Assembly (NCBI GenBank): GCA_013426805.1
Contig: JACDZG010000001.1
Span: 1 to 64,000 of the forward strand
DNA: 64,000 nucleotides
Origin: Chromatiaceae bacterium
GTDB taxonomy: Bacteria > Pseudomonadota > Gammaproteobacteria > Chromatiales > Chromatiaceae
Direction of reading: 5' to 3'
A program made the position numbers and the translations under genes. Shown one piece after another: positions 1-64,000 of the stretch; the first letter of the stretch is position 1; every line of letters begins with the position of its first letter. The notes beneath the pieces were generated by a model that made no database searches, was not told where the DNA came from, and saw only the letters and a program-made list of their open reading frames with translations.

Positions 1-20
1 ACGCTATCTTATTGATAATG

Positions 21-974
21 TTAATGTAAAGCTCCACGGGAAATCCCGGAGAGCCTAACAAGCAATACTATGCTCAGCGCCGAAGCGGGCAGAAAAGAAT
101 TGAAGGAAATCGGGCTATCATTGCCCTCGCGCCAACGAGCTACAGAAATATTCATCCAAGCGATAATACCGAAGGCGAACGCCACGCCAGCAGACGCTGT
201 TACGCGGGCTGCCCGTGTTTCTCCGTGCCGGATCTGATACACTCCAAGCGTACCGACCAGCACACCAACGAGCGCATTGGCGATGCTTACCGTAATCGGG
301 ATGAGAAAAGATAGGATCAGTTGACCTCCTTGGCGCTCCGCCACAGGCGGCAAGCTTATAAGACCTTCGACGAGAACCAATGCTGCGAGCGACGCGATAC
401 GATCCCACGTGTTCCTCCGCGCGGCGGGACGCTTTGCGGCGAGGCCGTTAGTTTTTACGAAGATGTCAAGAGCCCCTTCCGCACGGCGGTGTTCCGCGGA
501 TGCCCGATCAAAGTTCTGTCGGGCCTGGATCAAAGCCTCCTTGAACAATTTAACCCATGAGTTCGATTGATGCTTTAAACGCTCCAGAGTACTTGCCCCC
601 ACGAATTGGCCCGGCGGTGAGAGCTCTTCGATAGCTTGCCTAAGTTTGCCAAGGCCTCGTTCCGATTCTCGGGTAAGATCGCTGGCTTTAAGGTGTCGCT
701 CCCTAAGGATCTCATCCTCGAACGATGTGCGGACATCAGGAGTTGATGAGATCAGTCCCTGCTTGGCGTGCCGACTCCCGTGCATTCGCACCCACCATTT
801 GCGCAAAGGAATTGTAAAGTGGTCCGATGTGGTTTTCCGCGACAGGGGACCAAACGATAGCTTCAATTTTACAGAGGGGCGCGCATCCAATATGGAGAAA
901 CCAAGATCCAATTCAAGTCCCGGCGGCTCAATGCCGATTGACGGAGAGGACGCCTTCGCTCCGGTCATTGTCAT
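21..974 (-). CDS. hypothetical protein with C-terminal membrane helices
   Basis: A 317-residue protein of no family I recognise. The first ~170 residues are hydrophilic and rich in charged helices; from about residue 195 to the end there are three or four hydrophobic stretches (starting near IASLAALVLVEGLISL and ending with SALSIVLLVRL), so it is probably a membrane protein with a cytoplasmic N-terminal part. The ATG at 974 is preceded by a GGAG ribosome site about five bases away. The small frame at 984-1244 ends only nine bases upstream on the same strand and could be co-transcribed. The gene is complete: its TAA lies at 21-23. Function unknown. Confidence 0.6.
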   Translation of the reverse strand: MTMTGAKASSPSIGIEPPGLELDLGFSILDARPSVKLKLSFGPLSRKTTSDHFTIPLRKWWVRMHGSRHAKQGLISSTPDVRTSFEDEILRERHLKASDLTRESERGLGKLRQAIEELSPPGQFVGASTLERLKHQSNSWVKLFKEALIQARQNFDRASAEHRRAEGALDIFVKTNGLAAKRPAARRNTWDRIASLAALVLVEGLISLPPVAERQGGQLILSFLIPITVSIANALVGVLVGTLGVYQIRHGETRAARVTASAGVAFAFGIIAWMNISVARWREGNDSPISFNSFLPASALSIVLLVRLSGISRGALH

Positions 975-983
975 TGCACTCCG

Positions 984-1244
984 TTATGAATGGGATGTAG
1001 GGGGAGTAAAAGAGGGGGGGGTAAAGGGATCAATGCCCATCGTAAAGAAAACTGGTCCGGAGTTAGGGTGATTCGCAAGTAGCGGTACTGAGCCCATTTG
1101 CCTCCATTTGCGCCAAGATGGAAGCGTAAGTAAAAAGTGAAAATGGCAAAGCGTCACCGTATTCCGTATTCTCCGAAGTGCTTCGATCTCCGAGATCGAA
1201 GCGCCCGATCCTGGTTCCTCCCTCGAAAAATCGACGTAGCTCAT
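984..1244 (-). CDS. small hypothetical protein, possibly frameshifted
   Basis: An 86-residue frame whose ATG has a very good ribosome site (AAGGAG, seven bases upstream) and which lies directly upstream of the membrane protein gene at 21-974. The first ~28 residues look protein-like, with a charged helix ending EIEALRRI. The remainder is rich in Pro, Ser and aromatic residues and looks less natural. A different frame over 1063-1180 reads as a more plausible C-terminus (QMEANGLSTATCESP), so a frameshift within the gene is possible. No family recognised. Confidence 0.35.
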   Translation of the reverse strand: MSYVDFSREEPGSGASISEIEALRRIRNTVTLCHFHFLLTLPSWRKWRQMGSVPLLANHPNSGPVFFTMGIDPFTPPSFTPPTSHS

Positions 1245-1352
1245 TGCGTGGCTCCTTGTTGGCGCTAACGTGTTCTAGGTTGGCACGGGCCGGCGACATG
1301 CTTGCCCGCCACGGGCCACTAGGGTTCTAGACTGAATCCCGCCAACCAGCCA

Positions 1353-1405
1353 GGCACATCGCCTCACCCCGAACGCTCGACTCGGGCCCTGCCGCGGGTC
1401 CCCCC
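1353..1405. repeat. 52-bp direct repeat, copy 1
   Basis: Begins GGCACATCGCCTCACCCCGA and ends in a run of C. A near-identical copy in the same orientation lies at 2092-2143 (a few mismatches). The two copies bracket about 690 bases that hold a hairpin repeat and gene remnants, which suggests that the bracketed segment arrived or was rearranged by recombination or transposition. Confidence 0.8.
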
Positions 1406-1418
1406 GTGGAATTACGAA

Positions 1419-1556
1419 TTACGGTGACAGTTTACTAAATACAGTAATTACGGGTTGCGTTCAACGCCCATCCGCATTCACTGCATTTAGTAAACTGTCA
1501 CCGTAACTCCCGTAACTCGGTCACCGTAACTCGCAGTAAACTGTCACCGTAACTCG
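1419..1556. repeat. inverted-repeat cluster with GGTGACAGTTTACT core (RAYT/REP-like)
   Basis: Arms of about 26 bases at 1419-1444 and 1481-1506 are inverted copies with one mismatch; the core is ACGGTGACAGTTTACTAAAT. A further copy of AGTAAACTGTCACCGTAACT lies at 1535-1554 and a partial one just before it. Elements of this kind often accompany REP-associated Y1 transposases, but no transposase gene is present here. Type assignment is inference from the motif; the inverted structure is directly visible. Confidence 0.65.
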
Positions 1557-1620
1557 CGAAAGTTAGGCTTTTTTATGGTCACGGGACTTAAGTAAAGTGT
1601 GCCCGCAATTGCCAAAAATA

Positions 1621-1919
1621 TTAGGCGATAAATTTATCGTAATGGGCATGGCTGCCGATCCAAATCCATTGAATTCCGTCCGGTACGTCAATGCCAACGG
1701 CGCGATAGTGTTGCCCTACCCGGACGGACCATAGCTGCCTTGGGCAAATTCGGCCCGCGCGTTCTCGATCAATTTATTGAATTTACCAGCCCTAAAATCT
1801 GAGGCTATTTGTTGATCCCAGCACTCGTTTTCAAATTCGTGGAACTATTCCCGCAGGCAGGCAAAGTCCTGAGGTGGTAGATCACGAATGCGCGCTTCAA
1901 TAGATTCGACATCGCTCAT
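1621..1919 (-). pseudogene. collapsed RelE/ParE-type toxin-antitoxin pair
   Basis: From the ATG at 1919 the minus strand reads like a small antitoxin (start MSDVESIEARIRDLPPQDFA, later KFNKLIENARAEF), but a TAG falls where a Trp would be expected (REWF read as RE-stop-F). About 180 bases on, after a frame change, the sequence becomes the C-terminal third of a RelE/ParE-like toxin (VRVGQHYRAVGIDVPDGIQW, then IWIGSHAHYDKFIA and TAA at 1621). The antitoxin C-terminus and most of the toxin are missing, so a deletion joined the two genes. The whole span is 299 bases, not a multiple of three. Both halves are recognisable by eye; neither can be functional. Confidence 0.7.
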
Positions 1920-1979
1920 AACAGCACCTCTAATGGAGCTTAACCACTTTCTCCAGGTTCTTACTATTATGAAAAAAAC

Positions 1980-2090
1980 TCAAGCCTGAGCGCTTTTCCC
2001 GAAAATTTCAACCTTACGCTTTAGAAACTCTGCACGCGTAATGCTCCCGGAGTTTCGCAGGGATTTCAAGCTTTCCCATTCTGCGTTTGT
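1980..2090 (-). pseudogene. C-terminal remnant of a SHOCT-like protein
   Basis: The minus strand from about 2090 to a TGA at 1980-1982 reads EWESLKSLRNSGSITRAEF followed by LKRKVEIFGKSAQA. This fits the SHOCT pattern (a short helix pair with a G-x-I-T-x-x-E/x-F core) that ends many bacterial proteins. The gene body upstream is gone: the fragment is cut exactly where the second 52-bp direct repeat begins (2092). Short length keeps the assignment tentative. Confidence 0.4.
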
Positions 2091-2091
2091 T

Positions 2092-2143
2092 GGCACATCG
2101 CCTCACCCCGAACGCTCGACCCGGACCCTGCCGCGGGTCCCCC
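2092..2143. repeat. 52-bp direct repeat, copy 2
   Basis: Second copy of the repeat at 1353-1405, same orientation. It abuts the truncated SHOCT-like fragment, so it marks a rearrangement boundary. Confidence 0.8.
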
Positions 2144-2381
2144 AGTGGCTCGGCGCTGCCCATCGGCTGGCGGTCCTGCCGAAGTCCATCGCCCCTCAAT
2201 GTGTATTTTCCGCGTCTCACCGCTGTTTTGCAAGTGGGGCTTTGTGATCTGGATCACGGTTTCCGTAAATTCTGTAAACGGAAGTTGCCGCTCACGCCGA
2301 AGTATTGAAGGTGCCCGCACAGGTGTTACCTGCCGGTGCGGCGACACCGACGGCCGGTTCCAACTTGGGTATTTCAGGGCT
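2144..2381. other. intergenic stretch without a recognisable gene
   Basis: I see no convincing coding frame, RNA gene or terminator here. The short open frames on both strands lack ribosome sites and protein-like composition. Taken with the repeats on both sides, this is probably decayed sequence. Confidence 0.4.
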
Positions 2382-2481
2382 TAAGGCGATTTCGGTGAAT
2401 AGGCATCCCGACTGCAGATGCGCAGAAAGCCTGTTGGGTTGTGGGGGCGAATGAATTCGCCCCTACACGGAAATCACCTAA
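2382..2481. repeat. MITE-like element with palindromic core
   Basis: About 100 bases bounded by inverted ends: TAAGGCGATTTCGG at 2382-2395 and CGGAAATCACCTA at 2468-2480. Inside, 2441-2466 is a palindrome of the form GTGGGGGCGAAT-N2-ATTCGCCCCTAC. The same end sequence (TAGGTGATTTCCG) recurs at 30200-30212 and, inverted, at 30370-30383, and cores of the same design occur at 30290-30351 and 33010-33040, so this is a dispersed family. Confidence 0.65.
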
Positions 2482-2758
2482 GCCTTCACGGTCAGCGCCA
2501 CCTGTTACCATTAGCATCGCGTCTCCTCTCGTGCCGACGCATCGACGGCCTGTTGCCAGTTCCCGCCGCAAGGCGCTGCCAGGCCAGTGGCGAGCGGTGA
2601 CCTGGGTGGGACTTTCACCCACGCGACGACGCACCCTTGCCGGGACGCACCGCGGCGGACCCGATGGGAAAACAGTGATTCGTACGGTCCGCGCCGCGGA
2701 CCAACGACCGCGAATCGTGTACGATGGCCGCGGCGATGATCAAGGCCGTTTTGGCAAC

Positions 2759-2783
2759 TCGATTACGACAACGACAACGATTG
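2759..2783. repeat. ACGACA short tandem repeat
   Basis: CGATTACGACAACGACAACG, a few six-base units immediately before the lipoprotein gene at 2791. The same string with more units is at 30461-30500 and in inverted orientation at 30112-30136. Confidence 0.6.
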
Positions 2784-2790
2784 TTCACTT

Positions 2791-3414
2791 ATGTACAGCA
2801 CGCGCCTCAAGGTATCGCTTGGTCGCCCATCATCGACACGCGCCGCGGTCGTGCTGGCCGTGCTGACGCTGTGCGGCTGCGCCTCGCAGGTTCCCGCGAC
2901 CATCCGCACCGCGCCCGCCGTCACGGTGGACCTGGCCCAGGTCCAGCGCGACCCGGCGCGCTTTACTGGGCAACCGGTGCGCTGGGGCGGGACCATCATC
3001 GCCGTCCGCAATCACCCGGACAACACCGAGATCGAGGTACTGGCCCGGCCCTTGGACGCCGTCGGCGCACCGCGCGCCGGGAGCGAGGGCCAGGGCCGAT
3101 TCATGGCCCGCGTCGGGAGTTTTCTCGATCCGGCGGAGTTTGGTGTGGATCGCGAACTGACCGTGGTTGGCCCCATCACCGGGACGGAGACCCGCCCGGT
3201 GGGTGATTACCCCTATCTCTACCCCATCGTCCGGGTGGAACATCGCTACCTCTGGCCCAAGACACCCCCGCCGAGCGCCGATGTCTACTATGGACCGGGA
3301 TTCTCGCCCTTTTACGGCCCCTGGTACGACCCCTGGTTCAGATCCGGGTTCAGCCCCTGGTATCGGCCTTATGGTCCGTACTTCAGGCCGCCGCGACGGG
3401 CACGACATCGTTGA
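2791..3414 (+). CDS. Slp-family outer-membrane lipoprotein (first of two)
   Basis: A 207-residue lipoprotein of the Slp family (starvation-inducible outer-membrane lipoproteins). The N-terminus is basic, followed by a hydrophobic core AVVLAVLTLCGC with a usable lipobox (LCGC). The mature part carries the Slp pattern: a DPARFTGQPVRWGG segment, a TEIEVLARPLD strand, a GRFMARVGSFLDP segment and a late YPYLYP block. The C-terminus is rich in Tyr, Trp, Pro and Phe (YYGPGFSPFYGPWYDPW), probably flexible. A paralogue follows 66 bases downstream. The precise cellular role of Slp proteins is not settled. Confidence 0.85.
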   Translation: MYSTRLKVSLGRPSSTRAAVVLAVLTLCGCASQVPATIRTAPAVTVDLAQVQRDPARFTGQPVRWGGTIIAVRNHPDNTEIEVLARPLDAVGAPRAGSEGQGRFMARVGSFLDPAEFGVDRELTVVGPITGTETRPVGDYPYLYPIVRVEHRYLWPKTPPPSADVYYGPGFSPFYGPWYDPWFRSGFSPWYRPYGPYFRPPRRARHR

Positions 3415-3480
3415 CGGGGCGATCGACCAGAGTCCTGGTGGTGATCGCGCCCGACGTTCTGTTCACCGTGTGGAGTGTCC

Positions 3481-4050
3481 ATGAAATCGCACCCTACTCA
3501 TGCTATCGGCGCTGCCGCCCTGTGCACCCTGCTCTGCGCGGTGATCCTGACCGGCTGCGCGACAACCGACTGTGTCGAATCGGCCGGTAACCCCGGTTTG
3601 ACCCCGGCCCAGGTCGGCGCGACCCAAGGCCACACCGGCGAACGCCTGCGCTGGGGCGGAGCCCTGGGCGCAACACGCAATCTCAAAGACAGCACTGAAC
3701 TCGAAATCATCGGGTACCCCTTGGACCGCTGCGGTGTCCCGCGGGTCGGACAGCAACCCATCGGCCGCTTCATCGTCGTCGTCCCCGGCTTTCTGGAGCC
3801 CGCGGATTATCGACCCGAGCGCCTGGTCACCGCCACCGGCATGATCACCGACATCCGCGACGGCACGGTCGGCACTGCCCCCTACCGATTTCCGGTGCTG
3901 GCCAACGCCAAGGTCACACTCTGGCCGGAGACCGTCCGCGACGGCGACGGGTCGGGGACCCCGCGACCCTGGGTGTCCATCGGTATCGGCGGCGGCAGCG
4001 GCGGCTGGTACGGCGGCGGGATCGGGGGCGGCGTTGGGGTGCAGTTTTAA
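3481..4050 (+). CDS. Slp-family outer-membrane lipoprotein (second of two)
   Basis: A 189-residue paralogue of the preceding gene. Lipobox LTGC follows a hydrophobic segment (ALCTLLCAVILTGC). Conserved blocks are shared with the neighbour: ERLRWGG, STELEIIGYPLDRCG, GRFIVVVPGFLEP, then APYRFPVLANAKVTLWPE. The tail is a Gly-rich run ending IGGGVGVQF. ATG 3481 is preferred over the in-frame GTG at 3475 because TGGAG lies five bases before the ATG. Two adjacent copies suggest tandem duplication followed by divergence. The groESL operon starts right after it. Confidence 0.85.
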   Translation: MKSHPTHAIGAAALCTLLCAVILTGCATTDCVESAGNPGLTPAQVGATQGHTGERLRWGGALGATRNLKDSTELEIIGYPLDRCGVPRVGQQPIGRFIVVVPGFLEPADYRPERLVTATGMITDIRDGTVGTAPYRFPVLANAKVTLWPETVRDGDGSGTPRPWVSIGIGGGSGGWYGGGIGGGVGVQF

Positions 4051-4058
4051 GATAGGAC

Positions 4059-4086
4059 TTGACGCCCGCGAAATCTCCCTTAAATT
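4059..4086 (+). promoter_or_regulatory. probable groESL promoter
   Basis: TTGACG at 4059-4064 and TAAATT at 4081-4086, separated by 16 bases, form a plausible sigma-70 promoter. The CIRCE operator starts two bases after the -10 box, the usual place for HrcA repression of transcription initiation. Confidence 0.55.
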
Positions 4087-4087
4087 A

Positions 4088-4114
4088 TTAGCACTCGCGT
4101 AAGATGAGTGCTAA
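4088..4114. promoter_or_regulatory. CIRCE operator (HrcA binding site)
   Basis: A perfect inverted repeat TTAGCACTC-N9-GAGTGCTAA, the canonical CIRCE element. It lies between the promoter and groES. Established knowledge: HrcA binds CIRCE and represses groESL until heat shock. The hrcA gene is not in this window. Confidence 0.97.
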
Positions 4115-4172
4115 CAGTATCGTCGCTCGCGGCAAAAATACGGGCCGCACACCACTTTTTGAGTATAACCCT

Positions 4173-6190
<2,018 letters not shown>

Positions 6191-6218
6191 TCGAACCGGC
6201 TGCTCCCGCGAGCCAACA

Positions 6219-6244
6219 AAGCCCCGCTTCGGCGGGGCTTTTTC
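6219..6244 (+). terminator. groESL intrinsic terminator
   Basis: Stem AAAGCCCCGC, loop TTCG, stem GCGGGGCTTT, followed by a T run. Strong, perfectly paired hairpin directly after groL. Confidence 0.93.
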
Positions 6245-6290
6245 TTGGACGCGCCTGCCATCCGGGGCCAGACTGATCGGGTTACGCTTT

Positions 6291-6659
6291 TCAATCTGCT
6301 TCCGCTGAAATCAGCACGACCCGATGCTGCAGATCAAGGCGATCCGCCGACAGGCGGATGCCTTGGTCGAGCGTCGCAAGCCCCACCTCTGCACCAGCCA
6401 ATGCCAGGTGCAACGCATCGGCAAAATCCATGCCCGCCTCGTACCAGTCGACCGCCGTTCGCATTTGCTCCAGGGTCAGGGGCTTGCCCTGATAGACGGA
6501 CGCCGCCGTCGGGTCTTCAAACGCGCTTTGAGCAAACGCATCCCCGGCGGCCTCGCCGTCGCGCCGGGTCATCAGAATGTCGAGAAATTCCGCCAAGGTC
6601 TGCAAGCGGGAGGGGTCGAGTGACTTCGCCTTAGCGCAGATTTGTTCAGCGTCGATCAT
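6291..6659 (-). pseudogene. antitoxin-PIN toxin fusion remnant (VapBC-like)
   Basis: A 122-codon open frame with a proper ribosome site (GAGGT seven bases before the ATG at 6659). Residues 1 to ~75 resemble a small antitoxin ([36 protein letters not shown]). From about residue 80 it changes to the C-terminal part of a PIN-domain toxin: WYEAGMDFADALHLALA, with the conserved acidic residues of the last PIN helix, then a strand ending HRVVLIS. The N-terminal PIN half with its first catalytic Asp is absent, so an in-frame deletion apparently fused antitoxin to toxin tail. It sits between the true groL terminator and the duplicated groL tail, in opposite orientation. A novel function for the fused protein cannot be excluded. 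Confidence 0.65.
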
Positions 6660-6805
6660 GGTCTTTACCTCGCGAATGGTCATTGTCATGTTTGCGAAGG
6701 AGTTGCGTAGGTCGGGCATTCGCTCCAACCGCAACCTTTGTCTGCCAACCGCGTCAGGTTGCGCGGCTCGTCCGCCCGCCGCTCAACAGCCGTAGAAGTA
6801 TAGTG

Positions 6806-6973
6806 GACCCCACCAAGGTCACCCGCTATGCCCTGCAAAACGCCGCCTCCATCGCCGGCCTGATGATCACCACCGAGGCGATGATCGCGGAACTGCCCAA
6901 GGATGAGAAGCCCGCCATGGGCGGCGGCGGCGGAATGGGTGGCATGGGCGGGATGGGGGATATGGACTACTGA
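6806..6973 (+). pseudogene. duplicated groEL 3' end
   Basis: From GACCCCACCAAGGTCACC onward the sequence repeats groL positions 6026-6190 almost base for base, including the stop codon. The differences seen are a few synonymous changes (CAG to CAA, GCC to GCG, GAC to GAT) and one extra Gly codon in the Gly tract. It encodes only the last ~55 residues and has no start, so it is not a chaperonin gene. The identity continues through the trailer into the terminator. About 560 bases of unrelated sequence (the toxin-antitoxin remnant) separate the two copies. Confidence 0.93.
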
Positions 6974-7000
6974 TCGAACCGGCTGCTCCCGCGAGCCAAA

Positions 7001-7026
7001 AAAGCCCCGCTTCGGCGGGAATTTTT
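7001..7026 (+). terminator. duplicated, degraded groEL terminator
   Basis: Copy of the groESL terminator: CCCGC-TTCG-GCGGG followed by AATTTTT. Loss of the outer GC base pairs (GGGGCT changed to GGGAAT) shortens the stem relative to the copy at 6219-6244. Confidence 0.75.
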
Positions 7027-7144
7027 CTTTGGCGAGGAGGGTCATCCGCTTACCAACGTGCGTACCGGGTGCCCCAGCACCCAACGCATGGGGTTACACT
7101 TGGCCAACCTCTCCCTGGCGACCCGACTCAACCTGGACCCGACG

Positions 7145-7336
7145 ATGGACCCCGCACACTTCGACCTCAACGACATTGAGCATGAGCCGACTGACGAGCA
7201 ACTGGCCGCACTGATGGAATGCGTTGCTGAAGAGGCGCGCCGCCGTGGCGACTTGGCGCGTCGCGAGCTGATGACACGCCTGCACGCCGCACTCGATGCT
7301 GCAACGCCGATTCCTGCAACCCATGAGCGAGTCTGA
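7145..7336 (+). CDS. putative antitoxin of the zeta-type module
   Basis: A 63-residue acidic, helical protein (DLNDIEHEPTDEQLAALMEC, then EEARRRGDLARRELMTRLHA). Its stop lies 14 bases inside the following zeta-toxin gene, the tight coupling expected of an antitoxin-toxin pair. The ATG at 7145 is chosen because the residues before it are low-complexity and the protein-like sequence starts at MDPAHFDLN; no strong ribosome site is visible. No sequence family is recognised; the role is inferred from position and size. Confidence 0.6.
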   Translation: MDPAHFDLNDIEHEPTDEQLAALMECVAEEARRRGDLARRELMTRLHAALDAATPIPATHERV

Positions 7337-7952
7337 GAAGCCAAGGCTGATCGTGGTCGCCGGCCCCAATGGGGCGGGCAAGACATCCGTTACCGAGCAA
7401 CTGCTCCGCCATGAGTGGATGGGCGGCTGCGAGTACGTCAATCCCGACTTCATCGCGCGCGACGAGTTCGGTGACTGGAATGCCCCCGGCGCCGTACTTC
7501 AGGCCGCGCGCCGTGCCGCCGAGATTCGTGAAGTCTGCCTGACCCAGAGGCGCAGCCTCGCTTTTGAAACTGTTCTTTCCATGCCGGACAAACTGGACTT
7601 CATCTGCCGTGCGCGAGACAGTGGTTTCTTCGTCCGCCTGTTTTTCGTGGGCACTGACGACCCATCGATCAATGCCAAACGCGTCGCCCTGCGGGTCATG
7701 CAGGGCGGTCACGATGTGCCGATCAGCAAGATCATCGACCGGTACGCACGCTCGTTAGCCAACTGCCGAAACGCCGCAAGTCTCGCAGATCGTGCTTACG
7801 TCTATGACAACTCGCTCGAAAACACGACTGCCCGGCTCATCTTCCGCACCGTGGATGGAAAACTGGTCAAAACCTACGGGGCTATCAATCCATGGGCACA
7901 GGCAATCCTTACGAAAATTAACCAGGATCTTCTAGAACAGCGGCTTGGTTAG
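7323..7952 (+). CDS. zeta-toxin family P-loop kinase
   Basis: A 209-residue P-loop protein of the zeta toxin/AAA_33-type family. Walker A is VVAGPNGAGKTS (residues ~11-22), followed by the family-typical YVNPDFIARDEF and later LAFETVLSMPDKLDFI, which correspond to the substrate-binding part of zeta toxins and related kinases. Classical zeta toxins phosphorylate UDP-GlcNAc and block wall synthesis; whether this member uses the same substrate is unknown. ATG 7323 (MSESEKPR) is the natural start, nine codons into the longer open frame. It overlaps the small upstream gene. The module appears intact, unlike the two decayed toxin-antitoxin loci nearby. Confidence 0.8.
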   Translation: MSESEKPRLIVVAGPNGAGKTSVTEQLLRHEWMGGCEYVNPDFIARDEFGDWNAPGAVLQAARRAAEIREVCLTQRRSLAFETVLSMPDKLDFICRARDSGFFVRLFFVGTDDPSINAKRVALRVMQGGHDVPISKIIDRYARSLANCRNAASLADRAYVYDNSLENTTARLIFRTVDGKLVKTYGAINPWAQAILTKINQDLLEQRLG

Positions 7953-7971
7953 GCGCGTGCAGGGACATGGA

Positions 7972-8015
7972 GGTCAGTTCTCGGCTTATTGCATGCTACA
8001 TTATGAGAACTGACC
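7972..8015. repeat. GGTCAGTTCTC inverted repeat
   Basis: GGTCAGTTCTC at 7972-7982 and GAGAACTGACC at 8005-8015 pair perfectly around a 22-base loop. It lies between convergent genes (zeta toxin and Uma2 protein). No T run follows, so it is more likely a REP/RAYT-type element than a terminator. Confidence 0.6.
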
Positions 8016-8039
8016 CCACCGCCCCTTCGGCCTCTCGCC

Positions 8040-8612
8040 TCAAGTCAGTGCCCACAGGTCTTCCAGACTGATCGTCACCGCCGCGAAGGGCGGCAGCGAC
8101 ACCCGCGCACCGCCCGCAAAGCGCCCAATCTCCCGCCAGGTTCCGCCCTCCAGGGCGTAGGCCTCCAGGGTGTGCGCCCGGGGGTCGATCAACCAGGCGT
8201 AGGCGACCCCGAAGTGCGCATAGATCGGCATCTTGACCTCACGATCCTTGCTTTCGGTCGAAGGCGAGAGGATTTCGCAGATCCAATCCGGTACGACCGT
8301 AAAGCGATGGTCTGTTGGAATCCGCGGCAGTCTGCTGCGGCGCCACCCGGCAATGTCCGGTACGTCGACCTCTTTATCGTGGATAAAATGCAATTCCGGC
8401 GCGTCGATGATCCACCAGCCGCCAGGGCCACCCCGCCCTTTTTGGAACGGGCCGAACAACTCATAACCCAGGGCCGACGAAGTGACAGCATGCGGGCCAC
8501 TGAAGCGCGGCTGAGTGTAGAGTTGGCCGTTGAGAATTTCCCCGGTCAATCCTTCGGGGAGCGCTGCAAGCTGTTCGTACAGCGTAGGTTGCGATTGTGG
8601 GCGGGTGCTCAT
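8040..8612 (-). CDS. Uma2 family (DUF820) putative restriction-type endonuclease
   Basis: A 190-residue protein of the Uma2/DUF820 family, PD-(D/E)xK-fold proteins of mostly unknown biology that are abundant in cyanobacteria and purple bacteria. Family marks are LTGEILNGQLY near the N-terminus, VDVPDIAGWRRSR in the middle with the metal-binding Asp, WICEILSPSTESKDR with the catalytic Glu and Lys, and YAWLIDPRAHTLEAY near the end. The active residues appear intact. A second family member lies at 9775-10380, on the other side of the protease gene. Confidence 0.85.
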   Translation of the reverse strand: MSTRPQSQPTLYEQLAALPEGLTGEILNGQLYTQPRFSGPHAVTSSALGYELFGPFQKGRGGPGGWWIIDAPELHFIHDKEVDVPDIAGWRRSRLPRIPTDHRFTVVPDWICEILSPSTESKDREVKMPIYAHFGVAYAWLIDPRAHTLEAYALEGGTWREIGRFAGGARVSLPPFAAVTISLEDLWALT

Positions 8613-8650
8613 GTCGATTCCCCCGATTAGAATTTCTCTTGGAACACCGC

Positions 8651-9709
8651 TCAGCGCAACTCCGGAAAGGCAGCGCGGGCAATCGCGATCGGGATCGCCA
8701 TCCCGAACCCCTGGTAGTTGGCATCGCCACCCTGGGTGAGCTTGGCGAAGTTGACGGCGATGACCTCGCCTGCCTCATTGACCAGTGGGCCGCCGCTGTT
8801 GCCGGGCAGCAACTGGACATCGGTCAGGATCTGCTCGGTTCCCAGTCGCGTCACGCGGCCGGAGGTCACGCTGTCGGAGACCCCCAGGGGATTGCCGATG
8901 GCATAGACGGCATCCCCCTGCCCCGGCATCCGCTGCACGGCGACCGGCAGTGCCGGCGTTCGATAGCCATCGAGTTTCAGAAGCGCCAGATCGTGGGGCT
9001 CGCTGACGCCGATCAGGCGGGCCGTGAGTTGCTCTCCATCCTTCAGTACGATGGTGAAGGTGCTTTGTACCATCGCACTGCTGTTCTTCACGCTCTTATC
9101 CAGCTTGGCCTTGTTCAGCATGCGCTGCCCTTCATCCACCTCGGCCGCCAGGTCGACGGTCGCCGATTTGAAGTACTCGACTTCACGCGCAAGCGCGTGC
9201 GACTGAGCGCTGCCGCTTTGACCCTGCCGCTTGAGTTCGGCAAGCTGGGCCGCGGCACCGTCCGCACGCTTACGGCGCGCCGCGAGTTCCGTTTCCATCG
9301 ACCGCAAGCGCCGCTCCATCTCATTGAACAACCGCTGCTCGTCATCGCCCGGCTCCATTGGCGGGCGCACCACATGCCGATTCGTCAGGATGTAGCCGTT
9401 CTCCCTGATGAAAAACCCGGCGCCCTCACCGGACTGCGCCTTGATCGCAACGGTCGCCAGCGTTGCCTGCTGCACCGGGGTGCCGCCGCCAAAGCGGGCG
9501 GCCAGCCGTTCCGCCAGGTCACGAGTCGCTGCAGGTTGATTGGCTCCCTCAGTCGACGGCTGCAACACCCGCGCCCCCGGCGGGGGACGATCGCTGAAAT
9601 GCCAGTTGCCCTCCGCATCCTGGTATTTGAACACCTCGCCCAGGGCGGGAGCGCAGACCAGCGCCAGCAAGAGCGGCACCAAGGAGAGGGCTAGACCGAT
9701 GCGATGCAT
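8651..9709 (-). CDS. secreted trypsin-like serine protease with DUF4124 and coiled-coil insert
   Basis: A 352-residue exported protease. From ATG 9709 a signal peptide (LALSLVPLLLALVCAPALG) is followed by a DUF4124 module (EVFKYQDAEGNWHFSDRPP), then a trypsin-like domain. His is in ILTNRHVV, Asp in PHDLALLKLDG and Ser in LLPGNSGGPLVNEAGE, so the triad is complete. Between His and Asp there is an unusual ~100-residue, highly charged insert predicted to be a coiled coil (FNEMERRLRSMETELAARR and onward). An upstream in-frame start at 9793 would add residues ahead of the signal peptide and is unlikely. Probable role: periplasmic protein quality control or processing. Confidence 0.85.
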   Translation of the reverse strand: MHRIGLALSLVPLLLALVCAPALGEVFKYQDAEGNWHFSDRPPPGARVLQPSTEGANQPAATRDLAERLAARFGGGTPVQQATLATVAIKAQSGEGAGFFIRENGYILTNRHVVRPPMEPGDDEQRLFNEMERRLRSMETELAARRKRADGAAAQLAELKRQGQSGSAQSHALAREVEYFKSATVDLAAEVDEGQRMLNKAKLDKSVKNSSAMVQSTFTIVLKDGEQLTARLIGVSEPHDLALLKLDGYRTPALPVAVQRMPGQGDAVYAIGNPLGVSDSVTSGRVTRLGTEQILTDVQLLPGNSGGPLVNEAGEVIAVNFAKLTQGGDANYQGFGMAIPIAIARAAFPELR

Positions 9710-9774
9710 GTGTCGTGAATTCCCGATCTGACGGTCAATAGTGGCAGCCGCGCGGCAGGTCGCGACCAGGCCGC

Positions 9775-10380
9775 TCAGAACCCCTCCGCCCAAACCACGG
9801 ACAGATCCAGCCGGAAACCCGGCAGAACGGTCTCATCGGTCAGGGTGCCAGGATCGTCCAGGCACAATTCAGCCCCTTGCTCCGGAAAAGTATAAACCTG
9901 CCGCGTTGGCGGCAGGATCAGCCAGCCGAGCCGCACGCCATTCGCCCGGTATTCGCGCATTTTAGCAATCAGTTCGGTCCGGTGGTCGCTCACCGATGCC
10001 AATTCAATAACGAAGTCCGGAGCCAGAGGCAGAAACTGCTTTTTCTCCTTGTCACTCAGCCGCGCTAATCGCTCGCGCAGTACCCAGGAGCAATCAGGTG
10101 AAAGTACGGCACCGTTCGGCAGCACAAAACCGGTCGACGAATCGAACACGACACCGCGACCGTTCTGTCTGGCCCAGAGACCCAGATCAATGATCAGATC
10201 CGAGTTGCGTTTCCCCGTGATCCCTCCAGTTGGCGGCATGATGCGAATATCCCCCCTGGCACTGCGCTCGATCCGGTACTCCCGATTGGCCTGACAGATG
10301 GCAAAGAACAGCGCGTCATCCAATCTGACAGCGGGCGGGACGCGCAGGTCCACCCGCGGCAAATCCGGGGTAAAGCCCAT
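9775..10380 (-). CDS. Uma2 family (DUF820) putative restriction-type endonuclease
   Basis: A 201-residue second Uma2 family member. Marks: MPPTGGITGKRNSDLI near residues 48-63, the FDSSTGFVLPNGAVLSPD segment carrying the conserved Asp, DFVIELASVSDHRTELIAKM with the Glu and Lys of the PD-(D/E)xK site, and YRANGVRLGWLILPPTRQV. ATG 10380 (MGFTPDLPRV) is the best start; the longer frame to 10425 adds no recognisable sequence. It is more divergent from the 8040-8612 protein than a recent duplicate would be. Confidence 0.85.
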   Translation of the reverse strand: MGFTPDLPRVDLRVPPAVRLDDALFFAICQANREYRIERSARGDIRIMPPTGGITGKRNSDLIIDLGLWARQNGRGVVFDSSTGFVLPNGAVLSPDCSWVLRERLARLSDKEKKQFLPLAPDFVIELASVSDHRTELIAKMREYRANGVRLGWLILPPTRQVYTFPEQGAELCLDDPGTLTDETVLPGFRLDLSVVWAEGF

Positions 10381-10476
10381 AGTGATGCCCTCGCGGCAGC
10401 GTGGCGCCTGAACGGCGCGGTTCACAGGGAGTCTAGCACGGACGCTCGGACTGCCAAGACGGCCGGTGGCGATGCG

Positions 10477-12711
10477 TCATTGCCCATCGCGATGGCCCGC
10501 GACCGCATGCCGGACCGGACGGTCGTGAAGGTGCCGCCACGTCTGGTTGTTCATCCAGACATTGGTTCCAGCCGCTCCCTGACTCAGCAGCAAGTCGTCA
10601 GCGCCGTTGCCGTCCAGGTCAACAGTCAGCAGGAGCTCCGCGCTCATCGTGTCGACGCGGCTCCAGACCCCGTCATTCATCCACAACCAGAGGCCGTCGC
10701 CGCCCAGATCGAAGGCGAGGTCGAGCCGTCCATTGCCGTCAAAATCGCCGGCCGCCATGTGCTTCGGCGAGCCGGGGTGCAGACGCTCCCATCGCTGATC
10801 GCGGGAAATCCAGACGCCATCGGCGCCGCGATTCGCGACCAGATTGCCCAGACCATCGCCGTCGATATCGGCAATGAGCAGGCCCTCGGTCGCGGCCGAG
10901 TGCAGTTTGACCCACACGGTTCCGTTCAACTGATGCAGCAGCGCCCAGAGACCCGCCGGCCCCACATCGGCCACCAGGTCCGCCTGCTGATCGCCGTCGA
11001 GGTCGCCGAGCGCCAGGTTGGTCGGGGGCACGCCGCCCGGCGGCGCCGGGATGACTTCCCAGCCGGTATTGTGCTTGCGCACCGCAAGACCACCCGCGCC
11101 GAAGTCGGCAAGCACCTCGGCGCGTCCATCGCCGTCAAGATCGCCACTCAGCAGTTGGCGGGCCGCGCGTGGTTCGAATGCGTCCCCGGCACCCTGGTTC
11201 AGCCAGCGCTGCAACCCCGCTGGACCGCGGTTGACGACCAAATCCGCAACCGCGTCGCCATCGAGGTCCCCGAGTACCAGGCCGTCCGACGCAGTCTCGG
11301 ACAATTGGCTCCATTGGGTGTCGTTGAGCCACTGCCAGAGGCCCGCGGAGCCGAAATCCAGCACCAGATCCGCCCGCCGCGCGGCGGCGGACATCAGGGT
11401 CGCAGCAGGCCGCGGCGGCGTTTCAGCCGCGGGGACCGGCGCCACCTCCGCCCCCACCGGCGGCGGGGCCAGTGTCGCCGTCAGCGTATAACTGAAACGG
11501 GTGCCTGCCGCCGCGGTGAACGTCGGCGGCAGGGCATCGCGGAAGGCCACGTAGGCCACCACGTTATCCTCGCCTTCATAGGTCGTGCCATGGGTATAGA
11601 GATTGATCGAAAAGGGTTGATCGGACTGGAGTTCGTCGACCCAGAAGCTGGCGCGCCGCGGATACCCCGCAATCGCGTAGGCGCCATAGTGCGCGGGCGC
11701 GCGATCACGTTGCATCAACCCGAAACAGGGTGCGGCATCGAAGCGGCGAAACTGGTCCGGCAGTTCGTGGTGCGCCGGTACCAGGCCCTCGATACCGACG
11801 GCGCCCTGACCGCACACCAGGAACTGATCCGCGTCATGGGCTTCATCCGCCGGATCGGCGGGAGTCGCCGCCTCGCCCTTCCAGAACATGCTGCTGATGG
11901 CCAGCGGGCTCACCCGGGCCGCGGGAGCAACCGCGGCGCCCGGGCGCGGATAGAACTTGAGACTCACCTGCATCCGGCTGGCTAAGCCGGGGGTCACCAG
12001 CGCCTGGACGCAGCCGGTGAACGGAGCGCTCTCGATCACGCCGAACAAGGCCAGGCGGGCATCCGGCAGGGCCCTGACATAGATCCGGGTGAGGCGCGGC
12101 TTGACCTCCGCGCCCCCGACAGCGAAGGCCGCCAGACGCAGACTCGAACCAAAGACCGACGTGAGCCCGCTCAGCCGGCCGTAGGCATTACCCCCGAGAT
12201 ACATGACCTGCGGCCACCGTTTGGACTCCGCCAGCCGCCGCCCGATTTCCAGGGCCGTCAGCACCCCGGCGGCCGACGGCACCGGCGTCGGCAGCGGCGG
12301 CGCGATCACCGGTGAGGAATAATCGAAATCGTCCGCACGGTACGGCCGACTGCGATAGGCGGCACCCACCGCTGGTGTGTACCACAGATCCAGCGGGAAC
12401 CGCTCGACACCGCCCCGCGGACGTGACCGCACCCAGAGAGTGCTGTCGTCGAACAGCGGCTGCCGCGCGGTGATCTTCAGATACTCTTCATACACCAACC
12501 CCAGGCCCCCCTTGTTCCCGTCGCCCGGTGCGTCGAAGGCCGGCAGATCGACCGAGACGGGCGTCTGATAGGCCCCTTGCGCCAACGCGAAGGCGCTGCG
12601 GCAGACCGCGGCGAAATCATCGTCCAATGCCGCCTCCGGCGCGGCGTGCGGGACCCGGGCGAACAACGCAAGACCGCAGACCAGCCAGACGGCGCTATGA
12701 CCAGGGGACAT
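10477..12711 (-). CDS. OpgG/MdoG-like periplasmic glucan protein fused to FG-GAP-like repeats
   Basis: A 744-residue exported protein with a signal peptide (VWLVCGLALFARVPHA). Residues ~30-410 resemble OpgG/MdoG, the periplasmic glucan biosynthesis protein: LGLVYEEYLKI, YGRLSGLTSVFG, SPLAISSMFWKGE, EAHDADQFLVCGQG, CFGLMQRDRAPAHYGAY, SFWVDELQSDQPFSINLY and EDNVVAYV all have counterparts in the family. From about residue 440 to the end there are six FG-GAP/VCBS-type repeats with Ca-binding-like loops (DLDGDAVADLVV, DLDGDGRAEVLADFG, DFDGNGRLDLAFDLG and others), each followed by a Trp-rich strand. OpgG proteins normally end after the first part (~500 residues). No opgH partner is adjacent. OpgG homology is by-eye but spans many blocks. 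Confidence 0.75.
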   Translation of the reverse strand: MSPGHSAVWLVCGLALFARVPHAAPEAALDDDFAAVCRSAFALAQGAYQTPVSVDLPAFDAPGDGNKGGLGLVYEEYLKITARQPLFDDSTLWVRSRPRGGVERFPLDLWYTPAVGAAYRSRPYRADDFDYSSPVIAPPLPTPVPSAAGVLTALEIGRRLAESKRWPQVMYLGGNAYGRLSGLTSVFGSSLRLAAFAVGGAEVKPRLTRIYVRALPDARLALFGVIESAPFTGCVQALVTPGLASRMQVSLKFYPRPGAAVAPAARVSPLAISSMFWKGEAATPADPADEAHDADQFLVCGQGAVGIEGLVPAHHELPDQFRRFDAAPCFGLMQRDRAPAHYGAYAIAGYPRRASFWVDELQSDQPFSINLYTHGTTYEGEDNVVAYVAFRDALPPTFTAAAGTRFSYTLTATLAPPPVGAEVAPVPAAETPPRPAATLMSAAARRADLVLDFGSAGLWQWLNDTQWSQLSETASDGLVLGDLDGDAVADLVVNRGPAGLQRWLNQGAGDAFEPRAARQLLSGDLDGDGRAEVLADFGAGGLAVRKHNTGWEVIPAPPGGVPPTNLALGDLDGDQQADLVADVGPAGLWALLHQLNGTVWVKLHSAATEGLLIADIDGDGLGNLVANRGADGVWISRDQRWERLHPGSPKHMAAGDFDGNGRLDLAFDLGGDGLWLWMNDGVWSRVDTMSAELLLTVDLDGNGADDLLLSQGAAGTNVWMNNQTWRHLHDRPVRHAVAGHRDGQ

Positions 12712-12712
12712 C

Positions 12713-13609
12713 TCAACAACCTCCTAAACAACGCTCGATTGCCCCGACCAGCAGTTGCGGGTCGTGACGCAGTTGATCCGGCGTCGCCACGTCGGCGATC
12801 ACCACCCTGATCCCGTCCGGTTCAGGTACCGGCCGGGACGCGGGCCACAGCAGCGTATCGAACACCTGGACACCCAGGACCTCACGGGTCCAGCGCAGCA
12901 GTTGCACCGGATTGAGCAGACCCACCGGGCCGCACTCCGGGTGCAGGTTGCCGATCAGGACGCGCTTCGCCGGCGAGGCGGCAACAGCCGCCCGAAAGTC
13001 GGGCAACAACAGGGCGGGGAGAATGCTGGTCATGAAACTCCCCGGCCCGAACAGGATCAGATCCGCACCCAGTACCGCCTGCAACGCCTCCGGGGTGGCG
13101 GCGACCACGGGGTCGAGCCAGATCCCCGTCGGGACCTCGGTCATGGCGTCCAGGTGCAACTCACCGCGAACCGGCCGGCCGTCGGCATAGCGGGCCGCCA
13201 GATGGGACCCGGTCTCGCACATGGGGACGAGCCGCAACTCGACATCGAGCAATTCGCGGATCAAGTCGATGGCAAGCAACGGACGCGGCGAGAGCTGATC
13301 CAGGGCCAGCATGATGAGGTTGCCCAGGCTGTGTCCGGACAATTCACCGGCATCGACGAAGCGGTACTCCAGGAGCAGACTCCCCAGGGTCTGCTGATCC
13401 ACCACCTGATTGAGACAGTTGCGGATATCCCCCCAGGCGATCCCGCCCGCCTGTTCGCGAATCCACCCGGTGGAACCGCCGTTGTCGGTGGTGGCCACGA
13501 CACCGGTGAGCCGCGGCCCCAGGACGCTCAGGGCCCGCAGGGTTCGGCCCAATCCGGTCCCCCCGCCAATGGCCACCACGCCGCGCGTTGCCGCGAGCCG
13601 TGTCGTCAT
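12713..13609 (-). CDS. YvcK/CofD-like gluconeogenesis-factor family protein
   Basis: A 298-residue protein of the YvcK (GluM)/CofD-like family. It carries the nucleotide-binding GVVAIGGGTGLGRTLRAL near the N-terminus, TTDNGGSTGWIRE, PGDIRN-type WGDIRNCLNQ, SGHSLGNLIMLAL and DLILFGPGSFMTSILPALLL. YvcK proteins bind UDP-sugars and affect carbon metabolism and cell shape; CofD enzymes transfer lactyl-phosphate groups in F420 synthesis. The length and the NGGSTG motif favour YvcK. It starts four bases inside the end of the upstream hydroxylase gene and ends just one base before the OpgG-like gene begins. Confidence 0.85.
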   Translation of the reverse strand: MTTRLAATRGVVAIGGGTGLGRTLRALSVLGPRLTGVVATTDNGGSTGWIREQAGGIAWGDIRNCLNQVVDQQTLGSLLLEYRFVDAGELSGHSLGNLIMLALDQLSPRPLLAIDLIRELLDVELRLVPMCETGSHLAARYADGRPVRGELHLDAMTEVPTGIWLDPVVAATPEALQAVLGADLILFGPGSFMTSILPALLLPDFRAAVAASPAKRVLIGNLHPECGPVGLLNPVQLLRWTREVLGVQVFDTLLWPASRPVPEPDGIRVVIADVATPDQLRHDPQLLVGAIERCLGGC

Positions 13610-14280
13610 ACGTCACCCCACATGCGCAACAGGTTGGCATAGGAGCGGTCCACGTAACCGGTGGTTGCCGTTCCGGGAGCCGCGCGCAGCAGATCCTCCC
13701 GCGCCAGATTGAGTTCGTAGAGCAGTTCGCGGCGCGCCGGGTCGCGCACATAGCTCTGCACCCAAGTCAGGGCCACCAGCCGCTCACCGCGGGTGACTTC
13801 CGCCACCCGGTGCAGGCTGGACGACGGATAGACGACCGCATCGCCCGCGGGGAGCTTGACCTGACGGTCACCGAAGGAGGTGCGGATCACCAGTTCACCG
13901 CCGTCGTAGGCATCCGGCGGGTTGAGGAAGCAGGTCAGCGAGACATCGGTGCGAAACCGCGGCCCCTGGGTGCCCATGATCGCATCATCTACGTGGTCAC
14001 CGTAGCGCATCCCCGACGTATAGCGGGCGAAGATCGGATCGGCGACCCGATGGGGCAGGCAGGCAAAGCGGAAGGTCTCATGGTGGCCGAGGCTGGCCAT
14101 GAGAATGCGGATCAGGCGCTGCATCCGCTGCGGTTCGGGACGCAGCTCCAGATTGTGCTTGACCCGACCGGCGGCAAACCCGGCGGTGAGCCGGCCGTCG
14201 ACGAACTCGGCGCCTTCCAGCGTGGCGTGGATCTGGGCGAGCTGGGCCGCATTCAGCAGCCCGGGGATGGTCAGGAGCAT
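13606..14280 (-). CDS. PKHD-type Fe(II)/2-oxoglutarate hydroxylase (PiuC/YbiX family)
   Basis: A 224-residue PKHD-type dioxygenase, about the family length (~225). Iron ligands are His and Asp in GMRYGDHVDDAIMG and the distal His in YPSSSLHRVAEV; the 2-oxoglutarate-binding Arg is in RGERLVALTWVQS. The C-terminal half reads PARRELLYELNLARE, also typical. Family members are often linked to siderophore receptors and iron limitation; no receptor is adjacent here. The stop overlaps the YvcK-like gene start (ATGA), so the two are translationally coupled. Confidence 0.92.
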   Translation of the reverse strand: MLLTIPGLLNAAQLAQIHATLEGAEFVDGRLTAGFAAGRVKHNLELRPEPQRMQRLIRILMASLGHHETFRFACLPHRVADPIFARYTSGMRYGDHVDDAIMGTQGPRFRTDVSLTCFLNPPDAYDGGELVIRTSFGDRQVKLPAGDAVVYPSSSLHRVAEVTRGERLVALTWVQSYVRDPARRELLYELNLAREDLLRAAPGTATTGYVDRSYANLLRMWGDV

Positions 14281-14393
14281 AAGTCAGGTCCCGCTGAGCG
14301 ATGAGCCGCAAGTGAACGCCGACGCAATGCGAGGTATCGCGACCGCATCGGCGGTAGAATCGACGCCAAGCCAACTACCCGCGCAGTGACCGG

Positions 14394-14987
14394 ATGATTC
14401 TCAAGGCCATCATCGACGATCAAGTCTACGAACTCAACGTGCCCGATGCGCTGCTCGCCGCGGCGGGACCCTTTTTCGCGCAACTGGACCGCGACATGGA
14501 CCAAGGCCGGCAGATGAGCCGGGAGTGGGTCGGCGCACCCGATCGCGTGCAGCGGTGCCAGATCGTTGCGGACAAGCTCCTGACCGCGCTGGAGCAGGAA
14601 AACGACAAACTCGGCCGGCTCATGGCCGGGTACATCCTCTCCCGCCTGCCCGGGGTGGAGTCGGTCGAATTGGACATCCATGGCGAGATCCAGAACAACC
14701 GCTTCAACCTGGCCGACCACCAGCCGGCGGCCGCGGCGCCGACCCCGGTCCGGACGGCGAGCGCTCCGCGCGGCGGCCTGAGCAAGCTCGCGGCCATGGA
14801 GCAGGCCGGCAATGATGTCACCAAGGTCTTCAAGGTCGGCAAGGGCTGGCGCTTCTCCGTCTTCGACCACGACAGCCAGACCTGGCAGGACGCCCCGCTC
14901 GCCGCCAGCGAGGCCGAGGCCGCCAGGCTGCGTCAAGAGGCATTCAAGACGCGCTACGAGGCGCTGCAACGCGGACGCGGGGACTAA
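14394..14987 (+). CDS. conserved-looking hypothetical protein
   Basis: A 197-residue soluble protein I cannot place in a family. The N-terminal ~110 residues are helical (LLAAAGPFFAQLDRDMDQGR, LSRLPGVESVELDIHGEIQ). A Pro/Ala linker follows at residues ~110-125. The last ~70 residues include DVTKVFKVGKGWRFSVFDH, a strand-rich patch. It lies four bases before the transporter gene and diverges from the hydroxylase gene at 14280, so the 113-base gap between them probably holds promoters for both directions. Confidence 0.7.
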   Translation: MILKAIIDDQVYELNVPDALLAAAGPFFAQLDRDMDQGRQMSREWVGAPDRVQRCQIVADKLLTALEQENDKLGRLMAGYILSRLPGVESVELDIHGEIQNNRFNLADHQPAAAAPTPVRTASAPRGGLSKLAAMEQAGNDVTKVFKVGKGWRFSVFDHDSQTWQDAPLAASEAEAARLRQEAFKTRYEALQRGRGD

Positions 14988-14991
14988 CACC

Positions 14992-16779
14992 ATGGATGCA
15001 GCACTGCAATTGGGCTGGCAAGGCTGGTTCAGCCTCGGGTTGGTCGCCTGCTGTTTCGCACTCTTCGTCGGCACCCGTGCGGCACCGGACCTGGTGACCG
15101 CGGGTGCCTTGACCCTGCTGTTGGTGACCGGCATCCTCACCACCGGCGAGGCCCTGTCCGGCTTCTCCAACGAGGGGATGCTGACCGTCGGCGTGCTCTA
15201 TGTGGTGGTCGCCGGACTCACCGAGACCGGCGCGGTGAACTGGGTCGGGCAGGGACTGCTCGGTCGCCCCCGGGGCGAGACGCACGCGCGGCTGCGGGTC
15301 ATGCTGCCGGTTGCGTTCCTGAGTCCTTTTCTCAACAACACCCCGGTGGTCGCCATCTTCATCCCCGCGGTGCAGGACTGGGCCAAACGGCACCACCTGG
15401 AACTCTCGCGGCTCCTGATTCCGCTCTCCTACGCCACCATCGCCGGCGGTCTGTGCACGCTCATCGGCACCAGCACCAACCTGGTGGTGAACTCACTCTA
15501 CGCAAAACGCGTGGGCGGTGAGGGGTTGCACTTGTTCGACCCGGCCTGGATCGGCGTGCCGGTCACGATCGCCGTGCTCGTCTATCTGCTCACCGCGGGA
15601 CACTGGCTGCTGCCGCGCCGTAAACCTGCCGCCGCTCGCTATGAGGACGTGCGTCAATACACGGTAGAGATGCTGGTGGAGCCCGGCAGCACGTTGGTCG
15701 GCAAGAGCGTCGAGGCGGCCGGACTGCGCCAACTGCCGGGGCTCTTCCTGATCGAGATCGAGCGCGAGGATTTGGTCCTGCCGGCGGTCTCGGCCGATGA
15801 GATCCTCCACGCCCATGACCGGCTGGTGTTTGCCGGCATCGTCGACTCGGTGATGGATTTGCAGCGCACCCGCGGCCTGATCCCGGCGACGGATCAGGTC
15901 TTCAAGCTCGATACCCCGCGCCCCGGACGCAGTTTCGTGGAGGCCGTGCTCTCGGATAAGTGTCCACTGGTCGGGCACACGGTGCGCGCGGGGCGTTTCC
16001 GCAACCGCTATGACGCGGTGATCATCGCCCTGGCCCGCAACGGTGCGCGGATCGACCGCAAGATCGGCGACATCGAACTGGCCGCCGGCGACACGCTGTT
16101 GCTGGAGACCCGGCCCGATTTCGTTGAGCAGCAAAAAAACTCCCGTGACTTCCTGCTGGTCAGCCGCATCGGCGATTCACACCCCGTCGACCATCGGCGT
16201 GCACCACTGGCGATCGGCATCGCCGTGGGGATGGTGGTGATGGCCACCATTGGCTGGTTCAGCATGCTGGAGTCGGCGCTGCTCGCCGCCGGACTCATGA
16301 TCATCACCGGCTGCGTCGACGGCCGCGTGGCCCGGCGTGCCCCGGACTGGCAGGTGCTGATCGTCATCGCCACCTCCTTCGGGATGGGCGCCGCCCTGGA
16401 GAAAACCGGTGCCGCCGACCTGGTGGCCGGCGGCCTGGTCGGGCTCGCCGGCGCCGATCCCTGGACCACGCTGGCCCTGGTCTATGTGGCGACCTCGCTG
16501 CTAACCTCCTTCGCGACCAACAACGTGGCCGCCGTTCTCATGTTCCCCATCGCCATGCAAACCGCGATTGGCATGGGCGTCTCACCCCTACCCTTTATCA
16601 TGACCATCATGGTCGCCGCCTCGGCCGATTTCGCCACCCCGATCGGCTATCAGACCAACCTCATGGTCTTCAACGTCGGCGGCTACCGCTTCCTGGACTT
16701 CACCCGGGTCGGTGCACCGCTGACCCTGCTGGTGGGCACGGTGACGGTGCTGCTGGTGCCATTGGTCTGGAAGTTCTGA
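14992..16779 (+). CDS. SLC13/DASS family permease with two RCK_C (TrkA-C) domains
   Basis: A 595-residue inner-membrane anion/Na+ symporter-like protein. About six N-terminal helices include the FLNNTPVVAIFIPAV and IGTSTNLVVNSLY motifs of the SLC13/ArsB superfamily. Residues ~215-390 hold two cytosolic RCK_C domains (PGSTLVGKSVEAAGLRQLPG; PLVGHTVRAGRFRNRYDAV, then ELAAGDTLLLE). A second helix bundle follows, with LLTSFATNNVAAVLMFPIA and ADFATPIGYQTNLMV. This arrangement is common in bacterial putative sulfate or dicarboxylate transporters; sulfate would suit a sulfur oxidiser, but the substrate is not determined by the sequence. ATG 14992 follows the upstream stop by four bases. Confidence 0.92.
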   Translation: MDAALQLGWQGWFSLGLVACCFALFVGTRAAPDLVTAGALTLLLVTGILTTGEALSGFSNEGMLTVGVLYVVVAGLTETGAVNWVGQGLLGRPRGETHARLRVMLPVAFLSPFLNNTPVVAIFIPAVQDWAKRHHLELSRLLIPLSYATIAGGLCTLIGTSTNLVVNSLYAKRVGGEGLHLFDPAWIGVPVTIAVLVYLLTAGHWLLPRRKPAAARYEDVRQYTVEMLVEPGSTLVGKSVEAAGLRQLPGLFLIEIEREDLVLPAVSADEILHAHDRLVFAGIVDSVMDLQRTRGLIPATDQVFKLDTPRPGRSFVEAVLSDKCPLVGHTVRAGRFRNRYDAVIIALARNGARIDRKIGDIELAAGDTLLLETRPDFVEQQKNSRDFLLVSRIGDSHPVDHRRAPLAIGIAVGMVVMATIGWFSMLESALLAAGLMIITGCVDGRVARRAPDWQVLIVIATSFGMGAALEKTGAADLVAGGLVGLAGADPWTTLALVYVATSLLTSFATNNVAAVLMFPIAMQTAIGMGVSPLPFIMTIMVAASADFATPIGYQTNLMVFNVGGYRFLDFTRVGAPLTLLVGTVTVLLVPLVWKF

Positions 16780-16794
16780 GGTTGACGACACCGG

Positions 16795-17781
16795 CTAGGT
16801 GATGCCCGCCAAGCTGTCCGGCAGCCGCGGATCAAGCAGGATCGCCTCCTGTTCGAGCCACCGGCCGCGGCGCCGCAGCAGTGCAAGTAGTCCGGCACCC
16901 CGGTCGGACTCAGTTCCGGGCCAACCCTGTCCCGGTCCGAGCGGCAACGCGTGCGTGTCCAGATAGTCGCTCCACCAATCCGGCAGAAATAAGCGCGGAC
17001 GGCGCAGTTCGCCGCCGAGCGCCGCGAAGATCGCGAGCCCTTCGGGATCAAGATCGCCGAAATGCCACCAGGAGACCTCCGCCGGCAGCAGGCCGATCAG
17101 GTGCCGGGCGAGCCGACAGTTCCAACCCGGTTGATGGACCACCAGGGCCTGGGACGGCGCCGGCAGATCCAGGTAGGCACCCAGATTCTCGACCGTCATC
17201 ACCCATCGGGGAAGGGTACCGCACAGGGAGAGACCATCGCACAGGGCGCGCTGGGGGATAACCAACTCACCAAGCGGGCGTACCCAATCGTCGCAGTCAC
17301 GTACTTCCCCGTCGGCGAAGCGCAGCGCCAGCCCCCGATTCGGGCGCAGCCGCAGCAGGTCGTCATCGGTGAGCACCAGAGTCGGCGGCGGCAGCGCATC
17401 CGGTGTACCCGCCTTGGAATGAGCCCCGAAGCGGGCCATCCAGGTCTTGCGATGCAATCGCGGCGGAAGCGCGGCCAGGGGTACTCCGCACCGGCGCAAC
17501 TGACGCAGCCCGGCCGCGTCGCAGGGAAGGCCCGCGGCTGCCAAAGCGGCCAGATCGCGTTGCCAGTCGGGCCAGCCGTCGGCCAGTCGGACCGCCACGG
17601 CCGCCCGCTTGGCCGGACGAAGCAGAAACAAGTCCCGACGCGAACCCTGACCAACCCATCCGGCCTCGCGCAACCAGTCCACCAGAGTTCCATTGGCGGC
17701 ATTGCGCCGGATCTCGCCGAACTCGAGAAGTGTGACCAAGGTCCATTGCAGATCCGGGTCCTGCCAGCTGAGCGCGCTCAT
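16795..17781 (-). CDS. jetD: JetD/MksG-like Wadjet subunit (TopoVI-A/Toprim-like nuclease)
   Basis: A 328-residue protein with a C-terminal Toprim-like domain of the DUF2220/JetD type. Toprim marks are the Glu in MTVENLGAYLDL (E198) and the DxD in WWHFGDLDPEGLAIF (D243, D245). The N-terminal half has a helix-rich segment and FLLRPAKRA, in the place of the DUF3322-like part. In Wadjet (JetABCD/MksBEFG) this subunit cuts plasmid DNA that has been extruded by the condensin. It is shorter than many JetD proteins (~400). Its ATG overlaps the mukB stop (ATGA), so it is the last gene of the operon. The catalytic acidic residues seem intact. Confidence 0.82.
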   Translation of the reverse strand: MSALSWQDPDLQWTLVTLLEFGEIRRNAANGTLVDWLREAGWVGQGSRRDLFLLRPAKRAAVAVRLADGWPDWQRDLAALAAAGLPCDAAGLRQLRRCGVPLAALPPRLHRKTWMARFGAHSKAGTPDALPPPTLVLTDDDLLRLRPNRGLALRFADGEVRDCDDWVRPLGELVIPQRALCDGLSLCGTLPRWVMTVENLGAYLDLPAPSQALVVHQPGWNCRLARHLIGLLPAEVSWWHFGDLDPEGLAIFAALGGELRRPRLFLPDWWSDYLDTHALPLGPGQGWPGTESDRGAGLLALLRRRGRWLEQEAILLDPRLPDSLAGIT

Positions 17782-20700
17782 GGATCGAGGTCCCGCATCC
17801 GCCGGCCCCGCACGATGACTTCCTCCGCACCTGTACTGTCGATGCGCCGGACCAGGCGGTAAATATGTCCGCGGCGGCCACGATCGGCAGCGGGCGCGGC
17901 GGCGAGCAGTTGAACCTGCATCTGTTCGCACAGCTCGGTCAGCGTGTCGAGTGATTCGGGACTCAGCCGGTTGGCCTCGTCGAGAAACAGGAAGCGCAAC
18001 GCCTGCCCGCCCTTGCGCCCCTTGAGCAGCGCCGCCTGCTGCTCCCAGGCATCAAGGATGACCACCAATACAGCGGCACCCACACCGATCGACTCGCCGG
18101 TGGAGAGTGCTCCGGCGCGGGCCTCCATCCAGGCGTCGCGGCCGAGGCGCTGCACCTGTACGCCAATGCGGATGTACTGGCGATAGTCGAGTAGATGCTC
18201 GCCCTGAATCTGACCGCCGCCAAGGTGTTGGTAGACGGCAGCGAGTGCATCCTCCAGCGGGGCGTCTTGCTCGAACAGGTCGGGTTGAGTGCGCATGGCG
18301 TCGAGCAGCTTCAGCATCATGGGCTGTCGTTCCAGATGGATGCGCACCCCCCTGATGGACCCGAAGCGCACGCGCGCAAGCCCCCGATTGAGACCGTGGA
18401 TCCGCGCCTCCTCCCGGCGGACCTTGACCAGAATGCTGTTGGCGATTTCTTCGGTGCTGTGCCTTAGCGACTGCTCCTGGTCCAGCAGTCGCTCGCGCAA
18501 CAGCGTGAGGTGCAGGCCAATCTGCTCCAGCGCGACCTGGGGGTCATCCGATTGGGCGATGTCGCGCGGGATGCTTTGCTCCAGAAACCCGCGCACCAGA
18601 CCCCAGGCACGCAGATCGCGTAGTCCAGCCGTACCTTCGGCGGATGCGGCACCGGGACCCCGCGCGAGCTGCTGTGCCAGATCCGTCCCGCCGTCGGCGT
18701 TCTTCACGGCCTCTCCCAACTGGCCGCGGCGCTCGCTGGCCAGCCCCATGACATTGGGCGGACCCAAACCCTGATAGATCTCGGCTACGCGGACTAGGCG
18801 GTCCAACACACCGAGCCGGGCGGCCTCGCGCCGCAAACCGATCCAGTTACGCCAATTGGGGCGCAGTTCTATCAGAGTCTTGCGCCAGGCGTCACGGGTC
18901 CTTGCCTGCTCCTTGTCGGCCTGATCGACACGGTTTGCAGCGACTGCTACATCCGCATGGAGCTGACGGTCCTCGCGATCCGCCTGCGCCAGCTCGGCCG
19001 CCGTGTCGGCGCGCAGCCGCTCGACCGCCGCCAGACCCTCGGCCGAACCATCCTCGCCGGTCTCAGCGAGTTGGTTCGCTCGTTCGTCCCAGCTTGCAGC
19101 CGTGGCCTTGAGTGCGGCGTCTGCGCTGTTGTGCGCCGCGCGCACCCGCTCCAGGGCCTGTTCCGCCTGGTCCTTCGTTTTTTCGGAAACGGCGACCCGC
19201 TCCCGGAGCGCGTCGAGCATCTCGCGCAATGCCCCGAGTGCACCATCCTGCTCCCTGAGCAGCGGCTCCTGGTCGGCATAGGCGAAGTGGAGTCGGCGCT
19301 CGGCAAGGTCCTTGAGCAGGTGTCTCGCCTTGGACCAATAGTCGAGTATCTGCCGAGCGGCGGTCTGTCGCCGATGCAGATTCTCCAGGTAGGCGCCACC
19401 GGGCGGGGCTTGCTGCAACTCCAGAAAGCCCTCGCGCAGGGTCTTGATGTCGGTTTGCGACCGCTCCAGCAGCGCCCGCGCCGCCTGGACCGCCTCGCGC
19501 TCCCGACGTAGCACCAGGAGACTGGTCGACCAGTCATCCTCGTCGAGCAGACCGGTATCGGGGAGGCAGTGCTCCAAAGCCGCGCCGATTTCCTCGGCCA
19601 GGGTCCGTTCGAGCTTCAGTGCCGCCAGGGCGGCCTCGTCGCGCTGCAATTGTTGGCCGCGCTCGCCTGCAATCCGGCGGTGATTGCGCAGTTCCATCTC
19701 AGGGGACGGCAGCATGAGCCAGCGCACCTCGGCGGCTAGCCGCCCGACTAGCTGGAGATGACCGCGTAAGCGCACGCGCTTGCCACGCAGCCCGTCGCGC
19801 TCCGCCTCGCACACCTGGACTGCCGTACGTAAGCGGGCGATCTCCTGATCGCGCGCCACCCGGCCCACCACCGGATGGTGCGGCTGCCGACTCAGACGCC
19901 AGACAGTCCCCATCTGCACCAATTCACTGTCACCCAGGGTCTGCCCCGGCGGGGGGCCGGCCAGCTCCCCGGCTGGGACCAGCCAGAGATGCTCAGGGCG
20001 CCGCTCCACCCCGACCGCGGTCGCTGCGGCTGCGGCGATGTCGTAGACCAGCACGGCCGAATGCAGGGGACCGAGGCGCGCTTCGATCATGGCCGCCTCC
20101 GCGGCCGGTACGGCATCGAAGCGCTCAGCCACCAATTGGCCGTCGAGCCGGTCGGCGAGACTGGCCAACGACTCGTCGAGCCGTCCGCCGCCAAACTCCA
20201 GTTGTTCCGCTTCTTCAACGAACTGCTTACGCTGCTCGTCCAGTTCCCTCAGCCGACTGCCGAGCGCGTCGTCTTGCCGCACCAACTCGACCCGAAGGAG
20301 TTCCAAGGTCTCTGACCCATCGATCAGCCACTCGTCTAGAGCCCGCAGTTCATCGGCCAGGGTCTGGACCCTGCGCCAAGTCTCCAGGTCCCGCTCCAGG
20401 GTTTCGGCGCGCTGACCAGCCAGGTCGCGCACGCGGCGATGCTCCGCGCAACGCTCGCTCAGATCGCCCAACTCGACGTCCAATGCACGGCTGCGCCGGG
20501 CCTGCTGCGCATGCGCCTCGCGCACCTGATTGGCACAATCCAGTGGGCCACACCTGGGCACCAGATGCTGAAGTTGCCGACGCAGGTCGGCTTGGGTGCG
20601 TGCCCGCACCTCGGCCTGTTGGATGCGCTCCGGCAGATCCTGAGCACGGGCCACGCGCTCCTCCAGATCCCGCAGTTCCGCATCCACTTGACACGCGGTG

Positions 20701-22178
20701 GCAGCGGCTTCGTGCTCAGCCACTGCATGCCCCGCCTGACGGACCAGGACGGCGAGTAACGTATCAAACCGCTGGCGGCGGGTTTCAGCACCGTCCAACG
20801 ATTGCTGCGTACTCGACACCGCCGTCAGGGCGGTCTGCCACTGGTCCTCGCATTCAACGAGCACGCCGTCCAGCCGGTCGGTATCCAACTCCCGGTCGGG
20901 TAGCGCGGCGCGAGCGTCGTTCAGGCTGGTCAAGGCGGCGTGGTACTGCCCCACTTTGGAGGCGATGGCCGCGAATGCGTCCTGGGCGTTGGCCAGGTTG
21001 CCCGTCAGCGCGTCGCGCTCCTGTTGTTCGTGCCGATGGCGCTCACGGGCGTTTGCCACCGCAGATTGGGCGGCCTCACAGTCGCGCGCGGTCAACGCCA
21101 GGGCTTGCTCCTGCGCCACGCGACGGGGCTTCAGGTTGTCCAACTCGGTGCGCAGACGGCGCGCCCGTTGGCAGCGCTCCAACAGCTCGGCGGTCTCGCG
21201 GTCCGCCGCCTGCAGGGGCACCAAGTTGCGCTGAATCTCCGCCTGACGACGGATGAGTCGCTCATGCTCCAACACTGCCTCCCGGAGCAGCAGGCGACAG
21301 TGCCGATGGCCTGCATGGGCCTCAGCGGCGCTCACCCGACGGGTTTCAGCGAACAGCCGGGTACCGTGGAAAGCGGCCTCCACCATACCCCACCCGAACC
21401 GAAAGACCTCGGCGATCAGCCGATAGCGTGCGTCGGCCTCGGCAATACGCCGACGGGTGATGCGGCAGGCGTCCAGGTTTTCGCGCATGCGCACGACATG
21501 GTTGCGTAGACGTTCGTCTTCGTTGAGCAAATAGTCGCGCAAGCCCTTTTGCAGCGCCCCGGAGAAGCCGCCGTACATGCTGGTATGCAGCATCTGGTGG
21601 AAACGCTGGCGGTCTTGCGACTGCTCCATACGCATGGGCAGGATGCCTAATTCGTGCAGATGTCCGCAGTAACGTCCGGCGGTCTCGTAGAGGCGCATGC
21701 TCGCGCCGGTTTGGGCGAACGCCTCGCGCAGCTCACCCAGATCAGGAATACGCTCGTTGTCCCCGTCTCGCAGCAGCACCAGGGCATCCAAATCCCGGTC
21801 CGCCGGCAGACCCTCGACCACGAAGCGCTTGAATTCGATATGCGGCGGGGCGCCACGCAGCAGGCAGACCCCGGCTACGACGCGGGCACCGTCGCCAGTG
21901 CGCAGATCGAGCAAACTGTAGCTTGGCCCCTTGTCACCCAGACGGCCGTAGATGCCCCGATCACCGTCACTGCTGCCCTCACCCTCGCCGATATTGCGGA
22001 AACTCAGCCGTTGCGGATCCGGCAACAGCGCGACAAAGGCGGCAATCATGACCGTGGTCTTGCCGGCCCCGTTCTCGCCTTCCAGTGCGGTAACCGCTTC
22101 GTGCAGCTCGAAGGGCTGAAAAAACAACCCTTTCCAGTTGAGTAACAGCAGCCGGCTGATCCGTGCCCTAACGCTCAT
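17778..22178 (-). CDS. mukB: MukB-like SMC condensin ATPase (JetC position)
   Basis: A 1466-residue SMC-like protein, close to the E. coli MukB length (1486) and longer than typical JetC/MksB. N-terminal head: RLLLLNWKGLFFQPFELHEA and Walker A EGENGAGKTTVM (residues ~33-44). Long heptad-rich coiled coils flank a hinge-like region near residues 640-770, which contains MGTVWRLSRQPHHPVVGR, comparable with the MukB hinge exit. C-terminal head: signature LSTGESIGVG (~1358) and Walker B RFLFLDEANRLSPES (~1396), followed by CEQMQVQLLAAAP, strikingly MukB-like. ATG 22178 (MSVRARIS) is preferred over the frame start at 22241 because the extra residues are low-complexity and only 11 bases overlap with mukE is then needed. 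Predicted DNA-loop-extruding motor. Confidence 0.9.
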   Translation of the reverse strand: MSVRARISRLLLLNWKGLFFQPFELHEAVTALEGENGAGKTTVMIAAFVALLPDPQRLSFRNIGEGEGSSDGDRGIYGRLGDKGPSYSLLDLRTGDGARVVAGVCLLRGAPPHIEFKRFVVEGLPADRDLDALVLLRDGDNERIPDLGELREAFAQTGASMRLYETAGRYCGHLHELGILPMRMEQSQDRQRFHQMLHTSMYGGFSGALQKGLRDYLLNEDERLRNHVVRMRENLDACRITRRRIAEADARYRLIAEVFRFGWGMVEAAFHGTRLFAETRRVSAAEAHAGHRHCRLLLREAVLEHERLIRRQAEIQRNLVPLQAADRETAELLERCQRARRLRTELDNLKPRRVAQEQALALTARDCEAAQSAVANARERHRHEQQERDALTGNLANAQDAFAAIASKVGQYHAALTSLNDARAALPDRELDTDRLDGVLVECEDQWQTALTAVSSTQQSLDGAETRRQRFDTLLAVLVRQAGHAVAEHEAAATACQVDAELRDLEERVARAQDLPERIQQAEVRARTQADLRRQLQHLVPRCGPLDCANQVREAHAQQARRSRALDVELGDLSERCAEHRRVRDLAGQRAETLERDLETWRRVQTLADELRALDEWLIDGSETLELLRVELVRQDDALGSRLRELDEQRKQFVEEAEQLEFGGGRLDESLASLADRLDGQLVAERFDAVPAAEAAMIEARLGPLHSAVLVYDIAAAAATAVGVERRPEHLWLVPAGELAGPPPGQTLGDSELVQMGTVWRLSRQPHHPVVGRVARDQEIARLRTAVQVCEAERDGLRGKRVRLRGHLQLVGRLAAEVRWLMLPSPEMELRNHRRIAGERGQQLQRDEAALAALKLERTLAEEIGAALEHCLPDTGLLDEDDWSTSLLVLRREREAVQAARALLERSQTDIKTLREGFLELQQAPPGGAYLENLHRRQTAARQILDYWSKARHLLKDLAERRLHFAYADQEPLLREQDGALGALREMLDALRERVAVSEKTKDQAEQALERVRAAHNSADAALKATAASWDERANQLAETGEDGSAEGLAAVERLRADTAAELAQADREDRQLHADVAVAANRVDQADKEQARTRDAWRKTLIELRPNWRNWIGLRREAARLGVLDRLVRVAEIYQGLGPPNVMGLASERRGQLGEAVKNADGGTDLAQQLARGPGAASAEGTAGLRDLRAWGLVRGFLEQSIPRDIAQSDDPQVALEQIGLHLTLLRERLLDQEQSLRHSTEEIANSILVKVRREEARIHGLNRGLARVRFGSIRGVRIHLERQPMMLKLLDAMRTQPDLFEQDAPLEDALAAVYQHLGGGQIQGEHLLDYRQYIRIGVQVQRLGRDAWMEARAGALSTGESIGVGAAVLVVILDAWEQQAALLKGRKGGQALRFLFLDEANRLSPESLDTLTELCEQMQVQLLAAAPAADRGRRGHIYRLVRRIDSTGAEEVIVRGRRMRDLDP

Positions 22179-22878
22179 CCGGGTCCTCGCCGTCGTCGGG
22201 GAGCGCGGCGACGGCGGTGTCATCCGGGGCCTCGGAGGCATCCCGCGCGGGATCGCCGAATTCCACCTCTCCTTCCAAAACCAATCGCTCCAACGCCTCC
22301 CGCGGGTCGGCGGAACCGCGGACCGCGGCGACGAAGCGCATCAGTGGACGCCGCGGCAACAACTCGGCCGTGTCGCGCCGCTGGCGCACGAAACCCAGTG
22401 CCTCCAGCCCATTGAGGGCCTTGTCCACCGCTTCGCGGATACGGCGGTCGTCCGCGTGGTGTTCGCGGGCGCGGCTGCGCGGGGCCAGTTGCGACGCCAG
22501 GCGCTCACGCCCGAGCAGATGTTCCAAGGTTTCAAGGACCTTGGTACGCGGAATCCAACCAGTCTGGCTCAACCAGACCGGGTCCATGCGCATCAAGGCC
22601 AGCACTTGACCAACCAGCATCTCGGCCAAGCTCAGCCGGCGGTGTCCGAGCAAGTCGCCCTCGGAGCGCAGATACCAATAACCTTCAGGGGCTTGAATCA
22701 AACGGCACTGATAGCCGGCGTAAAAGCCTTGCAGCCAGTCCGCCGTGTAGAGCAAGAACTCGTAATCGGCGATGTCGTCGCTGTCCACATGAAAGCCGCA
22801 GCGCAGGCGATGGTCAATGCAGGGAAACAGCGGGTCTGAGATTACGGACTCAAGACTGTGATAACGATCGTCATCCAT
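22168..22878 (-). CDS. mukE: MukE-like condensin subunit (JetB position)
   Basis: A 236-residue protein matching MukE (E. coli 234) along its length. The blocks ISDPLFPCIDHRLRCGFHV, LIQAPEGYWYLRSE, LAEMLVGQVLALMRMDP and, near the end, RGSADPREALERLVLEGE all have MukE counterparts. MukE is a dimeric winged-helix KITE protein that binds the kleisin. The C-terminal ~35 residues are acidic, as in MukE. It overlaps mukF by eight bases and mukB by eleven. Confidence 0.9.
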   Translation of the reverse strand: MDDDRYHSLESVISDPLFPCIDHRLRCGFHVDSDDIADYEFLLYTADWLQGFYAGYQCRLIQAPEGYWYLRSEGDLLGHRRLSLAEMLVGQVLALMRMDPVWLSQTGWIPRTKVLETLEHLLGRERLASQLAPRSRAREHHADDRRIREAVDKALNGLEALGFVRQRRDTAELLPRRPLMRFVAAVRGSADPREALERLVLEGEVEFGDPARDASEAPDDTAVAALPDDGEDPDER

Positions 22879-24208
22879 CGCGCTGTGCTTCCCTGGCGGT
22901 CCGCTCGACGACCAGATTCTGCACCTCCAGACGGCGGCCGAGCGGTATCCATTGCCAACCCTGGGGCGGCAGCGGCTCCCCCTGCGCCAACATCCATCTA
23001 ACCAACGCACCCGCCATCAGAAACAGCTCCTCGTCCGAATGGCTGGGAAGCCGTTCGTGCAACAGATCCCACAGGTCGAGGCGGCCAGTCTGGTTCATCT
23101 GTGCATGCAGGGCAGCAAAGACCCGCTCCAGCGGATCGGTTTCGGCTAACGCGTCAACGAGCCTATCGTCGCGCTCAGTCCGCCGACGAACCACGGCCTT
23201 GGTGTCCAGACCGGACTCCGGCTCCCGCAGGTGGCGATAGGGGGTCTGGGCGGCGCAACGCAGATGCCAGGGTAACTCGGTGTAGCTTTTGAGCCCATCA
23301 CGCAAGCGCGCCCGCAGGGCCCGATCGCGGTCGACCCGGACGATCGTGCGAATAAACTCATGCACGTTCTGATAGTAGGCTGACCACGACTGAAATCGGC
23401 TGTCACCCCAGGCGGCGACCCGCTCGATCTGGGTACGGACATAGCTGACGGCATCCAGCGCAGCGTCCTGATCGGCATCGTCGGCAGCCTCGAAAATCTC
23501 GTTGAGCAAATTCGCGACCCCCTCAGTCTCGGACATCAGGGTATGGTTCAGCTCCTGCAGGGTCACACCGGTGTTCTGCAACAGCGTCTCGCAACGCGCA
23601 ATGGCCTCGAACCACTGGGCCTCCAACAACTGGCCGATCTGCTCGCGGATCTCTTGCTGCTGGACATCCATCCCCCGCTGGCGACGGTCGATCATCTCAA
23701 CGAGTCCGGCGACCGTGAGCTTCAGTGGGCTCACCACCCGGGCGCGCCAATGGGTCTCGTCCCCGCCCAGAAGCGCGGCCTGACGGACCCCGGCGAGGTC
23801 CCCACGGATACGCGTGAGCATCACTTCCAGCCCCTCGCGATCAAGGCCCTCTTGCGCTCCAAACCATTCAGCCAGGGTCTTGCCCAAGGGGCTCAAAGAA
23901 AACTCGCCCGCCGTCGAAACACCACCGAAATCGGACCGGACGAGCAGGTGCTGTGCGCACAGTGCGTCGATCGCATAAGTGGCGCGCTGCGCGACCGCCC
24001 CGGTCTCGCCTTGCACGATGTCGTTGAGCAGTCCGAAGATATCGCGCAACTGCTCCTCGGTGAGAACGGGGTCCGGATTCAGTTCCAGGAAGGCATGGAT
24101 GCCGCTCAAATAAGCGAGCCGCTCCCGGTCGAGCTGGAGCGACCTATCGGCGGCCCAGGTGCGGGCGATCCGATCAGCGACGTCTCTTGGACCGTCGTCT
24201 TGCGCCAC
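22871..24208 (-). CDS. mukF: MukF-like kleisin (JetA position)
   Basis: A 445-residue protein close to MukF in length (E. coli 440) and blocks: ATYAIDALCAQHLLVRSDF, HWRARVVSPLKLTVAGLVE, QIGQLLEAQWFEAIARCE, YYQNVHEFIRTIVRVDRD and a C-terminal winged-helix end (GWQWIPLGRRLEVQNLVVE). MukF bridges the two MukB heads and carries MukE. I chose the GTG at 24208, which has an AGGGGG site six bases upstream and gives the MukF-like N-terminus; the earlier GTG at 24256 has no ribosome site. It is the first gene of the overlapping four-gene operon. Confidence 0.88.
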   Translation of the reverse strand: MAQDDGPRDVADRIARTWAADRSLQLDRERLAYLSGIHAFLELNPDPVLTEEQLRDIFGLLNDIVQGETGAVAQRATYAIDALCAQHLLVRSDFGGVSTAGEFSLSPLGKTLAEWFGAQEGLDREGLEVMLTRIRGDLAGVRQAALLGGDETHWRARVVSPLKLTVAGLVEMIDRRQRGMDVQQQEIREQIGQLLEAQWFEAIARCETLLQNTGVTLQELNHTLMSETEGVANLLNEIFEAADDADQDAALDAVSYVRTQIERVAAWGDSRFQSWSAYYQNVHEFIRTIVRVDRDRALRARLRDGLKSYTELPWHLRCAAQTPYRHLREPESGLDTKAVVRRRTERDDRLVDALAETDPLERVFAALHAQMNQTGRLDLWDLLHERLPSHSDEELFLMAGALVRWMLAQGEPLPPQGWQWIPLGRRLEVQNLVVERTAREAQRDG

Positions 24209-24444
24209 CAACTGCCCCCTGCCCGCCGTTAGCGAATGTTCGCGAGTATACGCCACTCGTGCGCGGGTGCTCGGACCATACCGCGCCGCGTCAGCACAGT
24301 GGACACCGGTACTTCGTCCTGTCCACCCACTCGCAAGTTGCTACACGAAACGCTCTTACGCGGGAAAAAAAGGTTGCATCGACCCGCCAACCGCTGAAAG
24401 ATCCGCGCATCCTGACGTAACCCCAAGCGGACGGAGGGCCCATC

Positions 24445-25758
24445 GTGGACACCCCGCACCGACCTCAAGGCCAAGCAGACCGCCGCCGACACGCGACCCA
24501 GTTACCCATGGGCCGGGGGCTCCCGTGGCCCCGCTTCACCGGACGAACCTTTTCAGACCTCTATGCCCTCCCCGGCCCGGCCCTGCATCTGCCGCGCTAT
24601 CCGCTCTATACCCCGGATGAGCCGCGCCGCGGCGATTTCGACTACTTCTTTCTACGCGGACCGCGCTATGCCGGTTGCCAGGCCGCGCGCTTCATGCTGC
24701 TGGGCGGGGAGTTTCTGACCCTGGCCGACGCTGCCGGGGTGGACCTGACCACGGACCTCTCCGACTACTGGAACGGCTATTTTCGGGAGCACTTCCTGGG
24801 TCAGTTCGGCCCCGTCATCCGCTATGCCGGAGCGACCGGCTACCGACAGCGCGCGGCCGAATTCCCCCGCCACCGCATCGTCTCCCCCCACCCGTTCGAC
24901 AGCGCCCAGCTCCCGGCCGAGCGCTACTACCTCGCCGATCCCCACCTCGTGGTGCGGCTCAACGACAAGGGCCGCATCGCGGAACTGACCCCGCACGTGC
25001 TGCGCCACGAGACCCTGGACGCCCAGGCCTTCGCCGACGGCCAGTGGCGTGAGCGCTGGGAGCTGCCGTTCGTGCTCAAGCTGACCGAACCCAGCGGCGG
25101 CGGCGACGGGGTGGTGCTGTGTCGGCGCGAGACCCAGGTCCGCGAGGCACAACGCCGCTTGCGCGGCCGTCCGGTAAAAGTCGAGCCCTTGATCGAGTCC
25201 ATCCGTCACAACTACAACGTCCAGTTACAGGTGACCCGGCGCGGGCACATTCGCTATATCGGCGGCTCGGTGCAGCGGGTGGCGGCCGGGCGCTACGCGG
25301 GGAACCTGATCGATCTGGCCTGGCTGCCCCCGGCGCCGGTCGCGCGGATCTGCGATCAGGTGGCGCGGGCCGCCGCGGCACTGGGCTGGTATGGCGTCTG
25401 CGGCCTGGACCTGCTCGAGGATGGAGCCGGCGAGGTCTGGCTCATCGACCCCAATTTCCGCCTCAACGGATCCACGCCCTTCTTCCTGCTCGGCGACTAT
25501 CTGGCGACCCGCCATCGCCGGCCGCAACTCACGACCGGCTATTTCTGCTTTCCCGGCACCCCCACCGAACTGCTCGATCACTTCCGGCAGGAGATCCATC
25601 GCCGCGAGCTGATCCCGGTCGGGGCCTGTTATGATCCGTGCGCGGACGGCATCACGCGCCTCTACGCCGCGGTCGCCAGTGACGGGGACCCGCAAACCCA
25701 TGCCAGCCTCCTGGCATCCTTCGAATCGAAGCACTTGGTTGCAGGTATCGCGTTGTGA
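24445..25758 (+). CDS. ATP-grasp domain protein
   Basis: A 437-residue protein starting at GTG 24445 with a GGAGGG site upstream. The ATP-grasp part is visible from about residue 190: LPFVLKLTEPSGGGDGVVLC (the Lys-containing strand and Gly-rich loop), VKVEPLIESIRHNYNVQLQV, and the metal-binding end CGLDLLEDGAGEVWLIDPNF with RLNGSTP after it. ATP-grasp enzymes join a carboxylate to an amine or thiol through an acyl-phosphate. The N-terminal ~150 residues (LRGPRYAGCQAARFM and onward) would be the pre-ATP-grasp fold. Its stop overlaps the start of the next gene (GTGA), pointing to a joint pathway. Substrate unknown. Confidence 0.8.
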   Translation: MDTPHRPQGQADRRRHATQLPMGRGLPWPRFTGRTFSDLYALPGPALHLPRYPLYTPDEPRRGDFDYFFLRGPRYAGCQAARFMLLGGEFLTLADAAGVDLTTDLSDYWNGYFREHFLGQFGPVIRYAGATGYRQRAAEFPRHRIVSPHPFDSAQLPAERYYLADPHLVVRLNDKGRIAELTPHVLRHETLDAQAFADGQWRERWELPFVLKLTEPSGGGDGVVLCRRETQVREAQRRLRGRPVKVEPLIESIRHNYNVQLQVTRRGHIRYIGGSVQRVAAGRYAGNLIDLAWLPPAPVARICDQVARAAAALGWYGVCGLDLLEDGAGEVWLIDPNFRLNGSTPFFLLGDYLATRHRRPQLTTGYFCFPGTPTELLDHFRQEIHRRELIPVGACYDPCADGITRLYAAVASDGDPQTHASLLASFESKHLVAGIAL

Positions 25759-26657
25759 GTCAGCCCTTCGCTGTCCATCCATTTGAGTACACCCCAGGCA
25801 AGATCCCCGTACTCGTGGAGTTGCCGCACGGCGGCCACCTGACCCCGGATGAGGTCAAGTCCTACCTGCACCCCAAGTTCACCCCCGGGGACCGCCGCGA
25901 AGACTCCGACGAGTTCTCCGACGAGATCTATCTGGACCTGCCCGCCGCCCCGCACATTCTGCGCTTTCTGATCTGGCGGGCGCATGCCGATCCCAACCGG
26001 ACCTGCGACGATCTGGACGCCGACGGGGCGGTGAAGACCCTCACCAGTCAGGGCATCAAGATTTATCAGTCGGATCGCGGCCTGCCCAAGCAAGTGCGCC
26101 AGCAGGTGATCGACCGCTACATCCGCCCGCATCGGCAGCGGCTGGCCGAACTGCTGCTGAGCCCGGTGATCGAAAAAGTGGTCTTCTGTCACACCATGCC
26201 GGGGATCGGCACCGGCAGCTCGGAGGATCGCGGGGAACTGCGGCCGCTGTTCATGTTCGGCAATGCCGGCGACGAGAAGGGGCACCCGCCCAATGCCTGT
26301 TTCGCCGCGCGCGAACTCCTGCTGACACTGGCCGAGATCGTGGAAACCAGCATCGGCGACCTGGACGTCGACTTCAACTTCTGCGACGTGCTGCGCTTCA
26401 ATCACCCCTACACCGGGATCAACTCGCTGAGCCGCTTCGACGCCGAGGACCTGCGCGGCAAACACCCTTTCACGATCGAGATCAACCGCGACCTGCTGCT
26501 GCACAACCCCGACAATATCGAACCCACCCGCGCCATCGTCAATCGTATCATGCTGGCCCTCGCCGACTGGGGCAGCGCGGGCGGCCGACCGACCGAGCCA
26601 AACCATGCCAGACCCACACCACGCGACCGCGCCGACGACTCCGCCGACGCGCGCTGA
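25755..26657 (+). CDS. N-formylglutamate amidohydrolase-like protein
   Basis: A 300-residue protein of the N-formylglutamate amidohydrolase (FGase/HutG-like) superfamily, a zinc carboxypeptidase-like fold. Marks: VLVELPHGGHLTPDEV with the metal-binding HGG, DEFSDEIYLDLP, WRAHADPNRTCDDLDADG (the N-R-x-x-D-D/L pattern), VVFCHTMPGIGTGSS, and HPFTIEINRDLLLH. It starts with GTG overlapping the upstream stop. In histidine breakdown the enzyme yields glutamate, but no hut genes are here; coupling to an ATP-grasp enzyme suggests amide cleavage or trimming in a peptide-like pathway (inference). The last ~18 codons overlap the next gene. Confidence 0.85.
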   Translation: MSQPFAVHPFEYTPGKIPVLVELPHGGHLTPDEVKSYLHPKFTPGDRREDSDEFSDEIYLDLPAAPHILRFLIWRAHADPNRTCDDLDADGAVKTLTSQGIKIYQSDRGLPKQVRQQVIDRYIRPHRQRLAELLLSPVIEKVVFCHTMPGIGTGSSEDRGELRPLFMFGNAGDEKGHPPNACFAARELLLTLAEIVETSIGDLDVDFNFCDVLRFNHPYTGINSLSRFDAEDLRGKHPFTIEINRDLLLHNPDNIEPTRAIVNRIMLALADWGSAGGRPTEPNHARPTPRDRADDSADAR

Positions 26658-27837
26658 CACCGCCCATTCGCCGCGGACTGCGACCGACCCGCGGCTGCGG
26701 CGTCCCGCCGCGCAGAAACGGACCAAACACCGCCACGCGCCCTGGCGACCGAAGTCGCGCGTCCCGCGGCTGAATCAACCACCACCCGGAACCCCCGCGG
26801 GGATCGAGTATCACGAACTGATCCAGACCCCCGCCAGCAGGCGCGGCCGCGTGATCTGCACCGACTACTCCCCGGATCAATGGGAAATCCAGGAGGTCGA
26901 GGACATGGCCGCCTTCCTGGCGCTCCATCGCCCGGAGTGGTCTCAGGTGCGATGGATCCATGTCGAGGGGATCGAGGACCAGAACACCATCCGCGCAATG
27001 GCGGAAAAGTATCAATTGCACCCGTTGGCGATCGAAGACGCGCTCGACGGGCAGCAGCGTCCCAAGACGGAGGACTATCCGGGCAGCGGGGACCTGCCCG
27101 GACGGCTGTTCGTGGTCGCGCGGCGCGTCCTGATCCAGGACGGCGTGCTCCACGCCGAACAGGCGAGCTTTTTCCTCGGACGCCATACCCTGCTGAGTTT
27201 TCAGGTCAGCCCCTGTCAGGCGATCGATCAGGTGCGTCATCGCATCGAAAGTCCGCGTTCACGGCTGCGCCAGAACGACGCGAGCTTCCTGCTCTATGCC
27301 TTGCTGGACACCATTGTCGACTGCTTCTACCCGGTCCTGGAAGACGCCTCCGGGCAACTGGAAGAGTTGGAGGAAAACGTCCTCGACCACCCGGGGCCCC
27401 ACACCCTGCAAGCGATCCACCAGATCAAGCGCGGACTGGTCCTGATCCGGCGGGTCGCCTGGCCCATGCGCGAGCTGATCGCCGCGCTCCAGCGGGAGCG
27501 GCACGAGTGCCTGTCGGACGCCGCCCAGACCTACTTTCGCGATGTCTACGACCACTGTGTGCAGGTCATCGACCTGCTCGAGACCTACCGCGAGATCGCC
27601 TCCGAGCTCGCCGATACCTACGTGTCCATGACCTCGTACCGAACCAACCAGATCATGAAGGTCCTGACGATCATCGGCACCATCTTCATGCCGCTGACCT
27701 TCCTGGTCGGAATCTACGGGATGAACATGTATATCCCCGAGAACGAATGGCCTTACAGCTACGCCGTGTTCTGGGTCGTCGCCATCACCATCGCCGGGGT
27801 GATGTTGTGGCGCTTCAGGCGCGGCGGCTGGCTCTGA
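26605..27837 (+). CDS. corA: CorA family magnesium/divalent-cation channel
   Basis: A 410-residue CorA. Cytosolic N-domain with IHVEGIEDQNTIRAMAEKY and HPLAIEDALDGQQRPK; long helix; two C-terminal membrane helices, the first ending in the GMN signature (FLVGIYGMNMYIPENEWPY) and the second VFWVVAITIAGVMLWRF. The first ~65 residues are Pro/Arg-rich and unusual; the conserved part begins near GIEYHELIQT, so a later start is possible. As written it overlaps the preceding gene by 53 bases. Confidence 0.93.
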   Translation: MPDPHHATAPTTPPTRADTAHSPRTATDPRLRRPAAQKRTKHRHAPWRPKSRVPRLNQPPPGTPAGIEYHELIQTPASRRGRVICTDYSPDQWEIQEVEDMAAFLALHRPEWSQVRWIHVEGIEDQNTIRAMAEKYQLHPLAIEDALDGQQRPKTEDYPGSGDLPGRLFVVARRVLIQDGVLHAEQASFFLGRHTLLSFQVSPCQAIDQVRHRIESPRSRLRQNDASFLLYALLDTIVDCFYPVLEDASGQLEELEENVLDHPGPHTLQAIHQIKRGLVLIRRVAWPMRELIAALQRERHECLSDAAQTYFRDVYDHCVQVIDLLETYREIASELADTYVSMTSYRTNQIMKVLTIIGTIFMPLTFLVGIYGMNMYIPENEWPYSYAVFWVVAITIAGVMLWRFRRGGWL

Positions 27838-27892
27838 ACACGGTGTGGGGCCGGCAGCCCCATGCCGCAAGGACAGGATCGAAAATTAGCAC

Positions 27893-27920
27893 TTGCTAAA
27901 TTAGAGAATGATTATATAAT
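27893..27920 (+). promoter_or_regulatory. sigma-70 promoter of the small peptide gene, with an AT-rich possible operator
   Basis: TTGCTA at 27893-27898 and a perfect TATAAT at 27915-27920, 16 bases apart. Between and around them the sequence AGAATGATTATATAATGATG is partly dyad-symmetric and resembles a Fur-type box; that reading is tentative. It is an island of AT-rich DNA in a high-GC region. Confidence 0.6.
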
Positions 27921-27968
27921 GATGACTACTTAGAGCGTCAACCCACCTGTCCTGTTAGGAGCTGTACC

Positions 27969-28142
27969 ATGGGTATTCTCGGTATACTTGCCTCTGTTGC
28001 CTTGCTGATCGGCGGCGTTCAGACCACGATGGTGCTGAGTGAAGGCGACCGTCTTGTCGCGGAAGAGACCAAGACCCCGGTGGTCGAAGTCCAGGCCATC
28101 CAGACGGATGCGAATCACCAATCCGGCGCGTTCGGACTCTGA
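27969..28142 (+). CDS. small membrane or exported peptide
   Basis: A 57-residue peptide with a hydrophobic N-terminus (MGILGILASVALLIGG) and a polar, acidic tail (LVAEETKTPVVEVQAIQTDA). TTAGGAGC lies eight bases before the ATG. It has its own consensus promoter (27893-27920) and its own terminator (28169-28206), so it is a well-bounded single-gene unit. Function unknown; it lies between corA and nikR. The hydrophobic part could be a signal anchor. Confidence 0.7.
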   Translation: MGILGILASVALLIGGVQTTMVLSEGDRLVAEETKTPVVEVQAIQTDANHQSGAFGL

Positions 28143-28168
28143 CCGCCAACCGCCCACGCAGGCCCGCC

Positions 28169-28206
28169 AGGCCCCGCTGCCCACGGCACCGGGGCCTTGT
28201 TTTTTT
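28169..28206 (+). terminator. intrinsic terminator of the small peptide gene
   Basis: AGGCCCCG at 28169-28176 pairs with CGGGGCCT at 28190-28197, followed by TGTTTTTTT. Strong hairpin with a T run. Confidence 0.92.
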
Positions 28207-28317
28207 GATCGTCAGTTTCCCCCGCATTCTTGAGCGATGACCGGAAAAGTAGAGTCCGGAAAGCTATGCTTAGCGCCTCAGCGCTCAACGTGAGCGCCGA
28301 ATTGCAGGCGAGCCACG

Positions 28318-28740
28318 ATGTCCACTCCCGACGATACCATCCGTTTCAGCGTCTCACTGCCGCGGCCACTCCTTGATGAGCTGGATCGCCGGGTCGTCAG
28401 CAAGGGCTACGCCTCCCGCTCCGAACTGGTACGCGACCTGATCCGCGAACGTCTGGTGGAAGAAACCTGGGAGCGCGTTGACGCGGAGGTGGCCGGCGTC
28501 CTGACCATCGTCTACGATCATCACCAGCGCGAGTTGACCCAGCACATCTTGGACATTCAGCACCGGCAATTCGTGCATGTGGTCGCGACCACGCATGTGC
28601 ACCTGGACCACCACAATTGCCTTGAAACCATCATCATCCGTGGGCAGCCCGCGGAAATCGAGCGGATCAGCCTGGAGATCGGCGGTCTCAAAGGGGTGCG
28701 CTTCTCAGACCTGACCCGGGCCTCCCGTCTGGGGCACTGA
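28318..28740 (+). CDS. nikR: nickel-responsive regulator NikR
   Basis: A 140-residue ribbon-helix-helix repressor with a C-terminal ACT-like nickel domain. RHH part: [20 protein letters not shown] and [14 protein letters not shown]. Nickel ligands are visible: His in DIQHRQF and the HVHLDHHNC stretch, matching the H-x-H-x5-C pattern of E. coli NikR (His87, His89, Cys95), plus the nearby His76 equivalent. NikR represses nickel uptake when nickel is plentiful. No nickel transporter or hydrogenase genes are adjacent, so its targets lie elsewhere. Confidence 0.95.
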
Positions 28741-28872
28741 CACCGACGCGCGGCCCTGACTTCATCGGCATCACAGCCCTACCTGAATTAAGGGTAATAT
28801 GGGCGACCCGTGCGCCCCCTGACGTGCGATCACTGCTTCGTTGCTCTTGCCCGGCGCAAGCCACCGCGATTT

Positions 28873-30036
28873 ATGTCCAACACCAACTTTACCAATGTTT
28901 TCGGCGCCCGCATCGCGCTCGGGCTGTTCGTTGTCGGACTGCTGTATCTGAGCTATCAGGTCCTGAACCTGTTCCTGATTTCCGTGGCCTGGGCGGTCAT
29001 CCTGGTCTATGTGACCTGGCCCATCTACCATCGACTGCGCCATCTGCTCGGCCGTAAGGTCAACACCAGTGCCCTGCTGATGACCCTGTTCCTGACGCTC
29101 ACCTTCGGCCTGCCGCTGCTCTCGATGGTCAACATGCTGCGGGCGGAGGTGCCGACGGCCTATAACCGCGCGGTCGAGATACTCCTGAGCGGACCCGATG
29201 CGGTGCCCCCCGCCATCGCCCGGTTACCCTGGCTGGGCAACGAGGTGCAACGGGTCATGGCGCTCTCCGCCGAGGACCCGGCCGCCCTGCGTCAACAGGT
29301 GGTTCAGTGGGTGAATCCATGGGTGGATCAGTCGCTCAAGATTCTTGGCGACATTGGGTTCAGCGCGTTCAAGTTCGCCTTTGCGCTGCTCACCGCCTTC
29401 TTCTTTTACCGCGACGGCGAGTCACTGCTGGAGCAAGTCAGACGACTCCTGTACGGACTGATCGGTGCCCGCGCCAATGCCTATCTGTTCGCCATCGGCG
29501 GCACCATTCGGGCGGTCCTGTACGGCCTGGTGCTGACCGCGCTCGCTCAGGGTGCTTTGGCCGGACTGGGGTATTGGGCGGCGGGTGTGAAGGCACCGGT
29601 CCTGCTCGGCGTGGTGACCGTCATCCTGGCGCTGGTTCCCTTCGGGACACCCCTGGTTTGGGGGGCGGTGAGCGTGTGGCTCGCCGCGAGCGGCGACACC
29701 TGGGCCGGCATTGGACTGGCCATTTGGGGTGCCTTGGTCGTGAGCCAGATCGACAATTTGCTGCGCCCCTTCGTGATCAGCAGCGCCACCAGCATTCCCT
29801 ACATCCTGGTGCTGTTCGCCGTCCTGGGCGGCATCGCCGCATTCGGCCTCCTGGGACTCTTCCTGGGTCCCATCGTCATCGCCGTGCTGTTGGCCGTGTG
29901 GCGGGAATGGATCGATGAGCAAGTGCCGAGGGGACAACTCACGTTCCTCGGCGGACCAGACATGGCGCCGACTGATGACGCCGGGCGTGCCGACAATCCC
30001 CAGACCCGGACGGAGACCCCGTCCGCGCAGAACTGA
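28873..30036 (+). CDS. AI-2E family transporter (UPF0118)
   Basis: A 387-residue polytopic protein of the AI-2E/TqsA/YdiK family. Two N-terminal helices (ALGLFVVGLLYLSYQVLNLF and onward), a ~100-residue extracytoplasmic loop, then several helices with the family motifs GALAGLGYWAAGVKAPVLLG, LVPFGTPLVWGAVSVWL, SQIDNLLRPFVIS and FGLLGLFLGPIVIAVL. Substrates differ between members (autoinducer-2 export, Na+/H+ exchange). ATG 28873 begins the natural N-terminus; a longer frame from 28810 adds Cys- and Arg-rich residues of no family resemblance. Confidence 0.92.
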   Translation: MSNTNFTNVFGARIALGLFVVGLLYLSYQVLNLFLISVAWAVILVYVTWPIYHRLRHLLGRKVNTSALLMTLFLTLTFGLPLLSMVNMLRAEVPTAYNRAVEILLSGPDAVPPAIARLPWLGNEVQRVMALSAEDPAALRQQVVQWVNPWVDQSLKILGDIGFSAFKFAFALLTAFFFYRDGESLLEQVRRLLYGLIGARANAYLFAIGGTIRAVLYGLVLTALAQGALAGLGYWAAGVKAPVLLGVVTVILALVPFGTPLVWGAVSVWLAASGDTWAGIGLAIWGALVVSQIDNLLRPFVISSATSIPYILVLFAVLGGIAAFGLLGLFLGPIVIAVLLAVWREWIDEQVPRGQLTFLGGPDMAPTDDAGRADNPQTRTETPSAQN

Positions 30037-30199
30037 CGCGCGCAGATAAAGCGGTCAGGAACGGTTCGCGAATCAGTTAAACAAGTCCATTGGGGGCCGC
30101 CTTTGGCGTCTCGGTCGTTGTCGTAATCGTAATCGAGTTGTTGATCCCCCGCGCGGATGCGTTGGTCCCATGCGTGGCGCTCTAAGCCTTTCAAACCCT

Positions 30200-30383
30200 T
30201 AGGTGATTTCCGGGAAAAGATGTACCAAACTGTAGGGGCGACTTTAGGGGATTTCCGGAACACCGGATACCAGCCCACCATCGGCTCGGATGTAGGTGCG
30301 ACTTCAGTCGCACCGATTCGGACGCAGGTGCGACTGAAGTCGCACCTACATGACCGGTATCCAAATTGTCGGAAATCGCCTTA
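30200..30383. repeat. MITE-like element with TAGG(T/C)GATTTCCG ends
   Basis: Left end TAGGTGATTTCCG at 30200-30212, right end CGGAAATCGCCTTA at 30370-30383 (inverted). A third, partial copy (GGGGATTTCCGG) at 30247-30258 suggests a nested insertion. The same ends are found on the element at 2382-2481. Confidence 0.6.
30290..30351. repeat. double palindrome (GTAGGTGCGACTTCAGTCGCACC type)
   Basis: Two 25-base arms, 30290-30314 and 30327-30351, are perfect inverted copies; each arm also contains a palindrome of its own (GGTGCGACT-N2-AGTCGCACC). The DNA can therefore form either one long or two short hairpins. Confidence 0.85.
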
Positions 30384-30465
30384 GTGAACTGGTCTGGCTG
30401 TGTAGCGAATCGAAACCCGACGGACAGCGGGCTGCTCATGACATACTTGCATCGCTTATCCGATT

Positions 30466-30500
<35 letters not shown>

Positions 30501-30512
30501 CGGGATGCTAAA

Positions 30513-31319
30513 TCAAGCCGGCGCCTGACGATAGACCATTCGTTCCGCCCCGAACAACCGGAAATAATTGTCGCTGGTGGCTTGTGCCAGTTCCTCTATC
30601 GGCAGGCCGCGTAGCGCGGCAATACAGGCAGCCACCTGCGGAACATAGCGGGGTTCGTTGGACTTGCCGCGATGCGGGACCGGCGCCAGATAGGGCGAAT
30701 CGGTCTCGATCAGCAGGCGGTCCAGGGGGACTTGGGCGGCCACCTCACGCAATGACGCGGCCGTCTTGAAGGTCACGATGCCGGAAAAGGAGACATAGAA
30801 GCCCAGGTCCAGGCCCTGTTTGGCCATGGCCCAGTCTTCGGTGAAGCAGTGCAAGACCCCGCCGACCCGCTCCGCGCCCTCCTCCCGCAGTATGCGGATG
30901 GTGTCCTCCCTGGCTTCACGGGTATGAATGATCAAGGGCTTGGCGCAGGTCCGTGCCGCCGCGATGTGGGTGCGGAAGCGTGCGCGCTGCCACTCCACAT
31001 CCCCTTCACTACGGAAATAATCGAGCCCGGTTTCGCCGATAGCGACATTGCGCGGGTCGGCCGCCAGACACACCAAGTCCTCCACGGTCGGCTCCGGACC
31101 AGCCGCCGACCCCTCGTTCGGGTGCACTCCGACCGACACTGCCACCTGCGGATATGGATCGATCAGGGCGCGCATGGCAGGGTACCGCGGCAGATCGATG
31201 GAGACGCACAGCAAATGCGTCACGCCCGCCGCGGCAGTCGCCGCCATCAATCGGCTAAAATCGCCCTGATAGGGACTCAAATCCACCCGATCGAGGTGGC
31301 AGTGAGAATCAACAAACAT
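30513..31319 (-). CDS. tatD: TatD family metal-dependent DNase/hydrolase
   Basis: A 268-residue TatD/YcfH-type hydrolase. Metal-binding motifs: MFVDSHCHLD at the start, VGVHPNEG, AIGETGLDYFR, KPLIIHTREAREDT, GVLHCFTEDWAMA and LLIETDSPYLAP near the end. ATG 31319 is used because the family starts there; six extra upstream codons are possible. It is the last gene of the minus-strand fab-tmk-holB-pilZ cluster, the usual place of ycfH. Confidence 0.94.
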   Translation of the reverse strand: MFVDSHCHLDRVDLSPYQGDFSRLMAATAAAGVTHLLCVSIDLPRYPAMRALIDPYPQVAVSVGVHPNEGSAAGPEPTVEDLVCLAADPRNVAIGETGLDYFRSEGDVEWQRARFRTHIAAARTCAKPLIIHTREAREDTIRILREEGAERVGGVLHCFTEDWAMAKQGLDLGFYVSFSGIVTFKTAASLREVAAQVPLDRLLIETDSPYLAPVPHRGKSNEPRYVPQVAACIAALRGLPIEELAQATSDNYFRLFGAERMVYRQAPA

Positions 31320-31347
31320 CACTTCTCCACTATCCACTAACCAATTC

Positions 31348-31719
31348 CTACATGGTATGCGTCGGCCGCTCGGAACTCAGCGCGCCCACCAGATATTCCT
31401 CGATCTTGCGCCTGGCCACACCCTTGTCCTGCTCGCTGAACTGCACCCCAACCCCGACCGCACGGTTACCCTCGGCACCGGGCGGGGTCACCCAGATCAC
31501 CTTGCCGGCAACCGGGATACGATCGGGTTCTTCCATCAGTTGCAGCAGCAGAAAGATTTCGTCGCCGAGCTGATAACGCTTGGTCGTGGGGATGAAGAGC
31601 CCGCCATTGCGGATGAAGGGCATGAACGAGGCGTAGAGCGCGGTCTTGTCCTTGATCGCGAAACTCAGGATGCGCTGCTGGCCGCCGAGTGAGCCGGCCG
31701 GATTCACTGGGGTACTCAT
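31348..31719 (-). CDS. PilZ domain protein (type IV pilus type)
   Basis: A 123-residue single-domain PilZ protein, between holB and tatD where Pseudomonas has pilZ. Marks: ILSFAIKDKTALYASFMPFI, NGGLFIPTTKRYQLGDEIFL, VAGKVIWVTPPGAEGNRAVGVGVQF. It lacks the RxxxR c-di-GMP motif at the N-terminus, as does the type IV pilus biogenesis PilZ. The expected role is pilus assembly through FimX/PilB partners. Confidence 0.9.
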   Translation of the reverse strand: MSTPVNPAGSLGGQQRILSFAIKDKTALYASFMPFIRNGGLFIPTTKRYQLGDEIFLLLQLMEEPDRIPVAGKVIWVTPPGAEGNRAVGVGVQFSEQDKGVARRKIEEYLVGALSSERPTHTM

Positions 31720-31867
31720 CGCGCAAACTCCTTAGGTTATCGGGTACGGTTCTTGGTTTTCGGTTCTTCGTGAATGCTCATCAAGCATCGGGTTACGAAA
31801 AACGAGAAACGAAAAACCAGCAACGATGGGTATCAGGCGAGACGGTCGGCGGACAGCGCCGGGTCCC

Positions 31868-32887
31868 TCAATACTGACTGACACGACCCCAATCGATCAG
31901 CAAAGATTCCAATTGCATCAGCGGGTTGACGCTTGACTCAATCTGCCCCCTGGCCTCGAATACCCGCCGCAACAGGCGATGCCCGAGCGCTGGATCGACG
32001 CGCCTGGCCAGCTCACCCAGCCTGGCATGCAACCCCGGATCGGCGAGACGCGGCGGCCGCGCGGCCACTGCCAGCCGCAACAGGTCACAAAGACAAACCG
32101 CGAGACACTCCAATGATAGTCTTGCGCCGACCCCGTTCCAAGCCGCCGCCTCACTCACCGGGTCCAACTCGCGGCGGCTGATGCCGATCAGACTGCGGAC
32201 CAGTGCTTCCCATTGGTCCAGCGTGGCCTGATCCAGTTCATCCAGCGCACGCAAGGGCGCACCCGCGACCAGCCGTAAACGCATGGCCGCCGTGTCGCCC
32301 AGCCGCGGGGTCAGCCAGGCAAGTGCCTGAGCTTCCGCCGGGATCGCGACCCCAAGCAATTGACAGCGGCTGCGGATGGTCGCCGGAAGCCGACCAGGCC
32401 GCGCGGCGATCAGGCACAACAGGGTATCGCCGGCCGGCTCCTCGAGCGTCTTGAGTAGCGCATTGGCGGCGGCTGGGTTCATCCGGTCGGCCGGATCAAT
32501 CAACACCAGTTTACGCGTCCCCCGCATCGGTGTCAGTGCCGCGCGGTCACTCAAGTCGCGAATTGCATCAATAGTAATCTCCCCGGACTTGGACTCGGGA
32601 TCCGGCACCACGCACACCAGGTCCGGGTGATTGCCGGCCGCAGTCAGGCGACAGTCCGGACAACGCCCGCACGGCAGGCCCTGGGGGTCAGGGGCCGTAC
32701 AGAGCAGGGCGCGCACGAACAGGTCAGCGAACCGGCGCTTACCCAGACCCCGCGCACCGGTGATCAGCAGGGCATGGGGCAGCCGATCCGCCGCCCGCGC
32801 CTGCATCAGACGCGCCCAGAGCGGAACCAGCCAAGGCAGCAGTTCGCTGTCGCCGACGTCGGTGGATCCGGTTGCAGGGTCGGTCAT
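31868..32887 (-). CDS. holB: DNA polymerase III subunit delta prime
   Basis: A 339-residue clamp-loader subunit. P-loop-like LLITGARGLGKRRFADLFVR, zinc-binding Cys cluster LPCGRCPDCRL, VIDAIRDL-type TIDAIRDLSDRAALTP, KLVLIDPADRMNPAAANALL, LKTLEEPAGDTLLCLIAARP and TIRSRCQ (the SRC motif). It helps load the beta clamp at the replication fork. It follows tmk in the usual order, separated by a 207-base gap that contains a palindromic repeat. Confidence 0.95.
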   Translation of the reverse strand: MTDPATGSTDVGDSELLPWLVPLWARLMQARAADRLPHALLITGARGLGKRRFADLFVRALLCTAPDPQGLPCGRCPDCRLTAAGNHPDLVCVVPDPESKSGEITIDAIRDLSDRAALTPMRGTRKLVLIDPADRMNPAAANALLKTLEEPAGDTLLCLIAARPGRLPATIRSRCQLLGVAIPAEAQALAWLTPRLGDTAAMRLRLVAGAPLRALDELDQATLDQWEALVRSLIGISRRELDPVSEAAAWNGVGARLSLECLAVCLCDLLRLAVAARPPRLADPGLHARLGELARRVDPALGHRLLRRVFEARGQIESSVNPLMQLESLLIDWGRVSQY

Positions 32888-33009
32888 GGTTGGCGCTCTT
32901 TGACCAAGGTTAGGCGCATCGCACCGCGCCGATCCGCCAGGATCCGATAGCCATCGCCATGGCGGCGACTGAAACCAGACGGATATCGCCTTCGGACGTG
33001 ATAACCGGA

Positions 33010-33040
33010 CGTAGGGGCGGGTTTCAAACCCGCCCCTACG
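33010..33040. repeat. palindromic element between tmk and holB
   Basis: CGTAGGGGCGGGTTT-C-AAACCCGCCCCTACG, perfect 15-base arms around one base. Flanked by outer inverted matches (GGATATCGCCTTCGGA before, CGAAGGTCTGTCTGGATATC after). Same design as the cores at 2441-2466 and 30290-30351. Confidence 0.85.
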
Positions 33041-33094
33041 CGAAGGTCTGTCTGGATATCAGGTGCGAACGCTATACAAAGCATCATCCTGCGC

Positions 33095-33805
<711 letters not shown>

Positions 33806-33837
33806 CTACGAATAACGTTCATTTGCGTCTTTCTGCA

Positions 33838-34884
33838 TCATTTGCGGGCATCGACTCCTTCTTGATCCGGACCGGACGATTCCGGGGACTTACGCAACTG
33901 AAACTCCCGCACCGCCCGATTATGCTGGTCCAGGGTCGCGGAAAACACGTGTCCGCCATCACCGCGCGCTACGAAGTAGAGATCTTCACCCGCCGCGGGG
34001 TGCAGCGCCGCATGGATCGCCGCACGCCCGGGCAGGGCGATCGGGGTTGGCGGCAGCCCGACGATCACATAGGTGTTATAGAGGGTTGCCGCCTTGAGAT
34101 CGTCGCGGCGAATGTCGCCATCGAACCGCTCGCCCATCCCATAAATGACGGTAGGATCGGTTTGCAGGCGCATCCCCAGCCGCAGTCGCCGCACGAAGAC
34201 CCCGGCGATCTGTGGCCGTTCCGCGGCAAGCCCGGTCTCCTTTTCGATAATGGACGCCAGAGTCAAGGCTTCGTAAGGCGTCTTGAGCGGCAGTCCCGCG
34301 GCCCGCCCCGCCCATTCCTGCGACAATACCTCATCCATTCGCTGGAGTGCACGCTCAAGCACACCCAGCCCGGTCGTACGCCGCGGAAAACCATAGGTGT
34401 CAGGGTACAACAGTCCCTCCGGATGCGCTCCGGGTCGCCCTAAGGCGGCCATCAGGGCCGCGTCGGACTGTCCCGCCAGATCGTCACCGAAGCGACCGTT
34501 GGCAAGGATCGCCGCGACCGCCTGCCGAAAGGTCCAACCCTCAACAAACGTGATGGGATAGTGGACTACCCGGCCCGAGATCAAACGATCAAGGACCTGG
34601 TCCGGGCGCATCCCCCGGCTCAGCTCGAACTCACCGGCCTTGAGCCGGCCGCCATCGCCGCGAACACGAGCGAGCGCCAGCAAGTAATAGGGGTGGCTGA
34701 TAAAGCCGCGGTCCGTCAGCGCGTCCGCGACCTGACGCCAACCGCTGCCGCGCTCCACCTCGAAGGTCTCCACGGGCTCGGTGAGCGCGACCGGAGTCTT
34801 AAGAAAACGCTGATAGTCGAGCCAAATTCCGCCGAGCAGGGTAATTACCCCCAAAAACAGCAGCAACAGGGCACGCAAGATCAT
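33838..34884 (-). CDS. mltG: endolytic murein transglycosylase MltG (YceG)
   Basis: A 348-residue inner-membrane lytic transglycosylase. N-terminal membrane anchor (LRALLLLFLGVITLLGG), LysM-like part with VERGSGWRQVADAL, and the catalytic signature SIIEKETGLAAERPQIAGVF followed by MRLQTDPTVIYGMG. The catalytic Glu of EKET is present. It cuts nascent glycan strands. ATG 34884 overlaps the pabC stop (ATGA); a longer start at 34896 is less likely. Confidence 0.95.
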   Translation of the reverse strand: MILRALLLLFLGVITLLGGIWLDYQRFLKTPVALTEPVETFEVERGSGWRQVADALTDRGFISHPYYLLALARVRGDGGRLKAGEFELSRGMRPDQVLDRLISGRVVHYPITFVEGWTFRQAVAAILANGRFGDDLAGQSDAALMAALGRPGAHPEGLLYPDTYGFPRRTTGLGVLERALQRMDEVLSQEWAGRAAGLPLKTPYEALTLASIIEKETGLAAERPQIAGVFVRRLRLGMRLQTDPTVIYGMGERFDGDIRRDDLKAATLYNTYVIVGLPPTPIALPGRAAIHAALHPAAGEDLYFVARGDGGHVFSATLDQHNRAVREFQLRKSPESSGPDQEGVDARK

Positions 34885-35783
34885 GTCGTTGGCCACTCCG
34901 CAGTCGACGCCGCCAGGCCGACGGCCTCAAGTAACTCCCAGGGCAGGCAGTCGGGCGCGTAGTGTTGTCCGTCCAACCGACGCACCGGCCAGCAGCCGAT
35001 CAGCGCATTGGTCAAAAACAGGCCGCGAGCCAGACGCAGATCCTGAGCAGTCAGATGGCTTTCCCGGCAGGCGATACCCAAACCGACCGCCAGTTCCAGT
35101 GTCAGGGCGCGTACGGTACCGGCAATCCCCGCGAGATCCGTGATCGGCGTGAGGAGCGACTGACCGGTCCACAAAAACAAGTTGGTCATGGTCCCGCCGA
35201 CCACCCGCCCATCCTCCCGCAACATCAAGCCCTCGGCAATCTCCGGATCGTCCCATTCAGCGCGTGCCAGGACGTTATCCAGCCGATTGAGGTGCTTGAT
35301 TCCCGCCAACGCGCGGTTTTGCGACGCGGGTGTCTCGCACCAACGCAGGATGACGCCATCTGTTGACCATGCGACCGGGTAACCGGGCGAGGGGTAGAAG
35401 AGCAAGACCCGGCGGGGGCAGGGTGATCGCAGCGGACGATAACCTCGCCCTCCGCAACCGCGCGTGATCAGAATCTTCAGTACGCCGTCTGCGCCCTGAG
35501 TCAAGGCGCGAGCCTCAGCCGCCAATGCGCCGCCCCCGATGTACGGAATCCGCAACCGGCGACAGCCGAATTCAAGTCGAGCGAGGTGTCTGGCCCATTG
35601 GCATGGCGCGCCCCCGCGGATCAGAATGGTCTCGAACAGACCATCACCATAGCTCAATCCACGGTCCCAAACGGGAATCCCGCGCGTCGGCAAACCGTCG
35701 ATCAGTAACCGCAATGGGCCTGACTCAACCTGGGGAACATCCTGCTCCCCCCTCAGTTGAACGTCCGGGACGGTCAGCGACAT
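34881..35783 (-). CDS. pabC: aminodeoxychorismate lyase
   Basis: A 300-residue class-IV PLP enzyme that releases p-aminobenzoate for folate synthesis. GLSYGDGLFETILIRGG near residue 42, the PLP Lys in ALAGIKHLNRLDNVLARAEW, and EGLMLREDGRVVGGTMTNLF. Placed between fabF and mltG as in E. coli. Confidence 0.94.
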   Translation of the reverse strand: MSLTVPDVQLRGEQDVPQVESGPLRLLIDGLPTRGIPVWDRGLSYGDGLFETILIRGGAPCQWARHLARLEFGCRRLRIPYIGGGALAAEARALTQGADGVLKILITRGCGGRGYRPLRSPCPRRVLLFYPSPGYPVAWSTDGVILRWCETPASQNRALAGIKHLNRLDNVLARAEWDDPEIAEGLMLREDGRVVGGTMTNLFLWTGQSLLTPITDLAGIAGTVRALTLELAVGLGIACRESHLTAQDLRLARGLFLTNALIGCWPVRRLDGQHYAPDCLPWELLEAVGLAASTAEWPTT

Positions 35784-35846
35784 GGACGCAGCCGGCGAAT
35801 GATGTAAATCCTTCGATATCAGGACCTGGATCTTTCGTCAATGGCC

Positions 35847-37085
35847 TCAGACGCGGCGGAAGATCAAGGTCCCGTTGGTCCCGCCAAAGCCGAACGAGTT
35901 GGTCAACGCCACGTCGATCGGCATCTCACGAGCCGTGTTAGGCACATAGTCGAGGTCGCAGTCCGGATCGGGCGTTTCGTAGTTGATCGTCGGCGGCGCG
36001 ACCTGATCACGAATGGCCAGGATCGTGAAAATCGCCTCGGCCCCTCCGGCCGCACCCAGCATGTGTCCGGTCATCGACTTCGTGGAACTCACCGGAACCT
36101 TGTAGGCAAGATCCCCGAAGGTCCGCTTGATTGCCATGGTCTCGGCCATGTCGCCCGCCGGTGTCGAAGTGCCGTGGGCATTGATATAGCCGATTTGATC
36201 CAGGTTGACGCCGGCATCCCGCATCGCGATCAGCATGCACTCGGACGCGCCTTCACCGTTCTCCGAGGGTGCCGTCATATGATAGGCATCGGAATTCATG
36301 CCGATCCCCACCAGTTCGGCGTAAATCGGCGCCCCTCGTGCCACCGCGCGTTCGTATTCTTCCAGCACGACCACTCCAGCCCCGTCGCTCAGCACGAAGC
36401 CATCGCGATCCTTTTCGAAGGGCCGACTGGCGCGCTCCGGATCGTCGTTACGGGTCGACAGAGCGCGCGCCGCCGCGAATCCGCCCAAGCCGACCGGGGA
36501 GGTAGCCATCTCAGCGCCACCCGCGATCATCACGTCCACATATCCGTGGCGGATCATAATCGCCGCTTCGCCGATATTGTGACTGCCCGTGCTGCACGCG
36601 GAGACGATCGAGTAGTTCGGCCCCTTGAGCCCGAACTTGATCGACAGGTCACCCGCGACCATGTTGATGATGTTGGCCGGGACGAAGAAGGGCGAGATGC
36701 GCCGAGGCCCCTTGGACCGATAGGCCTCGTAGTTGTTCTCGATCCCCGTGATCCCACCGATTCCCGACCCGATCGCCACACCGATGCGGCGACAGTTGGA
36801 CTCGTCGACCACCAGCCCGGAGTCGGCGATGGCTTGACAGCCGGCCGCCATCCCGTAGTGGATAAACTTGTCCATCTTCTTGGCGTCCTTCTCCGTGATA
36901 TAGAGGGTCGGATCAAAACCATAGATCGGCCCGCCGAAACGCGTGCTGAAGGTTTCCACATCAAAGTGGGTGATCGGCTTGATGCCGCTCTTGCCGGCCA
37001 GGATATTTGCCCAGGACATTTTCACGTCCAAGCCCACCGGCGCCACCAGTCCCAGACCGGTGACCACGACCCTTCTACCTGCCAT
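35847..37085 (-). CDS. fabF: 3-oxoacyl-ACP synthase II (KAS II)
   Basis: A 412-residue condensing enzyme of fatty-acid elongation. Catalytic Cys in [16 protein letters not shown], the two catalytic His in [12 protein letters not shown] and [13 protein letters not shown], and the [13 protein letters not shown]-terminus. Starts at ATG 37085 with GAGAGGGG upstream. It follows acpP by 97 bases in the fab operon. Confidence 0.97.
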
Positions 37086-37182
37086 TACCTACCCCTCTCG
37101 CTCGGAATGACTCGACGGGCAAGCGCCGCACCTGCGTTCCCGGTGCCGGGCGGCGGCCGTTCCGTCTTCGAAGCCGCACGCC

Positions 37183-37419
37183 TCAAACAAGGTGCGCGTT
37201 GATGTAGTTGACGGCCTGCTGGACGGTGGTGATCTTTTCCGCATCCTCGTCAGGGATTTCGGTTTCGAACTCCTCCTCGAGCGCCATCACCAGTTCGACA
37301 GTATCGAGTGAATCCGCACCCAGATCGTCGACGAAGGAAGCCTCCGCGGTCACCTCTTCTGCTTTGACGCCCAATTGTTCGACGACAATCTGGCGGACGC
37401 GCTCTTCAATGCTGCTCAT
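37183..37419 (-). CDS. acpP: acyl carrier protein
   Basis: A 78-residue ACP. The 4'-phosphopantetheine Ser lies in [20 protein letters not shown]. Highly acidic, as expected. ATG 37419 has a GGAGG site nine bases before it; upstream codons in the longer frame are not ACP-like. Sits between fabG and fabF. Confidence 0.98.
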
Positions 37420-37570
37420 CTGTCTGAATCCTCCGAATGGAAAAGACGGCCCGGCACGGGCCAGGCGGTATTCTAGTGACAATCGAGGGGGGATGAAAGC
37501 CGTTAAATGGCCTCGCTACCCTCAATCAACCAAATGACTTTGCTTGGGTTTGATCGCTGCATCCAGCGAC

Positions 37571-38311
37571 CTAGACCATGTACATGCCGCCGTTGACGTG
37601 CAGCGTCTCCCCAGTGATGTACGCGGCGCTTGGTGAGGCGAGAAAAACGACCGTGTCGGCGATCTCCTGCGGCTGCCCAAAACGGCCGAGCGGGACGGCT
37701 GACAGAATGATCTGCTGCTGCGCCTCGCTGATCGCCCGCGTCATGTCCGTGTCGATCAGACCCGGGGCCACGCAGTTGACCGTGATGCCGCGCGAACCCA
37801 CCTCGCGCGCCAGTGACTTGGTAAATCCCATCATACCGGCCTTGGCCGCCGCGTAGTTAGTCTGGCCGGCGTTACCCATGACGCCGACCACGGAGGCAAT
37901 ATTGATGATGCGCCCTTTGCGCGCCTTGGTCATCGCCCGCACGCACGCGCGCGACATCCGGAAAACGGAGCCGAGATTGGTGTCAACGACCGCCTGCCAC
38001 TCTTCATCCTTCATGCGCATCAATAGGTTATCGCGTGTGATACCGGCATTGTTGACGAGCACGCTCGGCGCACCGACACGTTTCGCGAGCTGCTCCATCG
38101 CCGCCTCGACCGACACCGGATCGGCGACGTCGAGTACCACACCGAAGCCTTGGTGGCCGCCCTCGCTCAACACCTGGTCAATGCCGTCGACACCGGCCTG
38201 GGTCGTGGCGGTACCGACGGCCACGGCACCCTGCCCCGCCAGTGCCAACAAGATGGCCCGACCGATGCCACGTGATGCACCCGTCACCAGCGCGATTTCA
38301 CCCTTGAGCAT
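37571..38311 (-). CDS. fabG: 3-oxoacyl-ACP reductase
   Basis: A 246-residue NADPH-dependent SDR enzyme. Cofactor loop VTGASRGIGRAI, VNNAGITRDNLLMRMKD, catalytic Ser in INIASVVGVMGN and Y-x3-K in TNYAAAKAGMMGF, plus the AYITGETLHVNGGMYMV C-terminus. Overlaps the end of fabD by 14 bases. Confidence 0.97.
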   Translation of the reverse strand: MLKGEIALVTGASRGIGRAILLALAGQGAVAVGTATTQAGVDGIDQVLSEGGHQGFGVVLDVADPVSVEAAMEQLAKRVGAPSVLVNNAGITRDNLLMRMKDEEWQAVVDTNLGSVFRMSRACVRAMTKARKGRIINIASVVGVMGNAGQTNYAAAKAGMMGFTKSLAREVGSRGITVNCVAPGLIDTDMTRAISEAQQQIILSAVPLGRFGQPQEIADTVVFLASPSAAYITGETLHVNGGMYMV

Positions 38312-39254
38312 CTACAGTCGCCTCCAATGCCGCCTTCAGCGTCTCCGGATCGAAGACCGGCAGCGTGGTGATGTTTTTGTCGCAACGCTTGTTAAGCCCG
38401 GTCAGCACTTTACCGGGACCGAATTCGATAACCAGCGAAACTCCGGCCGCGCCCATAGCCTGCACGGTCTCGACCCAGCGTACCGGCCGATACAGTTGCT
38501 CGCACAGTCGCTCGCGCAAGGCCGCGACCGAATCCGCGGCGGCCACGTCCACATTGTGAAGCACGGGTACCTCGGGCAGCCGCAGGTCCAATGCCTCCAG
38601 GCGCGCGGCCAGTAGGGTCGCGGCCGGGCGCATCAGCGCACAATGTGACGGCACACTGACCGGCAGGAGCACGGACCGCTTGGCCCCGGCGGCTTTGGCG
38701 GCAGTCACCGCACGGCCCACCGCGGCCACCTCACCGGCAATGACCACCTGACCGGGGGCATTGAAGTTCACGGCCTCCACCACGGCTCCCTGAGCCGCCT
38801 CGGCGCAGACCGCAATCACCTGCGCATCCGTCAGACCAAGCACCGCGGCCATCGCTCCCTGCCCAACCGGGAACGCCGCCTGCATCAACCGTGCACGTTC
38901 GGCGGCCAGACGCACGCCGTCCGCCAGACTCAAGGACCCGGCGGCCACCAATGCGGCGTACTCGCCCAGACTGTGACCGGCCACCAAGAGCGGCGCCGCG
39001 CCGCCCTGCGCGTGCCAGACGCGCCACACGCTGATTCCGGTAACCAGCATCGCCGGCTGGGTATTCTCGGTCTGATCGAGAGCCTCCTTGGGACCGCCGC
39101 GGACCAGCGCCCAGAGGTCCCTGCCGAGCGCCTCGGACGCCTCCTCGAAGGTTTGCCGGACCTCGGGATAGGCCGCCGCAAGGGCATCGAGCATCCCCAC
39201 GGATTGAGAACCCTGGCCGGGAAAGCAGGCGGCGAGTACAAGCAATGGTCTCAT
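38298..39254 (-). CDS. fabD: malonyl-CoA:ACP transacylase
   Basis: A 318-residue transacylase. FPGQGSQSVGM near the N-terminus, catalytic Ser in VAGHSLGEYAALVAAG (residues ~89-104), and His in VSVPSHCALMRPAA. Directly follows fabH. Confidence 0.97.
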   Translation of the reverse strand: MRPLLVLAACFPGQGSQSVGMLDALAAAYPEVRQTFEEASEALGRDLWALVRGGPKEALDQTENTQPAMLVTGISVWRVWHAQGGAAPLLVAGHSLGEYAALVAAGSLSLADGVRLAAERARLMQAAFPVGQGAMAAVLGLTDAQVIAVCAEAAQGAVVEAVNFNAPGQVVIAGEVAAVGRAVTAAKAAGAKRSVLLPVSVPSHCALMRPAATLLAARLEALDLRLPEVPVLHNVDVAAADSVAALRERLCEQLYRPVRWVETVQAMGAAGVSLVIEFGPGKVLTGLNKRCDKNITTLPVFDPETLKAALEATVDAQG

Positions 39255-39318
39255 CTCGATTCAGATCGGAGTTGGGGCTGGTTCAAACCGGGTTCGCATC
39301 GGTGGTGAACTTGATGTT

Positions 39319-40275
39319 TCAGTAGCGCGCGAGGACCGAGCCCCAGGTGATGCCGCCGCCGAAGGCTTCCATCAACAGCAGCTCACCACGTTTGATGCGG
39401 CCGTCGCGCACCGCCTGATCCAAGGCCAGCGGGATGGACGCCGCGGAGGTATTGGCATGATCGGCGACCGTGACGACCACCCGCTCCATGGGCAGGTCGA
39501 GTTTTCGGGCGGTGGCCTGAATGATCCGCAAATTTGCCTGATGCGGAATCAGCCAGTCGATATCGGAACGTTCCAAGCCATTGGCCGCGAGGGTTTCCTC
39601 GACAATTCGGCTCAAGGTCGTGACGGCAACCCGAAAGAGTTCATTGCCCTTCATCTCGACGCGATTGTTGGCATAGTCACCGTTGCCGAGGCCGCCGGGG
39701 ATCTGCAGCAGGTCCTTGTACGCACCATCCGCGTGCAGATGGGTGGAAATGACCCCGGGCGTGTCGGCCGCCTCGATGATCACCGCGCCGGCGCCATCGC
39801 CGAACAGCACACAGGTACCCCGGTCGGTCCAGTCGAGAATGCGCGAGAAGGCGTCCGATCCCACCACCAGCGCATTGCGCGCGGAACCCAGACGAATGAA
39901 CTTGTCGGCAATGCTCAAGGCGTAAACGAACCCGGCACAAACCGCCTGGACGTCAAACGCAGGACAACCATGAACATCGAGCCGCTGCTGCAAGATGCAG
40001 GCTGTGCTGGGAAAATATTGGTCCGGCGTGGTCGTCGCCACCACGATCAGGTCGAGGTCCGCCGCCAGGAGACCGGCCGCCTCCAGCGCCAGGCGGGCAG
40101 CGCGCTCGGCGAGATCCGAACAGGTCTCGCCGTCGCTCACGAGATGCCGCTTCTCAATCCCGGTGCGCTCGCGAATCCAGGCATCGGTGGTGTCGACAGT
40201 GGCCTCGAGGTCGGTGTTGGTCACGACCCGCTCCGGGAGGTAACCGCCGGTTCCCGCAATGCGAGAGTAAATCAT
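39319..40275 (-). CDS. fabH: 3-oxoacyl-ACP synthase III
   Basis: A 318-residue KAS III that starts fatty-acid synthesis from acetyl-CoA and malonyl-ACP. Catalytic Cys in FDVQAVCAGFVYAL, His in WLIPHQANLRII, and Asn in DHANTSAASIPLAL. ATG 40275 ([15 protein letters not shown]) matches the family N-terminus; it overlaps the plsX stop by one base. Confidence 0.97.
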   Translation of the reverse strand: MIYSRIAGTGGYLPERVVTNTDLEATVDTTDAWIRERTGIEKRHLVSDGETCSDLAERAARLALEAAGLLAADLDLIVVATTTPDQYFPSTACILQQRLDVHGCPAFDVQAVCAGFVYALSIADKFIRLGSARNALVVGSDAFSRILDWTDRGTCVLFGDGAGAVIIEAADTPGVISTHLHADGAYKDLLQIPGGLGNGDYANNRVEMKGNELFRVAVTTLSRIVEETLAANGLERSDIDWLIPHQANLRIIQATARKLDLPMERVVVTVADHANTSAASIPLALDQAVRDGRIKRGELLLMEAFGGGITWGSVLARY

Positions 40276-41444
40276 CAAGCGGTCGCCCGTAAGGAATCGG
40301 TCGCGAGATGTCGCCCGACCTGTTCGGAAATGCGCCGCGGGATGTCGCAAAGAATCTCTTTCGCGGCGATGTGGATCGCGTTCTCGAACGCAATCTCGTC
40401 TGCCCCGCCGTGGCTCTTGATCACGATTCCGCGTAGACCCAACAGGCTGGCGCCATTGTAACGTCGCGGGTCCATGGTGCGTCGAAACGCCCGCAAAATC
40501 GGTAGCGCAGCCAAGCCGGCAAGGCGGGTGAACAGGTTGCGCTTGAATTGACCGCTCAGCGTGTGTCGCACAAACTTCGCAACCCCTTCGCTGCTCTTCA
40601 AGGCCACATTCCCGACGAAACCATCGGAAACCACCACATCCACGTCTCCCAGATAAATTCCGTCTCCCTCGACATACCCGATGTAATTGAGCCCGCTGCG
40701 GGACAATAGCTCATGGGCATTCTTGACTTGCTCGTTGCCTTTGATCTCTTCCTGACCGATATTCAGCAGGGCAACCTTGGGCGCCGCTACACCATCCACG
40801 GCCGTAACCAGCTCGCTGCCCATCACGGCGAACTGCAACAGATGCTCGGCCGTGCAGTCCACATTAGCCCCAAGATCCAGCATGTGCGTGTGACCATGCA
40901 GCGAGGGCACGGCCGTGATGATCGCCGGACGATCCACGTTCGGAAGAGTCTTGAGGACGAAGCGCGCGGTGGCCATCAGCGCACCGGTATTCCCCGCGCT
41001 CACGCAGGCATGCGCCTCGCCGCTCTTCACCAGATCAATGGCCACACGCATTGATGAATCCTTCTTACCGCGCAGGGCTTTGGATGGTGACTCATCCATC
41101 GCGACCGACTCCGTGGTGTGCCTGATGCGTACCGATGGTGGGACCACACCGCCCAGACAACCGAGAATTTGTGTCTGGTCGCCGACCAGGATCAGATCGA
41201 TTGAACGCTCGATCGACAGGAAGCGAAGGGCGGCAGCGACGACGACCCGCGGTCCATGGTCACCCCCCATCGCATCCAGGGCGATCGTCTGTCGACCGGT
41301 CACGGCTGGCGATAAGGCTTGACGAGGGATCTGACCGGTGCCGGGCCGGCCATCACCGCGGAGCCTGAGTCCTGCCCCGTCCGGGCTTGCAGCCTGGCCG
41401 ATTCCGGGACGTAAAACGACCAAACGCTCCGCATCATCGGTCAC
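40275..41444 (-). CDS. plsX: phosphate acyltransferase PlsX
   Basis: The family-homologous part starts at [20 protein letters not shown] and continues through [24 protein letters not shown] and [18 protein letters not shown]. PlsX makes acyl-phosphate from acyl-ACP for phospholipid synthesis. As drawn, it begins with GTG 41444 right after the rpmF stop and has ~48 extra residues. A GTG at 41303 would give the usual length (342 residues). Neither start shows a clear ribosome site. Confidence 0.94.
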
Positions 41445-41618
41445 TTAAGATCTGTCCAGGATCTTACGACCGCGATAGAAGCCGTCCGGGGATACATGAT
41501 GGCGCAGGTGTGTTTCACCGGAGGTGGGCTCAACCGACAACGTCGGCTTGCTGAGGGCGTCGTGCGAGCGACGCATGTCGCGCCGCGAACGGGTTTTGCG
41601 ATTCTGGGGAACGGCCAT
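41445..41618 (-). CDS. rpmF: 50S ribosomal protein L32
   Basis: A 57-residue L32: [20 protein letters not shown], then [20 protein letters not shown] and a GFYRGRKIL end. GGAG lies seven bases before the ATG. It lies between yceD and plsX, its conserved position. No Zn-ribbon Cys pairs are present, so it is the zinc-free form. Confidence 0.97.
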
Positions 41619-41716
41619 GCTTCTCTCCGCAAAGCGCCCGGGTCCTCATGCGGATCGGAACGCGTGCTCGTTATAACTCAAATGCGCGTGTTTGCCGAAC
41701 GGCAGTCACGATCTCT

Positions 41717-42280
41717 TCAATGCTCGTCCGCCTCCGGAGCCGGCCGCCGCGCCTGAAGCGCCGCCAGTGCCGCAAACGGATTGCGCGGACGTTCGGCCGC
41801 TACCTCGGTTGCGGCCGGAGCGACCTGCGCCGCGCAGTGTCCAGCCGGATGCATCGGCACCTGAGGGATGGCGAGCAGCAGCTCGTCTTCCACCCAATCC
41901 AGGACACGGACAGACTCGTCGTCACCCAGCGGCAGTGGCTCCAGGTCGCCGGCCAGGCCCTCCACCTGGGTCAGCCCCAGGCGGTCCGGAGCGCCGCGCA
42001 GATGCACCAGACCGAGCGCGATCGGGGCATCAACCGGCACTTCGAACTCAGCCAGACAGCGCTGACAGGTCATCCGCAGCACCATGGAGACACGACCCCG
42101 CGCCACCGCCTGCCCCTGCTCATCCAGCGCAAACCGGATCTCATAGCGCGCGGGGCCGACTGTCCCGAGCACCGCCTCGGCCAAGCGCGGGAAATATCGC
42201 AACGAAGCCTCGCCGGCGAACGCGGCCTTGAACTTAACCGCACGCCAAGGATCGAGTCTTTCAGGTAATGGCGCCGACAT
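41717..42280 (-). CDS. yceD: YceD (DUF177) family protein
   Basis: A 187-residue DUF177 protein; the family is implicated in 23S rRNA accumulation/processing and nearly always lies before rpmF. Marks: the CxxC in VLRMTCQRCLAEFEVPVD, VRVLDWVEDELLLAIPQVPM and a late His/Cys. The C-terminal tail (NPFAALAALQARRP) is also typical. Confidence 0.92.
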   Translation of the reverse strand: MSAPLPERLDPWRAVKFKAAFAGEASLRYFPRLAEAVLGTVGPARYEIRFALDEQGQAVARGRVSMVLRMTCQRCLAEFEVPVDAPIALGLVHLRGAPDRLGLTQVEGLAGDLEPLPLGDDESVRVLDWVEDELLLAIPQVPMHPAGHCAAQVAPAATEVAAERPRNPFAALAALQARRPAPEADEH

Positions 42281-42425
42281 AAGCTCACCAAAATAACCGA
42301 TTCAGGGCCGCAGAGTCAATTGCAGCGATGGAGACATTCGCATCGATCGACGATGCAGCTGTTAACGACCCTTGCAGCCGAGCGAAACTCCGGCGTGATT
42401 TGGTCGATTCGTTTCCGCCGATCGC

Positions 42426-44953
<2,528 letters not shown>

Positions 44954-45026
44954 CGAGCTTACTCGGTTGACCCGGCGCCAAACAGTCCACCCGCGGGACG
45001 CGGGTCGGCCGTTGGTTGACCAGCCG

Positions 45027-45209
45027 TTAGTTGACTAAATACAGCAGCGCGACGCCGGCCAACATGCTGATCAGCCCCGCCAGCCGGAGCGGACCATCCG
45101 CCTCCGCGACGACTGTCTGCAAGGCGCGTCTAAAGGTCGCTGGGCTCAGGAAGGGCCAAATGCCCTCGATCACCAGGAGCAGCGCGGCTGCAGCGAGGAG
45201 TTCATGCAC
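45027..45209 (-). CDS. DUF2065 small membrane protein
   Basis: A 60-residue protein with two membrane segments (LAAAALLLVIEGIWPFLSP and LISMLAGVALLYLVN), the DUF2065 pattern. I chose the GTG at 45209 (VHELLAAAALLL), which gives the family length; a longer ATG start at 45248 adds 13 residues. It always travels with hflC in this cluster. Confidence 0.88.
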   Translation of the reverse strand: MHELLAAAALLLVIEGIWPFLSPATFRRALQTVVAEADGPLRLAGLISMLAGVALLYLVN

Positions 45210-45317
45210 GCCGGGGTCACCCGCGGGGTCGACAAACGCGGCACCCAAGGCAGCGGGCAGACCACCCCGTGAGCCAAAGGTCCACCCCGCTGCCGGCCTG
45301 GGTGCGCGCCGCCACCA

Positions 45318-46193
45318 TTACGGCGCTTCACCGCTCTGCGAGCGGAAGTAGCGGAAGAACTCCGATTCGGGCTGCAGGACCATCATATCCCCTCCCGAAT
45401 TGAAGGCCCCGCGGTAGGCCCCGAGACTGCGGTAAAACGCATAGAAATCCGCATCCTCGGTGTAGGCCTTGGCGTAGATCTCGGACGCCTTGGCATCACC
45501 CTCGCCGCGCGCTTGCTCGGACTCCTTGTAGGCATCGGCCAGCGTGACGGTCCGCTGACGATCCGCATCCGCGCGAATACGCTCGGCCGCCTCCTTACCC
45601 TTGGCACGCAGGTCGCTCGCCACCCGCTCGCGCTCGGCCCGCATCCGCATATACACGGACTCGCTCACCTCGGGCGGCAGGTCGATCTTCTTGACCCGCA
45701 CGTCGACAATCTCGACGCCCAGTTCGTTCGCCTGCAGGTCACTGCGCTTGCGCAGTTCCTCCATCAACTCGGTACGGTCCTCCGACACCACTTCCTGAAT
45801 GGTGCGCTTGCCGAACTCGTCGCGCAGACTGGTGCCGATCCGCTCGGCGAGCAAGCGGGAAGTCCGGCTGACATTACCGCCGGTCGAGCGGAAATACTGG
45901 GCCGGATCGCTGATCCTCCACTTGGCGTAGGAATCGACGATTACATCTTTCTTTTCGACGGTCAGAAACCGCTGGGGCGGCGCGTCCAGTGTCTGGATAC
46001 GGCGGTCGAAGGTCTTGACATCCTGCAACACCGGAACCTTGAAGTGCAGCCCGGGCGCGTAGTCGCTGCCCACGATGGAACCGAGCTGCAGCTTGATCGC
46101 CGTTTGCCACTCGTTGACAACGAAGGTCGAAGCGTAGATCAGCAGGACCAGGGCAGCGAGTATTGCCGGCAGGAAAGGCTTGTACTTACTCAT
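45318..46193 (-). CDS. hflC: HflC, FtsH protease modulator
   Basis: A 291-residue SPFH-domain inner-membrane protein. N-terminal anchor (FLPAILAALVLLIYAS), VVNEWQTAIKLQLG, band-7 domain with GLHFKVPVLQDVKTFDRRIQ, and RAKGKEAAERIRADADRQRT in the helical part. With HflK it forms a cage around FtsH. It overlaps the hflK end by four bases. Confidence 0.96.
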   Translation of the reverse strand: MSKYKPFLPAILAALVLLIYASTFVVNEWQTAIKLQLGSIVGSDYAPGLHFKVPVLQDVKTFDRRIQTLDAPPQRFLTVEKKDVIVDSYAKWRISDPAQYFRSTGGNVSRTSRLLAERIGTSLRDEFGKRTIQEVVSEDRTELMEELRKRSDLQANELGVEIVDVRVKKIDLPPEVSESVYMRMRAERERVASDLRAKGKEAAERIRADADRQRTVTLADAYKESEQARGEGDAKASEIYAKAYTEDADFYAFYRSLGAYRGAFNSGGDMMVLQPESEFFRYFRSQSGEAP

Positions 46194-47368
46194 TGACGCG
46201 CCCTCCGATCACGCTCCACCGGACGTGCTGCGCCTGGCCGTGCTTCGGTCTCGACCGGAGACACGATCAACGGCTGCTGAGGTTCGGCAACGGCCTGACG
46301 TTGCCGCACCAACTGATCGAGCGGCAGGTACACCATACTGTTTGAGCCCTCCTGGGTATCGAGCACGATCTTGTTGGTGCCGCTCAGCACCTTCTCCATG
46401 GTGTCGAGATAGAGGCGCTCACGGGTGACATCCGGCGCCTTCTTGTACTCGGCCAGCACGGCGCTGAAGCGCGCGGCCTCGCCCTCGGATTCGGCCACCA
46501 CTTTATCACGATAGGCTTTGGCGTCGGCGATGATCCGTGCCGCTTCGCCGCGCGCCTGCGGGAGGATTTGGTTGGAGTAGGCCTCGGCCTGATTCTCCGA
46601 GCGCTCCTTGTCCTCACGCGCCTTGATGGCGTCATCAAAGGCTTCCTTGACCTGATCCGGCGGCTTGGCCGGCTGCATGTTGATCGAGGTCACCAGCAAA
46701 CCTGTCTTGTACAGATTCATCAACTCCTGGACACGCTCCTGAATAGTAATCGCGATGGCCCCGCGGCCCTCGGTCAGGATGAAGTCCAGCTTGCTGCCGC
46801 CGATCGTCTTACGGACCACCGTCTCTGTTGCATCCTTCAGGGTGCCTTCCGGATTCTGGTCCTGGAACAAAAACTGCGCGGCGTCCTGGATGCGGGACTG
46901 CACTGTCAACTCCACGTCAACGATGTTCTCGTCCTTGGTCAACATGGCTGCCTGGTGGCTGAATGAGGACACCTCATCTACATTGACCTTCTCTACCGAT
47001 TCAATCGGATAGGGGATGTGCCAGTGAGGCCCAGGGTCAGTGGTGTCCACATATTTGCCAAAACGCAGCACGACCCCGCGCTCGGCAGGCGCGATGATGT
47101 AGAAACCCGTGGCCAGCCAAACCAACAGCAAGGCGCCGAGGACGATCGCCACGGCGCGCGAACCCAGGCCGCCGGTCGGCAGATTGAACCCACCGCCCCC
47201 ACCGCCGGACTTGTTGCCGCCCGGCCGGTTGCCGCCGAAGAGGCCGCCGAGCTTTTCCTGAAGCTTGCGGACCACCTCGTCGAGGTCCGGCGGCCCCGAT
47301 TCGCCGCCTCCGCCGCTCTTGCCGCTCCAAGGATCTTTGTTGCCGCCACCTGGCTCATTCCAGGCCAT
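46190..47368 (-). CDS. hflK: HflK, FtsH protease modulator
   Basis: A 392-residue partner of HflC. Gly-rich N-terminus (MAWNEPGGGNKDPWSGKSGG), one anchor helix (VAIVLGALLLVWLATGFYII), SPFH domain with ERGVVLRFGKYVDTTDPGPHW, and DKVVAESEGEAARFSAVL further on. ATG 47368 is the family start. A 293-base gap without a gene separates it from hflX. Confidence 0.97.
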   Translation of the reverse strand: MAWNEPGGGNKDPWSGKSGGGGESGPPDLDEVVRKLQEKLGGLFGGNRPGGNKSGGGGGGFNLPTGGLGSRAVAIVLGALLLVWLATGFYIIAPAERGVVLRFGKYVDTTDPGPHWHIPYPIESVEKVNVDEVSSFSHQAAMLTKDENIVDVELTVQSRIQDAAQFLFQDQNPEGTLKDATETVVRKTIGGSKLDFILTEGRGAIAITIQERVQELMNLYKTGLLVTSINMQPAKPPDQVKEAFDDAIKAREDKERSENQAEAYSNQILPQARGEAARIIADAKAYRDKVVAESEGEAARFSAVLAEYKKAPDVTRERLYLDTMEKVLSGTNKIVLDTQEGSNSMVYLPLDQLVRQRQAVAEPQQPLIVSPVETEARPGAARPVERDRRARQ

Positions 47369-47661
47369 AGCTACTCCGTCTTTCTCTGCGCGTGAGACTG
47401 AAGGGGATGGAACGACCAACTCGCAAGTCGGAAAATTCCATGGTGATTGGGACCGAGCACTACACATCGCTTGTCACTCAGCTTGCCAAGATGCAGCCGC
47501 CCGGCCGCTTAATCAACCCGCGCAAGTGGTCGCCGGCACGGTCGGACAGCGAACAGGTCATTGTAGGCAGCCGGACGCGGCGGTGCAAACGCAACAGGTA
47601 GGAAAACCAGAACCGGCGACGCCGCGGCAGGCGACCGGATGAGGGACTCGCGCGAGCAACC

Positions 47662-48960
47662 TCAGTGCAACAGCAGGTGCCCACGCTCGGGTTCATGCGC
47701 CAGGAAACGCTGTAAGTCGGCAGGTTCGATCAGGATTTCCATAGTCCAACCGCCCTGCGCGTCCGGCGCATCGGCCAGGACGCGGGCGTGCGCATAGACC
47801 CAGGCGCGCAGACGCCCGTCACCGGGTCCGAGACGCACCTGATGACGGGTGCTCTCGCCCCCGGTCAATTCCGCGATGGCGGTCAGCAGGAGGTCGATCC
47901 CCGCACCCGAGCGGGCGGACAGCCAGACGCGCGTCGGCTGACCGACACTGTCACGCTCCAGACGCGGTGGTTCGTCCGCCAGCAGATCGAGCTTGTTCCA
48001 AACCTCCAGCCGCGGGATGTCCATGCTGCCGATCTCCGCGAGCACCGTTTCCACGTCGTTGATCAGCCGCGCCCGGTGACCAGCCGACGCGTCGACCACA
48101 TGGAGCAGCAGCGTCGCATTGCGGGCCTCCTCCAAGGTCGCGCGAAAGGCGGCCACCAACTCGTGCGGAAGTCGGCTGACGAATCCGACCGTATCCGCCA
48201 ACAGTGCCCGCCCGCCGTTGGGCAGAGCAAGTCGCCGCAGGGTTGGATCCAGGGTGGCGAACAGTTGATCGGCTTCGAACACCCCGGCCTCGGTGAGCCG
48301 ATTGAAGAGCGTGGACTTGCCGGCGTTCGTGTAACCAACCACGGAAATCACCGGCAGCTCGGCCTTCTCGCGCGCCCGCCGCCCCTGGGCGCGCTGGGAC
48401 TCGAGGCCCTCCAGTCGCCGCTTGAGCAGCGCGATGCGCTTGGCCAACAAGCGCCGATCGGTTTCGAGTTGGGTCTCACCCGGACCGCGCAGACCGATAC
48501 CGCCCTTCTGCCGCTCGAGATGAGTCCAGCCGCGCACCAGGCGAGTCGACAGGTGGCGCAGTTGGGCCAGTTCGACTTGGAGCTTACCCTCGAAAGAGCG
48601 GGCCCGTTGAGCAAAGATATCGAGGATCAGGCCCGTCCGGTCCACCACCCGACATTCGAGCAAACGCTCCAGGTTGCGTTCCTGAGCCGGGGACAGCGCG
48701 TGATTGAAGACCACCAGTTCGGCCCCGGCGGCCGCGACCAGGTCCTTCAACTCGTCGGCTTTACCGGAGCCGATGAAGAGTCGGGCGTCCGGCCTGGCGC
48801 GTGTACCGCCCAGGGTCCCAACCACCTCGGCACCGGCGGCGCGGGCGAGTTGATCGAACTCCTCACGCTCGTCGAGTGCCACCGCGCCGCCAAGATCCAG
48901 TTGCACCAGTACGGCACGCTCGCCGGACGCGGGCCGCTCAAACACCAGGTCGCTAGGCAT
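47662..48960 (-). CDS. hflX: GTPase HflX
   Basis: A 432-residue ribosome-associated GTPase. N-terminal ND1 domain with GTRARPDARLFIGSGKADE, GLRGPGETQLETDRRLL, G1 loop VVGYTNAGKSTLFNRLTEAG, DTVGFVSRLPHELVAAF and NKLD. It splits stalled ribosomes and shows heat-stress roles. A GTG at 48972 would add four residues. It lies between hfq and hflK. Confidence 0.96.
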   Translation of the reverse strand: MPSDLVFERPASGERAVLVQLDLGGAVALDEREEFDQLARAAGAEVVGTLGGTRARPDARLFIGSGKADELKDLVAAAGAELVVFNHALSPAQERNLERLLECRVVDRTGLILDIFAQRARSFEGKLQVELAQLRHLSTRLVRGWTHLERQKGGIGLRGPGETQLETDRRLLAKRIALLKRRLEGLESQRAQGRRAREKAELPVISVVGYTNAGKSTLFNRLTEAGVFEADQLFATLDPTLRRLALPNGGRALLADTVGFVSRLPHELVAAFRATLEEARNATLLLHVVDASAGHRARLINDVETVLAEIGSMDIPRLEVWNKLDLLADEPPRLERDSVGQPTRVWLSARSGAGIDLLLTAIAELTGGESTRHQVRLGPGDGRLRAWVYAHARVLADAPDAQGGWTMEILIEPADLQRFLAHEPERGHLLLH

Positions 48961-49028
48961 CGGGACATCCACACGCTGACTTGGGCATCGCGCCCGTGAG
49001 CCGCCTGGTCACGGAACGTTCGCGCAAC

Positions 49029-49277
49029 TTAGCTATTACCTGGCTCCTCGATCTCGTCGCCAGCCGGCAATTTCACATTGCGTGCCGGCACCACGGTCGA
49101 GATCGCGTGCTTGTAAATCATCTGGCTGACGTTGTTCTTCAGCAGCACGACGAACTGATCGAACGATTCGATCTGGCCTTGCAGCTTGATGCCGTTGACG
49201 AGAAAGATCGATACGGGGATGCGTTCTTTCCGCAGGGCATTTAAGAAAGGGTCTTGCAGGCTTTGGCCCTTGGACAT
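49029..49277 (-). CDS. hfq: RNA chaperone Hfq
   Basis: An 82-residue Hfq that pairs small RNAs with mRNAs. [39 protein letters not shown] and [14 protein letters not shown] cover Sm1 and Sm2. ATG 49277 has AAGGAG upstream. Conserved position between miaA and hflX. Confidence 0.98.
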
Positions 49278-49674
49278 GTTGTTGCTCCTTGTTGTAGTCG
49301 TTTCGCGAAGATCGCCCGGCTCAAATGGATCGACTGACGCTGCTGGTCGGCGTGGCGCCGAACCGCCACCCTGACCTTGCTCACACCGCGGTCGCCGCGG
49401 CGGCAAGGCTCAGTTCAGACGCTCCAACACGTGGGCTGCAGCCGGGACATGCTGTTCCACGCAATAGGTCCCAGTAGTGTCACCCAGCGGGAACGAGAAA
49501 GCCATTACGATTTTCCAATGCTTGCCGAGTGTTGTACCGGATCGGGCCGAGGCGGTCACACACCGGCGCGCGATACCGGTCCAGCGGACACGGTAGCTCG
49601 GCCGACCGCACGGTGCGACGAGCGGCTTGAACCGTTCGGATCGGGCGACGCACCCTGGTCGGCCGGACCCCTGT
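49278..49674. other. intergenic region between miaA and hfq
   Basis: About 400 bases without a convincing gene; the open frames here lack ribosome sites and natural composition. Since hfq is often expressed from its own promoters after miaA, this stretch probably holds them, but I see no clear consensus. Confidence 0.4.
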
Positions 49675-50670
49675 TCAAGGCGTGCGACCACCAGCGTGAG
49701 CGCAGCGCAAGGGGTGCTGCGCCGCGATCAGTGCCAGGGCGCGCTCCAGCGCCGTCTGGTCATCGGTGAGCCAATGGCCGTCGGTCTCGGCCCGCAGCCA
49801 AGTCATCTGACGCTTCGCCAACTGCCGGGTGGCGATCGTGCCGCGGTGCAGCATTTCGTCGAAGTTGTATCCGCCAAGAACGAACTTCAAGACCTGTCGA
49901 TAGCCGACACACCGCATGGCGGGCAGGTCTTCCCCCAAATCCCCGCGCCTCCACAGCGATTCCACCTCCCCGACCAAACCCTGCTCGACCATCCCGCGAA
50001 AACGCCGCTCGATGCGCCGGTGCAGGGTCTGCCGATCCGCGGGGGCGCGCACCAGCTTGAGCAGCCGGTAGGGCAGTGCCGCAGCCTGACCCTGGGTACG
50101 CCGGATCAGGACGCTCATCGGCTCGCCGCAGATGGCGTGAACTTCCAGGGCGCGCTGGATCCGTTGCGGATCGTTGGGGTGGACCTGAGCGGCCGTCGTC
50201 GGGTCCAACCGCGCCAGCCGCTCATGCAGCACCGCCCAGCCCAACCGCTGCGCTTCCTCCAGCAACGCCTGGCGCACGCGCGGGTCGGCATCCGGCAGTG
50301 ATGCCAAACCCTGCTGCAACCTACGGAAATAGAGCATGGTTCCACCCACCAGGAGGGGGATACGACGCGCGGCGGTGATCGCCGCCATGGCCTCCAAGGC
50401 ATCGGCACGGAAGCGCGCGGTCGAGTACGACTCACTGGGGTCCAGGATGTCGATCAGCCGATGGGGCGCCTGCGCCAACACCTCCGGACCCGGCTTGGCG
50501 GTGCCGATATCCATGCCCCGGTAGATCATGGCCGAGTCCACACTGATGATGGAGCAGGGCAAGCGGCCCACCAGATCCACCGCGAGATCGGTTTTCCCCG
50601 CCGCGGTCGGACCCATCAGCAGGATGGCCAGCGGGCGCTGGTCGGACTCCGGCGGACAGTCAGGCAGCAT
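49675..50670 (-). CDS. miaA: tRNA dimethylallyltransferase
   Basis: A 331-residue enzyme that adds the dimethylallyl group to A37 of UNN-reading tRNAs. P-loop ILLMGPTAAGKTDLAVDLVG, DSAMIYRGMDIGTAKPG, PHRLIDILDPSESYSTARF and GGTMLYFRRLQQGL, and MRCVGYRQVL in the C-terminal part. ATG 50670 is chosen as the start; the frame stays open further upstream, but with Arg-rich residues. Confidence 0.96.
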   Translation of the reverse strand: MLPDCPPESDQRPLAILLMGPTAAGKTDLAVDLVGRLPCSIISVDSAMIYRGMDIGTAKPGPEVLAQAPHRLIDILDPSESYSTARFRADALEAMAAITAARRIPLLVGGTMLYFRRLQQGLASLPDADPRVRQALLEEAQRLGWAVLHERLARLDPTTAAQVHPNDPQRIQRALEVHAICGEPMSVLIRRTQGQAAALPYRLLKLVRAPADRQTLHRRIERRFRGMVEQGLVGEVESLWRRGDLGEDLPAMRCVGYRQVLKFVLGGYNFDEMLHRGTIATRQLAKRQMTWLRAETDGHWLTDDQTALERALALIAAQHPLRCAHAGGRTP

Positions 50671-50795
50671 TCGCCGACCTCGCGTCGCGTTTCCGGCGCC
50701 CCTGCCGGCTTGCCGCCGCACCCTGGTGCCCCCGCTTCGGCACGGCGGGTCTGCCGACAGGCTGTCCGACCATCGACTGAACCCGTCGAAAGGCG

Positions 50796-52277
50796 TCAGA
50801 ACCTGGTTTGCACCCGCCAACTGAGCGTGGCGGCGCCATCGGCGGGGACCTGGACCAGCCAGGCAGCGAGGTTGGACGCCTCTTTGGTGTGCGACTGACT
50901 CTGCTGGACCATTTTCCAGTCGCCGGGGATTTCCTCGACGACCTTGACCATCACCGCGTCGGGTTTGGCGTTCTTGATCTCCAGCGCGAAGGCCGCCTCA
51001 TAGGCGTAGTTGTAGGCGCTCGCGCCGCTGAGTTTCTTGAACTCGGTCTGCTTGCGTCGAACGGTCACGTCGAAGCTCTCGCCGAGCGTCAGGGTGACCG
51101 TCTCGTTCTTCGGGGTGTGATCGATCCGATCCTCCCCGATGAATTGAGCAGTACCGCGGCTGTCTTTGGAGTAGACCCGCACCACGCCTTCCGGCAAGGG
51201 GATACCCAGGCTCCCGCCCTGGTTGGTGAAGTTCAGGGTCGAGGCGACCGGCAGTTTGTTCCAGCCGTCCGCGGATTGGGACTGGTAGCTGTAGGGCTGC
51301 CCATGGACCACCAGTTCCCGCGTCACCGGGACCCGCGGAGCTGAGAGCAGCGCCACCTGCTTGGTCTGATTGTTGAGCACGTCGGTGGGACGCGACAGCG
51401 TGTAGAGGTGGTATTCGTCCAGCGCCTCCTCCTGCGGCATCGGGGCGGCAGCCGGCATGGCCATGGTGCGCGCCATCATGGGCGGCGGCGGTTCCGGCCG
51501 GACCTGATTGACCTCACCCGCCACCAGTTGCACCTTGGCTTGCCGGTAGGCGACCCCACTGCTGTTGGTCAGCGTCACCCAGCCGCTCAAATCCATCGAC
51601 TTGCCGTCGGCCGCCAGATCGGCCACATAGTCGGCTTTCCAGGACAGCCCGCCGGTGAGATAGGACAACTCGAAGGTGCCGGTGCCGGCCTGCGCGGCCT
51701 CCAGGTGCAGGACCAGGGTCGGCTGATCCCGCAGGTCCGCGGGCAAGTCCGGGAACGCCAGATGGCCGACGACATCGGTTTCGATCCGATCGGCATAGCG
51801 CAGGACCACACCTTCATTGGTGGCGAGCACGGTGGCGTCCTCGGTCGTCCGCACCCCGTCGTCGGCGGTCCGGATGGCCTGCACTTTGCGGCCGACATAT
51901 TTCTTGAGCAGGCTTTGCGGAGTCAGCAAATCGAAATCGAAATTCTGCTCCAACAGGGTGACCGCGGCGGTCCCTGCGGTCGCGGCGAGGAGCGCCGTCT
52001 CGGGCCTGATCTGGCCGGAACAGTTGCGCCAGGCGAGCCGGTTCTCGCCCTGGGTCAGGGTGAGTTGGCGCAGGTCCTTCACCAGCGCGAGATTGTCGTT
52101 ATAAATTGTGACGGCCAGCGCCTGCTGAGCGCTGTCATCGATCCGCTGCTCCTGGGTCGTCGCGACGATGTCATTGGTGTCCATGGCGGCTCCCGGATTG
52201 CCGATCAACAGCGCGGCCAGAGCAGCGGCCGATCGCAGTGGGCTGGTGCTGAGCGAGACAGACTGGTTGTGCTGCAT
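50796..52277 (-). CDS. exported DUF4139 protein
   Basis: A 493-residue protein with a signal peptide (LRSAAALAALLIGNPGAA). The DUF4139 part is visible from about residue 190: LSYLTGGLSWKADYVADLAA, GWVTLTNSSGVAYRQAKVQL, and QTEFKKLSGASAYNYAYEAAF and VEEIPGDWKMVQQSQ near the end. ATG 52277 has AGGAG seven bases upstream. Function unknown. Confidence 0.88.
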   Translation of the reverse strand: MQHNQSVSLSTSPLRSAAALAALLIGNPGAAMDTNDIVATTQEQRIDDSAQQALAVTIYNDNLALVKDLRQLTLTQGENRLAWRNCSGQIRPETALLAATAGTAAVTLLEQNFDFDLLTPQSLLKKYVGRKVQAIRTADDGVRTTEDATVLATNEGVVLRYADRIETDVVGHLAFPDLPADLRDQPTLVLHLEAAQAGTGTFELSYLTGGLSWKADYVADLAADGKSMDLSGWVTLTNSSGVAYRQAKVQLVAGEVNQVRPEPPPPMMARTMAMPAAAPMPQEEALDEYHLYTLSRPTDVLNNQTKQVALLSAPRVPVTRELVVHGQPYSYQSQSADGWNKLPVASTLNFTNQGGSLGIPLPEGVVRVYSKDSRGTAQFIGEDRIDHTPKNETVTLTLGESFDVTVRRKQTEFKKLSGASAYNYAYEAAFALEIKNAKPDAVMVKVVEEIPGDWKMVQQSQSHTKEASNLAAWLVQVPADGAATLSWRVQTRF

Positions 52278-52388
52278 GGGGCTCCTGGTGCTGGTCGTGA
52301 TGGTGTGGTAGCACGTGTGGAGACCGGGCAAGTCGTCGCAGTCCTGGGATGACTTGCCCGCCCTCGTGGCCGGAAAACGCGTGCGACC

Positions 52389-52883
52389 TTAAGATTGTGA
52401 CTCGATGAAGGCACGCAGGGTGGTGTCGTCATCCTTGGTCAGGGAGGTCTGGATCACCTTGCCCTTGCCCTTGAACTGCTCCAGCCCTTCCAGAACCTTA
52501 TCCGCCGTGGCCTTGCGCACCAGGATGAAGATGGCCGCGCAGCCCGGCTGGAAGCTCGCGGCCAACTCCTTCATGAATTGATCGTTGATGCCCAAATCGG
52601 TGAAGCGTCCGGATAAGGCACCGGCGCCGGCGCCGACGGCCGCACCCAACAGCGGGTTGAGGAACAGCAGCCCGATCAGCAGGCCCCAGAAACTGCCGGT
52701 GGCCGCACCCGCGGCCGTCAGATTCATCGCCTGATGCAGCTTGACCTTCTCTTTTGCGTCCTTGGTGACGATCACCACGTCTTCCATCTCGATCAGGTAT
52801 TCTTTTTGCAGATTGACGAGTGCGGCGCGCATCTCGAATGCAAGCCGCTCTTCCGGAAAGGAGATGACGATCAGATTGCTCAC
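52389..52883 (-). CDS. DUF1269 membrane protein with glycine-zipper segment
   Basis: A 164-residue protein: MSNLIVISFPEERLAFEMRA, DVVIVTKDAKEKVKLHQAMN, then Gly/Ala-rich hydrophobic segments (GSFWGLLIGLLFLNPLLGAA, GAGAGALSGRFTDLGI). The C-terminal ~60 residues are a soluble alpha/beta part with PGCAAIFILVRKATADKVLE. Typical DUF1269; role unknown, possibly stress-related. Confidence 0.88.
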   Translation of the reverse strand: MSNLIVISFPEERLAFEMRAALVNLQKEYLIEMEDVVIVTKDAKEKVKLHQAMNLTAAGAATGSFWGLLIGLLFLNPLLGAAVGAGAGALSGRFTDLGINDQFMKELAASFQPGCAAIFILVRKATADKVLEGLEQFKGKGKVIQTSLTKDDDTTLRAFIESQS

Positions 52884-52949
52884 TGGTTCTGCCTCTTGGT
52901 TTGGGTTCGTGTGGATGGATGAGGGAACGAGGATGCGTGACGGTCGCGA

Positions 52950-53135
52950 CTAACCCGCCTCAACCTTGGCCACCGCATCGCGCAGCGCCTGTACAATAAG
53001 GGCATGGGCGGCCGCTTCATCAAGCTCCGGGACGTCCCATCCCATGATCCTGGAGTATTTTTTCACCAGGTGGCGGACGTCGTCATCCAGTTCCGCCCGA
53101 TAGCGATCCATTTCGATCTGCTCGATCGGCTGCAT
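52950..53135 (-). CDS. small conserved-looking hypothetical protein
   Basis: A 61-residue charged, helical protein (IEMDRYRAELDDDVRHLVKK, then a YSRIMGWDVPELDE segment). Composition is protein-like and the frame fits between two genes of the same strand. No family recognised. Confidence 0.6.
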   Translation of the reverse strand: MQPIEQIEMDRYRAELDDDVRHLVKKYSRIMGWDVPELDEAAAHALIVQALRDAVAKVEAG

Positions 53136-53193
53136 GTCAGTCTCCGGATGGTGGTAAACCGGCTCGCCCGCCGGACGCGCCGGTCGAGCGGGA

Positions 53194-53766
53194 TCAGTTG
53201 AATGTGACCTTCCCGGTGATGGTGCGCACGTAGGTGGCTATGACCCCATCGCCCGGCTTGAGCTGATCAAGGATAGCCTTGTCCTTCACGGACAGAGTGA
53301 CCAGCTTTTCCGGCCCGCGAATGGTGACCTGGGACGCGGCCCGATCGACCGACTCCACCTTGCCGTAGAGCTTCAGCTTGGTGGTGATGGTGCCGGCCGG
53401 CTTGGTCCCCGCATCCGGCTTCACTGTCGTCTTCTCGATCGAACCCATGGAACCCGCGTCGCGGCCCTTTTCCACGTCGACCAGCACGGCCTCGGTTTCG
53501 GTGATCGCGACCTTGTTGCCGACTTCAATGTGGTCGATCCGCTTGACCTCGGCGGGAATATCCAGGACCTCGAACGAGCCGTCCGGGGTCCGGATCGTCA
53601 TCTGGCGCGACTCTCGGTTGATCGCCACGACCTCACCTGACAGGTCGGAAACAGTGACCGCACCCGCGAGCGGGGTCGTGGTATCGGCACTGACCAGGGA
53701 TGCGAGGCCCGCGGTACCAAGTGACAGACAGGCCGTCAGCGCCAGCATCAGCGATTGTTTTTTCAT
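53194..53766 (-). CDS. exported protein with two small beta-barrel (DUF5666-like) modules
   Basis: A 190-residue protein with signal peptide (LMLALTACLSLGTAGLASLVSA). Two similar strand-rich modules: LSGEVVAINRESRQMTIRTP with VGNKVAITETEAVLVDVEKG, and LYGKVESVDRAASQVTIRGP with KPGDGVIATYVRTI. This twofold repeat is like DUF5666/OB-type periplasmic proteins. ATG 53766 has AAGGAA upstream. It is divergent from the HtrA gene with a 225-base gap. Confidence 0.75.
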   Translation of the reverse strand: MKKQSLMLALTACLSLGTAGLASLVSADTTTPLAGAVTVSDLSGEVVAINRESRQMTIRTPDGSFEVLDIPAEVKRIDHIEVGNKVAITETEAVLVDVEKGRDAGSMGSIEKTTVKPDAGTKPAGTITTKLKLYGKVESVDRAASQVTIRGPEKLVTLSVKDKAILDQLKPGDGVIATYVRTITGKVTFN

Positions 53767-53991
53767 GGGACTTTTCCTTGAATTGGATGGGTGGATCGGG
53801 GAAGCGTGGGCAGTACGGTACACAGTAAAGCCAGACGCTGCAACCGCCTTGTTCTGACCAAAATTTAACCCTCCGGAAAGGTCGAAGACGCCGCAATGTC
53901 CCACACTTCCGGACCATGACGCGCGGCCCATCGGCCCGCTGGCGTCGCTGACAACTCCGTGATGAGCCGATCGCTCGGCAGGAAAGAAACC

Positions 53992-55515
53992 ATGTCCTCG
54001 CGCACTCCGATAAAGCATTCCCAGACAAACACCGGCAACACCCTGACCCGCACCACGGTCGCCGCCGCGGTGGCCCTAGCCCTGGCGATCGGCGGCGGGG
54101 TCGCCGCCCAAGCCCCCGCGCCCCAGGCCGCCGCGACCGGCGCGGCCGCCATCGTCGCGCCCGCCATGCCGAGCTTCGCCGATGTGGCCGAGCGGGTATC
54201 ACCGGCCGTGGTCAATGTCACGGTAATCGCCGAAGGCCCGACCACCAGCCTGATGCCCCGGCAGCACCCGGGTCTGCCCGAGGGGGCGCCGCTTGATGAA
54301 TTCTTCAAACACTTCTTCGACCAGCCCAACATGCCGGGGCGTCAACGTGCAGAGGGGGCCGGCTCCGGCTTCGTGATCGACGCCTCCGGCCTGGTGGTCA
54401 CCAACAATCACGTGGTCGAGGGCGCCAATGAGATCACCGTCACCCTCAACGACGGCAGCAAGCACAAGGCGCAAGTCGTCGGACGCGACGACAAGACCGA
54501 CCTGGCGCTGCTCAAGATCGACGCCGGGCGCACCCTGCCCTTCGTTGATCTGGCCGATGCCAGCGCCACCCGCGTCGGGGACTGGGTGCTGGCCGTCGGC
54601 AATCCGTTCGGGTTGGGCGGCTCGGTCAGCGCCGGCATCGTCTCGGCGCGCGGTCGTGACATCAATGCCGGCCCCTATGATGATTACCTGCAGATCGACG
54701 CCCCGATCAACCGCGGCAACTCAGGCGGTCCCCTGTTCGATGTCTACGGTCGGGTGATCGGTGTCAACACCGCTATCTACTCGCCCACCGGCGGCAACGT
54801 CGGGATCGGCTTCGCCATCCCCGCGGAAACGGTGAAGAAGGTGGTCGCCGATCTGCGCCAGGACGGCCGGGTCTCGCGCGGCTGGCTCGGCGTGCAGATC
54901 CAGCCGGTGACCGAGGACATCGCCGGTGCGCTCGGTCTGTCCGGGACCGAGGGTGTGCTGATCGCCGATATCCTCCCTGACGGCCCCGCCGCCGGTACCG
55001 AGTTACAGCCGGGCGACGTCATCCTCAAGGCCGGCGATCAGCCGATCAAAGATTACAAGGATCTGCCTAAGTTGATCGCCGACACCAAGGCAGGCACCCG
55101 CTTGAACCTGGAGTTGGTGCGCGGCGGCAAACCGCTGAGCGTTGCCGTGACCATCGGCGCCATGCCCGGCAACGAGACCTTGGCGAAGAACGAGATGCAA
55201 CCCGCCGCGACTGCGGATGAAAGCAAGCTTGGACTCTATCTGGTTTCCGTTACGCCTGAACTACGGCAGGAAAAAGGGCTGCGTCCGGCGAGCAACGGCG
55301 TCTACGTGGCCCGGGTCCAGCCCGGCAGCCCCGCCGCGGAGGCCGGTGTCGAGCCCGGCAGTCTGATCTCGATGGTCGGCGGACAGCCGGTCGACTCCCC
55401 GGCGCAAGTGTACGAGGCCGTGCGCGCCGCCGCGGCCGCCAAGCGCAGCGCGGTCATGCTGCGGGTCGAAAAGGATGGCCGGCCAATGTTCATCGCGGTG
55501 CCGCTCGCCGCGTGA
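53992..55515 (+). CDS. degQ: DegQ/HtrA family periplasmic serine protease
   Basis: A 507-residue Do-type protease-chaperone with signal sequence (AAAVALALAIGGGVAAQA). Triad: His in VVTNNHVVEGA, Asp in DKTDLALLKID, Ser in INRGNSGGPLFD. Two PDZ domains follow (~290-370 and ~400-500, the latter with VYVARVQPGSPAAEAGVEPG). It degrades or refolds misfolded envelope proteins. A two-component system follows on the same strand, separated by a strong inverted repeat. Confidence 0.95.
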   Translation: MSSRTPIKHSQTNTGNTLTRTTVAAAVALALAIGGGVAAQAPAPQAAATGAAAIVAPAMPSFADVAERVSPAVVNVTVIAEGPTTSLMPRQHPGLPEGAPLDEFFKHFFDQPNMPGRQRAEGAGSGFVIDASGLVVTNNHVVEGANEITVTLNDGSKHKAQVVGRDDKTDLALLKIDAGRTLPFVDLADASATRVGDWVLAVGNPFGLGGSVSAGIVSARGRDINAGPYDDYLQIDAPINRGNSGGPLFDVYGRVIGVNTAIYSPTGGNVGIGFAIPAETVKKVVADLRQDGRVSRGWLGVQIQPVTEDIAGALGLSGTEGVLIADILPDGPAAGTELQPGDVILKAGDQPIKDYKDLPKLIADTKAGTRLNLELVRGGKPLSVAVTIGAMPGNETLAKNEMQPAATADESKLGLYLVSVTPELRQEKGLRPASNGVYVARVQPGSPAAEAGVEPGSLISMVGGQPVDSPAQVYEAVRAAAAAKRSAVMLRVEKDGRPMFIAVPLAA

Positions 55516-55532
55516 AGCCAGCCGCGGCCGTT

Positions 55533-55625
55533 GTGGGAGCGGCCTCCGGCCGCGATGAGGTCTCGCGAGATCGCGACCAGGCCGTATCACCGCGGCACCC
55601 CATCGCGGCCGGAGGCCGCTCCCAC
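55533..55625. repeat. 25-bp-arm inverted repeat (GTGGGAGCGGCCTCCGGCCG type)
   Basis: Arms 55533-55557 and 55601-55625 are perfect inverted copies, 43 bases apart. Each arm begins or ends with the REP-like GTGGGAGCGGCC/GGCCGCTCCCAC. It lies between degQ and the response regulator and could also protect the degQ transcript end. Confidence 0.85.
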
Positions 55626-55714
55626 GGGGATCGCGAGGTGACTTTCACGGTAACATGCCGAGCTTGTGAAGCCGACGGCTGGACGCTGGCCGCTCATTTT
55701 GGAATGACTCGCCC

Positions 55715-56389
55715 ATGCGCGTACTCTTGATCGAAGACGACCGCCAACTGGCGGATTACCTGCGCAAAGCGCTGGGCGAGGTGGGGATACTCACCGACCA
55801 TGCGGCAGACGGACGCGACGGGCTGTTGCAGGCGGCCGGCGGTGTCTACGACGCGCTGATTCTCGACCGGATGCTGCCGGGACTGGACGGACTCGCGATC
55901 CTGCGCACGCTGCGCGCCGCAGGCAACCGGACACCGGTGTTGGTCCTGTCCGCTCTCGGGGAGGTGGACGACCGCGTGGAGGGTCTGCGCGCCGGCGGCG
56001 ACGACTACCTGGTCAAACCCTTCGCCTTCTCCGAGTTGCACGCGCGCCTGGAAGCCCTGTTGCGACGCGGTCAGGCGGACGCCCCGCAGACCCGGCTGCG
56101 CGTCCTCGACCTGGAGATGGACCTGTTGAAGCGTGAGGTGACCCGCGCCGGCCGTCCCATCCAACTGCAGCCGCGTGAATTCCGGCTGCTGGAGTATCTG
56201 ATGCGCCACGCCGGCCAGGTGGTGACCCGAACCATGCTGTTGGAACAGGTCTGGGACTATCACTTCGACCCGCAAACCAACATCATTGATGTGCACGTCA
56301 GCCGCCTGCGCGGCAAGATCGATAAGGACTTCGATCCGCCCCTGCTGCAAACGGTCCGGGGCGCCGGCTATCTGCTGCGCGCCCAATGA
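55715..56389 (+). CDS. OmpR-family response regulator
   Basis: A 224-residue regulator. Receiver: MRVLLIEDDRQLADYLRKAL, phospho-acceptor Asp in YDALILDRMLPGLDGLAIL, conserved Lys in GGDDYLVKPFAFSELHARL. C-terminal winged helix: LQPREFRLLEYLMRHAGQVV and IIDVHVSRLRGKID. Its stop overlaps the kinase start (ATGA). Target genes unknown; adjacent degQ is a candidate. Confidence 0.95.
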   Translation: MRVLLIEDDRQLADYLRKALGEVGILTDHAADGRDGLLQAAGGVYDALILDRMLPGLDGLAILRTLRAAGNRTPVLVLSALGEVDDRVEGLRAGGDDYLVKPFAFSELHARLEALLRRGQADAPQTRLRVLDLEMDLLKREVTRAGRPIQLQPREFRLLEYLMRHAGQVVTRTMLLEQVWDYHFDPQTNIIDVHVSRLRGKIDKDFDPPLLQTVRGAGYLLRAQ

Positions 56390-57840
56390 CGGCCGCCGGC
56401 CGGCGCGCCGACGACTTGCGGCTGCGCGCGACCCAGGTGCTGCGCAGTTCAAGCTTTCGGCTGGCCATCCTCTATGTTCTGCTGCTGTCGGTGTCGGCGG
56501 CCATCCTGCTCGGCTTCATTTACTGGTCGACCGCGGGCTTCATGGATCAGCAGACCAACGCGACCATCGCGGCTGAGATCCAAGGCCTGGCGGAGCAATA
56601 CCGGCAGCGCGGCTTGCCCGGACTGACCAACGTGATCCGCGAACGGATCGTTCGCGACCCCGGCGGGGCCGGCGTCTATCTGCTGGCGGACAAGGACTTC
56701 AAGCCGCTGATCGGCAACCTCGACCGCTGGCCCGCCGGAGTCCCGGACGCGGCGGGCTGGATCCGCTTCCGATTGCTCGAACGCGGGCCGCGCCACAACG
56801 ACGATCACGCCGCCCGTGCCCAGGTCTTCACGCTACGCGGCGACCTGCGCCTCTTGGTGGGACGTGACGTGCGCGATCTGGAGGCTACCCGGAAACTGAT
56901 CCTCGAGGCCCTCACTTGGGGGCTCGCGCTGACCGCGGCGCTGGCCCTGCTCGGCGGCTGGGTGATGAGCCACCGGGTGCTGCGGCGTCTGGAAGCGATC
57001 AACCAGACCAGCCGCGACATCATGGAGGGTGACCTCTCCCGGCGCATTCCGCTGGCCGGCAGCGGGGACGATTTCGACCAGCTCGCCGCCGGGCTCAACC
57101 ACATGCTGGCGCGCATCGAGACCCTGATCGCCGGGGTCCGCCAGGTATCGGATAACATTGCCCACGACCTGCGGACTCCCCTGACCCGCCTGCGCACCAA
57201 GCTGGAACTGCTGCGGACCGACCTTGGGGAAGGCCACCCGGCCGCGGCCGCGGCCGAGGACATCATCGCCGACGCCGACGAACTGCTCGGCACCTTCAAC
57301 GCGCTGCTGCGCATCGCCCGCATCGAGTCCGGCGGACAGCGCGCCGCCTTTGCGCCGCTGGACCTGGTCCCGCTGGTCGCGGACCTGGCCGAACTCTACG
57401 AACCGGTCGCGGCGGAGCGGGGACAGCAGTTGACACTAGACACCGCGGACGCGGCCTGGGTGATCGGCGATCGGGACCTACTGTTCCAGGCGCTGGGGAA
57501 TCTGGTCGACAATGCCGTGAAATACACCCCGGAGGGCGGTCTGATCGCGCTGTCGGTGACCGCCGCGGAGCAGGCCGTCGTCATCGCGGTCGCGGACAAC
57601 GGACCCGGCATCCCCGCCGCGCTTCATGGCGAGGTCTTCAGGCGTTTTTTCCGCGCCGACGGCAGCCGCTCCACCCCCGGCAGCGGTCTGGGGCTCAGTC
57701 TGGTCCGGGCCGTCGTCGAACTCCACGGCGCCGCCATTGCGCTGCTCGACAACCGCCCCGGGCTCCGGGTGCAGGTGCAGTTGGCGCCGACCACGGCGGC
57801 GAACAAAGAACCGCCTACCCTGGGGCTAACCCATCCTTAA
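56386..57840 (+). CDS. sensor histidine kinase
   Basis: A 484-residue inner-membrane kinase. Membrane helices at ~25-47 and ~170-192, periplasmic part ~125 residues, HAMP (SHRVLRRLEAINQTSRDIME), phospho-accepting His in NIAHDLRTPLTRLRTKLELL, ATP-binding N box LGNLVDNAVKYTPEGG, and G boxes VADNGPGIP and GSGLGLSLVRAVV. Coupled to the preceding regulator. The HAMP and short sensor region resemble CzcS/QseC-like kinases. Confidence 0.95.
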   Translation: MTAAGRRADDLRLRATQVLRSSSFRLAILYVLLLSVSAAILLGFIYWSTAGFMDQQTNATIAAEIQGLAEQYRQRGLPGLTNVIRERIVRDPGGAGVYLLADKDFKPLIGNLDRWPAGVPDAAGWIRFRLLERGPRHNDDHAARAQVFTLRGDLRLLVGRDVRDLEATRKLILEALTWGLALTAALALLGGWVMSHRVLRRLEAINQTSRDIMEGDLSRRIPLAGSGDDFDQLAAGLNHMLARIETLIAGVRQVSDNIAHDLRTPLTRLRTKLELLRTDLGEGHPAAAAAEDIIADADELLGTFNALLRIARIESGGQRAAFAPLDLVPLVADLAELYEPVAAERGQQLTLDTADAAWVIGDRDLLFQALGNLVDNAVKYTPEGGLIALSVTAAEQAVVIAVADNGPGIPAALHGEVFRRFFRADGSRSTPGSGLGLSLVRAVVELHGAAIALLDNRPGLRVQVQLAPTTAANKEPPTLGLTHP

Positions 57841-57968
57841 CATAACCCCATTGATAATCACACCTGGATGCTACCCAACCAGGCGAGACAATAAAGCCGG
57901 TGGTCGGGTACAGTTGCGCCTGAAGCCAGGCAGTCCGACCCCGTTTGCCATCCCATCAGGAGACCCCC

Positions 57969-58274
57969 ATGGCCGGTCAGATCATCGAGCTCGACAATGG
58001 CGTCCTGGTGGAGGTCGCGGCCCCGCCCGGAGTCAGGCCGATGGACTCCGGGGCCGCGGCGCGCGTCCAGAAGTCCATCGACACCATCAAGCCCCTGCTG
58101 CTGGCCGCCAGCCGACCCGTCCTCTCCGTCCTGGAGGAACTCAACAAGGAGATGAAGATCACCGACGCCAAGGTCGAGATCGGCCTCGGCTTCGGGGTCT
58201 CCGGGGGTGTCTTCATCGCCCAAGGCGAGGCCAGCGCCAACCTGAAGGTCACCCTGACCATGGCGCCCAAGTGA
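57969..58274 (+). CDS. trypsin-co-occurring domain 1 (Trypco1/CU044_2847-type) protein
   Basis: A 101-residue single-domain protein. Strand-helix-strand pattern with IIELDNGVLVEVAAPPG, a central helix, and the typical end ITDAKVEIGLGFGVSGGVFI followed by GEASANLKVTLTMAP. This fits the family described as co-occurring with trypsin-like domains in NTP-dependent conflict systems. ATG 57969 has AGGAG six bases upstream. The trypsin-SIR2 gene follows 74 bases later, as the family name predicts. Confidence 0.8.
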   Translation: MAGQIIELDNGVLVEVAAPPGVRPMDSGAAARVQKSIDTIKPLLLAASRPVLSVLEELNKEMKITDAKVEIGLGFGVSGGVFIAQGEASANLKVTLTMAPK

Positions 58275-58348
58275 GCCCGGCCCAGCGACCCACCTTCTCG
58301 GCCCCATCCCCGCTGCCCTAGGCGGGCGACGGCCGCCCAGCCAAGCCC

Positions 58349-60133
58349 ATGGACCCAACCGGCGACCCCCTGGACCAGGCCGTTTTCCTCATCGAGAGCG
58401 CGGCGGACGGGAACCGCGTCTCCGGCAGCGGCTTCGCCCTGGCGCGCCGCGACGCCGGGACCCTGGTCGCGACCTGCGCCCATGTCGTCGCGGCAGTCGG
58501 CGGCCCCGATCAGGTGCGGGTGGCGGGGCTGCCGGCTCGGGTCCTGGCCCTGGGAGACCCCAGGGGTAACGACCTCGCCCTGCTGGAGGTCCCGGGGCTG
58601 ACGGCCCCCGCGTATCTCCCGACCACCGCCCTGGGCCAGACCGACGTGGCGATTCGCCTGTGCGGCTACAGCCCCTTCGCCCAGGCCCACAAGAAGCGTG
58701 CACTCGCGGGCCGCCTGGGCCAACCCAACCAGGTCACACCCGGGGGCGGGGCGGCCGACTTTCGGCTCTGGGAGCTGACTGTCGAGGACTCCGACTTCGC
58801 CCGCCTGGCCGGGGGCTACAGCGGTGGCCCGGTGGTCGACGCTCGGGGGCGTCTGGTCGGGATCGGCACCGCCCGGGAGGACGACAAGCTCGGCTATGCC
58901 CTGTGCGTCTCCAACCTCTGGCGCCTGACCCCCGGCGACGGCTCAGCCATCGCGGCCCTGCTCGCGGGGGTCGCGCGGCCCGAGGATGACCGCTTCGCCC
59001 GTATCCGCACCGGGATCGAGGTCAAGGCCGCGGGCCTTGACCAGGCGCAGCCCGGGGTCTCGGCCCGGATTGCCGCCGAGCTCGCCCGCCTGGAGTCCCT
59101 CCCTGCCCTGGACACCGCCGAGGAGACCCGTCTGGTGCTCCTGGAAGGCTATGCCTCCGGGTCCATTCCCCTGAGCCCGGCGCAGTTTGTGACCATCTGG
59201 TCGAGCCAGAGCCCCGCCGCCCGGCCAGTTGCCGCCGCTGGCCCGGATTATCCCCGCCTGGCCAGGCTCCTGCGCGGTGGTCAGGTCGCACTCCTGCTCG
59301 GCCCGGACCTGGCCCACCAGAGCGGCTACGCGGTCACCGGGGCGGCGGACCTGCCCGCGAGCCTGGCGGGCCAACTCAGGGTTGCGGGGCTCCCCGCGGG
59401 CCGGTGTCTGGCCGAGGTCTGCGAGCGGGTGGAACTGGACCCGGACGGCTGTGGGCGGACCGCCCTGGCCAGGGGGCTCCTGGCCCTCGCCACGCCGGCC
59501 GGGACGGCCGCGCCCGCCGGCCCGGACATCTACCGCCAGATCGCCGCGATCGACCGGCCCCTGGTGCTGATCTCCGCCGCCTACGATGGGCTGCTGGAGG
59601 CAGCCCTCGCCGCCCGCGGACGCCGCTGCGTCACTCTGGCCCCGCCGCCCCGGGGCGACCGCAACCGCGACCTGTTCCTCGACTACTCGCCTCCGACCCC
59701 CGACCTGCCCCGGCGCTGCGGGCGCGAGGCATTGAGCGGCCTCGGGCTCCACGAGGCCGGCTGGACCCTGGTCTACCGCCTGCGCGGGCTGGGGTCCAAC
59801 GGGACCGCGGCTGATTCGCTGCTCCTGTCCGAGCGGGACTACTTCCAGCTCGCCGCCGGCCCCGAGCCGCCCCTGCCCGAGTATCTGGTGAGCCTGCTGC
59901 GGGACCGCCACCTCTGGCTCCTGGGTTATGGGCTCCACGCCTGGGGCGACCGGCTGCTGGCCCGCACCGTCCTGGGCCGGCGGGCGGAGCTCGGCTCCAG
60001 CCGCGACATCCTCGCCGTTCACCCTGCCCCGGACGGCTTCGCCCGCCACTTCTGGCGCCAGCCGGGGCTCGGCGTCCAGCTCCTGGCGCTCCCGCTCGCG
60101 GACTTTGCCGCGAGTCTCGGGGCCGTCCCATGA
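58349..60133 (+). CDS. trypsin-like protease fused to a SIR2-like domain (SIR2 active site lost)
   Basis: A 594-residue cytosolic protein without signal peptide. Residues ~10-190 form a trypsin-like domain with intact triad: H45 (ATCAHVV), D75 (GNDLALLEV), S158 (GGYSGGPVVD). A ~100-residue linker of unknown fold follows. Residues ~300-580 have the order and spacing of a SIR2-like domain: LLRGGQVALLLGPDLA (for GAGxS), LVLISAAYDGLLEAAL (for TTNYDxLLE), VYRLRGLGS (for KLHG), SLLLSERDYFQL (for VLTxxDY) and HLWLLGYGLHAWGDRLL. The catalytic Asn is Ala (A411) and the His is Arg (R479), so NADase activity is not expected. The stop overlaps the STAND gene start (ATGA). Confidence 0.78.
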   Translation: MDPTGDPLDQAVFLIESAADGNRVSGSGFALARRDAGTLVATCAHVVAAVGGPDQVRVAGLPARVLALGDPRGNDLALLEVPGLTAPAYLPTTALGQTDVAIRLCGYSPFAQAHKKRALAGRLGQPNQVTPGGGAADFRLWELTVEDSDFARLAGGYSGGPVVDARGRLVGIGTAREDDKLGYALCVSNLWRLTPGDGSAIAALLAGVARPEDDRFARIRTGIEVKAAGLDQAQPGVSARIAAELARLESLPALDTAEETRLVLLEGYASGSIPLSPAQFVTIWSSQSPAARPVAAAGPDYPRLARLLRGGQVALLLGPDLAHQSGYAVTGAADLPASLAGQLRVAGLPAGRCLAEVCERVELDPDGCGRTALARGLLALATPAGTAAPAGPDIYRQIAAIDRPLVLISAAYDGLLEAALAARGRRCVTLAPPPRGDRNRDLFLDYSPPTPDLPRRCGREALSGLGLHEAGWTLVYRLRGLGSNGTAADSLLLSERDYFQLAAGPEPPLPEYLVSLLRDRHLWLLGYGLHAWGDRLLARTVLGRRAELGSSRDILAVHPAPDGFARHFWRQPGLGVQLLALPLADFAASLGAVP

Positions 60134-63100
60134 GCGAGCAACCCCGCACCGCGGACCCCTTCATTGGCCTGGAGCCCTTTACCGAGGCCGAGTCCGACCG
60201 CTTCTTCGGCCGCGAGGCGCAGACCCGCATCCTGGTCCACAAGATCCGCGCCAACAAGCTCACCCTGCTGGTGGCCGCCAGCGGGGTGGGCAAGTCCTCG
60301 CTCCTGGAGGCCGGGGTCAAGCCCGCCCTGCGGACCCAGGGCGGCCATGCCCTGCTGAGCTTCCGCACCTGGTACGGCGACCCGCTGGCCGAGCTCAAGG
60401 CCGCGCTGGCCGCCGAGCTTCCGGGCACCGCGGGCCGTCCGGCGCTGGACCCAGGCCAGCCGCTCGCGGTGCTGCTGCGCCTGCACGCCCTCATCGGCGG
60501 CCAGCCGCTCATCCTGTTCCTGGACCAATTCGAGGAGCTGTTCAACTACCAGCGCCTCACCGGGCGCCTGGCGCCGCTGGTCCAGGAGCTGTCCGAGGCG
60601 ATCAACGACCGTGACGGCCCCGCCGCCCTGGTCATCTCCATGCGCGAGGACTTCGCCATGGAGCTCAACGTCTTCAAGCCCCTGGTCAACTCAGTCTTCG
60701 ACAACTACTACCGGCTGGAGAAACTCGACCTGGACCAGGCCCGGGCCGCCATGGTCCGCCCCCTGACCGACCGCGGCTGGGACTACGAGGTAGTCGCGGA
60801 CGGCCGCTCCCTGGCCGACACCTTGCTCGACGACCTGGGTCACCGGGAGTCCCGCGAACGCCTGGGCGTCCAGCAGCTCGCCGACCCCGCCGGGCTGGCC
60901 CTCCAAGTCGAGCCCCCCCACCTGCAGATCGTCTGCCGGACCCTCTGGGACCTGGACCGCGGCGACCCCGGCCAGCGCTTGCGCCTGGCCACCTACCTGA
61001 AGACCGGCACGGCCGACGGCATCCTGGACGGGCACTTCCGCCGGGCCATGGCCGGTCTGAGTCATGAGCAGCGCCGACTTGCGTCGCGCGCGTTCGACTA
61101 TCTGGTGGGCCAGCAGGGGACCAAGCTCGCCTACCCCGTCGACGAGCTGGCCGAGCGCTGCCACGCCAAGCCGGCGGCCATGGACGCCGCCCTCGCCGCC
61201 CTGGACCGGGCCCGGGTCCTGCGCCGCAGCGAGCGGGTGGACCTGGCCACCGGCCAGACCCGCCTCTGGTTCGAGCTCTACCACGACGTCTTCGCCCGCA
61301 GCGTCCACGCCTGGAACCGGGACTTCAAGGCCGGGGAGCGGCGGCGCCACACCGCCCTGGCCCTCGCCGGGGTCATCCTCGCCTTTGGCCTTGCCTATCT
61401 CGCTCTGGACCTCTGGTCCAACCGTGAGGGGCGCTACCTGGCCTTGAGCCCCCTGGCCGGGCTCTCGGACCGTATCGAGGTCCGCGGCGGCGCCTTCGAC
61501 CTTCCCACCGACCTCCTGGGCCAGGGGGGATTCCTCTACGAATCCGATCGGGTGCGCGGCGACATCGAGGCCGACCGGCGCTTCGACCGCGCCCGCATCG
61601 CCGACCGACCCGAGACCGAGGCAGAGCTGATCGCGCGCCTGCCCATTGCCGACCGGCTGCCCGCCTACGGGCGGGATGGGCTATTGACCAGCGGCCTTGG
61701 GCTGGTGCACCTGGTCCTGACGTCGAAGGAGCGGCAGAGGGATCAGGTCTTGATCGACCGGGCGGTCTCGTCCTTGAGCAAGGTTCGGCACCCCTGGGTC
61801 CTCGGCGAGCTCATCCGAGTCTCTCGGGAGGCACCGGAGCCGGGGACGCGCAGCGCTGCTGTGGACTCCACCGCTGGGCTCGGGACCCCCGAGGGTTTGG
61901 AGGTCATCGCCGCCCGGCTAGAGGACCAGGACGCCAACGTCCGCCGGGCGGCCATCGAGGCCCTGGCCCGCCTCGGGGCCACCCAGGCCGCCGACGCCAT
62001 CGCCGCCCGGCTGGAGGACCAGGATTCGTTCGTCCGCCAGGCCGCCATTGAGGCCCTGGCGCGCCTCGAGGCCACCCAGACCACCGACGCCATCGCCGCC
62101 CGGCTGGAGCACGAGGACTCGGACGTCCGCCAGGCGACCATTGAGGCTTTGGCGGGCCTGCGGGCCACCCAGACCGTCGACGCCATCGCTCGCCGGCTGG
62201 AGGACCATGACTCGGGCGTCCGCCGGGCGGCCGTTGAGGCCCTGGCGGGCCTGGGGGCCACCCAGACCGTCGACGCCATCGCCACCCAACTGGAGGACCA
62301 GGACTCGTACGTCCGCCGAGCGGCCGTCGAGGCCTTGGCGGGCCTGGGGGCCACCCAGACCGTCGACGCCATCGCCGCCCAACTGGAGGACCAGGACCCG
62401 GACGTCCGCCGAGCGGCCATCAAGGCCTTGGCCGGCCTGGGGGCCACCCAAACCGTCGACGCCATCGCCGCCCAATTGGAGGACCAGGACCCGGACGTCC
62501 GCCGAGCGGTCATCAAGGCACTGGCAGGCCTGGGGGCCACCCAGACCGCCGACGCCATCGCCGCCCAGGTGGAAGACCAGGATTCGGAGGTCCGCCAGGA
62601 AGCCATTGAGGCCCTGACGGGCCTGGGGGCCACCCAGGCCGCCAACGCTATCGCCGCCCGGCTGGAAGACCAGGACTCGAACGTCCGCCGGGCGGCCATC
62701 AAGGCGCTGGCGGGCCTGGGGGCCACCCAGGCCGCCGACGCCATCGCCGCCCGGCTGGGGGACCAGGACTCAGGCGTCCGCCGGGCGGCCATTGAGGCCC
62801 TGGCGGACCTGGGGGCCACCCAGGCCGCCGAGGCCATCGCCGCCCGGCTGGCGAGCCAGGACTCGGACGTCCGCCGGGCGGCCATCTGGGTCCTGGCGGG
62901 CCTGGGGGCCACCCAGGCCGCCGACGCCATCGCCGCCCGGCTGGAAGACCAGGATTCGAACGTCCGCCGGGCGGCCGTCGAGGCCCTGGCGGGCCTGGGG
63001 GCCACCCAGGCCGCCAACGCCATCGCCGCCCGGCTGGGGGACCAGGACTCGGGCGTCCGCCGGGCGGCCATTGAGGCCCTGGCGGGCCTGGGGGCCACCC

Positions 63101-64000
63101 AGACCGCCGACGCCATCGCCGCCCGGCTGGAGGACCAGGACTCGTACGTCCGCCGGGTGGCCATCGAGGCCCTGACGGGCCTGGGGGCCACCCAGACCGC
63201 CGACGCCATCGCCGCCCGGCTGGAGGGCCAGGACTCGTACGTCCGCCGGGCGGCCATCAAGGCGCTGGCGGGCCTGGGGGCCACCCAGACCGCCGACGCC
63301 ATCGCCGCCCAGTTGGAGGACCAGGACTCGGGTGTCCGCCAGGCGGCCATCGCGGCGATGGCAGGCCTGGGGGCCACCCAGGCCGCCGACGCCATCGCCG
63401 CCCGGCTAGAGGACCAGAACTCGGTCGTCCGCCAGGCGGCCATTGAGGCCCTGGACAACCTGCGTGGCGGTCCTCAGATTGCGTCGGCGCCGTTCGATAC
63501 CGACCCGCTCGTCCTGGCGCGCGCCTGGGCTGCCCTGGGACGCCCCTGGTCCCAGGAGCGGGCGAGCCGGCTGTTCGCGGCGACCGCGGCAGAATCCAAG
63601 CGATCAAGCCGGTGCCCGACCGTCGGCGCGTCCGGCGGGCCACCCGCTGCCGTCGCCTGGTGCGCCGACAGGGCCCTGTCCCTGGTCGGCGAAGACCGCC
63701 CGGACGCGGGCCAGATCGCCGAGCTTGGCGACCTCGCGACCGCGCCGAGCGCACAGCGGCTGTTTCGCGCCCTCGGCGAACAGGATGCCGACGCGCCGGA
63801 GATCCTTGAGGCCCTGGCCCGCATCGGCGCGCTCGCCCCCAACCTGATCGTCCCCCACCTGGACAACCTCCTGGCCTTGGCACGCAAGCCGGCTCAGGGG
63901 ATCGCGAGATCTCAGACCCAGGCCGCCGCCATCCGCGCACTCGGTCAGATCCACGCCTTCCGCGGCCAGACCAGACCCGAGAACCTCCCGGACCTGGATC
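60130..64000 (+). CDS. nSTAND NTPase with membrane helix and HEAT-repeat array (truncated by window end)
   Basis: At least 1290 codons, open to the window edge. Starts FIGLEPFTEAESDRFFGREA, the nSTAND1 N-terminus, with Walker A LLVAASGVGKSSLLEAG (K55) and Walker B LILFLDQFEELF (~127-138). A helical/winged-helix part follows to ~400 (EPPHLQIVCRTLWDLD, LAYPVDELAERCHAKPAAMD). One hydrophobic segment at ~408-430 (ALALAGVILAFGLAYLALDL) suggests a membrane anchor. Residues ~584-1110 are 17 HEAT repeats of 31 residues, nearly identical. A more diverged helical region continues to the end. STAND proteins use a repeat sensor to trigger oligomerisation and activate an effector; here the upstream trypsin protein is the likely effector (inference). 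Confidence 0.85.
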   Translation, partial: MSEQPRTADPFIGLEPFTEAESDRFFGREAQTRILVHKIRANKLTLLVAASGVGKSSLLEAGVKPALRTQGGHALLSFRTWYGDPLAELKAALAAELPGTAGRPALDPGQPLAVLLRLHALIGGQPLILFLDQFEELFNYQRLTGRLAPLVQELSEAINDRDGPAALVISMREDFAMELNVFKPLVNSVFDNYYRLEKLDLDQARAAMVRPLTDRGWDYEVVADGRSLADTLLDDLGHRESRERLGVQQLADPAGLALQVEPPHLQIVCRTLWDLDRGDPGQRLRLATYLKTGTADGILDGHFRRAMAGLSHEQRRLASRAFDYLVGQQGTKLAYPVDELAERCHAKPAAMDAALAALDRARVLRRSERVDLATGQTRLWFELYHDVFARSVHAWNRDFKAGERRRHTALALAGVILAFGLAYLALDLWSNREGRYLALSPLAGLSDRIEVRGGAFDLPTDLLGQGGFLYESDRVRGDIEADRRFDRARIADRPETEAELIARLPIADRLPAYGRDGLLTSGLGLVHLVLTSKERQRDQVLIDRAVSSLSKVRHPWVLGELIRVSREAPEPGTRSAAVDSTAGLGTPEGLEVIAARLEDQDANVRRAAIEALARLGATQAADAIAARLEDQDSFVRQAAIEALARLEATQTTDAIAARLEHEDSDVRQATIEALAGLRATQTVDAIARRLEDHDSGVRRAAVEALAGLGATQTVDAIATQLEDQDSYVRRAAVEALAGLGATQTVDAIAAQLEDQDPDVRRAAIKALAGLGATQTVDAIAAQLEDQDPDVRRAVIKALAGLGATQTADAIAAQVEDQDSEVRQEAIEALTGLGATQAANAIAARLEDQDSNVRRAAIKALAGLGATQAADAIAARLGDQDSGVRRAAIEALADLGATQAAEAIAARLASQDSDVRRAAIWVLAGLGATQAADAIAARLEDQDSNVRRAAVEALAGLGATQAANAIAARLGDQDSGVRRAAIEALAGLGATQTADAIAARLEDQDSYVRRVAIEALTGLGATQTADAIAARLEGQDSYVRRAAIKALAGLGATQTADAIAAQLEDQDSGVRQAAIAAMAGLGATQAADAIAARLEDQNSVVRQAAIEALDNLRGGPQIASAPFDTDPLVLARAWAALGRPWSQERASRLFAATAAESKRSSRCPTVGASGGPPAAVAWCADRALSLVGEDRPDAGQIAELGDLATAPSAQRLFRALGEQDADAPEILEALARIGALAPNLIVPHLDNLLALARKPAQGIARSQTQAAAIRALGQIHAFRGQTRPENLPDLD
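61879..63459 (+). repeat. 17 tandem 93-bp units encoding HEAT repeats
   Basis: 1581 bases, exactly 17 units of 93 with no frame slip. Consensus LGATQxADAIAARLEDQD, then S-x-V-R-R-A-A-I-E-A-L-A-G. The position x in DSxVRR varies (F, D, G, Y, E, N, V), while most other positions are fixed; the first unit and the last are the most diverged, as expected of an array that expands from the middle. Confidence 0.95.

What the first reader, a model, noticed from the sequence alone, without database searches (positions are those of the whole stretch)
16795..24208. MukBEF-type condensin coupled to a JetD nuclease: a possible MukBEF-branch Wadjet system
Seen: four overlapping genes encode proteins with MukF-, MukE- and MukB-specific blocks and lengths (445, 236 and 1466 residues against 440, 234 and 1486 in E. 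coli), followed by a Toprim/JetD-like protein with its acidic residues intact. Known: Wadjet (JetABCD/MksBEFG) condensins normally have a shorter, MksB-type SMC, while the housekeeping MukBEF of enterobacteria has no JetD. Inference: this is either an intermediate between plasmid-defence Mks/Wadjet systems and chromosomal MukBEF, or a Wadjet variant that captured MukBEF-type subunits. It would be informative about how MukBEF arose, presumably by loss of JetD.
Basis: partly seen in the sequence, partly recalled or inferred. Interest (0 to 1): 0.82.

Follow-up and report, generated by a model that had tools for sequence, protein, structure and literature searches.

The report
MukBEF condensin armed with JetD nuclease
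A purple sulfur bacterium carries, besides its normal chromosome-packing machine, a mobile second one of the kind E. coli uses to pack its chromosome, here joined to a DNA-cutting enzyme of the Wadjet plasmid-defence system; relics of the same cutter beside the ordinary machine in Aeromonas and a related genus suggest that E. coli's chromosome packer descends from a plasmid-killing weapon.

Summary
Four overlapping minus-strand genes encode MukF, MukE, MukB and a JetD-like Toprim protein. The MukB (784 bits) passes NCBI's MukB equivalog cut-off; Wadjet JetC type I-III models score at most 25 bits, so PADLOC would miss it. The genome also has Smc-ScpAB. A congener lacks exactly this 7.6 kb segment, so it is a mobile accessory module.

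Relatives occur in Chromatiaceae, Burkholderia, Plasticicumulans, a Desulfobacterota MAG and, as a second MukBEF, in Kluyvera, Klebsiella, Tatumella and one E. coli. Three sit beside other defence genes (CBASS, AbiE, UvrD helicase). Best reading: a MukBEF-branch Wadjet that destroys invading circular DNA (not tested).

Beyond the finding: JetD homologues of the same sub-family persist next to housekeeping mukFEB. They lie 2-10 kb downstream with catalytic residues intact in Aeromonas. In one genome of another genus the homologue is 3 bp after mukB, with two catalytic acids replaced. JetD and MukB trees fall into the same three lineages. This supports the proposed but unproven origin of MukBEF from a JetD-armed ancestor. 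"Captured subunits" is not supported. The branching order of the three lineages is unresolved, and types II/III were compared by profile only.

The parts
22871..24208 (-). mukF-like kleisin, 445 aa, GTG start (an in-frame GTG at 24256 would give 461 aa)
   Evidence: Pfam KicB, MukF_M, MukF_C over cut-off; NCBIfam MukF 274 bits over residues 8-407, below the 407 cut-off
22168..22878 (-). mukE-like KITE subunit, 236 aa
   Evidence: Pfam MukE 114 bits, MksE 85 bits; PADLOC JetB1 only 15.7 bits
17778..22178 (-). mukB-like SMC ATPase, 1466 aa, with Walker A GENGAGKTT, ALSTGES signature and Walker B FLFLDEANR
   Evidence: NCBIfam MukB 784.5 bits against cut-off 699; Pfam MukB N-terminal and MukB hinge; PADLOC JetC at most 25 bits; motifs
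16795..17781 (-). jetD-like nuclease, 328 aa: winged-helix N-terminal part and Toprim domain, acids E198, D243, D245, E310, E312 intact
   Evidence: Pfam JetD_C 30.8 bits against cut-off 22; AlphaFold model best matches MksG 8b7f, JetD 7til and topoisomerase VI-A; residues
16783..24358 (.). 7.6 kb accessory module absent from the same site in congener G006, where the two flanking genes are neighbours
   Evidence: blastn of the window against L187 and junction sequences

Best explanation
The locus is a MukBEF-branch Wadjet. A MukBEF-type loop-extruding condensin (dimer of MukB dimers, kleisin MukF, KITE MukE) loads on DNA and reels it in. Shown here: gene content, intact ATPase and nuclease motifs, JetD fold, horizontal accessory distribution, co-occurrence of this MukB with JetD in non-enterobacterial genomes, defence-gene neighbours of relatives. 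Inferred from the ordinary type I Wadjet: loop extrusion, size or topology sensing, plasmid cleavage. Evolution (inferred): JetD was part of the ancestor of all MukB-type complexes. Two lineages (window type and Kluyvera type) stay armed and mobile. The third became the housekeeping condensin of enterobacteria and relatives and lost JetD almost everywhere, leaving relics in Aeromonas and one related genus.
For: Motifs and families. JetD fold. Of 55 relatives, the same three genomes have JetD and full-length MukB, while 51, including those three, have ScpB. Smc is present in the six non-enterobacterial Pseudomonadota hosts tested (in the window's own genome the hit runs to a contig end). In a class sample of 369, three genomes have MukB: two with JetD, and one whose MukB scores like a housekeeping copy. 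Clean empty site in G006. Relatives beside AbiE, CBASS, PDC-S06 and UvrD helicase genes. Relics: a JetD 2.4-10.3 kb downstream of and co-oriented with housekeeping mukB in 9 Aeromonas genomes plus A. caviae. In G474, mukF-mukE-mukB-jetD with 3 bp between mukB and jetD and acids changed E198Q, D245A. Three sister genomes keep an intact jetD, in G454 shown to lie in the same flanking block, while mukFEB lies elsewhere. Housekeeping-linked JetDs form one clade, 97/93, and grouping with the window type or Kluyvera type is rejected, AU p 0.00006-0.005.
Against: No activity has been measured. In the window itself the module is flanked by ordinary metabolic and transport genes, not a defence island. 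Relics are seen in only two genera. In Aeromonas other genes lie between mukB and jetD, and presence is patchy. The mukB-linked Aeromonas JetD is not the closest relative of the G474 one in the best tree (p 0.066 for joining them), so duplication or transfer must be added. Branching order among the three MukB-type lineages is unresolved, and the outgroup is type I JetC only.
Confidence: 0.77

Rival explanations
1. The module is a second chromosome-organising condensin (like MksBEF of Pseudomonas aeruginosa), with JetD acting as a topoisomerase-like or repair partner rather than a defence effector.
For: MukB passes the chromosome-partition MukB cut-off. JetD resembles topoisomerase VI-A. The window site is not a defence island.
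Against: Smc-ScpAB is already present. The module is absent from most congeners and precisely missing in one. Relatives sit with CBASS and AbiE. JetD keeps the acids that correspond to the metal-binding and proposed nucleophilic residues of the plasmid-degrading MksG (PMC10123090).
Confidence: 0.15
2. An ordinary Wadjet whose SMC, kleisin and KITE subunits were replaced by captured housekeeping MukBEF subunits.
For: Subunits score as Muk, nuclease as JetD.
Against: Window-type MukB is a separate lineage (99/97) from housekeeping MukB (83/92). In the best tree its JetD stands with other MukB-associated JetDs, and ordinary JetD is apart (100/100), although joining the window group with ordinary JetD is not formally rejected (p 0.278). 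Both trees show the same groups.
Confidence: 0.04
3. The JetD genes near housekeeping mukB in Aeromonas and the second genus are later acquisitions from mobile MukBEF-JetD modules, not relics; housekeeping MukBEF never lost a JetD.
For: Patchy presence and variable spacing in Aeromonas; linked copies are not each other's closest relatives; only two of many MukB-bearing genera have them.
Against: They form one clade distinct from both mobile types (97/93; AU p 0.00006-0.005 for alternatives). They occur in the two families whose MukBs form one clade (96/100). One lies in the mukFEB operon itself, and the jetD flanking block is conserved in a sister genome.
Confidence: 0.25

Closest known systems
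Wadjet type I (JetABCD / MksBEFG), e.g. P. aeruginosa PA14, C. glutamicum
   Same: Operon of kleisin, KITE, SMC and Toprim nuclease; JetD fold and acids; accessory, defence-associated distribution
   Different: Subunits are Muk-type: PADLOC JetA no hit, JetB 15.7 bits, JetC 25 bits (ordinary JetC scores about 680-1860 bits against its best model). SMC 1466 aa instead of about 1110-1225. JetD 328 aa, shorter than the roughly 360-440 aa of ordinary JetDs, matched by JetD models only in its Toprim part
MukBEF of E. coli and relatives
   Same: MukB about 29% identical end to end to E. coli MukB with a MukB-specific hinge; similar subunit lengths and gene order mukF-mukE-mukB
   Different: Has JetD; co-exists with Smc-ScpAB; mobile; separate lineage in the tree
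MksBEF without MksG (P. aeruginosa PAO1)
   Same: Muk-like second condensin beside Smc (own knowledge and PMC10586767)
   Different: The window system has a nuclease, and its SMC matches MukB rather than the short MksB
Wadjet group as surveyed in PMC7617805 (Cell 2025; Figure S1A, Data S1)
   Same: They treat MukBEF as a Wadjet-group member lacking MksG and collected operons with and without MksG
   Different: The text does not describe MukBEF-type operons with MksG/JetD or relics beside housekeeping mukB; Data S1 could not be read here and may list such operons

Membership tests
Wadjet (broad sense: Muk/Mks/Jet condensin plus JetD nuclease) | Co-directional operon of kleisin, KITE, SMC and JetD | tested here: met
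Wadjet (broad sense: Muk/Mks/Jet condensin plus JetD nuclease) | JetD with winged-helix/CAP and Toprim parts and metal-binding acids | tested here: met
   the N-terminal part rests on a moderate-confidence model
Wadjet (broad sense: Muk/Mks/Jet condensin plus JetD nuclease) | Restricts plasmid establishment | not testable with these tools
   needs transformation assays
Wadjet types I, II or III (PADLOC subtype models) | JetA/B/C subunits match the subtype models | tested here: not met
   JetA none, JetB1 15.7 bits, JetC1 25.3, JetC2 10.7, JetC3 7.2
MukBEF (housekeeping) | MukB equivalog | tested here: met
   784.5 bits against 699
MukBEF (housekeeping) | MukE and MukF equivalogs | tested here: not met
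   114 against 250 and 274 against 407, though most of each model is matched
MukBEF (housekeeping) | Replaces Smc-ScpAB as the genome's condensin | tested here: not met
   ScpB and Smc present
MukBEF (housekeeping) | Falls in the housekeeping MukB clade | tested here: not met

The most novel reading that the evidence does not exclude
Housekeeping MukBEF of E. coli and relatives is a disarmed Wadjet: its ancestor carried JetD in the mukFEB operon, and the step is caught in the act. JetD is intact and linked in Aeromonas, has lost catalytic acids inside the operon of genome G474, and is gone elsewhere. The intact Aeromonas JetD may still work with the housekeeping MukBEF, so that one complex both packs the chromosome and cuts plasmids.
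Probability: 0.5. Interest if true: 0.9.

Novelty: new variant of a known kind. Interest (0 to 1): 0.76.

Why it matters
A review proposes that a Wadjet-like defence system gave rise to MukBEF but calls the relationship unresolved (PMC10586767). The armed MukBEF lineages, and the intact and inactivated JetD relics beside housekeeping mukFEB, make this testable by sequence and by experiment. They also show a Wadjet branch that PADLOC-DB 2.0.0 does not model, in several enterobacteria including one sequenced E. coli, and offer a natural comparison of the same motor with and without its nuclease.

Tried and rejected
Viral contigs and phage records hold no relative of this JetD. Plasmid records gave two records: a Burkholderia megaplasmid and an Aeromonas chromosome filed as a plasmid. 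Two attempts to find type II or III JetC sequences for the tree found only housekeeping MukB, the known Burkholderia record, or further JetC, and the JetCs used in the tree all typed as type I, so types II/III are compared by profile score only. Branching order of the three MukB-type lineages: all arrangements tested are about equally likely. The JetD tree does not reject joining the window group with ordinary JetD as one side (p 0.278), so the root of the MukB-type JetDs is not fixed. JetD near other housekeeping mukB: none in 28 loci of 10 families (a few contigs end early). Promoter or terminator at the mukF start: none by consensus. Petrushenko 2011 is not held. The genus name of genomes G410, G434, G454 and G474 could not be learned.

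Full report
WHAT IS THERE. The window lies in contig C98 of a 7.6 Mb genome in the same genus as genome G002, whose contig matches one of Lamprocystis purpurea DSM 4197 in length and content. On the minus strand at 24208-16795 four genes overlap end to start: mukF (445 aa), mukE (236), mukB (1466) and jetD (328). Pfam cut-offs are passed for all MukF domains, MukE, MukB N-terminus, MukB hinge and JetD_C. MukB reaches 784.5 bits on NCBI's MukB equivalog (cut-off 699), while MukF and MukE match most of their models but below cut-off. PADLOC gives MukF nothing, MukE 15.7 bits to JetB1, MukB 25 bits to JetC1, 10.7 to JetC2 and 7.2 to JetC3. Ordinary JetC proteins score about 680-1860 bits on their best models. 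Length is not a criterion, since most type II and III JetC profiles seen are about 1355-1472 positions long.

THE NUCLEASE. The JetD model (mean pLDDT 79.5, pTM 0.58) has an N-terminal winged-helix part and a C-terminal Toprim part. Its best Foldseek matches are MksG (8b7f), JetD (7til), Spo11 and topoisomerase VI-A; the structural realignment gives Z 14.4 to 8b7f over 164 residues and 12.2 to 7til over 168. A profile search of PDB sequences also finds topoisomerase VI-A and MksG, weakly. E198, D243, D245 and E310/E312 are conserved with an ordinary JetD. MksG was reported to bind metal through E236 and D279, with E349/E351 proposed as nucleophilic residues (PMC10123090). I equate these with E198, D243 and E310/E312 by motif; this is inference.

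AN ACCESSORY MODULE. Of 55 relatives, three have this JetD and the same three have MukB over cut-off; 51, including these three, have ScpB. Smc is found in G000 (hit running to a contig end), G002, G022, G343 and the hosts of L036 and L040; it was not found in the Syntrophobacteraceae MAG, Kluyvera or Tatumella. Congener G006 has the two flanking genes next to each other and lacks exactly positions 16783-24358. Flanks in the window are a 2OG-Fe oxygenase, an anion transporter, an unassigned 437-aa protein, N-formylglutamate amidohydrolase and CorA, and GC content is not deviant. Against L. purpurea, mukE, mukB and jetD have dN/dS 0.11, 0.20 and 0.15. mukF differs at only 2 of 1335 bases while mukB differs at 124 of 4395, so the module looks like a recombinant mosaic.

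RELATIVES. Window-type mukF-mukE-mukB-jetD occurs in Lamprocystis purpurea, a further Chromatiaceae MAG (and in part on a short contig of another), G343, Plasticicumulans lactativorans, Burkholderia pyrrocinia megaplasmid pBPJTT and (with broken frames) a Syntrophobacteraceae MAG. In G343 the neighbours are an integrase, PDC-S06, AbiEi/AbiEii and a CBASS cyclase with E1-E2; in Burkholderia a CBASS cyclase and a SAVED endonuclease effector. A second, more divergent type with a MukE, a MukB of 1527 aa and a JetD sits in Kluyvera, Klebsiella indica, Phytobacter, Tatumella and Enterobacteriaceae RIT714, and in one of 5426 complete E. coli genomes (DETEC-P881), where NCBI already labels the neighbours MukB and JetD. 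Kluyvera and Tatumella lack Smc, and E. coli has MukBEF as its condensin, so there this is an extra MukBEF.

RELICS BESIDE HOUSEKEEPING MUKFEB. A profile of these JetDs was searched in 395 genomes of the order that includes the enterobacteria; it hit 26 genomes in three genera. In Aeromonas (genus g329, identified by a MukB 96% identical to that of A. caviae) an A-type JetD occurs in 12 of the 21 genomes listed and in A. caviae. Its catalytic acids are intact in all 13. Where both genes share a contig it lies 2.4-10.3 kb downstream of housekeeping mukB in the same orientation in 9 of 10 genomes, plus A. caviae at 7.2 kb; G676 is the exception. In genus g307, genome G474 has mukF-mukE-mukB-jetD in one run with 3 bp between mukB and jetD; this jetD has Q for E198 and A for D245. 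Three sister genomes have an intact jetD away from mukFEB; in G454 it lies next to the same downstream genes as in G474. All 21 Aeromonas genomes also carry a B-type homologue, in most cases with catalytic acids replaced, and not near mukB in the loci examined. In 28 housekeeping mukB loci from ten families outside these genera no JetD was found downstream.

TREES. SMC-head trees under LG+R4 and LG+C20 separate MukB-type proteins from type I JetC (100/100) and give three MukB-type groups: window type (99/99 and 99/97; bootstrap/SH-aLRT), Kluyvera type (100/100), and housekeeping (100/100 and 83/92). Aeromonas and g307 belong to one sub-clade of the last (97/94 and 96/100). The order among the three cannot be told. 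JetD trees give matching groups: window type (91/93), Kluyvera type (100/99) and housekeeping-linked (97/93), with ordinary JetD apart (100/100). Placing Aeromonas A-type or g307 JetD with the mobile types is rejected (p 0.00006-0.005), while joining A-type with g307 to the exclusion of B-type is not (p 0.066). Because all three MukB-type groups and ordinary Wadjet have JetD, parsimony puts JetD in their common ancestor whatever the order.

MECHANISM AND VERDICT. By homology to type I Wadjet, I infer that the MukBEF motor extrudes DNA and licenses JetD to cut circles that it has reeled in completely. No step of this was tested. A review proposes that Wadjet gave rise to MukBEF and calls the origin unresolved (PMC10586767). 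The 2025 survey of the Wadjet group states that MukBEF lacks MksG/JetD (PMC7617805); its supplementary operon list could not be read and may contain such loci. In the searches made, no held paper was found that describes MukBEF-type operons with JetD or JetD relics beside mukFEB. I rate this a new variant of Wadjet whose main value is evolutionary.

Noticed in passing
L100:2586-10092 (genome G474): Housekeeping mukF-mukE-mukB followed after 3 bp by a jetD homologue with E198Q and D245A: apparently an inactivated JetD in the operon.
   Followed up: yes
L093:9180-10148 and equivalents in L094-L098, L104: All 21 Aeromonas genomes listed carry a second JetD homologue (B-type) not found near mukB, mostly with catalytic acids replaced; its role is unknown.
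   Followed up: partly
L190:5343-14230 (E. coli DETEC-P881): A second MukE-MukB-JetD operon in one of 5426 complete E. coli genomes; the mukF position holds two short ORFs (309 and 167 aa), so mukF may be frameshifted. A gene of about 332 aa upstream recurs in Kluyvera and Tatumella.
   Followed up: partly
window 22871-24208 versus 17778-22178: Against L. purpurea mukF differs at 2 of 1335 bases but mukB at 124 of 4395: the module looks like a recombinant mosaic.
   Followed up: partly
L039:2560-8352 (Syntrophobacteraceae MAG): MukFEB-JetD with broken frames and no hinge-region match between the two MukB segments; decay or assembly error.
   Followed up: no
L033:1888-2302 (genome G061): Fragment of a JetD-like Toprim domain in two frames without a condensin nearby.
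   Followed up: no
L185:1119-7178 (Agathobacter rectalis plasmid): JetA, JetB and JetC followed by a carbonic anhydrase gene and no JetD: an ordinary Wadjet core that seems to lack its nuclease.
   Followed up: no
NZ_AP026896.1: A 4.9 Mb Aeromonas caviae chromosome is filed as a plasmid in PLSDB; several E. coli and Proteus chromosomes seem to be filed likewise.
   Followed up: no
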